DNA of 32,718 bases. Origin: Treponema sp. (GTDB lineage Bacteria; Spirochaetota; Spirochaetia; Treponematales; Breznakiellaceae). Location: contig QKCO01000082.1 of assembly GCA_003245635.1 (NCBI GenBank), positions 1-32,718 of the forward strand, read 5' to 3'. A program made the translations under genes and the position numbers. A model generated the notes under the pieces. It did no database searches. It had not been told where the DNA came from and was given only the letters and a program-made list of their open reading frames with translations. Shown piece by piece: positions 1 to 32,718 of the stretch (position 1 is its first letter; each line of letters begins with the position of its first letter).

Positions 1-110
1 CCGCTGCGGTAGCGAGGTAAGGCGTACAGGATGTACGCCGCCAGCGCCCGAGGCGGCCCGGAGGCCCTCGACAGGAAGTCGAGGGGCGGAGGGCAAATCC
101 GGGTTGCCCG
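1..110 (+). ncRNA. Possible CsrA-binding RNA segment (GGA-loop hairpins), 5' end outside window
   Basis: This stretch has no convincing reading frame but contains serial small hairpins. Hairpin 21-39 has a 7-bp stem (GGCGTAC/GTACGCC) and loop AGGAT. Hairpin 65-85 has an 8-bp stem (CCCTCGAC/GTCGAGGG) and loop AGGAA. A third hairpin at 91-109 pairs GGGCAA with TTGCCC. GGA trinucleotides on the plus strand lie at 29-31, 60-62, 74-76 and 88-90. The loop contexts CAGGATG and CAGGAAG match the CAGGA(U/C/A)G repeat described for CsrB-type RNAs that titrate CsrA. The hairpin at 122-145 could end such a transcript, although its plus-side T tract is interrupted. An alternative is an intergenic repeat with no RNA function. 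Confidence 0.35.
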
Positions 111-111
111 A

Positions 112-145
112 GAAAAAAGCTGAAGGTCGCCGCGAGGCGGCCTTC
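112..145 (-). terminator. Rho-independent terminator of the chemotaxis receptor gene
   Basis: Read on the minus strand, a GC-rich stem (GAAGGCCGCC pairing with GGCGACCTTC, one mismatch, loop TCGC; plus 122-145) is followed by AGCTTTTTTC. It begins 7 nt after the receptor stop codon. The plus side also has a T-rich flank (TTCTTTAGTTT), so it may work in both directions. Confidence 0.85.
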
Positions 146-151
146 TTTAGT

Positions 152-2434
152 TTAGAGTCTGCTGCGCCGCAGGTCGGCCGAGTCGCCGAGCCTGAAGAAG
201 TCGATCTGTTCCGTCAAACGATCCATGAGCGAAGCGTTTTCGCCCGTCAGGCGCTGGACTTCCCGCTGCGCCTCCGAAATCGAAGCGAATCCTTGCTGCA
301 TGTCGCCGAAATCGCCGACAGCGTGGTCGATGGCCTCCCGGATGCTCTCCACCAGCGTCCGTATCCGGTTGGAGTTCGACTGGATGCCCGAAGACGTCTC
401 CTTGATCACCTGAGCGGAATTCCTGAGTTCGGAGACCCCGGCGAGGGTCTGCTCGCTGCCCTTCGAGACCTCGATCGTCGCCTGGGCGATCTCGTCGAAG
501 GCCTGCACGAATTTCTGAGTGCTATCCGAGATCGCTGAGAGTACTTCTCCGCTCGCGCGGCTCGAAGCGCTGGTCCGGCCGATAAGCGCCATCATCTCAT
601 TGATCCCAGCCGCGATGCCCTGAGCATTCTCGGAGGTGGACATGGCCAGTTTCCTGATTTCGTCGGCGACGACGGCGAAACCCTTTCCCGCGTCTCCCGC
701 GTGGGCGGCTTCGATCGCGGCGTTCATCGCCAGCAGGTTGGTGCTGGAGGCGATGCTCTCGATCACCGAAAGGAGTTCCTGGATATCGGCGAACTTCGCC
801 GCGACGTCGCTCACGTCGGCGCCCATCGCCCGGACCGTCTCCCCGCCTTCGTGAATTCTGCCGAGCAGATCGTTCGACGAATCGCGCTCCCTGGACGCGA
901 TATCCGCCACGCTGTGCAGGGACGCGGCCATTTCCTCTATGGCCGCCGAACTTTGAGTGATCGCCGAGGTCTGTCCCTCGATCCGCTCGTCGAGAGTCGC
1001 GATGCCCGAATCGATTTCAGTCACGGCGTCTTCCGCGCCCTTCATCCTGACGGCGAGGCTCCCGAGCTCCTGCTGCATCCGCTCGGCGGTGGAGGAGATT
1101 TCGCCCATCGACTTCGCGGTGCTCTCGGTATCCGCGTTCAATTCGGAGGAGAGCCGCGTTCCCGATTCCGAGGTGCTGCGGACGCCCTGCAGAATACCGC
1201 GCAGATTGGAGAGCAGCGCATCCTCGAGGGTTTGCCTGAGCTCCATGAATTCCCGGGTGGACGATGCCACGCTCACCTTATCGACCAGGTTTCCCGCCGC
1301 AATGCCGGAGAGCGCCGTCCCGAACGACCGCAGCGGTTTTACGAAGGTCCGCGTAATGAGCAGGGAAATCAAGATGCTGAACAAGGCGAAGCCGATAGCG
1401 ATCAGGAGAATGGCCTGTTGAGTGCCCGTGGCGGCGGCCAGGACCTCGTCCTCGTACGAACTGATGGCGATGATCCAATCCCAGGGCGCGAAATAGGTGA
1501 AAACCGAAATCTTATTCCTCGGACGCGAATCCTCCGGGTTTTTCCAGGGATAATGTTGGATGCCGGTCTCCCGCCCCTTGAGAGCGGTCCCGGCCGTCAC
1601 CATCTCGCGGACGAAGGAATTGCCTTTGGAATCGCGGGAATCCATAATGTTTTCCCCATCCCTCTGGCGCCCCTGAGATAGAATATAGTCGCCTTTCGAA
1701 TTGAGGACGTAGATATAACCCGATGTTCCGATCTTGATATCGGCCAATTCGTTCAGGATGACGTTCTGGATCTCCCCTTCCTTCACACCCACGTACAGGG
1801 CGCCGATGATCTTTCCCGACCTGTCCCGCAGGGGTTCGTAGGCGGTGATGTACCACGCGTTCACCACATAGGCCCGGCCGTGGTAGGTTTCTCCCTCCAT
1901 GACGGTGCGGTACACTTCCGATTCCACCGGGATATAGGTGCCGACTGCGCGCTTCCCGTCCAGGGTGAGCACATTCGTCGACACCCTGAGCATGCCCTGC
2001 GGAATCATCTGGAATACCGTTGCGGTTCCGCCGACCCGGCCTTTGATCTCATCGACTATGCCGAAATCGTTCAGTATGGGGAGGCCGCCGATGGTCATGG
2101 TCGGCAGCCGTATCGATTCCGTCTTTCCGGATATCTGGTTCTTGCCCTCGACCTCAGCGGCCCCCGGAGCCAACGAAACGGCCCCGCCCGAATCCAGGAC
2201 GTACCGAGCGAATTGGAGGTCGGAATCGACCTTCTGCATCAGCTGATCGAACCGGGCGCCGATGCTGATATAGGTCGTAAGCGTTTGATTCCTGAGCTGC
2301 GCGTCCTGCTGCTTCAGTGCCTCCGAACTAACGATCGAAGTCGTAACAAGATAGAGGATAACAATCGGCGTGAGAACGAGAAGCGAGATACCGGCCATCA
2401 GCTGAAAACCTACGGTGAAGCCTTTCCTTTTCAT
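152..2434 (-). CDS. Methyl-accepting chemotaxis protein with periplasmic Cache sensor
   Basis: Inner-membrane chemoreceptor of 760 aa that would control CheA/CheW signalling to the flagellar motor. TM1 lies at about residues 10-33. A large periplasmic Cache-type sensor (about 35-340) resembles the Cache3/Cache2 fusion followed by a second Cache unit. TM2 is at about 341-363, followed by HAMP. A long cytoplasmic helical hairpin has the conserved tip [16 protein letters not shown] near residues 560-585. The frame is open 150 codons further upstream. I chose the start at 2434 because AGGGGA sits 5 nt before this ATG, TM1 follows directly, and a good promoter lies at 2466-2493, overlapping the alternative ATG at 2467. 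The ligand is unknown. The divergent neighbour is a sugar-sensing locus, but nothing shows that they share a ligand. Confidence 0.93.
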
Positions 2435-2465
2435 AAGTCCCCTATGGAAGAGCAGTCTATCTTCC

Positions 2466-2493
2466 ATTGTAGTTAAAGGAACTTGTATATCAA
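2466..2493 (-). promoter_or_regulatory. Sigma-70-like promoter of the chemotaxis receptor gene
   Basis: On the minus strand TTGATA (2493-2488), a 16-bp spacer and TACAAT (2471-2466) each differ from consensus by one base. The predicted start of transcription near 2459 leaves a leader of about 25 nt containing the AGGGGA ribosome site. Confidence 0.75.
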
Positions 2494-2506
2494 GGCGCGG
2501 CTTCCC

Positions 2507-2586
2507 AGCGGCGGCTGCGCCGCTTCGCGGTCTTGCGGTACGAGGCCGCTGCTCCGGCGGCAGCACAGTTTCATCCGGCACGTGCC
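2507..2586. repeat. Inverted repeats in the divergent control region
   Basis: Between the receptor promoter and the sugar-sensor start are a 7-bp inverted repeat with a 4-nt loop (AGCGGCG/CGCCGCT, 2507-2524) and a 10-bp perfect palindrome, GGCACGTGCC (2577-2586). The palindrome lies just upstream of the putative -10 of the 2610 gene, so it could be an operator. No cognate regulator can be named. Confidence 0.3.
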
Positions 2587-2592
2587 CGATAA

Positions 2593-2601
2593 TGCTATAC
2601 T
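2593..2601 (+). promoter_or_regulatory. Extended -10 promoter (TGCTATACT) for the sugar-sensing operon
   Basis: TGC plus TATACT (2596-2601) forms an extended -10. No clear -35 is visible at 16-18 bp. The ATG is only 8 nt downstream and has no Shine-Dalgarno sequence, so transcription may start at or within about two bases of the ATG and give a leaderless or nearly leaderless mRNA. Confidence 0.45.
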
Positions 2602-2609
2602 GATCGCCG

Positions 2610-3596
2610 ATGCATACCCGAAAGACGGCCATCCTGATTACGCTGCTGATCTCGATCACCCTCTGCCTTCTCCTTATTTCTACGGTCCTGCTTCTTCGGA
2701 TCGGTACGAGAGCGGCCGACGTTGCCCTTCGGGAGGCCGATTCGGATTTCAGATGGCATCTCGTGATGATCGCGAAACGGACCGATTCGCCTTTCTGGCG
2801 CTCCGTATACGAAGGCGCCCGCGAAGAGGGCATCGCCCGGGGCGCGGCGGTCGAGCTCGTCGGGCCTTCTTCCGATGCGGACAAACGGACAGACGCGTTT
2901 TGGCTTGACTATGCGGTGGCGGCCCGGGCGAACGGGGCTCTTTCGTATCTGTTCGATTCTCCGGAAACCAGGGAGGCGCTCGCGCTCGCGAACCGGCGGG
3001 GCATTCCGGTCATCTCCTTGGAGAGCGACACCGTACCCGATGCCCGCCAATCCTTCGTCGGGGTGAACAGCTTCGAGCTCGGAAAACTGCTCGGCAGCAT
3101 CATTGTCGAGTCGGTGGACAAAACCGGAACGGCCCTGGTTCTTCTTGAGGACGCGGATGGCCATGGCCCCGAGGCGATCATGCTTTCGGCGATCCGCGAT
3201 ACGGTACGGAGCCGTTCGTCCATCACCGTGCTGCCCTTCGATACGGCCGGAGGAACCGAAGGGTTCGAGGCATCGATCCGACAGCGGCTGCTGGAAGACC
3301 GGAACCTGGATGCGGTCGTCTGCCTCAACGTGGAAGATACCATGAGGGCGGCCCAGGCGGTGATCGAGCTCAATCAGGCGGATCGCGTTTCCATCATCGC
3401 CTTCCGGGAGAGCAAGGAAATTCTGGATTTCGTGAGGAAGGGCGTCGTCCGTTCCGTCGTAGCCCTGGACGCAGCACAAATGGGGAGAAAGGCGGTGGAC
3501 GCGATGATCGAGCTCCTGGAGACCGGACACGCCAACGACTACGTCATCACGGATATGCATGTGCTCGATCGGCGGAACCTGGCGGCTTCGCGATGA
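2610..3596 (+). CDS. Membrane-anchored sugar-binding-protein-like sensor (XylFII type)
   Basis: Protein of 328 aa with one N-terminal membrane helix (about residues 7-30) and no cleavage or lipobox motif. It is followed by a periplasmic-binding-protein fold of the RbsB/XylF type (Peripla_BP_4-like, about 50-315). Recognisable parts are the segment [17 protein letters not shown] and the GIPVISLES strand. It overlaps the downstream kinase gene by 4 nt (ATGA). Binding-protein homologues in this position, such as XylFII of Clostridium beijerinckii, hand the sugar signal to a LytS-type kinase rather than to a transporter. By analogy I infer a sugar sensor partner, perhaps for xylose. There is no Shine-Dalgarno sequence before the ATG (see the extended -10 element). 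The exact ligand cannot be read from the sequence. Confidence 0.82.
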
Positions 3597-5077
3597 AGCT
3601 GCGCCGAGCGTACAGCATCCGGGAACGTCTCTTCTATTCGTTTTTCCTGACCGCGGCGCTCATGTGCATCATGGTGTTCTACAGTTTCATCGTCATCAAT
3701 TCAGTGGCCCTATCCATTTCCCGAGCCTATAAGACGAACGCGAACCTCAACGAATATCAGAATGCCTTAAGTCTCGTGGAAGCGAGCATGGAAAACTATA
3801 TCACCCTCAAAACCTTCGAAAGCATCGAGAGCTACTACAGCTGGCGGGGGAAGCTGGATACGCTCGCCCTCTCCTTCCACGTTCCCCTCTCCGACGATCC
3901 GATCCTGCTGCGGGAATACAAGATGCGCAGGCTCATGGAGTCTTTCCTCGAGTATGCCGACAAAGCGGTCTACGCCCGACGGGGCAACAACATGAGCGAA
4001 TACGCGCCCGCCTATTCTACCGCGCTGCGCTACTACGGATATCTTTCGGAAGCGGTGGTCGATCTCAATTCGCGCTATTTCCAGCGGAACGTGTCGGGCT
4101 ACAACCTCATCTTCCAGGATACGAAGCTCGTGGAGCTTCTGAGCATGCTGCTTCTGGCCTCGGTAGTCGGATTGAACTTCCTGCTCGTATTCGTTCTGGT
4201 TGACCGCATCACGGTTCCCCTGGTGGATCTTTCCAACGCGGCGAACCAGCTCGCGGCGGGGAATTTCCACGTCGAGCTGGGCAAGGTCCATTCCAACGAC
4301 GAGCTGGGGAACATCAACCGGGCCTTCGACCGCATGACGGTGAGCATCCGGGAATACATCGCGACGATCCGCGAACAGACTCTTGTCGAAAGCCGGCTGC
4401 GGCAGCAGGAGCTGGAGATGCGGGAGCTCTACAAGGATGCCCAGCTCAAGACGCTCCAAGCGCAGATAAATCCCCACTTCCTGTTCAACACCCTCAACGC
4501 CGGCGCCCAGCTCGCGATGATGGAGGGCGCCGACGACACCTGCACCTTCATCGAGAAAACCGCCGACTTCTTCCGCTACAACATCCAGAACATGAACAAG
4601 GATGCCCTTCTATCGGAGGAAATCGCCCTGGTGGACAACTACATGTACATCATGAAGGTGCGTTTCGCCGACCGCATCGACTATGAAAAAGACATCCGCC
4701 TGGAAAATCTCGAGATTCCGATGCCCAGCATGATTCTCCAGCCCCTGGTGGAAAACTCCATCAAGCATGGCATTTCCGACATGAAGTCCGGAGGCAAGAT
4801 TACATTGCGGGTTTATGGCGGCGATGGTACACTGACGATCGAAGTCAGCGACAATGGAAGGGGGATGGCCGAAGACACCCGGGACCGGCTTCTCTTCGGC
4901 TCCTATTTCTACGAAAACGGCGCAGCCTCCTCGGACCAGTCCCCCTCGGTGGGGATCGGCATGATCAACGTGATCACCCGGCTCCGCGTTTTCTTCAACG
5001 ACAAGGATCTCTTCGATATCCGCTCCAACGAGAATGGGCCAGGCACTACTTTCGCCATAAGGATACGGAATGTATAG
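3593..5077 (+). CDS. LytS/YesM-type sensor histidine kinase
   Basis: Inner-membrane histidine kinase of 494 aa. TM1 is near residues 15-38, an extracytoplasmic helical region spans about 39-177, and TM2 is near 178-203. HAMP follows, then a short coiled coil and the His_kinase (PF06580) motif NPHFLFN, whose phospho-acceptor is His295. The ATPase domain shows the N box LVENSIKHG (about 382-390), DNGRGM (about 420) and GIGM (about 455). It overlaps the preceding sensor gene by 4 nt and the response regulator by 8 nt, so the three proteins are probably translationally coupled. It should phosphorylate the adjacent YesN-type regulator in response to sugar presented by the binding-protein partner. 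Confidence 0.92.
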   Translation: MKLRRAYSIRERLFYSFFLTAALMCIMVFYSFIVINSVALSISRAYKTNANLNEYQNALSLVEASMENYITLKTFESIESYYSWRGKLDTLALSFHVPLSDDPILLREYKMRRLMESFLEYADKAVYARRGNNMSEYAPAYSTALRYYGYLSEAVVDLNSRYFQRNVSGYNLIFQDTKLVELLSMLLLASVVGLNFLLVFVLVDRITVPLVDLSNAANQLAAGNFHVELGKVHSNDELGNINRAFDRMTVSIREYIATIREQTLVESRLRQQELEMRELYKDAQLKTLQAQINPHFLFNTLNAGAQLAMMEGADDTCTFIEKTADFFRYNIQNMNKDALLSEEIALVDNYMYIMKVRFADRIDYEKDIRLENLEIPMPSMILQPLVENSIKHGISDMKSGGKITLRVYGGDGTLTIEVSDNGRGMAEDTRDRLLFGSYFYENGAASSDQSPSVGIGMINVITRLRVFFNDKDLFDIRSNENGPGTTFAIRIRNV

Positions 5078-6638
5078 GGTCCTTCTCGCCGACGACGAGC
5101 AGATCGTGATCGACTCACTCGGCTTCATCCTGGAGCGGAATTTTCCGGGACAGCTGGAGCTCGTTCCCGCGCGCTCGGGAGCCGACGCTGTCGGCGCGTG
5201 CCAAGCCGGCAAGATCGATATCGCATTCATGGATATAAACATGCCCGGCCTCAACGGAATCGAGGCGATCAAGGCGATCAAGGCTTTCAGCCCAACCATG
5301 GTCATCATCGTGCTTACCGCCTTCGACCGCTTCGACTACGCCCGGGAAGCGGTGAATCTCGGCGTTTTCGAATACCTGTCGAAACCCGTCAACCGGAACC
5401 GCATCTCCGAAACCATGCGCAGCGCCATGAGCGCCGTCGACGCCCTCCGGCGCAAACAGAGCACGGATATCCAGATTCGGGAAAAGCTCGATTCCGTCGT
5501 CAACATCGTGGAAAGCGACTTCATCTATTCCCTCATCTTTCCCGGCGATCGAGCGGGGGATCTCGAATCCTATCTGGATTTCTTCAACATTACGGATACT
5601 TCGTTCTATTTTCTTTCCATCGAGCTGCAGGAAATGGAGGAGGATACCCGTTCGAAAGCGTACGTTACGGTTCGCGATATCCTCACTGCCGCGGAGACGT
5701 GCATCGTCGGTCCGCTGATGAGGAACAGGGTGGTGGTTTTCGTGCCTTACCCGAAGGGGGCCGACCCCGATCGCGGCATGGAGGAGCTCCGGTCCGCGGT
5801 GAGGATCCTGCATGTGCGCTTGAGTTCGCGTCTCGGCATCAGCGTGAGAATCGGCGTAAGCGCCGTGGAAACCGACATAGCCCGATCGCTCGCGGCCTAT
5901 AACGACTCCCTGAATGCGATTCTCCATTCGGATGGATCGAGCGGCGTGTTTTTTTCGATCGACGATATGGCCCGCGCCCGCGGCGCGGCGGACTATCCCT
6001 ACGAAAGCGAGCGGAAACTGCTGGACCGCGCGGAAGCCGGAGATTTCCAATCCGTGCACTCGCTCCTTTCAGGGCTGGTTTCATGGATCGCCGAGCGCCA
6101 TCCGGGCGATGCCGGGATCCTGCGCTATAAGATGCTGGAGATCCTTTCGGTGGTGCGCGCCGCCGCCCGGTCGCTGGAAGCCGGCTTCGGCGGATTCCAG
6201 GCGTGGAAGGATTCATGGAAAGATCTCGAAGCGCTCGCCGAGCCTCGGGACCTCGAGTCCTGGACGCGCAACGGGCTCGATGAATGCATCGCCGAAATCA
6301 ACGCCCACAAGCTGAGCCGCATGAGTCCCACCATCGCGCGGGCCTGCGCCATCATCAGGGAGAATCTCGCCTCGGAGCTGCTCCTCGATGATATAGCTCG
6401 GCAGGTCGAGATCAGTCCCTTCTATTTCAGCAAGCTTTTTAAAGAAGAAACGGGGGAGAATTTCATCGATTACCTAACGTCGGCGCGCATGCAGAAGGCA
6501 AAAGAGCTCCTCCGAGATCCCGCAAGGAGCATCAAGGAAGTGAGCCTCGACACGGGTTATGCGGATCCGAACTATTTCAGCCGGCTGTTCAAGAAAATCG
6601 TCGGTTTGACCCCAACAGAATTCCGCGAGCACCAATGA
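5070..6638 (+). CDS. YesN-type response regulator with AraC DNA-binding domain
   Basis: Protein of 522 aa with a receiver domain at residues 1-120: acidic pocket ADDE, phospho-acceptor Asp55 in FMDINMPG, Thr in VLTAFD, Lys in LSKPVN. A middle region of about 300 residues is typical of YesN proteins. A C-terminal AraC double helix-turn-helix lies at about 420-522, with LLLDDIARQVEISPFYFSKLFK and a second helix set ending in GYADPNYFSRLFKK. AAGGA lies about 9 nt before the start, which overlaps the kinase stop. It is the probable output of the sugar-sensing system. Its likely target is the chvE-gguAB promoter region at 7694-7883, where phased TCCAGC repeats occur. Confidence 0.92.
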   Translation: MYRVLLADDEQIVIDSLGFILERNFPGQLELVPARSGADAVGACQAGKIDIAFMDINMPGLNGIEAIKAIKAFSPTMVIIVLTAFDRFDYAREAVNLGVFEYLSKPVNRNRISETMRSAMSAVDALRRKQSTDIQIREKLDSVVNIVESDFIYSLIFPGDRAGDLESYLDFFNITDTSFYFLSIELQEMEEDTRSKAYVTVRDILTAAETCIVGPLMRNRVVVFVPYPKGADPDRGMEELRSAVRILHVRLSSRLGISVRIGVSAVETDIARSLAAYNDSLNAILHSDGSSGVFFSIDDMARARGAADYPYESERKLLDRAEAGDFQSVHSLLSGLVSWIAERHPGDAGILRYKMLEILSVVRAAARSLEAGFGGFQAWKDSWKDLEALAEPRDLESWTRNGLDECIAEINAHKLSRMSPTIARACAIIRENLASELLLDDIARQVEISPFYFSKLFKEETGENFIDYLTSARMQKAKELLRDPARSIKEVSLDTGYADPNYFSRLFKKIVGLTPTEFREHQ

Positions 6639-7693
6639 GACGCTTTTTCCCGCCCTCCCTGGCAGCCTGCGCCATCCTCGGCTTTCTCGCATTCGCTTCC
6701 TGTGTTCCGGAAAAGGAAGCGCCGCCCAAAGGGGCGAGCCGGCGGCTCAGCATCGGCTTTTCCCTGGACTCGCTCATCGTGGAACGCTGGATCAGGGACA
6801 GGGATGTTTTCGTCTCCACCGCCAGCTCCCTCGGTGTCGACGTGATCGTGCAGAACGCGGCGAACGATGAGCGGCTTCAGGCAAGCCAGATCCGCTACCT
6901 CATCGACAAGGGCGTGGACGTGCTGGTGATCATCCCCCAGAATGCGGATATCCTGGGCGACATCGTAGCGCGGGCGCATTCCAAGGGCATCAAGGTGATT
7001 TCCTACGACCGGCTGATGCGGAACAGCGGCGCGGATCTCTACATCAGCGTGAATTCCATCGAGGTCGGAAAGATCATGGCCGAGGCCATCGTTAAGGAGG
7101 CTCCGGCGGGAAACTACGTATTCATCAACGGCCCCAAGTCGGACAACAACGTAAGCCTCGTGCAGGAGGGCGCAAGATCGGTATTCGTGAAATATCCGGG
7201 TATCTTTTATCTGCTGGACTTCTACGCGGACAACTGGAGCTATGACCTCGCCTTCCAGCAGGTCTCGCGGCTTCTGGAGGAAGGGAAGCGGATAGACGCG
7301 CTGTTCTGCGGAAACGACGGGCTTGCGGGAGGCGTCATCCGGGCTCTTTCCGAATACCGCCTGGCCGGCAAGGTTCCCGTCGTAGGGCAGGATGCGGATA
7401 TCGCCGCCTGCCAGTACGTGGTGGAAGGCTCCCAGCTCATCACCGTGTACAAGCCGATCCACGATCTCGCGAAGAGGGCGGCGGAAGCGGCGGTAAGCCT
7501 AGCCGGGGGCAAGGAAATAGAAGTCTCGGGAACCATATCCGACGGCAGCTCTGAGATACCCGTCATTTGGCTGGAGCCGACGGAGGTGAACCGGTCCAAC
7601 ATCGACGAAGTGGTGGTCGAATCGGGCTTTCATTCCGGGGAAGAGATCTACCGGAACGTGCCGCGGGCGAACCGGCCCGCGGCCTGGCGGTGA
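6635..7693 (+). CDS. XylF-like sugar-binding lipoprotein in the regulatory operon
   Basis: Periplasmic sugar-binding protein of 352 aa with a lipoprotein signal: hydrophobic stretch, then FASC with Cys23 as the lipid site. The fold is the XylF branch of Peripla_BP_4. Family landmarks include IPQNADILGDIV, VISYDRLMRN, GNYVFINGPKSDNN, FCGNDGLAGG and VVGQDAD. Its ATG overlaps the regulator stop by 4 nt, so it is expressed with the sensor operon, not with the transporter. It may deliver sugar to the transporter encoded downstream or act as a second sensing component. Xylose or another aldose is plausible. A 19-bp inverted repeat begins 4 nt after its stop codon. Confidence 0.88.
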   Translation: MRRFFPPSLAACAILGFLAFASCVPEKEAPPKGASRRLSIGFSLDSLIVERWIRDRDVFVSTASSLGVDVIVQNAANDERLQASQIRYLIDKGVDVLVIIPQNADILGDIVARAHSKGIKVISYDRLMRNSGADLYISVNSIEVGKIMAEAIVKEAPAGNYVFINGPKSDNNVSLVQEGARSVFVKYPGIFYLLDFYADNWSYDLAFQQVSRLLEEGKRIDALFCGNDGLAGGVIRALSEYRLAGKVPVVGQDADIAACQYVVEGSQLITVYKPIHDLAKRAAEAAVSLAGGKEIEVSGTISDGSSEIPVIWLEPTEVNRSNIDEVVVESGFHSGEEIYRNVPRANRPAAWR

Positions 7694-7696
7694 ACC

Positions 7697-7738
7697 GCGG
7701 CGCTGGAAAATATTGACAGCAATATTTTCCAGCGCCGC
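7697..7738. repeat. Perfect 19-bp inverted repeat with 4-nt loop
   Basis: The left arm 7697-7715 begins GCGGCGCTGG and ends AAATATTG. The right arm 7720-7738 is its exact complement, and the loop is ACAG. It starts 4 nt after the XylF-like gene stop. No T tract follows on the plus strand, so it is not a classical terminator. It may stabilise the mRNA end, limit read-through into chvE, or bind a regulator. Confidence 0.85.
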
Positions 7739-7798
7739 TACGAACGAGTCCCCCCGCAGGGAACCGTTCTCCAGCATGTCGCAATAATATCCAGCAAG
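7728..7798 (+). promoter_or_regulatory. Phased TCCAGC repeats, candidate YesN-type operator
   Basis: TCCAGC occurs at 7728-7733, 7770-7775 and 7790-7795, at offsets of 42 and 20 bp (about four and two helical turns). The last two copies extend to TCCAGCATG and TCCAGCAAG. Direct half-sites about 21 bp apart are typical of AraC-family targets. A looser copy, CCTAGCAAG, is at 7836-7844. I could not place a -35/-10 pair with confidence. Function is inferred. Confidence 0.4.
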
Positions 7799-7841
7799 AT
7801 ACTCTCTGCGGCCGGAATTTCCCGGATACGATATTCCTAGC

Positions 7842-7859
7842 AAGTTCGAAAGAGAACTT
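7842..7859 (+). repeat. Short hairpin in the chvE leader
   Basis: AAGTTC (7842-7847) pairs with GAACTT (7854-7859) around loop GAAAGA, 12 nt before a strong ribosome site AAGGAGG (7871-7877). It could stabilise the 5' end of the chvE message. Confidence 0.4.
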
Positions 7860-7883
7860 TCCTATTTCGCAAGGAGGATTCGT

Positions 7884-8987
7884 ATGGGAAAAATCGCAAA
7901 GCTCGCCGTCGCCGCGCTCTCACTTACAATAGCCGCTTCGGCCTTCACCGGCTGCGCGCCGCAGAAACCCAAAGTCCAGGTCGGCATCGTGCTTCCCACG
8001 AAGGATGAGCCCCGCTGGGTGCAGGACGAGGCCCGCTTCATGGACGCCCTCAAGGGACAGGCAAATGTGGAGCTCCTGTTCAGCCAGGGCGATTCCGGAA
8101 AGGAAAAGCAGAACGTCGAGACCCTGCTCACCAAGGGGATCAAGGTCCTCATCATCTGCCCGCAGGACGGCACCGCCGCCGCGGCAGCCGCCGAGGCCGC
8201 CAAGAAAGAGGGCGTCACCGTCATTTCCTACGACCGGCTGATCACCAACACCACCGCCGTCGACTACTACGTGACCTTCGACTCCGTGGCCGTCGGCCGC
8301 GCCCAGGCGCAGTACCTCGTGAACCAGCTCCCCGCCGGAACCAAGGGCGCCTCGCTCTATCTGTACGCCGGCGCCGCCTCCGACAACAACGCCTTCCTCT
8401 TCTTCCAGGGCGGCTGGGAAGTGCTCCAGCCCCTCATCGCCGACGGGACCTTCATGATCAAGAACTCGGCCGAAGCCGTGGCTCTCCAGGGAAAGAAGAA
8501 CCTCGAGCGCGCCGAGATGGCCAAGATCATCGGCCAGATCAGCACCGAGTGGAACTTCGACGTCGCCAAAAAGAAGGCCGCCGACAACCTGACCGCCGCA
8601 TCCGCCAAGGATAAGGGCGTCTGCTACATCCTCGCGCCGAACGACGGCACCGCCCGCGCCATCGCCGACGAATTCGCCAAGGACAAGGACGTTTCCAAGT
8701 ACTACGTGTCCGGACAGGACGCCGAGAAGGCTTCCGTCCAGTACATCATCGACGGCAAGCAGTCCATGACCGTGTTCAAGGACGTCCGAACCCTCGTCCG
8801 CGACGCGGTTACGATGGCCACCGACGTTCTCGCCGGAAAGACCCCGGTCACCACCGGTTCCTACGACAACGGCAAGAAGCAGGTCGCCGCGAAGCAGACG
8901 GAAGTCATCACGGTCGAGCAGAAGAACGTGAAGTCCGCCCTGATCGACTCGGGGTACTATCCCGCGTCCGACTTCACCGGCCTCTGA
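7884..8987 (+). CDS. chvE: ChvE-type multiple-sugar-binding lipoprotein
   Basis: Periplasmic substrate-binding component of 367 aa for the adjacent ABC transporter. The lipoprotein signal ends in FTGC with Cys24. The ChvE branch is recognised from KVQVGIVLPTKDEPRWVQDE near the mature start, VISYDRLITNT, the VDYYVTFDSVAVGRAQ segment, ASDNNAFLFFQGG and VSGQDAE. This branch binds aldoses such as xylose, arabinose, glucose and galactose. An excellent ribosome site, AAGGAGG, lies 6 nt before the ATG. Codons are strongly biased (AAG, AAC, ATC, GCC almost throughout), which suggests high expression. It is followed by an intercistronic hairpin that should keep its level above that of gguA and gguB. 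Confidence 0.9.
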   Translation: MGKIAKLAVAALSLTIAASAFTGCAPQKPKVQVGIVLPTKDEPRWVQDEARFMDALKGQANVELLFSQGDSGKEKQNVETLLTKGIKVLIICPQDGTAAAAAAEAAKKEGVTVISYDRLITNTTAVDYYVTFDSVAVGRAQAQYLVNQLPAGTKGASLYLYAGAASDNNAFLFFQGGWEVLQPLIADGTFMIKNSAEAVALQGKKNLERAEMAKIIGQISTEWNFDVAKKKAADNLTAASAKDKGVCYILAPNDGTARAIADEFAKDKDVSKYYVSGQDAEKASVQYIIDGKQSMTVFKDVRTLVRDAVTMATDVLAGKTPVTTGSYDNGKKQVAAKQTEVITVEQKNVKSALIDSGYYPASDFTGL

Positions 8988-9017
8988 TCGAACGCGGCCG
9001 ACGGACTGCATAAAAAA

Positions 9018-9065
9018 AAGCGCTGATCTTTCGCTCGCGATGGATCGGCGCTTCTCTATTTTCTT
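9018..9065 (+). terminator. Intercistronic hairpin / partial terminator between chvE and gguA
   Basis: An 11-bp stem with one G-T pair (AAGCGCTGATC at 9018-9028 with GATCGGCGCTT at 9043-9053) is preceded by eight A residues and followed by CTCTATTTTCTT. It lies 31 nt after the chvE stop. Such elements after binding-protein genes terminate some transcripts and protect the upstream message. Confidence 0.75.
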
Positions 9066-9089
9066 CAGCTATACGGACAAGGTGGATCT

Positions 9090-10610
9090 ATGGGGAAAAC
9101 CATTCTGGAAATGTCGCACATCACGAAGGAATTTCCGGGGGTGAAGGCGCTCGACGACGTAACCTTCAAGGTGGAAGAAGGCGAAATACACTTCCTGGTC
9201 GGTGAGAACGGCGCCGGCAAATCCACCCTGATGAAAGTGCTCAGCGGGGTCTATCCCCATGGAACGTATGAAGGCGATATCATAATCGGCGGACGGATAC
9301 AGAAGTACAATTCGATCAGGGATTCGGAGCGCGCGGGGCTCGCCATCATCTACCAGGAACTCGCGCTCGTGCCCGATCTTTCGGTATACGAAAACATCTA
9401 TCTCGGAAACGAGCAGCGGAAAGGGAACGGAAAGGTCATCGACTGGAACGAAACCATCCGCAAGGCCAAGCTCCAGCTCGAGAAAGTCGGGCTCGAAGTG
9501 GACCCGAGCGCAAAGGTGCGGAGCCTCGGCGTGGGGAAGCAGCAGCTCATCGAAATAGCGAAGGCCCTCAGCAAAGAGGTGCGCATCCTGATCCTCGACG
9601 AGCCGACGGCCGCTCTCAACGAGGACGACTGCGACAACCTGCTCGATCTCATCGTCGAACTCAAGAAGCAGGGCGTGACCTGCATCATGATATCCCACAA
9701 GCTCAAGGAAGTGCTCGCCATCGCGGATACCGTTACGGTCCTGCGGGACGGCAAGACCGTTGCCACCCTCAAGCGGGATGAGCTCGACGAGGAGGTCATC
9801 ATCAAGAATATGGTCGGCAGGGAAATCGAGAATATCTATCCCGAACGGCCGAACAAGAAAATCGGCGATGTCTGCTTCGAGGTGAAGAACTGGACGGCCT
9901 ACGATTTCGGCGTCAGCCGGGAAATCCTTTCAGGCGTCGACCTGCTGGTGCGCAAGGGGGAAATCCTCGGCCTCGCGGGGCTCATGGGCGCCGGCCGCAC
10001 GGAATTCGCCCTCAGCGTGTTCGGCAATCCCCGGGGATACAAGCTGTCCGGCCAGATGTTCCTGAACGGCAAGAAAGTCAGCTTCACCCATCCCAAAGAC
10101 GCGATAGACAACGGGCTCGCCTATGTTTCGGAGGACCGCAAAAAAGACGGGCTGATCCTCGAGCAGGACGTCAAGCAGAATCTGTCGATCGCGAGTCTCC
10201 AATCCCTCGTCACGGGGGCGGTTATCAACAAGAACGAGGAAATCCGGATCGCCGAGGAATACCGGAACAATCTCAAGATCAAGACGCCCAGCGTCGAATC
10301 CAAAGTGAAGAAGCTTTCCGGCGGGAACCAGCAGAAAGTGTCCCTCGGGAAATGGCTCCTGGTCGAGCCGGATATCCTGATTCTGGACGAACCCACCCGC
10401 GGCATAGACGTCGGGGCGAAGTATGAAATCTACACCATCATGAACAAGCTGGTCGAAGAGGGCATGAGCATCATCATGATCTCCTCGGAGCTTCCCGAAA
10501 TCCTCGGGATGAGCGACCGCATATACGTCGTGTGCGACGGACGGATCACCGGCGAGCTTCCCCGGGAGGAAGCCTCGCAGGAAAAGATCATGAAGCTGGC
10601 TACGGTATAA
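9090..10610 (+). CDS. gguA: Sugar ABC transporter ATP-binding protein (GguA type)
   Basis: Duplicated sugar ABC ATPase of 506 aa. The N-terminal domain has Walker A GENGAGKST (38-46), Walker B ILILDEPTAAL (about 165-172) and the degenerate signature SLGVGKQQ typical of GguA. The C-terminal domain has the degenerate P-loop LMGAGRTEF, a full signature LSGGNQQK (about 409) and LDEPTRGIDVG. The PHGTYEG insertion and the RDSERAGLAIIYQELALVP stretch are GguA-like. It energises uptake of ChvE-bound sugar through the permease encoded 15 nt downstream. The ribosome site is AAGGTGG, 5 nt before the ATG. Confidence 0.92.
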   Translation: MGKTILEMSHITKEFPGVKALDDVTFKVEEGEIHFLVGENGAGKSTLMKVLSGVYPHGTYEGDIIIGGRIQKYNSIRDSERAGLAIIYQELALVPDLSVYENIYLGNEQRKGNGKVIDWNETIRKAKLQLEKVGLEVDPSAKVRSLGVGKQQLIEIAKALSKEVRILILDEPTAALNEDDCDNLLDLIVELKKQGVTCIMISHKLKEVLAIADTVTVLRDGKTVATLKRDELDEEVIIKNMVGREIENIYPERPNKKIGDVCFEVKNWTAYDFGVSREILSGVDLLVRKGEILGLAGLMGAGRTEFALSVFGNPRGYKLSGQMFLNGKKVSFTHPKDAIDNGLAYVSEDRKKDGLILEQDVKQNLSIASLQSLVTGAVINKNEEIRIAEEYRNNLKIKTPSVESKVKKLSGGNQQKVSLGKWLLVEPDILILDEPTRGIDVGAKYEIYTIMNKLVEEGMSIIMISSELPEILGMSDRIYVVCDGRITGELPREEASQEKIMKLATV

Positions 10611-10625
10611 TTCGAGGGGGCAGTA

Positions 10626-11783
10626 ATGAAACTCAAAGTGCTAAAGCAGAACGCGCGCGAATACGGCATGTACATCGCTCTGATGATCATCATGGTGCTT
10701 TTCACCATCCTTTCCGGCGGCATCTTCATGTCGCCCCGGAACTTGAGCAATCTCTTCGACCAGACCGGATACGTTGCGGTCCTCGCCGTGGGCATGACGC
10801 TCATCATAATCATCAGGCACATCGACCTTTCGGTCGGCTTCGTCGCCGGCTTCGTAGGCGCGATCGCGGCGGTGCTCATGAAGGCGGGAGTCCCCCTCCC
10901 CGCCGTCTTCCTGATCGCCTTGGCATCCGGAGCATTGGTCGGCCTCTATCAGGGCTGGGGCGTCGCGTTCATGAGCGTACCCGCCTTCGTCATCACCCTG
11001 GCGGGCATGTTCATCTTCAGGGGAGCCCTCCTCCGGCTCACGGAAGGCACCGGCACGATCATCGTGGACAGCAAGTTCTTCAACGCCCTCGGCAACGGCT
11101 TCATCCCCGATATCGTCGCGGGCGCGAGCATCCACGTGCTCACCATGATCATCGGCCTCATCGCCGTCGCCGCCTTCATAGTAAGCGAATTCCGAACCCG
11201 CAATCAGAAGAAGAAGTACCGTTTCGAGATCGACACCCTGGACATGTTCGTCGGGAAGCTCGTATTCATCTCGGCCCTGATCCTGTTCTTCTGTTGGCAG
11301 CTGGCCCAGTACAACGGCATTTCATGGACGGTGGTCATCGTCCTGGTAGTCGTGGCGATTTACCACTTCCTGATGAACAACACCGTGCTCGGGCGCCACG
11401 TGTACGCCATCGGCGGCAACCCCGAGGCGGCGGAACTCTCGGGCATCAAGGTGAAGCAGGTGACGCTCTTCGTGTTCTCCTCCATGGGATTCCTCGCGGC
11501 CCTTTCGGGCATCATGTTCACGTCCCGCCTCCAGTCGGCGACCACCACCGCGGGCGTCGGCTTCGAGCTCGACGCCATCGCTTCGGCCTTCATCGGCGGC
11601 TGCTCTCCCTCGGGCGGCATCGGAAAGGTCACGGGCACGATCATCGGCGCCATCGTCATGTCGTCCCTCTCGAACGGCATGAACCTGCTCGGAGTCGGCA
11701 TCTCGTACCAGTACATCGTGCGCGGTCTCGTGCTCGTCATCGCGGTACTCTTCGACGTGCAGTCGAGGAAGGTGAAGCTGTAG
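10626..11783 (+). CDS. gguB: Sugar ABC transporter permease (GguB type)
   Basis: Multi-spanning inner-membrane permease of 385 aa of the BPD_transp_2 family. Family landmarks are GGIFMSPRNLSNLFDQ, AVGMTLIIIIRHIDLSVGF, VPAFVITLAGMFIFRG, the charged loop EFRTRNQKKKYRFE, YAIGGNPEAAELSGI and GGCSPSGGIGKV. It is the last gene of the chvE-gguAB operon, with AGGGGG about 8 nt before the ATG. It forms the membrane channel for sugars delivered by the ChvE-type protein. No clear terminator follows. The next gene has its own promoter. Confidence 0.92.
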   Translation: MKLKVLKQNAREYGMYIALMIIMVLFTILSGGIFMSPRNLSNLFDQTGYVAVLAVGMTLIIIIRHIDLSVGFVAGFVGAIAAVLMKAGVPLPAVFLIALASGALVGLYQGWGVAFMSVPAFVITLAGMFIFRGALLRLTEGTGTIIVDSKFFNALGNGFIPDIVAGASIHVLTMIIGLIAVAAFIVSEFRTRNQKKKYRFEIDTLDMFVGKLVFISALILFFCWQLAQYNGISWTVVIVLVVVAIYHFLMNNTVLGRHVYAIGGNPEAAELSGIKVKQVTLFVFSSMGFLAALSGIMFTSRLQSATTTAGVGFELDAIASAFIGGCSPSGGIGKVTGTIIGAIVMSSLSNGMNLLGVGISYQYIVRGLVLVIAVLFDVQSRKVKL

Positions 11784-11818
11784 GTCCGAACGCCCGCCCG
11801 CCAGGAGCGTCGATCCGG

Positions 11819-11847
11819 CTGACAATCAGGCCGCTATCGGATAGAAT
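11819..11847 (+). promoter_or_regulatory. Promoter of the YqhA-family gene
   Basis: CTGACA (11819-11824), a 17-bp spacer and TAGAAT (11842-11847) each match the sigma-70 consensus at five of six positions. Transcription should start near 11854. The leader can form a CCCCGC/GCGGGG hairpin (11850-11873) just before the AGGAG ribosome site. Confidence 0.7.
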
Positions 11848-11889
11848 CGCCCCGCTCGCCCGCGTCGGCGGGGAGCGAGGAGAGACATC

Positions 11890-12516
11890 GTGCCGGAGCA
11901 GCGCAACGAAGCCGAGAATTTCGGCGATTCGGGCAGAACCGCGGTCAAGACCGAAGAGCATTACCGGGCCAACGACAAGCGGAAGACCTACCTGGTGGAA
12001 ACGGCGTTCGAGAAGGCGCTCTGGTCGGCCAGGTTCCTGGTCATCCTGGCCGTGGTGGCCAGCGTAATCGCGGCCCTGGCGCTTTTCGTGATCGGCGCCC
12101 TGGATATCGTCAGAGTGATCGGCGAAATGGTCGCCTACTATGTGCACGGCGACCACGGGATCGACCTGCATGGGGCGGTGATCGGAGAGCTGGTGGGGAG
12201 CATCGACATATTCCTGATCGCCGTGGTGCTGATGATATTCAGCTTCGGCCTGTACGAGCTTTTCATCAGCCATATCAACGCCGCCGACGGTTCGGAAAGC
12301 TCCAACATCCTGGAGATCGGATCGCTGGATGTATTGAAGGACAAGATCGGTCAGGTGATAATAATGGCCTTGATCGTGCAGTTCTTCAAAATCATGCTGC
12401 AGCTGCATCCGTCGACGGTGACCGAGATGCTGCTGTTCGCGTGCGCCGTCGCGGCCCTGGCCCTGGCGCTCTTCCTCATGCACCTGGGCAAGAGATTGAC
12501 GCACGGCGGCCATTGA
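11890..12516 (+). CDS. YqhA-family (UPF0114) inner-membrane protein
   Basis: Protein of 208 aa with three to four membrane helices (around residues 45-70, 100-130, 155-175 and 180-200). It carries the UPF0114 hallmark IDIFLIAVVLMIFSFGLYELF followed by a short loop and the LKDKIGQVIIMALIVQFFK segment. The N-terminal 35 residues are hydrophilic and longer than in many homologues. The start is GTG, chosen because AGGAG lies about 8 nt before it and no in-frame ATG is better placed. The gene has its own promoter and a strong terminator, so it forms a single-gene unit. The biochemical role of this family is not established. Confidence 0.87.
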   Translation: MPEQRNEAENFGDSGRTAVKTEEHYRANDKRKTYLVETAFEKALWSARFLVILAVVASVIAALALFVIGALDIVRVIGEMVAYYVHGDHGIDLHGAVIGELVGSIDIFLIAVVLMIFSFGLYELFISHINAADGSESSNILEIGSLDVLKDKIGQVIIMALIVQFFKIMLQLHPSTVTEMLLFACAVAALALALFLMHLGKRLTHGGH

Positions 12517-12539
12517 GGGCCGCGGACGCGCAACGCCCG

Positions 12540-12572
12540 AGGCGCCGAACCGGGTCCGGCGCCTATTTTTCT
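12540..12572 (+). terminator. Rho-independent terminator of the YqhA-family gene
   Basis: Stem AGGCGCCG (12540-12547) pairs perfectly with CGGCGCCT (12557-12564) and is followed by ATTTTTCT. It overlaps the stop codon of the convergent Amt-GGDEF gene. There is no T tract on the minus side. Confidence 0.88.
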
Positions 12573-14521
12573 ATTCGGTTGCGCCCCTTGTCCTTGGCGA
12601 CGTAGAGCAGTTCGTCGGCCCTCCCGATCAGCTTGGCGGCATCGTCGTCAAGGTTCTCGGCGACGCCGCCGCTGACCGTCACCTTTCTGTTCGCATCGAA
12701 TTCCCATTTAAGCTGGGCCAGGTTTTCTCTTAGCCTGTTGGCGAGTTCATAGGCCGACTGAAGATCCGTTTCAGGAAGGACGACCAGGAACTCTTCACCG
12801 CCGTACCTTCCTATGACATCGGTCTCCCGAAGATTGTTCCTCAAAGTTTCCGCGCATCTGACCAGAACGATGTCTCCCATCTGATGGCCGAAACTGTCGT
12901 TTATGCTTTTGAAAAAGTCGATATCGAATATGATGATGGAAAGGCTGTTGCTGTAGCGCTTGCTTCTTTTGACTTCTTCTTCCAAATAGTCCGTGATGTA
13001 TTTCCGGTTGTATATCTTCGTCAGCCCGTCCCTGATTGAGATAGCCTTCAAGGACTCGAGGGCCCGATCCGCGATCTCCTCTTTTTCTTTCAACCTGTCT
13101 ATCATGATGTTGAAATAGTTCGTCAGATCCCCGATCTCGGTGCCGATTTCGGTCTCGAGCTTCTTGACTCCGACTATCCTCGCATCGGAAATGACTTTTC
13201 TCATCGAGTCGGAAAGCTCGGAAATACTCGAACTCGTTCCATGCTCGGCGATATTCAAACCGATCTTTTCATGTTCGATGGAAACCCGGACAGGCACAAA
13301 GCGTTTGATGAGACGGAGAATCAGGTAAGCCAGGCCGAAGCTCCAGATAAAACAGGAAACGACGCCCAAAGCCTGAACGCCGACCTGCTCGATGCGGCTT
13401 AAGCCGGACTCGGCCAGAAAGCGTTCTCTAATGAAGAGCCCCGTCGCGAGAGTTCCCCACACGCCGGCGAAAGCATGTACGGGAACGGCCGAAACCACAT
13501 CGTCGATTCCGATCCGCTCGAGGAAGTACGTCCCGTAGTAAACGGCGAAACCGGAACCTATTCCGATGACGAGCGCGGAGACGGAACCGACGTAGGCGCA
13601 GCCCGCCGTAATGCCGACCAGGCCAGCTATCACCCCATTGATGATCATTTCGGGCTCGGGGAGTTTGCTTTTTCCTAAGAACATGCTGAGAAACATCGCC
13701 GTAATACCGCCGAAGGAGGCGGAGATAATGGTATTCAAGATAATTTCCGCAACATGGGGGTCTGCCGCTAATGTGCTCCCTCCGTTGAAGCCGAACCATG
13801 CGAAGAAAAGGATAAATACGCCCAGATACGCAAAAACGATGTTGTGGCCCGGTATCTTCTGGGGCGTTCCGTCCGCCGCGAACCTGCCGATTCTCGGACC
13901 GATGACGATCGCGCCGGCAAGGCCTACCCACCCCCCGATGGAGTGGACCACGCTGGAGCCCGCGAAATCGAGAAAGCCCAGCCGCTGCAGCCACCCGGCC
14001 TGACTTTCATAGAAAAAGCCGCCCCAGGCCCAGTGGCCGAAAATCGGATAGATCAAGGCGGAGGTTATGAACGACATTATCAGATAGGTGCTGAAGCGCG
14101 CCCGCTCCGCCACTACCCCGGAATCGATGGTCGCCGCGGTGCCGACGAATACGGCCTGGAACACGAAGAAAGTCGCTTTCCAGCTGTCGTCGTCGAGAGC
14201 GGTGAAGAAATCGGACATGCCGAACAAACCGGAAAAGGTCCTTCCGAACATCAAGCCGTAGCCGACGAACCAGAAGGCCGCGACGGAAAAGATGAAATCG
14301 GTCAGATTCTTTATAGCGACGTTGATGGAGTTCTTCGCCCGGGACAATCCCGTTTCCAACGCCATGAAGCCGGCCTGCATCAGGAACACGAGCATGGCGG
14401 CAATGAGGACCCAGAGGATATCGTCCAACGTTTTACCATTGGTGAAAACCTCGGCGACTTCCCGGGGAAAAAGCCGTGAAGACGAAAGCAAAAGCATTAT
14501 TGAAACGACGAACGGCTTCAT
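12563..14521 (-). CDS. Ammonium transporter fused to a diguanylate cyclase (Amt-GGDEF)
   Basis: Protein of 652 aa in which an Amt/Rh channel is followed by a GGDEF domain. The Amt part (about residues 25-410) has a cleavable-looking N-terminal hydrophobic segment, DSGVVAERARFSTYL, and the twin pore histidines in VVHSIGGWVG (about 192) and VPVHAFAGVWG (about 349). A linker of about 70 residues looks HAMP-like or coiled-coil. The C-terminal cyclase has IFDIDFFKSINDSFGH and an intact YGGEEF active site (about 572). An RxxD inhibition site (RETD) lies five residues before GGEEF. Ammonium passage or binding may therefore set c-di-GMP output. I start at ATG 14521. An upstream TTG at 14539 is in frame but lies inside the putative -10. 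There is no Shine-Dalgarno sequence. Confidence 0.9.
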   Translation of the reverse strand: MKPFVVSIMLLLSSSRLFPREVAEVFTNGKTLDDILWVLIAAMLVFLMQAGFMALETGLSRAKNSINVAIKNLTDFIFSVAAFWFVGYGLMFGRTFSGLFGMSDFFTALDDDSWKATFFVFQAVFVGTAATIDSGVVAERARFSTYLIMSFITSALIYPIFGHWAWGGFFYESQAGWLQRLGFLDFAGSSVVHSIGGWVGLAGAIVIGPRIGRFAADGTPQKIPGHNIVFAYLGVFILFFAWFGFNGGSTLAADPHVAEIILNTIISASFGGITAMFLSMFLGKSKLPEPEMIINGVIAGLVGITAGCAYVGSVSALVIGIGSGFAVYYGTYFLERIGIDDVVSAVPVHAFAGVWGTLATGLFIRERFLAESGLSRIEQVGVQALGVVSCFIWSFGLAYLILRLIKRFVPVRVSIEHEKIGLNIAEHGTSSSISELSDSMRKVISDARIVGVKKLETEIGTEIGDLTNYFNIMIDRLKEKEEIADRALESLKAISIRDGLTKIYNRKYITDYLEEEVKRSKRYSNSLSIIIFDIDFFKSINDSFGHQMGDIVLVRCAETLRNNLRETDVIGRYGGEEFLVVLPETDLQSAYELANRLRENLAQLKWEFDANRKVTVSGGVAENLDDDAAKLIGRADELLYVAKDKGRNRIEK

Positions 14522-14529
14522 CGACCGTC

Positions 14530-14538
14530 TATATAGCA
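14530..14538 (-). promoter_or_regulatory. Extended -10 (TGCTATATA) before the Amt-GGDEF gene
   Basis: Minus-strand TGC plus TATATA (14535-14530) ends 8 nt before the ATG, the same spacing as at the 2610 gene. No good -35 is seen. Together with the missing ribosome site this suggests a leaderless transcript. Confidence 0.4.
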
Positions 14539-14539
14539 A

Positions 14540-14700
14540 GATTCATACCATTTTAACAGAATTAACACAAAATAAATCTAAATCATAATAATGAAAAGAG
14601 ATAGCATTGAACTGCATTAAGCGTCGGAGAGAAAATGAGTACGGATTGTTACATTTTTGAGGGAGTTGAGGATTAACTTACATTTATGTAGCTTAGTAGA
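14540..14700. other. AT-rich intergenic segment
   Basis: This segment is strikingly AT-rich compared with the GC-rich neighbours and has no credible reading frame. It includes runs such as TTTTAACAGAATTAACAC and a short palindrome, TACATTTATGTA (14679-14690). It lies between the pit terminator and the Amt-GGDEF start. It may hold upstream promoter elements or regulator sites. Confidence 0.6.
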
Positions 14701-14711
14701 AACGCCTCTGC

Positions 14712-14741
14712 ATCGGCGGAGCATAGACACTCTCCGCCGAT
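14712..14741 (-). terminator. Probable terminator of the DUF47-pit operon
   Basis: A perfect 10-bp stem (ATCGGCGGAG/CTCCGCCGAT) with a 10-nt loop begins 24 nt after the pit stop codon on the minus strand. The tract beyond it (GCAGAGGCGTTTCT) is only weakly T-rich, so termination may be incomplete. Confidence 0.55.
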
Positions 14742-14765
14742 ACGGGCTCGCGTCGGGCGAAGGGA

Positions 14766-15803
14766 CTAGAAGCGCAGCAGCTGGTGGAAATGCTTGATGA
14801 TCAGCATGCTGAGGGCGGCGCAGGCGGCCGTCGCCGGAATGGTCAGAAGCCAGGCCCAAACGATGGTGCGGGCGGTGACCCAGCGGACCTTCGCGGCGGA
14901 CTCCACGGCGCCGACGCCCATGATCGAGCCGGAGATGACGTGCGTGGTCGACACCGGGATGCCGAAGTGCGCGGTGAGCTGCAGCACGGCGGCAGACGAA
15001 GTCTCAGCGCAGAAGCCCTCCAAGGCGTGGATCTTGGTGATCTTGGTGCCCATCGTCTTGACTATGCGCCAGCCCCCCAGCATCGTGCCGAGTCCCATGG
15101 CGCCGTAGCAGGCCAGCGCGACCCATCCCGGCACTTCCTTGAACTCGGGGAGGACGCCGCCGGCCACCAGGGCCAGAGTGATGATGCCCATGCTCTTCTG
15201 GGCATCGTTCGTGCCATGCCCGACCGAGAAAGCCGCCGCCGACACCAGCTGAAGATATTTGAAGATATCCTTCACCTTGTGGGGATTGACCTTCCGGAAA
15301 ACGATGAAGATCAGCGTGGTGAAAAGCGAAGCGCCGATGAAGCCCATGACCGGGGCTATGATGATGAAGCAGACGATCTGGATCACGCCGCCTGAAAACA
15401 GGCCGCCGAGTATCACGACTTTCGGCCCAACCGCCACCAGGCCGGCGCCCAAAAGGCTACCGATGAGCGCATGGCTGGACGAGGTAGGAAGGCCGAGGAG
15501 CCACGTGATCAGATTCCAGAGCACCGCTCCCAGCAGCGCGGCCAGCAGAAGGGGCAGCAGCGTATCGATGGGGACCAGCTTGATGTCCACGACGCCCTTG
15601 CCGATCGTTTTCGCGATCGCGGTTCCCAGCGTGAAGTAGCCGACGAAGTTGGCGAGCCCCGCCATGACGACGGCCTGGAGCGGCGTCAGCGTCCGCGTGA
15701 TGACGATGGTGGCGATGGCGTTCGCCGCGTCGTGGAAGCCGTTGAGGAAATCGAAGATCAGCGCGATGCCGATGACGACGATCAGAAGGATGGTCAGCGA
15801 CAT
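14766..15803 (-). CDS. pit: Low-affinity inorganic phosphate transporter (Pit family)
   Basis: Inner-membrane Pi:cation symporter of 345 aa, a typical size for short bacterial PiT proteins. The two inverted signature repeats are present: NGFHDAANAIAT near residue 21 and GHGTNDAQKSMG near 200. LPTSSSHALIG and VSTTHVISGSIMG are the matching second elements of the two halves. About ten membrane helices can be seen. The gene starts 6 nt after the DUF47 stop with only a weak ribosome site, so translation is probably coupled. The paired DUF47 protein is the usual Pit accessory factor. Confidence 0.94.
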   Translation of the reverse strand: MSLTILLIVVIGIALIFDFLNGFHDAANAIATIVITRTLTPLQAVVMAGLANFVGYFTLGTAIAKTIGKGVVDIKLVPIDTLLPLLLAALLGAVLWNLITWLLGLPTSSSHALIGSLLGAGLVAVGPKVVILGGLFSGGVIQIVCFIIIAPVMGFIGASLFTTLIFIVFRKVNPHKVKDIFKYLQLVSAAAFSVGHGTNDAQKSMGIITLALVAGGVLPEFKEVPGWVALACYGAMGLGTMLGGWRIVKTMGTKITKIHALEGFCAETSSAAVLQLTAHFGIPVSTTHVISGSIMGVGAVESAAKVRWVTARTIVWAWLLTIPATAACAALSMLIIKHFHQLLRF

Positions 15804-15809
15804 ACGCGG

Positions 15810-16457
15810 TTAACCGATCTTCACCATCACGCCGCGGATGGTCTTGCCGACGCGATCCACCGAATCGAGGATGTTCTCCGCCAGCTCGTAGACTTCCTTG
15901 AACTTGATGATATGGACCGGATCGTGGTCGTTGCTGAACAATTGGGCGACGGCCTGGGAGAACGTGTCGTCGCCGCGCTTCTCCAGCTCGTGCATGACGC
16001 GGATGATCGCCTGCACTCCCTTGCGCCCGGGAAGCGCCTCGATCGCCTTGACCAGCTCATCGCTGATGCCCACGATCAGATCCGCGAAAGTCTTCAACAC
16101 GGCGGGAACTTCCCGGATGTTGTAGAGCTCCAGCTTGCGGGCGAGACCGTAGACCGAATACACGGCCTGGTCGATGCCCATCGCGATCTGGTGTATGTCT
16201 TCCCGATCCAGCGGTGTGATGAAGGTAGCGTCCAGCTCATCGATTATCTGCCGCTCGATCTTGTCCCCGACTTTCTCGAGCTCCTTGATCGTCACCACTT
16301 TCTTGAGAAAGACCGCGTTGTCGCTGATGCCCAGGCAATCGACCAATTCGCGGAGACAGCGGGCCGCTTCCAGCAGGTTTGCGGCCTGCTTGTCGAGCAT
16401 CGAGTAGAATTTGGTCTCCCGAGGAAGAAGGAGGTCGAGAACGTTGAACTTCGCCAT
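15810..16457 (-). CDS. DUF47 (PhoU-like) Pit accessory protein
   Basis: Cytoplasmic all-helical protein of 215 aa of the DUF47/PhoU-like family. It starts MAKFNVLDLLLPRETKFYSM and contains the repeated EKxGD-like metal-binding patterns ELEKVGDKIE and ELEKRGDDTF, as in PhoU. Genes of this family commonly sit directly before pit and modulate the transporter. GGGGA lies about 9 nt before the ATG. It is first gene of a two-gene operon driven by the promoter at 16504-16532. Confidence 0.92.
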   Translation of the reverse strand: MAKFNVLDLLLPRETKFYSMLDKQAANLLEAARCLRELVDCLGISDNAVFLKKVVTIKELEKVGDKIERQIIDELDATFITPLDREDIHQIAMGIDQAVYSVYGLARKLELYNIREVPAVLKTFADLIVGISDELVKAIEALPGRKGVQAIIRVMHELEKRGDDTFSQAVAQLFSNDHDPVHIIKFKEVYELAENILDSVDRVGKTIRGVMVKIG

Positions 16458-16503
16458 TATAGGTATCCCCGATTTATGAGAAAATTGATAAAATACGGTT
16501 AGC

Positions 16504-16532
16504 AGAATAGTTCGTCTAAGAGTAAAAGTCTA
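16504..16532 (-). promoter_or_regulatory. Promoter of the DUF47-pit operon
   Basis: On the minus strand TAGACT (16532-16527), a 17-bp spacer and TATTCT (16509-16504) each match sigma-70 consensus at four of six positions. The predicted leader is about 40 nt. Confidence 0.5.
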
Positions 16533-16538
16533 GACGAA
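16511..16538. promoter_or_regulatory. Inverted repeat overlapping the DUF47-pit promoter, candidate operator
   Basis: TTCGTCTA (16511-16518) and TAGACGAA (16531-16538) form a perfect 8-bp inverted repeat with 12 bp between arms. It covers the spacer and -35. It does not resemble a PhoB box, so the regulator is unknown. Confidence 0.45.
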
Positions 16539-16568
16539 AGCGGGAGCCGACGATTCCGGCATCCTCGC

Positions 16569-16588
16569 GGCCCCGGCAAGCCGGAGCC
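16569..16588 (-). terminator. Weak candidate terminator hairpin after the amidohydrolase
   Basis: GGCCCCGGC and GCCGGAGCC pair with one mismatch around a tight loop, starting 7 nt after the amidohydrolase stop. No T tract follows, so the call is weak. Confidence 0.3.
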
Positions 16589-16595
16589 TCAGCCA

Positions 16596-18137
16596 TCACT
16601 TCCGTGCGTTCAGCTTGTAGAAAACTTCCCGGCTCCCGGCAACCAGTCCAGCGTTCCATTCGAGGTACCTTCCTTTGACTTCCCGCATCTTTCGAACGAA
16701 GGACGATGGCTCCGGATCGTAGGCGCGGTCCAAATACGCGGCCGCTTCGGCGTACAAGGCGTCCAGGTCGACTTTGACCGGTTTTCGGTCGCGCAGGACG
16801 ACCTCACCGTCGACGACCGCGTGCCGTACGTCGCGGCCGTTCGCCCGGTGGATGAAGGCGTGGAGGATGTCCGCGCACGGAGACAGCCAGGGCGCGGCCT
16901 CGATATTCCGCATATCGACGGCGATGAGGTCGGCGAGCTTTCCGGGTTCCAGCGTCCCCAGGCGATCCCCCAGGCCGAGCGTCCGCGCCGCGCTGCGCGT
17001 ACCCATCGCGAGGACCTGCCGGGCGCTGATCGCGGGCGTGCCTGACAGGTCGTAGCCGGACATCCGGTGCAGGAAAAAGATCATGCGCAGCTCATGCAGG
17101 GCGTCCTCGTCGTCGTTGATCTGCTTCTCGTCCAGCCCGAGCGCCACGTTCACGCCGGCCTCGAGCATGGCGTAGACCGGAGCTATGCCGTTCCGCATGG
17201 CCAGGTTGCAGCTGGCGTGGTGCGTGACTGAAACGCCTTTGGCCGCCATGAGAGCGATGTCCGATTCGTTCGCGTAGACCGCGTGTCCCAGCACGAGGTT
17301 TCCGTCGACGATTCCCAGATCGTCCAGGTGCGCGAGGAGGCTCTTCCCGTATTTCCGTTCCCCGTACTCCTTCTGGTAGGGCGTCTGCAGAGCGTGGATG
17401 TGCATCGGCAGTCCGCCGAAGGAAGCGGAGAGCTCCCGTATCCGGTCGTAGAACTCGTCGGTGCAGCCGTGCGCCCAGGTCGGCCCGAGGAGGATGTTGG
17501 ACATCCCGCCGTGGAGCGTGTTCCGCAGCTCGGAGAACAGGGCGATGAAATAGTCCTGCGCCGCTTTTTTATCGAAGAAAATGAGCGGCTCGGTGAATTC
17601 CCGCAGAGGCGGCGGCAGCGTGCGGAAGAAGCCCTCGTCGTCGTTCGCAAGGGCGTTGACGTCCTTGATGCCCGGAGCGTAGGCGGCGCGGATGCCCGCC
17701 TCGCGGTACGCGCCCAAGGTCGCTTCTGCCCGGTCCCGCGCCGTCTCGTCGAAAAGGCGGACCGACTCGATATGGTTGATCGTCGTCGAGCCGTTACGCA
17801 GATGCTTGACGGCGGTCAGCTTCGCGTTAAGTTCGGGGGGAAGATCGACCGCGCCGACCCAGTCGTACAGGCAGTTCTCGAGAAAATCGTAGGGGATGCC
17901 CTTCTGGACGTACGAGACGCCCCTGCCGTGGGAATGCGCGTCGATGATGCCGGGCATGACGAAGTCCGTCCCGTCGCCGATAACTTCCGCGTCGCCGTGC
18001 CGCGTTCGGAGCTCCGCCCAGCCGCCGATCTCCCGTATCGTATTATCCTCAATGTAAACTGCCGAATCGCGGAGCAATCCTTTTTCCGCGTCCGAAGCAT
18101 CCGTCAGCACGTATTTTCCACGCATGAGAAGCGGCAT
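16596..18137 (-). CDS. Amidohydrolase of the TRZ/ATZ (chlorohydrolase/deaminase-like) family
   Basis: Cytoplasmic metal-dependent hydrolase of 513 aa with a TIM-barrel fold. Metal ligands visible are His68 and His70 in DAHSHG, a His in LVLGHAVYAN (about 284), a His pair in THHASCNLAMRNG (about 305) and Asp in LGLDEKQINDDED (about 334). The C-terminus returns to the small beta domain with GTLEPGKLADLIAVD. The family removes amino or halide groups from heterocycles such as guanine, cytosine and atrazine-like rings. The substrate here cannot be named. I chose ATG 18137 because GGAGG lies 7 nt before it, although the frame stays open to 18245. Confidence 0.87.
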   Translation of the reverse strand: MPLLMRGKYVLTDASDAEKGLLRDSAVYIEDNTIREIGGWAELRTRHGDAEVIGDGTDFVMPGIIDAHSHGRGVSYVQKGIPYDFLENCLYDWVGAVDLPPELNAKLTAVKHLRNGSTTINHIESVRLFDETARDRAEATLGAYREAGIRAAYAPGIKDVNALANDDEGFFRTLPPPLREFTEPLIFFDKKAAQDYFIALFSELRNTLHGGMSNILLGPTWAHGCTDEFYDRIRELSASFGGLPMHIHALQTPYQKEYGERKYGKSLLAHLDDLGIVDGNLVLGHAVYANESDIALMAAKGVSVTHHASCNLAMRNGIAPVYAMLEAGVNVALGLDEKQINDDEDALHELRMIFFLHRMSGYDLSGTPAISARQVLAMGTRSAARTLGLGDRLGTLEPGKLADLIAVDMRNIEAAPWLSPCADILHAFIHRANGRDVRHAVVDGEVVLRDRKPVKVDLDALYAEAAAYLDRAYDPEPSSFVRKMREVKGRYLEWNAGLVAGSREVFYKLNARK

Positions 18138-18167
18138 AGGGAACCTCCGAGCGATACGAATACACAG

Positions 18168-18173
18168 CTTATA
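18168..18173 (-). promoter_or_regulatory. Candidate -10 for the amidohydrolase gene
   Basis: TATAAG on the minus strand lies about 30 nt before the ATG, with GGAGG in between. No convincing -35 is visible 16-18 bp upstream. Confidence 0.3.
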
Positions 18174-18335
18174 CCTTTTCTCCGCGGACGCAAACCGTTC
18201 GCGCGAAACTCCCTCCAAAACAGCAACGCAATACCCAAGATGCAATTATTGACAGCACACCTCAAGCGGCTGACACTTAAAACAATCAGCGTTGCTGAAA
18301 ACCAAAGCAGGAACGGCAAAGCGAAAGGCGGGATC

Positions 18336-20096
18336 ATGAAAATCAAAGCGCTTTATTTGTATCTTATTCCGGCGCTGTTCGTTGCCGAGCTGTCGTGCCA
18401 GACGACGACTCCCAACCCGCAGGATTATACGAATGCCCCCTTCGTCCTGAAATTCAAGGACGTAGATGAATTCCGGGCTTGGTACGATGCGCATGTCGGA
18501 GAAACGTTTCTGACGCCTCGTCGTGATTTTTCTTACTGGAACCCATACTCGCTCGACCAGATAGAGTTTTATACCAGCAAGAAACTACTGACCTGTTACC
18601 TGTTCAAGGACGAAGACAAATTCCGGACCGTTTTGAAAACCGGGAAAGACCCGGCAGCCGCCGCTATGGCCTCACTGTTCGGCGCGCCGCCGAAAGGAAA
18701 GTCCGCGTCGGCGGAAAAGAAAGAAGAGCTGGAAGTGTATGGAAACGTCATCTGCTTCATCAAGCCGCCTCCCGCCGACTTCGGCGGACAGGACGAACAG
18801 GCGCTGGGCAAATTGCTTCTGTCCAACGATCTGGCGGCGATTGAGGCCCGACTGAAATCCGGCCTGCCGCTCGGCAGCATCGCCGCTTACAACAGTAAGT
18901 CCGATGGATTGTACCGCTGTCGTCTCTTGGAACTGGCCATCCGCACCAACGAGAATCCGGCCAAAATGCCGATCACCCCCCTGATGGACCTGCTGCTGCG
19001 CTACGGGGCGGATATCGATGAAGCATTCAACCAGGATAAGACGGTGACGCCCCTGATCTGGGCGATCAAATACCGGCTCCCAAGCATGGCCGCGGCGTTG
19101 CTCGAACGGGGAGCCGACCCCAACCATACGGTGCTCGGCCTCGCGACGCCGCTTTTCGGCGCCGTCGGCGCCAATAATATCGCAATGACTCGCCTGCTGC
19201 TGGAACACGGCGGCGATCCCAATATTCCGAACCAGGCGGGCGAAACGCCTATCTTCCTGGCCAGGGGCTCCGACATGATCGGCCTTTTAGTCAAGCACGG
19301 AGCGCGGCTGGACCTGAAAACGAAACAGGGCAGCACCTTGATCGATCTCGCGATGACCCGGGACAATGCGGCCTTGGTCAATCTGCTGCTGAAGAACGGC
19401 GCCGAACTCAGCCTGGAAGCGATCAATAAAACGCATGGATTACATCATCTCGCGACCACCGGCGATCTGGCGCTGGTGAAGCGTTGCGTGGAGCTTGGCG
19501 CCGACATCAATGAAATCGTCCAGGAAGGCAACGTTCTATACTGGGCCAATTACCGCAGCGACAATACGGCCATGATGGAATATCTGATCGGCAAGGGCGC
19601 GGTCATCGACACCGAACCGTACCCGGAAAAAACCATTCTGACCAACGCCGCCTGGCACGGGTATCTGTCCAATGCCGCGCTTCTGATCAAGCACGGAGCC
19701 GTACTGGATTATCCGAAGGGCAAGATTCCCCAGGCCGTCGAATGGGCTCTGGAAAACAAGAAGCAGCGGATCCCCATGCTCAAACTGCTGATCGCCGCCG
19801 GCCCCCGCGTCAAAGACGACGCGACCACCCTCCTGCACATGGCGGTCCCTTACAACGACGTGGCCCTGTTCGAATACGTACTGGGACTGTTCGACCATAA
19901 TCTCAACCTGCGCAATGCCGGAGGAGAGACCCCGGTCATGATAGCCGCCGCGTGGGGAAACATGGACATACTGCGTTATTTGGTCAAAGCCGGCGCGGAC
20001 CTGAGCCTGAAAAGCAAGAAGGGGAAAACCGTCCTGAATTATGTCCAGCCGAAATCCGCCGTGGAAAACTATCTGAAATCGGCGACCGCTCCCTGA
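18336..20096 (+). CDS. Ankyrin-repeat lipoprotein
   Basis: Protein of 586 aa with a probable lipoprotein signal (hydrophobic stretch, then ELSC, Cys21, fitting the relaxed spirochaetal lipobox). A unique N-terminal domain of about 200 residues follows. About ten ankyrin repeats run from near residue 200 to the end, with cores such as TPLIWAIKYRLPSMAAALLERGADPN, TPLFGAVGANNIAMTRLLLEHGGDPN and TPVMIAAAWGNMDILRYLVKAGADL. I chose ATG 18336 (GGCGGG 4 nt before it, signal peptide directly after). The frame is open far upstream only as the antisense of the amidohydrolase. Ankyrin repeats mediate protein contacts, and the lipid anchor places them in the envelope. The partner is unknown. Confidence 0.85.
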   Translation: MKIKALYLYLIPALFVAELSCQTTTPNPQDYTNAPFVLKFKDVDEFRAWYDAHVGETFLTPRRDFSYWNPYSLDQIEFYTSKKLLTCYLFKDEDKFRTVLKTGKDPAAAAMASLFGAPPKGKSASAEKKEELEVYGNVICFIKPPPADFGGQDEQALGKLLLSNDLAAIEARLKSGLPLGSIAAYNSKSDGLYRCRLLELAIRTNENPAKMPITPLMDLLLRYGADIDEAFNQDKTVTPLIWAIKYRLPSMAAALLERGADPNHTVLGLATPLFGAVGANNIAMTRLLLEHGGDPNIPNQAGETPIFLARGSDMIGLLVKHGARLDLKTKQGSTLIDLAMTRDNAALVNLLLKNGAELSLEAINKTHGLHHLATTGDLALVKRCVELGADINEIVQEGNVLYWANYRSDNTAMMEYLIGKGAVIDTEPYPEKTILTNAAWHGYLSNAALLIKHGAVLDYPKGKIPQAVEWALENKKQRIPMLKLLIAAGPRVKDDATTLLHMAVPYNDVALFEYVLGLFDHNLNLRNAGGETPVMIAAAWGNMDILRYLVKAGADLSLKSKKGKTVLNYVQPKSAVENYLKSATAP

Positions 20097-20121
20097 CGGG
20101 GGACCCGATTGAAGGAAAGAG

Positions 20122-20165
20122 GCGGGGATCGTTTTCCGATCCCCGCACGACGCCTTTCATTTTTA
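20122..20165 (+). terminator. Terminator of the ankyrin lipoprotein gene
   Basis: A perfect 10-bp stem, GCGGGGATCG/CGATCCCCGC (20122-20131 and 20137-20146), with a 5-nt loop is followed after a short gap by CTTTCATTTTTA. It separates this gene from the convergent TRAP permease gene. Confidence 0.72.
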
Positions 20166-20189
20166 CATTATGATCGAGCCGGAGCCGTC

Positions 20190-22118
20190 TCAGCCGGCCG
20201 CCTCGCGGACTGGAACGGCTGCTTCGGCCGGAACCCGGTTGCGGCCGGCGATGGTGAAGCGGCTGACGATGGCGGCGGCGATCAGAACCACGCCTATCAG
20301 GTCGGTCCGCCAGCCCGGAACGATCAGCATCAGAGAGCCGGCCAGCAGCGCGATCCGCTCGAACCACAGCGCATTGCCGAACAGATAACCCTGTGCCGCG
20401 CCCGCAAGAGCGACGATGCCTGCGGTTGCGGTGACCACCGCTATGGCTACGCGGGTCGGATCACCGTCGAGCAGCAGCGCCGGGTTGTAGACCCACATGA
20501 AGGGGAGGATGAAGCCGGCCAGCGCCAAGCGGAAGGCGATCAGGCCGGTGACCATCGGATTCGCCCCCGCTATACCCGCACCGGTATACGCAGCTATCGC
20601 GACCGGCGGGGTCACGTTGGCCAGCACGCCGAAGTAGAAGGCGAACATGTGCGCCGCCATCGGCGTCACGCCGAGCTGGATCATCGCCGGCACCACCATC
20701 GTCGCCAGCACGATGTAGACCGCCGAGGTCGGCAGCCCCATGCCGAGGATCAGCGAAATGAGCATGGTGATGATCAGGAGCGGCATCAGCTGGCCGCCGG
20801 ACCAGGTGACCATCAGCGTGGAGAGCCGCATCGCCAAGCCGCTCAGCAGGAGGATGCCGACGACGATGCCGGCGGTGGCGCAGGCCATGGCGACCTCGAG
20901 CATCGAGTTGCCGCCCTTCCGCAGAGCTTCCCACAATTTATCCGGCCCCATGCGCGTATTCCCGCGAAGCCAGCTGATCGCGACCACCGCGACGGTGGCC
21001 CAGAAAGCCGACAGGATGGGCGTGTACGAGACGACTACCAGCAGGTACATCAGCAGGAGGAGCGGCAGGATCAGATGCCAGCCGGACAGGAACACCTTCG
21101 TGGGATTGGGCAGGTCGCTCCGAGGAATGCCGCGGATGCCTTGCTTGGCGACCTGGAAATCGACCATGCAGAAGACGGCGAGGAAGTAGAAGAAGCCCGG
21201 GATGATGGCCGCCTTCATGATCGAGTTGTACGAGGTCCCCATGATCTCGACCATGATGAAGGCGGCCGCTCCCATTACCGGCGGCATGATCTGTCCGCCG
21301 GACGATGCGGCCGCTTCGACCGCGCCGGCAAAGGCCGGCTTCAGGCCCGCCTTCTTCATGACGGGAATCGTGAAGGTTCCGGTGGCGGCCACGTTGGCCA
21401 CCGCGCTGCCCGAGACGGTACCCATCAGCAGGCTGGAAAGGATAGCCACCTTGGCGGGACCGCCGCGCAGCCAACCGAAACCGGCATAGCTCCAATCGAT
21501 GAAGAACTTTCCCGCGCCGGACACGTCCAGGAAGGCAGCGAAGATCACGAAGATCGCGACATAGCTGGCCGAAGTCTGCAGCGGCGTTCCCGCGATGCCC
21601 GAAGTCGACGCGTACAGGACGCTGACCACCCGTTCGAGGTCGTAGCCGCGGTGCGCCAGGGCGCCGGGGAGGTACGGTCCGGCGAAGGCGTAGCCCAGGA
21701 AGACCAGGGCGATGACGGGCAGCGCCCAGCCCATCATCCGGCGCGTCGCGTCGATGACCAGGACGACCGCTACGCCGCCGAGGATCGTCGTCGTCAGGGT
21801 CGGATCGCCGGCCCCTCGATCGGCGATGTCGAGGAAGTTGATCGCCATATGCAAGCCCAGGGCAAGCGCGCCGGCGATGCAGGGAAGGTCGATCGCCCAG
21901 CGGAACCGGGCGAACCGGGAACCGGCGGGGAAGGCCGGCTTGATCAAATAGATGATCACCAGCGCGAAGGTGAGGTGGAGATAGGCCTGCTGGAGAGTCG
22001 CCAACAGTCCGCTCACACTCAACCACAGGTGGAACACAGCATAGAGGACGGCGACAACGCCCGCCAATGCTTTTGCCGGTTCATCGCGAAAAACCGGCAG
22101 CCAGCTTTTTCCAGTCAT
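20190..22118 (-). CDS. TRAP transporter fused permease (4TM/12TM, TAXI type)
   Basis: Inner-membrane protein of 642 aa that joins the small DctQ-like (4 TM) and large DctM-like (12 TM) TRAP subunits in one chain, the arrangement used with TAXI receptors. DctM landmarks include GTVSGSAVANVAATGTFTIP, ASSGGQIMPPVMGAAAFIM and LGMGLPTSAVYIVLATMVVPA. It is driven by ion gradients, not ATP. The start is supported by AGGAG about 9 nt upstream. It follows the TAXI receptor gene by 121 bp in the same direction and is its partner. Confidence 0.94.
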   Translation of the reverse strand: MTGKSWLPVFRDEPAKALAGVVAVLYAVFHLWLSVSGLLATLQQAYLHLTFALVIIYLIKPAFPAGSRFARFRWAIDLPCIAGALALGLHMAINFLDIADRGAGDPTLTTTILGGVAVVLVIDATRRMMGWALPVIALVFLGYAFAGPYLPGALAHRGYDLERVVSVLYASTSGIAGTPLQTSASYVAIFVIFAAFLDVSGAGKFFIDWSYAGFGWLRGGPAKVAILSSLLMGTVSGSAVANVAATGTFTIPVMKKAGLKPAFAGAVEAAASSGGQIMPPVMGAAAFIMVEIMGTSYNSIMKAAIIPGFFYFLAVFCMVDFQVAKQGIRGIPRSDLPNPTKVFLSGWHLILPLLLLMYLLVVVSYTPILSAFWATVAVVAISWLRGNTRMGPDKLWEALRKGGNSMLEVAMACATAGIVVGILLLSGLAMRLSTLMVTWSGGQLMPLLIITMLISLILGMGLPTSAVYIVLATMVVPAMIQLGVTPMAAHMFAFYFGVLANVTPPVAIAAYTGAGIAGANPMVTGLIAFRLALAGFILPFMWVYNPALLLDGDPTRVAIAVVTATAGIVALAGAAQGYLFGNALWFERIALLAGSLMLIVPGWRTDLIGVVLIAAAIVSRFTIAGRNRVPAEAAVPVREAAG

Positions 22119-22239
22119 GGGTCATACTCCTGTCCAGCTTGGAAATGCCAAATACGTCGCCGCGAGGATTGCACCGGCGGCGGGAGAAGAAAAGGTCCGG
22201 CGGCCATCCGAACCCGCGGGAACGGACGGCCGGTAGGCC

Positions 22240-23250
22240 TTATTTCAGCAGGCCCTGCTCCCGGTAATACTTTTCAGCTCCGGGATGGAACGGCACGATG
22301 CCGACCAGCGGCTGCACCGCGTTGTTCCTGTTCCAGTACTTGCCCAGAGCGTTGGCGCTGCTCAGTTCATCGGGATGCTCGAGAATCGCCTTCGTGAGGG
22401 CATAAATCGCCTCGGGGGACTCGGAAGCGGCCGCGACCATGACCGCCGCGATCATGAAGCTGCCGGGGATGTCGGCAGGATGGCCTTTGTATACGCCGCC
22501 GGGAATCGCGGTTTTGGTCCAGTAGGGGTTCTTCTTGATCAAACCGTCGAGCACTTTATCGTCTGGCATGATGAAATCCACGTCCTCGCCGTTGGTGCTC
22601 GTGATGTCGATGACGGTGGCGGTCGGAGTGGAACTGATCTGCAGAACCGCGTCGATGCGCCCGTCGCGCAGGGCGCCGGGGCCGTCACCGTGGCTGATGT
22701 ATTCCGCTTTCCAGTCCTTGTTCATGATCAGGCCGTGCGCCTCGATCACTTCCTTGCCGATAGCGTTGCCGTCCGACCCCGTCGAGCCCAGGGAGACCTT
22801 TTTCCCCTTGAGATCATAGATCGTCTTGATGCCGGTCTTCTTGAGCGTGTAGAGCTGCCACGCCACGCCGTGTCCCGCCATCACCCCGAGGTGCTTGGCC
22901 TGCGGACCGGACGCCGCGAACTTCGAAAGGCCCCTAGCCGCCTCGTAGGCGGTCTGCGCCGACGTCAAAGCGACCTCCAGCTTGCCGTTGTTGATCAGCT
23001 TCACGTTGTCGGTCGATCCGCCGGTGATCTCGGCGTTGATCTGCAGCTGCGGGTAGTATTTGCCGACCACGCCGGCCATCGCGCCGGCGAGCGGGAAGAA
23101 CGAGCCGCCGGCGCTCGAGGTGCCCATCGACATGAACTCCCTCTTAGGCGCCGCCATCTGAGCTGCGGCTTCGGAACAAATTCCGACCGACAGAAGCGCG
23201 CCGAGACCCAGGACCGACAGACTTTTGCTGAGCGACGATCTTTTCCTCAT
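22240..23250 (-). CDS. TAXI-family TRAP solute receptor
   Basis: Periplasmic receptor of 336 aa with a cleavable signal peptide (about residues 1-31, ending SEAAAQ). The TAXI family is recognised by the mature start FMSMGTSSAGGSFFPLAG, the EITGGSTDNVKLI stretch and KKVSLGSTGSDGNA. It captures a solute, often a small carboxylate or amino acid, and hands it to the fused permease encoded next. The ligand is unknown. AAGGAGGG lies 8 nt before the ATG. The promoter region upstream is exceptionally rich in inverted repeats, suggesting tight control. Confidence 0.94.
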   Translation of the reverse strand: MRKRSSLSKSLSVLGLGALLSVGICSEAAAQMAAPKREFMSMGTSSAGGSFFPLAGAMAGVVGKYYPQLQINAEITGGSTDNVKLINNGKLEVALTSAQTAYEAARGLSKFAASGPQAKHLGVMAGHGVAWQLYTLKKTGIKTIYDLKGKKVSLGSTGSDGNAIGKEVIEAHGLIMNKDWKAEYISHGDGPGALRDGRIDAVLQISSTPTATVIDITSTNGEDVDFIMPDDKVLDGLIKKNPYWTKTAIPGGVYKGHPADIPGSFMIAAVMVAAASESPEAIYALTKAILEHPDELSSANALGKYWNRNNAVQPLVGIVPFHPGAEKYYREQGLLK

Positions 23251-23263
23251 AGGTAAAACCCTC

Positions 23264-23317
23264 CTTGTACGCTATGCCTATTATGGCATATCTGCTATAG
23301 CAGACATAGCGTACAAG
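23264..23317. promoter_or_regulatory. Nested inverted repeats at the TAXI-TRAP promoter, candidate operator
   Basis: The outer perfect 13-bp arms are CTTGTACGCTATG (23264-23276) and CATAGCGTACAAG (23305-23317). Inside are a 14-bp palindrome TCTGCTATAGCAGA (23291-23304) and an ATGCC/GGCAT repeat (23274-23289). The left outer arm reaches the AAGGAGG ribosome site of the TAXI gene. The set overlaps the predicted -10 and start point, as expected for a repressor site. An RNA role is possible only if transcription begins further upstream. Confidence 0.7.
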
Positions 23318-23336
23318 AGCATTTGAGATCTGTCAA
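23308..23336 (-). promoter_or_regulatory. Candidate promoter of the TAXI-TRAP operon
   Basis: On the minus strand a consensus TTGACA (23336-23331) is followed after 17 bp by TACGCT (23313-23308), a poor -10. Strong -35 with weak -10 inside an inverted repeat fits a regulated promoter. The leader would be about 50 nt. Confidence 0.5.
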
Positions 23337-23429
23337 ATTTTTTATCGAATTGCGACGAGGAGAATTCCGCCTGCGATTCCGCCGAAGCGGGGATGTTGAG
23401 GCGTTCGAGAATGCGCTTGAAAATAATCC

Positions 23430-25991
23430 TCAGTTCGCGCGGACCAGCCGATTGGCGGCAACGACGAAATCGGCGAAGGCGGCCAGCGGCATGGGCTTGG
23501 CGAAGTAGAAGCCTTGCAGATAGTCGCAGCCGAGGCTGGTCAGCAGCCGGGCCTCTTCGGCGGTCTCTACCCCTTCGGCGACGATATTCAGACCGAGCTT
23601 CTTGGATAGGCCGACGATGCTTTCGACCAGGGCCCGATCCTTCTCCGAACTGAACATATTGTGGACGAAGGATTGGTCTATCTTGATGGTGGTCAAGGGG
23701 AAGCGCGACAGATAGGTGAAGCCGGAATAGCCCGTCCCGAAGTCGTCCAGAGCCAGCCCCTTGCCGAGTTCGTAGAGCTCCTTCAAGAGGGACAGACCCC
23801 GGCCGCCCATATCCATGAGGACCCGCTCGGTGATTTCGATGGAAAGGGGGAAGTCGATGCATTCGCCGACACGCTGAACCCAGCGCCGGTGTATATCGTC
23901 CTCGATGCAGAGCAGCCGGGGCGAAGCGTTGACGGAAAGGTAGAGGCCCGCCCGATAGGTTTGGTTGAAAGCGCGCAGGCGGGAAACGGCTTTCTCCAGC
24001 ACCTGGAGATCGATGCGGGAGACGAGGCCGCGTTCCTCGGCGATGCTCACCAGGAGATCCGGCCGGACCCAGCTGCCGTCGGCGCGCTGCCAGCGCACCA
24101 GGGACTCGCAGCCGGCGACCCGGCCGGTCGCGGCATGCATGATCGGCTGGAAATGGACTTCCAGTCCGTCGGCCTCGACCACGGCGGCCAGGTCCTGGTA
24201 GAGCTGGTTGCGCTGGTCTACCGCCGCGTGCATGTGGATCTCGAAGAAAACCAAGCCATGGTCCCCTGCGGTTTTGGCGACATGCATCGCCTGGTGGGCC
24301 TTCAAAATAAGGCTCTCGGGGTCGGCGGCATCGTCGGGGAAAAGAGACACGCCGATGTTGGCGCTGGCGTGGATGGGCTTGCCCAAGATGGAGTACGGCT
24401 GGGAGACCATGGTCTGCAGTTCGCCGAGGCTATGGGCGGCGTCCTGCGCAGAACCCAAGTCGCTGAGGACCACGACGAATTCATCGCCGCCGTACCGGGC
24501 TACGGTGTCCGTCGAGCGCAGCCGATCGCGCAGCCGCTGCCCGAAGCCGGTCAGGAGAAGATCGCCGATCCGATGCCCGAGGTTGTCGTTGATCGTCTTG
24601 AAATCGGCTATCTCGATGAAGGCCACGGCCACCAGCTCCTTGGAGCGCCGGGCGCGGGAGAGGGCGCTTCCCAGACGGTCGGCCAGAAGCCGGCGGTTGG
24701 GGAGACGCGTCAGCTGATCGTAGTTGGTCTGATACTCTATCCGGCGGCGCGAAACCTCCTCGTCGGTGACGTCCTGCACCGCGCCGATCAATTCATCCGC
24801 TTCCGCCCCGATCCCCGGCTCGGCCTGCATGCGAAGCCATACGGCCGCGCCGTCCGGCTTCGCCAGCTCGAGGCTCGTGTCGACGGGCTGGCGGTGCCGG
24901 AGAGCATAGAGGAGAAGGTCCTTGAGCCGGGCGTTGCCGTCCGCATTGAAGGGAGGTTCCCAGCCATCGATATCGGGGAGCCCGGCCCCGTCGGGCAGGC
25001 CCCAGAGGCGCCGCGCCCAGGTGGTCAACTCGCTGAACCGGCCCTGCCGGTCCAGCCTCCAGCCGCCCACCTTCGAGACGTCCTCGACCTGCTTGAGGAA
25101 GCGCTCGTTTCGAAGAAGGGCTTCGCGATGGACCTCGTCCTTGCCGCGCTCGCGGTTCAAGAGAAAGAAGACGAGCAGCCCCGCCAGCAGGCAGGCGGCG
25201 GCGATTACGTCGATCGAGACCATTCGCGCGCTCAGGGAACCGCCGGAAGGGATGGCTCCGGCGATTTCCCAGCTGCCGTCGCCTACCGGGATGGTCTTGC
25301 GGATGGCGCCTTCGGACGCGAATACCGCAGGGTTGCCGAAAAAAACCTCGCCGGACATGCCGAGCCCGTCGCGCCCCCGTATCGCGATGGTCCGGTCGTC
25401 CTCGAGCCGGTCGAGGCGCGCTCGGGCATAGAGGGATTCGGTCAGGACCGGAATGGAGGCCATGCCCCAGAACCGGCCGCCGGAAAGGAAAACCGGAGCG
25501 CGGATGACGAACGCCTCGCCTCCCTGCACCAGGGTCAGGGGACCGGCGAAGACGATCGCGCGGCGCTCGATGGCGTAATCGATGGCGACCAGCTGGTCGG
25601 GCGTGCTGCGGTAGTCCAAGCCCAAAGCGGACTCGTTGCCCTGCAGGGGGTAGACGTACTTTATTATCAAATCCGGCGCCGCGGCCATGTTGACGAGCCC
25701 CGGGTAGCGTTCCATGACCGCGCGGGCGTAGCCGGCGAACCGGGCCTGGGAAATCTCGGGGTCGCTGCCGATGAACGCTGCCAAACTGTTGACCAGGGAG
25801 ACGTCGCGCTCCAATTCGCTCTGCATGCCGAGGATGATGGCGTCGAGGCGGTCGGAGACGAGGGCCGCGGACTCGCGGCGCTGCAGGCTGCGGGCATCGC
25901 GCAAAAGGACGGCGTATAGGCCGCCCAGCAGGACGAGGAAAGCCAGTCCTGCCGGAATGAGGTCCTTCCGCACGATGGAGCGTCGACGCAC
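23430..25991 (-). CDS. CHASE-PAS-GGDEF-EAL membrane protein (c-di-GMP turnover)
   Basis: Inner-membrane signalling protein of 853 aa. TM1 is near residues 13-30, a CHASE-type periplasmic sensor spans about 70-200, and TM2 lies near 259-278. A PAS region at about 300-410 is followed by GGDEF (YGGDEF near 499) and EAL (about 600-845). The cyclase keeps GGDEF and an RxxD inhibition site (RSTD), but the usual DxD metal motif reads EIA. The phosphodiesterase keeps DDFGTGYS (about 747), ITERVLM, KIDQSFV and AEGVETAEE, while the EAL tripeptide reads ESL. Phosphodiesterase activity is likely, cyclase activity uncertain. The start is GTG, with GGAGG 4 nt before it. Confidence 0.9.
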   Translation of the reverse strand: MRRRSIVRKDLIPAGLAFLVLLGGLYAVLLRDARSLQRRESAALVSDRLDAIILGMQSELERDVSLVNSLAAFIGSDPEISQARFAGYARAVMERYPGLVNMAAAPDLIIKYVYPLQGNESALGLDYRSTPDQLVAIDYAIERRAIVFAGPLTLVQGGEAFVIRAPVFLSGGRFWGMASIPVLTESLYARARLDRLEDDRTIAIRGRDGLGMSGEVFFGNPAVFASEGAIRKTIPVGDGSWEIAGAIPSGGSLSARMVSIDVIAAACLLAGLLVFFLLNRERGKDEVHREALLRNERFLKQVEDVSKVGGWRLDRQGRFSELTTWARRLWGLPDGAGLPDIDGWEPPFNADGNARLKDLLLYALRHRQPVDTSLELAKPDGAAVWLRMQAEPGIGAEADELIGAVQDVTDEEVSRRRIEYQTNYDQLTRLPNRRLLADRLGSALSRARRSKELVAVAFIEIADFKTINDNLGHRIGDLLLTGFGQRLRDRLRSTDTVARYGGDEFVVVLSDLGSAQDAAHSLGELQTMVSQPYSILGKPIHASANIGVSLFPDDAADPESLILKAHQAMHVAKTAGDHGLVFFEIHMHAAVDQRNQLYQDLAAVVEADGLEVHFQPIMHAATGRVAGCESLVRWQRADGSWVRPDLLVSIAEERGLVSRIDLQVLEKAVSRLRAFNQTYRAGLYLSVNASPRLLCIEDDIHRRWVQRVGECIDFPLSIEITERVLMDMGGRGLSLLKELYELGKGLALDDFGTGYSGFTYLSRFPLTTIKIDQSFVHNMFSSEKDRALVESIVGLSKKLGLNIVAEGVETAEEARLLTSLGCDYLQGFYFAKPMPLAAFADFVVAANRLVRAN

Positions 25992-26081
25992 CTTACCTCC
26001 AACTCGCCCTTGCCCGGCATCGAACCATCCCGAGCCGACCGGAGGCGTATCGATTAAATCACGCCCGGCATGCTACCTTGC

Positions 26082-26095
26082 GCAGACGCGTCTGC
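26082..26095. repeat. Perfect 14-bp palindrome upstream of the GGDEF-EAL gene
   Basis: GCAGACGCGTCTGC lies about 90 bp before the GTG start, and about 25 bp upstream of a possible minus-strand -10 (TTTAAT, 26058-26053). It may be an operator. Its arms, GCAGA and TCTGC, are those of the palindrome at 23291-23304 in swapped order. Confidence 0.4.
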
Positions 26096-26183
26096 CGCTG
26101 CATCCCCCCATCGGCGATATAGGCGTTGAATGAACTATAGCATCGTCGTTCGGGAAAGACGATCCGTCCGGGCCTTTTTCGCG

Positions 26184-26426
26184 CTATGCGCCGCCCGCTC
26201 CGGTCGAACCGCCGCCGTCTTTTTCGCTCGCCTTCTTCTCGTCCGCGGCCAGCTTCCGATTGTAGACGAACAGCGCGACGGCGGCGATGAAGATGCCGTC
26301 GAAGAAGGTCTTTTCGAGCTTCGGGTCGAGGGAGAAGCCGGCGAACTGTCTCAGGAGCGCGTACGCGATCAGAAGGACGCCGAGAGCGGCGGTAAGGGCG
26401 AGCAGCCAGGAGCGTTTGAGTTTCAT
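26184..26426 (-). CDS. Small two-helix membrane protein, unknown function
   Basis: Protein of 80 aa with two hydrophobic helices (about residues 6-24 and 40-57: SWLLALTAALGVLLIAYALL and FFDGIFIAAVALFVYN), a basic KLAADEKKASEK tail and a Gly-rich end. The composition is that of a real small inner-membrane protein, but I cannot name the family. No Shine-Dalgarno sequence precedes ATG 26426. A TATACT hexamer ends 6 nt before it. The in-frame ATG at 26442 would add five residues. Its start is 16 bp from the start of the divergent peptidase gene, so one of the two starts may be misplaced. Confidence 0.65.
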   Translation of the reverse strand: MKLKRSWLLALTAALGVLLIAYALLRQFAGFSLDPKLEKTFFDGIFIAAVALFVYNRKLAADEKKASEKDGGGSTGAGGA

Positions 26427-26442
26427 GCCGGAAGTATACACC

Positions 26443-27141
26443 ATGATCGTCGCAGGCATACCGGTCACCGTCGCGCGCAAAGCGGTGCGCGGATTCAGGA
26501 TCTCGGTGCACCCGCCCGAGGGGGAAGTCCGCGTTTCCGCGCCGCTTTCCATGGGAGCGGAAGCGATCGGGGCGGCCGTCGGCGAACGGCTCGATTGGAT
26601 ACGCAAGCATCGCGAACGATTCCGCGCGGCCCATCCCGCCATCTCCCGCTCGTTCGCGTCGGGCGATACCGTCTATTGGCTCGGCCGGCCCTATACGCTT
26701 GAGTTGTCGCAAGGGCCGGGACGAAACGGCATCCGGGAGACGGCGGAGGGGCGCCTCGAGATGCGCGCGAAAACCGGCTCGAGCTCCGCGGACCGCGAAG
26801 CGATCCTCTACGAATGGTACCGGGCCAAGCTCAAGGAACTGCTTCCGCCCCTCCTCTCGAAATGGGAAACGGCCCTTGGCGTCTCTGCGGCCGAATGGGG
26901 GCTCAAGCGGATGCGGACGCGCTGGGGCTCCTGCAACCCGTCGGCCAGGCGGGTCTGGCTCAGCCTGGAATTGGCGCCGAAGCCCCTGTCCTGCATCGAA
27001 TACGTCGTCGCCCACGAACTGGCGCACCTGATCGAACGCTCCCACGGGAAGCGATTCAAGGCGATCCTGGACCGCGCCCTGCCCGACTGGCGGGCGCGCC
27101 GCGCGCTGCTCAACGGAAGAGGTTCCGCCGATTCTATTTGA
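26443..27141 (+). CDS. YgjP-type zinc metallopeptidase (DUF45)
   Basis: Cytoplasmic protein of 232 aa of the YgjP-like family (PF01863). The zinc site is clear: HELAH gives His191, Glu192 and His195, and His201 in the following SHGKRF is the third ligand. Upstream are the family stretches MRTRWGSCNPSARRVWLSLEL and CIEYVVAHELAH. The N-terminal half is the usual beta-rich part (VRVSAPLSM, DTVYWLGRPYTL). A weak GGAAG lies about 10 nt before the chosen ATG. An alternative ATG at 26425 would overlap the small divergent gene. The 3' end overlaps the convergent ABC permease gene by 8 nt. The cellular substrate of the family is not established. Confidence 0.9.
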   Translation: MIVAGIPVTVARKAVRGFRISVHPPEGEVRVSAPLSMGAEAIGAAVGERLDWIRKHRERFRAAHPAISRSFASGDTVYWLGRPYTLELSQGPGRNGIRETAEGRLEMRAKTGSSSADREAILYEWYRAKLKELLPPLLSKWETALGVSAAEWGLKRMRTRWGSCNPSARRVWLSLELAPKPLSCIEYVVAHELAHLIERSHGKRFKAILDRALPDWRARRALLNGRGSADSI

Positions 27142-27982
27142 TCGCGCCCATCGTCATGCCCCTGATCACATACTTCTGCAGGAAAATGAAGGCGATCATG
27201 ATCGGGATGCTCGCGAGCATCGAAAAGGCCATCATCGTCGTCCAGTCCGTGACGAATTCGGAAAGCAAACTGTAGATAGCCATGGTAAGGACGCGCTTGT
27301 CCCACGACTCGACCAGGATCATCGCGAACAGGAATTCGTTCCAGGCGAGCAGGAAGGTATAGAGGCCGGTGCCGACCATGGCCGGGACGCTGAGCGGGAT
27401 GGTCACCCGCCGGATCGCACCGAGCCGGTTGCAGCCGTCGACCATGGCTGCTTCCTCCAGCTCGGTCGGCAGATCGCGGAAATAGTTGCGCAGCATCAGC
27501 ACGCAGAACGGCAGACAGAAGGACAGGTACACCAGGATCAATGCGATCAGCGAATCGTAGAGCTTGATGTTCACGATGACCATGAAGTACGGCAGAGACA
27601 ACAGCACCAGCGGAAAGGTCTGGGTCACCAGCAGGAACATCACCAGCAGCTTCTTGCCGCGGAAATTGAAGCGGGCCAATCCGTAGCCGGTCAGGCTGCC
27701 GAAGAACAGGGAAAGGAAGGTAACTACCAGGGATACCAGGTAACTGTTCCAGAAGCAGCGCAGGTACTGCAGGTTTCCGAGGACCCGCGCGAAGGACGCC
27801 AGGGAGAAATTGACGGACAGCCAGCGCGGGGGGATTTTCATCACTTCGACATTCGGACGCAGCGATACCGAAAGCATCCAAGCGATAGGGAGCAGGAGCA
27901 CCGCGCTCAGAACGACCAGCAATAGGTAGATCGGAAGCCGGTAGGCGAAAGTCGTGCGCTTCAGCGCTGATGCGTTAACCAT
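27134..27982 (-). CDS. Carbohydrate ABC transporter permease (MalG type)
   Basis: Inner-membrane permease of 282 aa with six helices. It carries the EAA loop ELEEAAMVDGCNRLGAIRRVTIPL that contacts the ATPase. The C-terminus VIRGMTMGAIK is typical of MalG-like subunits. Its ATG lies 1 nt after the MalF-type stop, and its ribosome site GGAGGGGG lies within the end of that gene, so the two are translationally coupled. No ATPase gene is nearby. A shared MsmX/UgpC-type ATPase from elsewhere is likely, as is common for this family. The last 8 bases overlap the convergent peptidase gene. Confidence 0.93.
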   Translation of the reverse strand: MVNASALKRTTFAYRLPIYLLLVVLSAVLLLPIAWMLSVSLRPNVEVMKIPPRWLSVNFSLASFARVLGNLQYLRCFWNSYLVSLVVTFLSLFFGSLTGYGLARFNFRGKKLLVMFLLVTQTFPLVLLSLPYFMVIVNIKLYDSLIALILVYLSFCLPFCVLMLRNYFRDLPTELEEAAMVDGCNRLGAIRRVTIPLSVPAMVGTGLYTFLLAWNEFLFAMILVESWDKRVLTMAIYSLLSEFVTDWTTMMAFSMLASIPIMIAFIFLQKYVIRGMTMGAIK

Positions 27983-27983
27983 T

Positions 27984-28889
27984 CTAGACCCCCTCCTTTC
28001 CTATGTGCCGAATGTACGAAAGGCTGAATACCAGGAGGAGCAGGAACATCATGACGGCTTCGGAGGACGAATAGCCCCATTTGAGGGAACGGAAGGCCTG
28101 GTTGTAGATATGCGTCGTCAGGACTTCCGACGAATTCATCGGACCGCCGCCGGTCATGGCGAAGACGATATCGAAATGGCGGAAAGTCCAGATCGTGTCG
28201 AGCAGGCCGACGGTGAGGATGGTCCCGCGGAGCCCGGGGATGGTAATGTGGAAAAAGCTTTTCACGCTGCCGGCGCCGTCGATGCGCGCGGCTTCGTAGA
28301 GTTCGTCAGGAATGCTCTGCAGCGCGGCCAGCAGCATGACCATGGTAAACGGGAAGCCGCGCCATACATTCACCGCGGTTACTGAAAAGAGAGCGAGCGA
28401 CGGATTGCCCAGCCAGTTGACGTTGTTCGCGCCGACAGCGAGGAGACCGATGCCCGAGAGCAATCCGTTGAGCATGCCGAACGGGTTGTAGATGAGCGTC
28501 CAGATCATCGCGGCCACGGTCGGCGCTATCAGCCAGGGTATGATCAGAAGACCCCGAAACAGACTGCGTATCTGGGATTCGATCTGCTGATGCAGCAAGA
28601 GTGCGAGCGTCATGCCGATCAGGAAATGGAAGAGCACGCTGAAGAAGGTGAAGATGAAGGTCTGCAGCAGCGCCTTCCAGAAGATCGGATCCTTTAAGAG
28701 GGCGGCGTAATTCAGCAGGCCGACGAATTCCCGGCCGAACGCGTTTCCCTCGAAGAAGCTCAGGATGAACACCTGCAGCAGCGGATACACGAGCAGAGAC
28801 ACCAGAATCGCCGTCCCCGGAAGCACGAAGAAATACGGCTGCAGAGCCTTTAGCGCGGTTCTTTTCAAGCCGAAGCCGGTAGCGGGCAT
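27984..28889 (-). CDS. Carbohydrate ABC transporter permease (MalF type)
   Basis: Inner-membrane permease of 301 aa with six helices (first near residues 15-38). It has the EAA loop ELYEAARIDGAGSVKSFFHITIPGL, followed by RGTILTVGLLDTIWTFRHFDIVF and the GGGPMNSSEVLTTHIYNQAF region typical of MalF/UgpA subunits. The start is MPATGFGL, with GGAGGGAAAC upstream. It is the middle gene of an operon with the binding protein before it and the MalG-type permease after it. The transported sugar cannot be deduced. Confidence 0.93.
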   Translation of the reverse strand: MPATGFGLKRTALKALQPYFFVLPGTAILVSLLVYPLLQVFILSFFEGNAFGREFVGLLNYAALLKDPIFWKALLQTFIFTFFSVLFHFLIGMTLALLLHQQIESQIRSLFRGLLIIPWLIAPTVAAMIWTLIYNPFGMLNGLLSGIGLLAVGANNVNWLGNPSLALFSVTAVNVWRGFPFTMVMLLAALQSIPDELYEAARIDGAGSVKSFFHITIPGLRGTILTVGLLDTIWTFRHFDIVFAMTGGGPMNSSEVLTTHIYNQAFRSLKWGYSSSEAVMMFLLLLVFSLSYIRHIGKEGV

Positions 28890-28906
28890 GCTGTTTCCCT
28901 CCGGAA

Positions 28907-28931
28907 GCGGGGCCCCGGATCGAAGCCCCGC
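28907..28931 (-). terminator. Intercistronic hairpin after the sugar-binding-protein gene
   Basis: GCGGGGC (28907-28913) and GCCCCGC (28925-28931) form a perfect 7-bp stem 18 nt after the binding-protein stop, with no T tract. It probably protects or attenuates the message so that the binding protein exceeds the permeases. Confidence 0.5.
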
Positions 28932-28949
28932 CGTTGACGCTATCGCCGA

Positions 28950-30239
28950 TTATTTCTTGAAGATCAGCTCGTTCCATTTCGCGGCGGCGTCGTCCAGGGC
29001 TTGCCGAGCGGTCTTGTTTCCGTTGATGAAGTTCTGAACTTCGATCGTCATCACGCGGTTCAACTCAACCTGGAAGGGCAGATGAGGAATGGCGTTCGCG
29101 TTCGGAAGGCCCATCTGCTCGATGAATACCTTCATGTACTTGTCGTTCTTGATGAATGGCTTGTCGGCGCTCACCTTGTTCGCGGGAAGATCTCCTGTCA
29201 TGCTCGCCCAGGTTTCGGACCCCGACGGACCGGTGAGGAATTTGACGAAGCGCCAGGCGGCGTCCAGACGCTTCGGATCGGCTGCGGTGCTCGACGGGAT
29301 GGAAACGAGCGAGCCCCGCACGACAGTGCCGTTGGTCGAGCCCCAGGGGAGCGTGGCGATCTCGAAATTGGCGTTCGGGTTGAGCTTCTTCTGGATGGCG
29401 ACACCCCAGGGTCCCTCGAACATCATCGCGATATTGCCGGCTCCGAAGTTGCCGCGCTTTTCCTTCTCGCCGTTCTGGAGCACGCCGGGAACGGTTACCT
29501 TATCCTTGTTGACTAGCTGCGCGTAGAACTCGAGTGCTTTGACGCCTTCGGGACTATTGAAGACCGGCCTGTTCTCCGCATCCACGATCTTCGCGCCGGC
29601 CTGGAACATGAGGGGATAGATGTCATAGGTCATGTTCGTGGGCGGCTCGGTGGCCAGCGTGGCCGTGAGAGCGTACTGATTCTTGTCGGGGCGGGTAACC
29701 ATTTTGGCGACGCTCTCGAGCTCGGCCCATGATTTCGGAGGAGCCGCGATGCCCTCGGCCTTGAAGATGTCCGCGTTGTAGAACAGGGCCACGCATCCGG
29801 CGTGGAGGGGCAACGTATAGCGCTTGCCTTTCACCTGCATCTTGAACGCGTCGAAGTATTGGTCGAGGAAGGCCGCCGGCTCCTTGGCCACGAGGGGATC
29901 AATGCTCGTGATAATCCCCGATTGGGCGAATTCTCCGACCCAATCCACCTGAACCAGCACGACGTCCGGGAGCATCTTCGCCTGCGCGAGCGTGACCACC
30001 TTGTCGTGGAAACCGTTAAACGGATGATCGACGAAGGTGAGCATGACGTCCGGGTTGTCTTTCTCGAAATCGGCCTTGAGCTTGTTCATGACCTCCTGGC
30101 CGACTTCGGCGGTCTTCCACTGCATCCATCGAACCTCGGTCTTCCCGGAGCCCGGCGATTCGGACTTTCCACCCGCCCAGAGGGAAGGAGCACACAGCGC
30201 GAGAACGAGAGCGATAGCCGCGATAGGAGTCCTTTTCAT
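28950..30239 (-). CDS. Sugar-binding protein of a carbohydrate ABC transporter (MalE/UgpB type)
   Basis: Extracytoplasmic solute-binding protein of 429 aa (SBP_bac_1). The signal peptide ends near SLWAGGKSES, a cleavage context common in spirochaetal binding proteins. Family features include WMQWKTAEVGQEVMNKLKADFE near the start, TFVDHPFNGFHDKVVTLAQA, the VQVDWVGEFAQSG region, LPLHAGCVALFYNADIF and GAGNIAMMFEGPWGV. AAGGAGG lies 6 nt before the ATG. It is the first gene of the minus-strand operon and is divergent from a NarL-type two-component system that may regulate it. The ligand is probably a sugar or polyol but is not defined. Confidence 0.94.
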   Translation of the reverse strand: MKRTPIAAIALVLALCAPSLWAGGKSESPGSGKTEVRWMQWKTAEVGQEVMNKLKADFEKDNPDVMLTFVDHPFNGFHDKVVTLAQAKMLPDVVLVQVDWVGEFAQSGIITSIDPLVAKEPAAFLDQYFDAFKMQVKGKRYTLPLHAGCVALFYNADIFKAEGIAAPPKSWAELESVAKMVTRPDKNQYALTATLATEPPTNMTYDIYPLMFQAGAKIVDAENRPVFNSPEGVKALEFYAQLVNKDKVTVPGVLQNGEKEKRGNFGAGNIAMMFEGPWGVAIQKKLNPNANFEIATLPWGSTNGTVVRGSLVSIPSSTAADPKRLDAAWRFVKFLTGPSGSETWASMTGDLPANKVSADKPFIKNDKYMKVFIEQMGLPNANAIPHLPFQVELNRVMTIEVQNFINGNKTARQALDDAAAKWNELIFKK

Positions 30240-30273
30240 ATATCCTCCTTATACAGGTACTTGATTCTCGAAA

Positions 30274-30303
30274 AGTATACGGGCGGTATCCGGGACCGAA
30301 CAA
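30274..30303 (-). promoter_or_regulatory. Candidate promoter of the sugar ABC operon
   Basis: On the minus strand TTGTTC (30303-30298), an 18-bp spacer and TATACT (30279-30274) precede a leader of about 28 nt containing AAGGAGG. GCGGTA (30283-30288) lies in the spacer, where a bound regulator would block polymerase. Confidence 0.5.
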
Positions 30304-30327
30304 TCGTACGGCGGTAACATTCGTGTC

Positions 30328-30357
30328 CCGGGTACGGTACCGCGGTACCGTACCCGG
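30328..30357. promoter_or_regulatory. Perfect 30-bp palindrome between divergent operons, probable operator
   Basis: All 15 base pairs match around the centre 30342/30343. Internally it is built from GGTAC GGTAC (30331-30340), a CGCG centre and GTACC GTACC (30345-30354). GCGGTA recurs at 30283, 30311 and 30342, and TACGGCGGTA at 30307-30316 differs from the palindrome core TACCGCGGTA at one position. The region sits between the sugar-transport operon and the two-component genes. Confidence 0.8.
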
Positions 30358-30360
30358 CGT

Positions 30361-30389
30361 TTGAGGGGTACGAAAAACCATGCTATTCT
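30361..30389 (+). promoter_or_regulatory. Extended -10 promoter of the NarL-type two-component operon
   Basis: TTGAGG (30361-30366), a 17-bp spacer and TATTCT (30384-30389) preceded by TGC form a good extended -10 promoter. The ATG at 30396 is 6 nt further on, at the expected start point, with no ribosome site, so a leaderless message is likely. The palindrome ends 3 bp before the -35. Confidence 0.6.
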
Positions 30390-30395
30390 AATGGT

Positions 30396-31616
30396 ATGAC
30401 CGAAACGATGAGCGAGCGCGCCGGATTCATCCTCCTTGCGGTCGCAGGACATGCGGCGGCCGGAGCCGAAGTCGTTTTCGGCAGTGCAAAGATTGCCGCG
30501 CCCGTGCATTGGAACGAACAAGTCGCCGGACTGCTGCTGCTTTCGGCGGCTCTCTCAGCCTTCATCGCCTTCACGGAACGTAAGGAACTCAGGCCGATCC
30601 TGATCGCCGGCCAATTCTGCATCGCCCTCCTCGTCACCTACCCTGACAACGCTTCGCGCTCCGCGATGGCCGCGCTGACGACGTTCTGTGTCTTCGAGGA
30701 GCTGCTCTTCGAACCCCTCCCCCGGGCCGCCGTCGGCAGCGCCGCCATGCTCGCGCTGTCGCTTTTCGGCATCGACCCCGTTTCGATGTGGACCGTCCGC
30801 CGGCTTCCGGCTTCCGCGAACGGTCTGGCCCTGGCGGTATTCGCGCCCCTGTTCGGCGGGTCTCTCGGCTTCCTGCTGAGGAAAGCGAGGGAGAATCGGT
30901 TCGCGCAAAGGGAATTGATAACGAGGCTCGACCGGGCCGTAGGGAGACTGACCGACGCGAACGCGGGTTTCCAGGAATACGCCGCGGAAGCGGAGCGCTC
31001 GTCGGCGATGAACGAACGGAAGCGCATCGCCCGGGACATACACGATACGGTCGGCTACCATTTGATGAACGTCATCATGCTGATGGAGGCGGGCATCGAT
31101 ATCATTCCCAAGGGTGCCGAAAAGCTGAAGGACACGCTCGTCCAGACGCGGGACCAGGCGAAGGAAGGACTGCAGGAAACCCGACGCGCGCTCCGCGCGC
31201 TTCGGGCGATAGAGAACGGGAAACGAGACGGCATTCCGGCCGTCGAGGAACTCATCTCGGTGTTCGAACGCGTCACGGGAGTCGCCGTGAGCCGCGAATA
31301 CGGAAACCTCCCCACGAACCTTCCACAGGAAGAGTTCACGCTGATTTATCGAATGGTCCAGGAAGGACTCACCAACTCGTTCAAGCACGGCCGGGCGACC
31401 AGCATCGCGCTTCAATTCTGGGTGGACGACGAGCGGATCCTGCGGGTGCGGCTACGCGACAACGGGGTGGGAACGACCGAAACGGCCTCGCTGGGCATCG
31501 GCCTTACCGGCATGCGCGAACGGGTCGAACGGCTGCGGGGGACCCTGACCGCGGGCAACGCGCCGGACGGCTTCGAGCTTTCGGCCGCGGTACCTCTTTC
31601 AAGGAGCGTTCCATGA
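30396..31616 (+). CDS. NarL/LiaS-type sensor histidine kinase
   Basis: Membrane kinase of 406 aa. The N-terminal half has about five hydrophobic helices (residues 10-165) with short loops and no large periplasmic sensor, so it may sense membrane state or an intramembrane cue. HisKA_3 follows a coiled coil: ERKRIARDIHDTVGYHL with phospho-acceptor His216. The ATPase domain shows MVQEGLTNSFKHG (N box), LRDNGVG and LGIGLTGMRERVERLRG. It overlaps the response-regulator gene by 4 nt. The start at 30396 has no Shine-Dalgarno sequence. An out-of-frame ATG at 30391 closes after two codons. It is divergent from the sugar ABC operon, its most likely regulatory target. Confidence 0.9.
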   Translation: MTETMSERAGFILLAVAGHAAAGAEVVFGSAKIAAPVHWNEQVAGLLLLSAALSAFIAFTERKELRPILIAGQFCIALLVTYPDNASRSAMAALTTFCVFEELLFEPLPRAAVGSAAMLALSLFGIDPVSMWTVRRLPASANGLALAVFAPLFGGSLGFLLRKARENRFAQRELITRLDRAVGRLTDANAGFQEYAAEAERSSAMNERKRIARDIHDTVGYHLMNVIMLMEAGIDIIPKGAEKLKDTLVQTRDQAKEGLQETRRALRALRAIENGKRDGIPAVEELISVFERVTGVAVSREYGNLPTNLPQEEFTLIYRMVQEGLTNSFKHGRATSIALQFWVDDERILRVRLRDNGVGTTETASLGIGLTGMRERVERLRGTLTAGNAPDGFELSAAVPLSRSVP

Positions 31617-32281
31617 ACCGGATCAGAGTGATGCTCGCCGACGACCAGCGGCTATTCGTCGAAAGCCTCAAGTCCGTGCTGGAAACCCGCGCAGAGGACG
31701 TATCCGTCATCGGGATCGCGAAAGACGGCGCCGAAGCCGTAGAGATGGCGATCCGCCTGAATCCGGATATCGTGCTGATGGATTTGCGAATGCCGGCCAT
31801 GGACGGGGTCGAAGCCACCAAGCGCATCAAGGAACGCGCCCCCGGGATTCAGGTCGTGATGCTGACGACTTTCGACGACGACGAGTACGTCAGGGAAGCG
31901 CTCCTCTGCGGAGCGGTCGGATACCTGCTCAAGGACATTCCGCCGAGCGAAGTGATCGCGTCGCTGCGGGCAGTGAAAGAAGGGTCCGTCCTCATCTCCG
32001 CACCCATCGCCGCGAAGCTGATCGGCCGCATCGCGGAACTGGAAGACGCGCCCCATCATCCGGAACGAGCGGAGCGGGACCCGGGCAAGCTGCAGAGCCT
32101 GAGCGGCCGGGAGAGGGAAGTGCTCGACCTGCTCGCCGAAGGACTCGACAACCGAGAGATCGCCGACAGGCTGTTTCTCGCGGAACAGACCGTGAAGAAC
32201 CTGGTGAGCATGATCTACTCGAAGATCGGCACGCACAACAGGATCTCCGCTATGAAGATCGCCTCGGGCGAGGACTCATGA
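31613..32281 (+). CDS. NarL/LuxR-type response regulator
   Basis: Protein of 222 aa. The receiver domain (1-120) has acidic pair ADD, phospho-acceptor Asp57 in LMDLRMP, Thr in LTTFDDD and Lys in LLKDIPP. The C-terminal LuxR helix-turn-helix is LSGREREVLDLLAEGLDNREIADRLFLAEQTVKN. AAGGAG lies 6 nt before the ATG, which overlaps the kinase stop (ATGA). Members of this class bind as dimers to inverted repeats, so the repeats at 30278-30357 are candidate targets. Confidence 0.94.
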   Translation: MNRIRVMLADDQRLFVESLKSVLETRAEDVSVIGIAKDGAEAVEMAIRLNPDIVLMDLRMPAMDGVEATKRIKERAPGIQVVMLTTFDDDEYVREALLCGAVGYLLKDIPPSEVIASLRAVKEGSVLISAPIAAKLIGRIAELEDAPHHPERAERDPGKLQSLSGREREVLDLLAEGLDNREIADRLFLAEQTVKNLVSMIYSKIGTHNRISAMKIASGEDS

Positions 32282-32308
32282 CGGCCGGGAACGCAGCGGG
32301 ATAAGACC

Positions 32309-32718
32309 TCAGAACCACATATCGTAGGTGAGCGGCACCGACCAGTAGACCGCGCCCGAATCCCGGACGTAGGCGTACTTGAAGCCGAGCCGGATGTAGC
32401 CGTTCTCGAGGTTCGCGCTCGCGAAGGGCATGGCGCCGAATTCGGCACCGGTCTCGGGGGCCAGGGATGTATCGGTGAGCCACCAAGCCTGCGCGCCGAA
32501 GGTGAGCGACTTGACCGGGTAGGTGACCTGGAAGCGCGTTTCCGCCTTGTATTCGGGAGCGAGGGTTCCCTTGAGGTCCACGATGAAGCGGAACGCGCCG
32601 ACGGGGATGGTCGAAGCGGCGAAGACGTTCTGTTCGCCGCCGTCGACGAAGAAGCCCTGGTAGCCGACCATGAGCGTCGCCGGAGAGAGCAGCTTCAGGT
32701 CGGCGGAGAACATCGCCT
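32309..32718 (-). CDS. Probable outer-membrane beta-barrel protein, C-terminal part only
   Basis: The gene runs off the right edge, and the last 135 residues are visible. They alternate polar and hydrophobic residues in short strands (for example LMVGYQGFFVDG, FRFIVDLKGTL, SLTFGAQAWWLTD, GYIRLGFKYAYVRD) and end YDMWF. A terminal Phe after a last aromatic strand is the usual outer-membrane barrel signal. The internal ATG at 32713 is unlikely to be the true start because the frame is open to the edge. The gene is convergent with the response regulator, 27 bp away, with no clear terminator between. The function is unknown. Confidence 0.7.
   Translation of the reverse strand, partial: AMFSADLKLLSPATLMVGYQGFFVDGGEQNVFAASTIPVGAFRFIVDLKGTLAPEYKAETRFQVTYPVKSLTFGAQAWWLTDTSLAPETGAEFGAMPFASANLENGYIRLGFKYAYVRDSGAVYWSVPLTYDMWF

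Follow-up and report, generated by a model that had tools for sequence, protein, structure and literature searches.

A 30-bp palindrome between a sugar ABC operon and a NarL-type two-component system in Treponema is a candidate operator with counterparts in other spirochaetes

The response regulator and its closest described relatives

DosR/DevR of Mycobacterium, the regulator of a dormancy regulon, has the half-site GGGAC, NarL and NarP sites are pairs of TACYYMT heptamers, and MacR binds a GTAC-containing palindrome, TGAGTACNNGTACTCA, that was not confirmed in the open-access literature searched. DosR/DevR and OsdR of Streptomyces are NarL-family response regulators with a GerE domain, as is the response regulator (RR) analysed here. 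DosR contacts bases through Lys179, Lys182 and Asn183 (PMC4082495), and the OsdR operator, AGGGCCGATCGGCCCT, is a palindrome with two 5-bp arms 4 bp apart (PMC5069765).

We analysed a 32,718-nt stretch of DNA from Treponema sp., hereafter the window, in which a palindrome separates a divergent sugar ABC operon from a gene pair encoding a HisKA_3 kinase and the NarL-type RR (Table 1). The RR contains a receiver domain (PF00072, 95.9 bits) and a GerE helix-turn-helix (PF00196, 64.2 bits), the combination that marks NarL/LuxR-type regulators, and its matches among solved structures were VraR, DosR/DevR, DesR and NarL. Against the NarL NCBIfam profile the RR scored 132, below the cut-off of 250, and the kinase matched the LiaS and MacS profiles weakly (73 and 28, with cut-offs of 450 and 300).

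The inner part of the palindrome, GGTAC-CGCG-GTACC, matches the 5-N4-5 operator geometry of OsdR and DosR, but the half-site in the window is GGTAC or GTTAC rather than GGGAC (DosR) or GGGCC (OsdR), the third base being T in place of G, and the site stands beside sugar uptake genes instead of belonging to a dormancy regulon. LiaSR/VraSR and MacRS differ in that the window site has N4 and not N2 spacing and lies beside a sugar ABC operon. NarL and NarP belong to the same superfamily as the RR, but heptamer pairs are not the unit found in the window, and the original prediction that the site matches neither the NarL nor the LiaR consensus is supported for the known consensus sequences.

The recognition helix of the RR reads LAEQTVKN where DosR has LAEKTVKN, so that the three contacting positions of DosR are occupied by Gln, Lys and Asn, two of the three being kept. 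Lys182 and Asn183 are retained as VKN or VRN. Gln occupies the Lys179 position in each of the 27 loci that have an N4 pair or phased GTACs, although these are a minority of the 74 loci with Gln there, and neither arrangement was found in 17 loci with His, Pro, Gly or Arg at this position or in two whose helix was unrecognised. A link between this Gln and the T in third position of the half-site is a suggestion only. The type of system is known; its target sequence and spirochaete distribution appear to be undescribed in the open-access literature searched, which yielded nothing on the exact sequence, on spirochaete NarL-type sugar regulators or on GTAC-type sites.

The palindrome and the divergent intergenic region

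A 30-bp palindrome built of two direct GGTAC copies per arm around CGCG had been predicted, and it proved exact. It is a real feature and not a product of chance: perfect 30-bp palindromes are expected 6e-5 times per window and 0.004 times per 2.5-Mb genome, 30 Markov-simulated versions of the window had longest palindromes of 12-22 bp, and every other palindrome in the window itself is at most 16 bp long. GTAC occurs seven times in the 156-bp divergent region, the top density among 156-bp stretches of the contig. The palindrome core was not found elsewhere in the assembly, where the nearest sites carry two mismatches.

Two further GCGGTA copies had been proposed on the ABC side, one of them in the promoter spacer. 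Both are present, but only the copy outside the spacer belongs to a full dimer-type site, the counterpart of the GTAC-N4-GTAAC that precedes the -35 in relatives.

Both promoters were read from the sequence by eye, and a sigma-70 consensus scanner called neither. The full site beside the ABC promoter, hereafter the proximal site, is 25 nt from the -10 with its centre at about -44.5, and the palindrome forms a distal site 31 bp upstream of it. Relative to the genes of the two-component system (TCS), the palindrome is centred at about -53.5 and abuts the -35 as predicted, ending 2 bp before a plausible TTTGAG; the full palindrome overlaps neither the -35 nor the -10. Opposite control of the two operons, also part of the original prediction, was not borne out by this layout: the ABC-side site occupies a class II activator position, and both -35 elements have the palindrome on their upstream side, which makes ABC operon activation combined with neutral or positive autoregulation the simpler reading. 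The kinase ATG (30396) lies about 7 nt past the inferred -10, with no Shine-Dalgarno sequence in 30384-30398, which suggests a leaderless mRNA; L026 and L172 look alike in this respect.

Table 1. Features of the sugar ABC operon, the divergent intergenic region and the TCS genes
Feature	Position	Strand	Details
Sugar ABC permease 2	27134-27982	-	BPD_transp_1, MalG-like
Sugar ABC permease 1	27984-28889	-	BPD_transp_1, MalF/UgpA-like
Extracellular sugar-binding protein (SBP)	28950-30239	-	SBP_bac_8/SBP_bac_1; Shine-Dalgarno AAGGAGGAT just upstream
ABC operon promoter (inferred)	30274-30303	-	-35 TTGTTC 30298-30303, 18-nt spacer, -10 TATACT 30274-30279
GCGGTA copy	30283-30288		inside ABC -35/-10 spacer; half-site at best
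Second dimer site (proximal site)	30305-30318	.	CGTAC-GGCG-GTAAC (+) = GTTAC-CGCC-GTACG (ABC strand)
GCGGTA copy	30311-30316		belongs to the full dimer-type site 30305-30318
Perfect 30-bp palindrome	30328-30357	.	CCGGGTACGGTACCGCGGTACCGTACCCGG; 100% inverted repeat, no loop
Direct GGTAC copies	30331-30335 and 30336-30340		mirrored at 30345-30349 and 30350-30354, around CGCG
Inner dimer site	30336-30349		GGTAC-CGCG-GTACC within the palindrome; one extra GGTAC/GTACC per arm outside
TCS promoter (inferred)	30360-30389	+	-35 TTTGAG 30360-30365, 18-nt spacer, -10 TATTCT 30384-30389
GGTAC copy	30367-30371		inside TCS -35/-10 spacer; half-site only
Sensor histidine kinase	30396-31616	+	HisKA_3 + HATPase_c
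NarL/LuxR-type RR	31613-32281	+	recognition helix LAEQTVKN

Similar sites in related spirochaetes and in the same genome

The closest RR homolog found in named genomes, at 56% identity, comes from a Spirochaetia MAG (L026) with the gene order HK-RR-SBP. The gap between its RR and SBP genes holds AGTACCGCGGTACC and GGTACCGTCGTAACTTGCG, and GTACCGCGGTAC, which is part of the palindrome, was found there as well. Like sites were present in other spirochaete loci, namely GGTACTATAGTACC and AGTACTATAGTAACTTCCG in L072, GTTACTCCCGTAAC in L124 and AGTACGCCCGTAAC in L129. A near-identical composite, GGTACCATTACGGTACCTCGGTACCTGTACACC and GGTACCATTTCGGTACCCGGGTACCTGTACGCC, occurs at two promoters of one locus in L137, and the palindrome looks like a symmetric form of this type of composite, fitting the divergent layout.

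In a first set of 24 spirochaete regions downstream of RR genes, TAC-N4-GTA occurred 8 times versus 0.69 times in shuffled sequence (maximum 3), and GTAC 43 times versus 13. Across 72 non-spirochaete homolog loci from Chloroflexi, cyanobacteria, actinobacteria and Firmicutes, TAC-N4-GTA stood at 2 versus 2.4 and GTAC was not enriched either. With the motif set by the first loci, additional ones drawn from 294 genomes of the order were analysed. In this broader sample, 24 tandem RR-ABC loci contained TAC-N4-GTA 10 times versus 0.55 in shuffled sequence (maximum 4) and GTAC 46 times versus 11 (maximum 23), counts that are not fully independent because same-genus relatives are included and two loci, L198 and L201, entered through a blind pattern. 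That 14-letter pattern, GTACN4GTAACTTNCG, gave 16 matches in the 294 genomes, 5 of which immediately precede ABC genes, with a total no higher than that of the reversed control, so that only the gene context of the matches is informative. The spacer profile of the tandem-ABC loci peaks at 4 and 8 with little elsewhere; convergent loci held one TAC-N4-GTA and four GTACs, and loci without a recognised ABC operon gave an intermediate signal (3 and 28). Before the ABC operon in head-to-tail spirochaete loci the site takes the form GTAC-N4-GTA(A/C)C. The comparison with relatives that had been suggested earlier was therefore positive; lack of conservation, which had been named as a possible counter-argument, did not occur, and the recurrence of like sites in related spirochaete genomes points to an ordinary type of switch.

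At two-site loci (L026, L072, L198, L201, L210, L212 and L219), the best -10 usually follows 23-24 nt after the end of the downstream site, a distance that is suggestive only, since this -10 is the best match in a 14-nt search range. The site's centre near -42.5 is a class II activator position, and the gaps between paired sites in relatives are 23-25, 31-35 or 65 bp. The window fits this arrangement, with 25 nt to the -10 and 31 bp between its two sites, although its proximal site is thereby slightly further from the -10 than 23-24 nt and has the reverse orientation.

In place of the N4 form, some relatives have GTACs repeated at intervals of about 12 bp, and others have none. In one group, L181, L183, L184, L189 and L028, the N4 pair downstream of the RR gene gives way to three such repeats ahead of the SBP gene (e.g. 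GGTACCAAAATTAGTACCAAAATCGGTACTTT). In L210, L212 and L219 a conserved AGTAC(C/T)TGGGTACT palindrome precedes the kinase gene, almost touching its putative -10, a position that would suggest autorepression in these loci. Sister regulators carry EHTVRN helices (L173-L177, L186, L195) or EPTVRN helices (L179, L180, L187, L191, L194), and mostly no ABC neighbour was seen in either group.

Within the genome of the window, TAC-N4-GTA occurs at 2 of 12 SBP_bac_8 loci, the window and a paralogous locus on contig 20. Each of the two site-bearing loci adjoins a HisKA_3 kinase gene; the assembly, which is 82% complete, encodes no others, and further HisKA_3 kinases or sites may be missing from it. In the genome-wide search suggested earlier, GKTACN4GTAMC had 4 matches versus 7 in the control. 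Since this pattern is not enriched genome-wide, we do not claim a wider regulon, and the result fits a local regulator.

Candidate operators of the RR and alternative explanations

We estimate a probability of about 0.75 that the palindrome and the proximal site are operators of the RR, through which it would activate the sugar ABC operon and, probably, the TCS genes as well. Comparative evidence makes this RR the best candidate for a site common to both operons, in line with the original prediction. We infer that phosphorylated RR would bind as dimers to 14-bp (G/T)TAC-N4-GTA(A/C) sites. At the ABC operon, the proximal site would be occupied just upstream of a poor -35, and the palindrome, about three helical turns further out, would take additional dimers, such that proximal and distal dimers together could recruit RNA polymerase by class II activation. 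A palindrome directly upstream of the TCS -35 would most simply give positive autoregulation, and the kinase may signal the availability of the sugar carried by the adjacent transporter. The target sequence is now tied to spirochaete kinase-regulator pairs beside sugar ABC transporters; a concrete candidate site is defined, and local regulons of such pairs should be predictable from sequence.

An unlinked regulator, for example of the LacI or GntR family, might instead repress the sugar operon via the palindrome, with the TCS a mere neighbour. Like this site, LacI operators are palindromic with CG at the centre, and eight LacI-type proteins are encoded on other contigs of the genome; none of the eight genes is on the contig of the window, however, and the site follows RR-ABC linkage across spirochaetes, where it stands before both ABC and kinase genes. 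It is also missing from ten other SBP loci of the same genome, and the proximal site is upstream of the -35 and not over the promoter, which argues against LacI- or GntR-type repression. We consider this explanation improbable, and we give very little credence to the palindrome being an RNA hairpin, a terminator or what is left of a mobile element instead of a protein-binding site. Transcribed, it would fold with an energy of -25.8 kcal/mol, but it lacks a T-run, a terminator scan of the region called none, and an Rfam search of the region returned nothing above threshold and only a sub-threshold microRNA match. Both inferred start sites are outside the palindrome, which would place it in neither mRNA, and its uniqueness in the genome argues against a repeat element.

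The opposite control of the original prediction would make the RR an activator of the ABC operon and a repressor of its own TCS genes. The palindrome adjoins the TCS -35, a further GGTAC lies within the -35/-10 spacer, and in L210, L212 and L219 a full site comes close to the kinase gene's putative -10; in the window, however, the full site is off the -35 and -10 and the spacer copy is a half-site only, and such a two-way switch seems rather unlikely here. The four GTAC half-sites of the palindrome are 5, 8 and 5 bp apart, a spacing that would accommodate the inner N4 dimer or the outer arrangement but not both. We see a small chance that this makes the palindrome a compound operator with overlapping registers, in which dimer versus tetramer occupancy could split output between the divergent promoters; in this reading, the target sequence would mark out a branch of NarL-type sugar-transport regulators that is specific to spirochaetes and undescribed.

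The second HisKA_3/NarL pair of the genome (L123, G000:C20:24250-25260) likewise precedes a sugar ABC operon that has GGTACGCCGGTACT, and cross-talk between its TCS and that of the window is possible.
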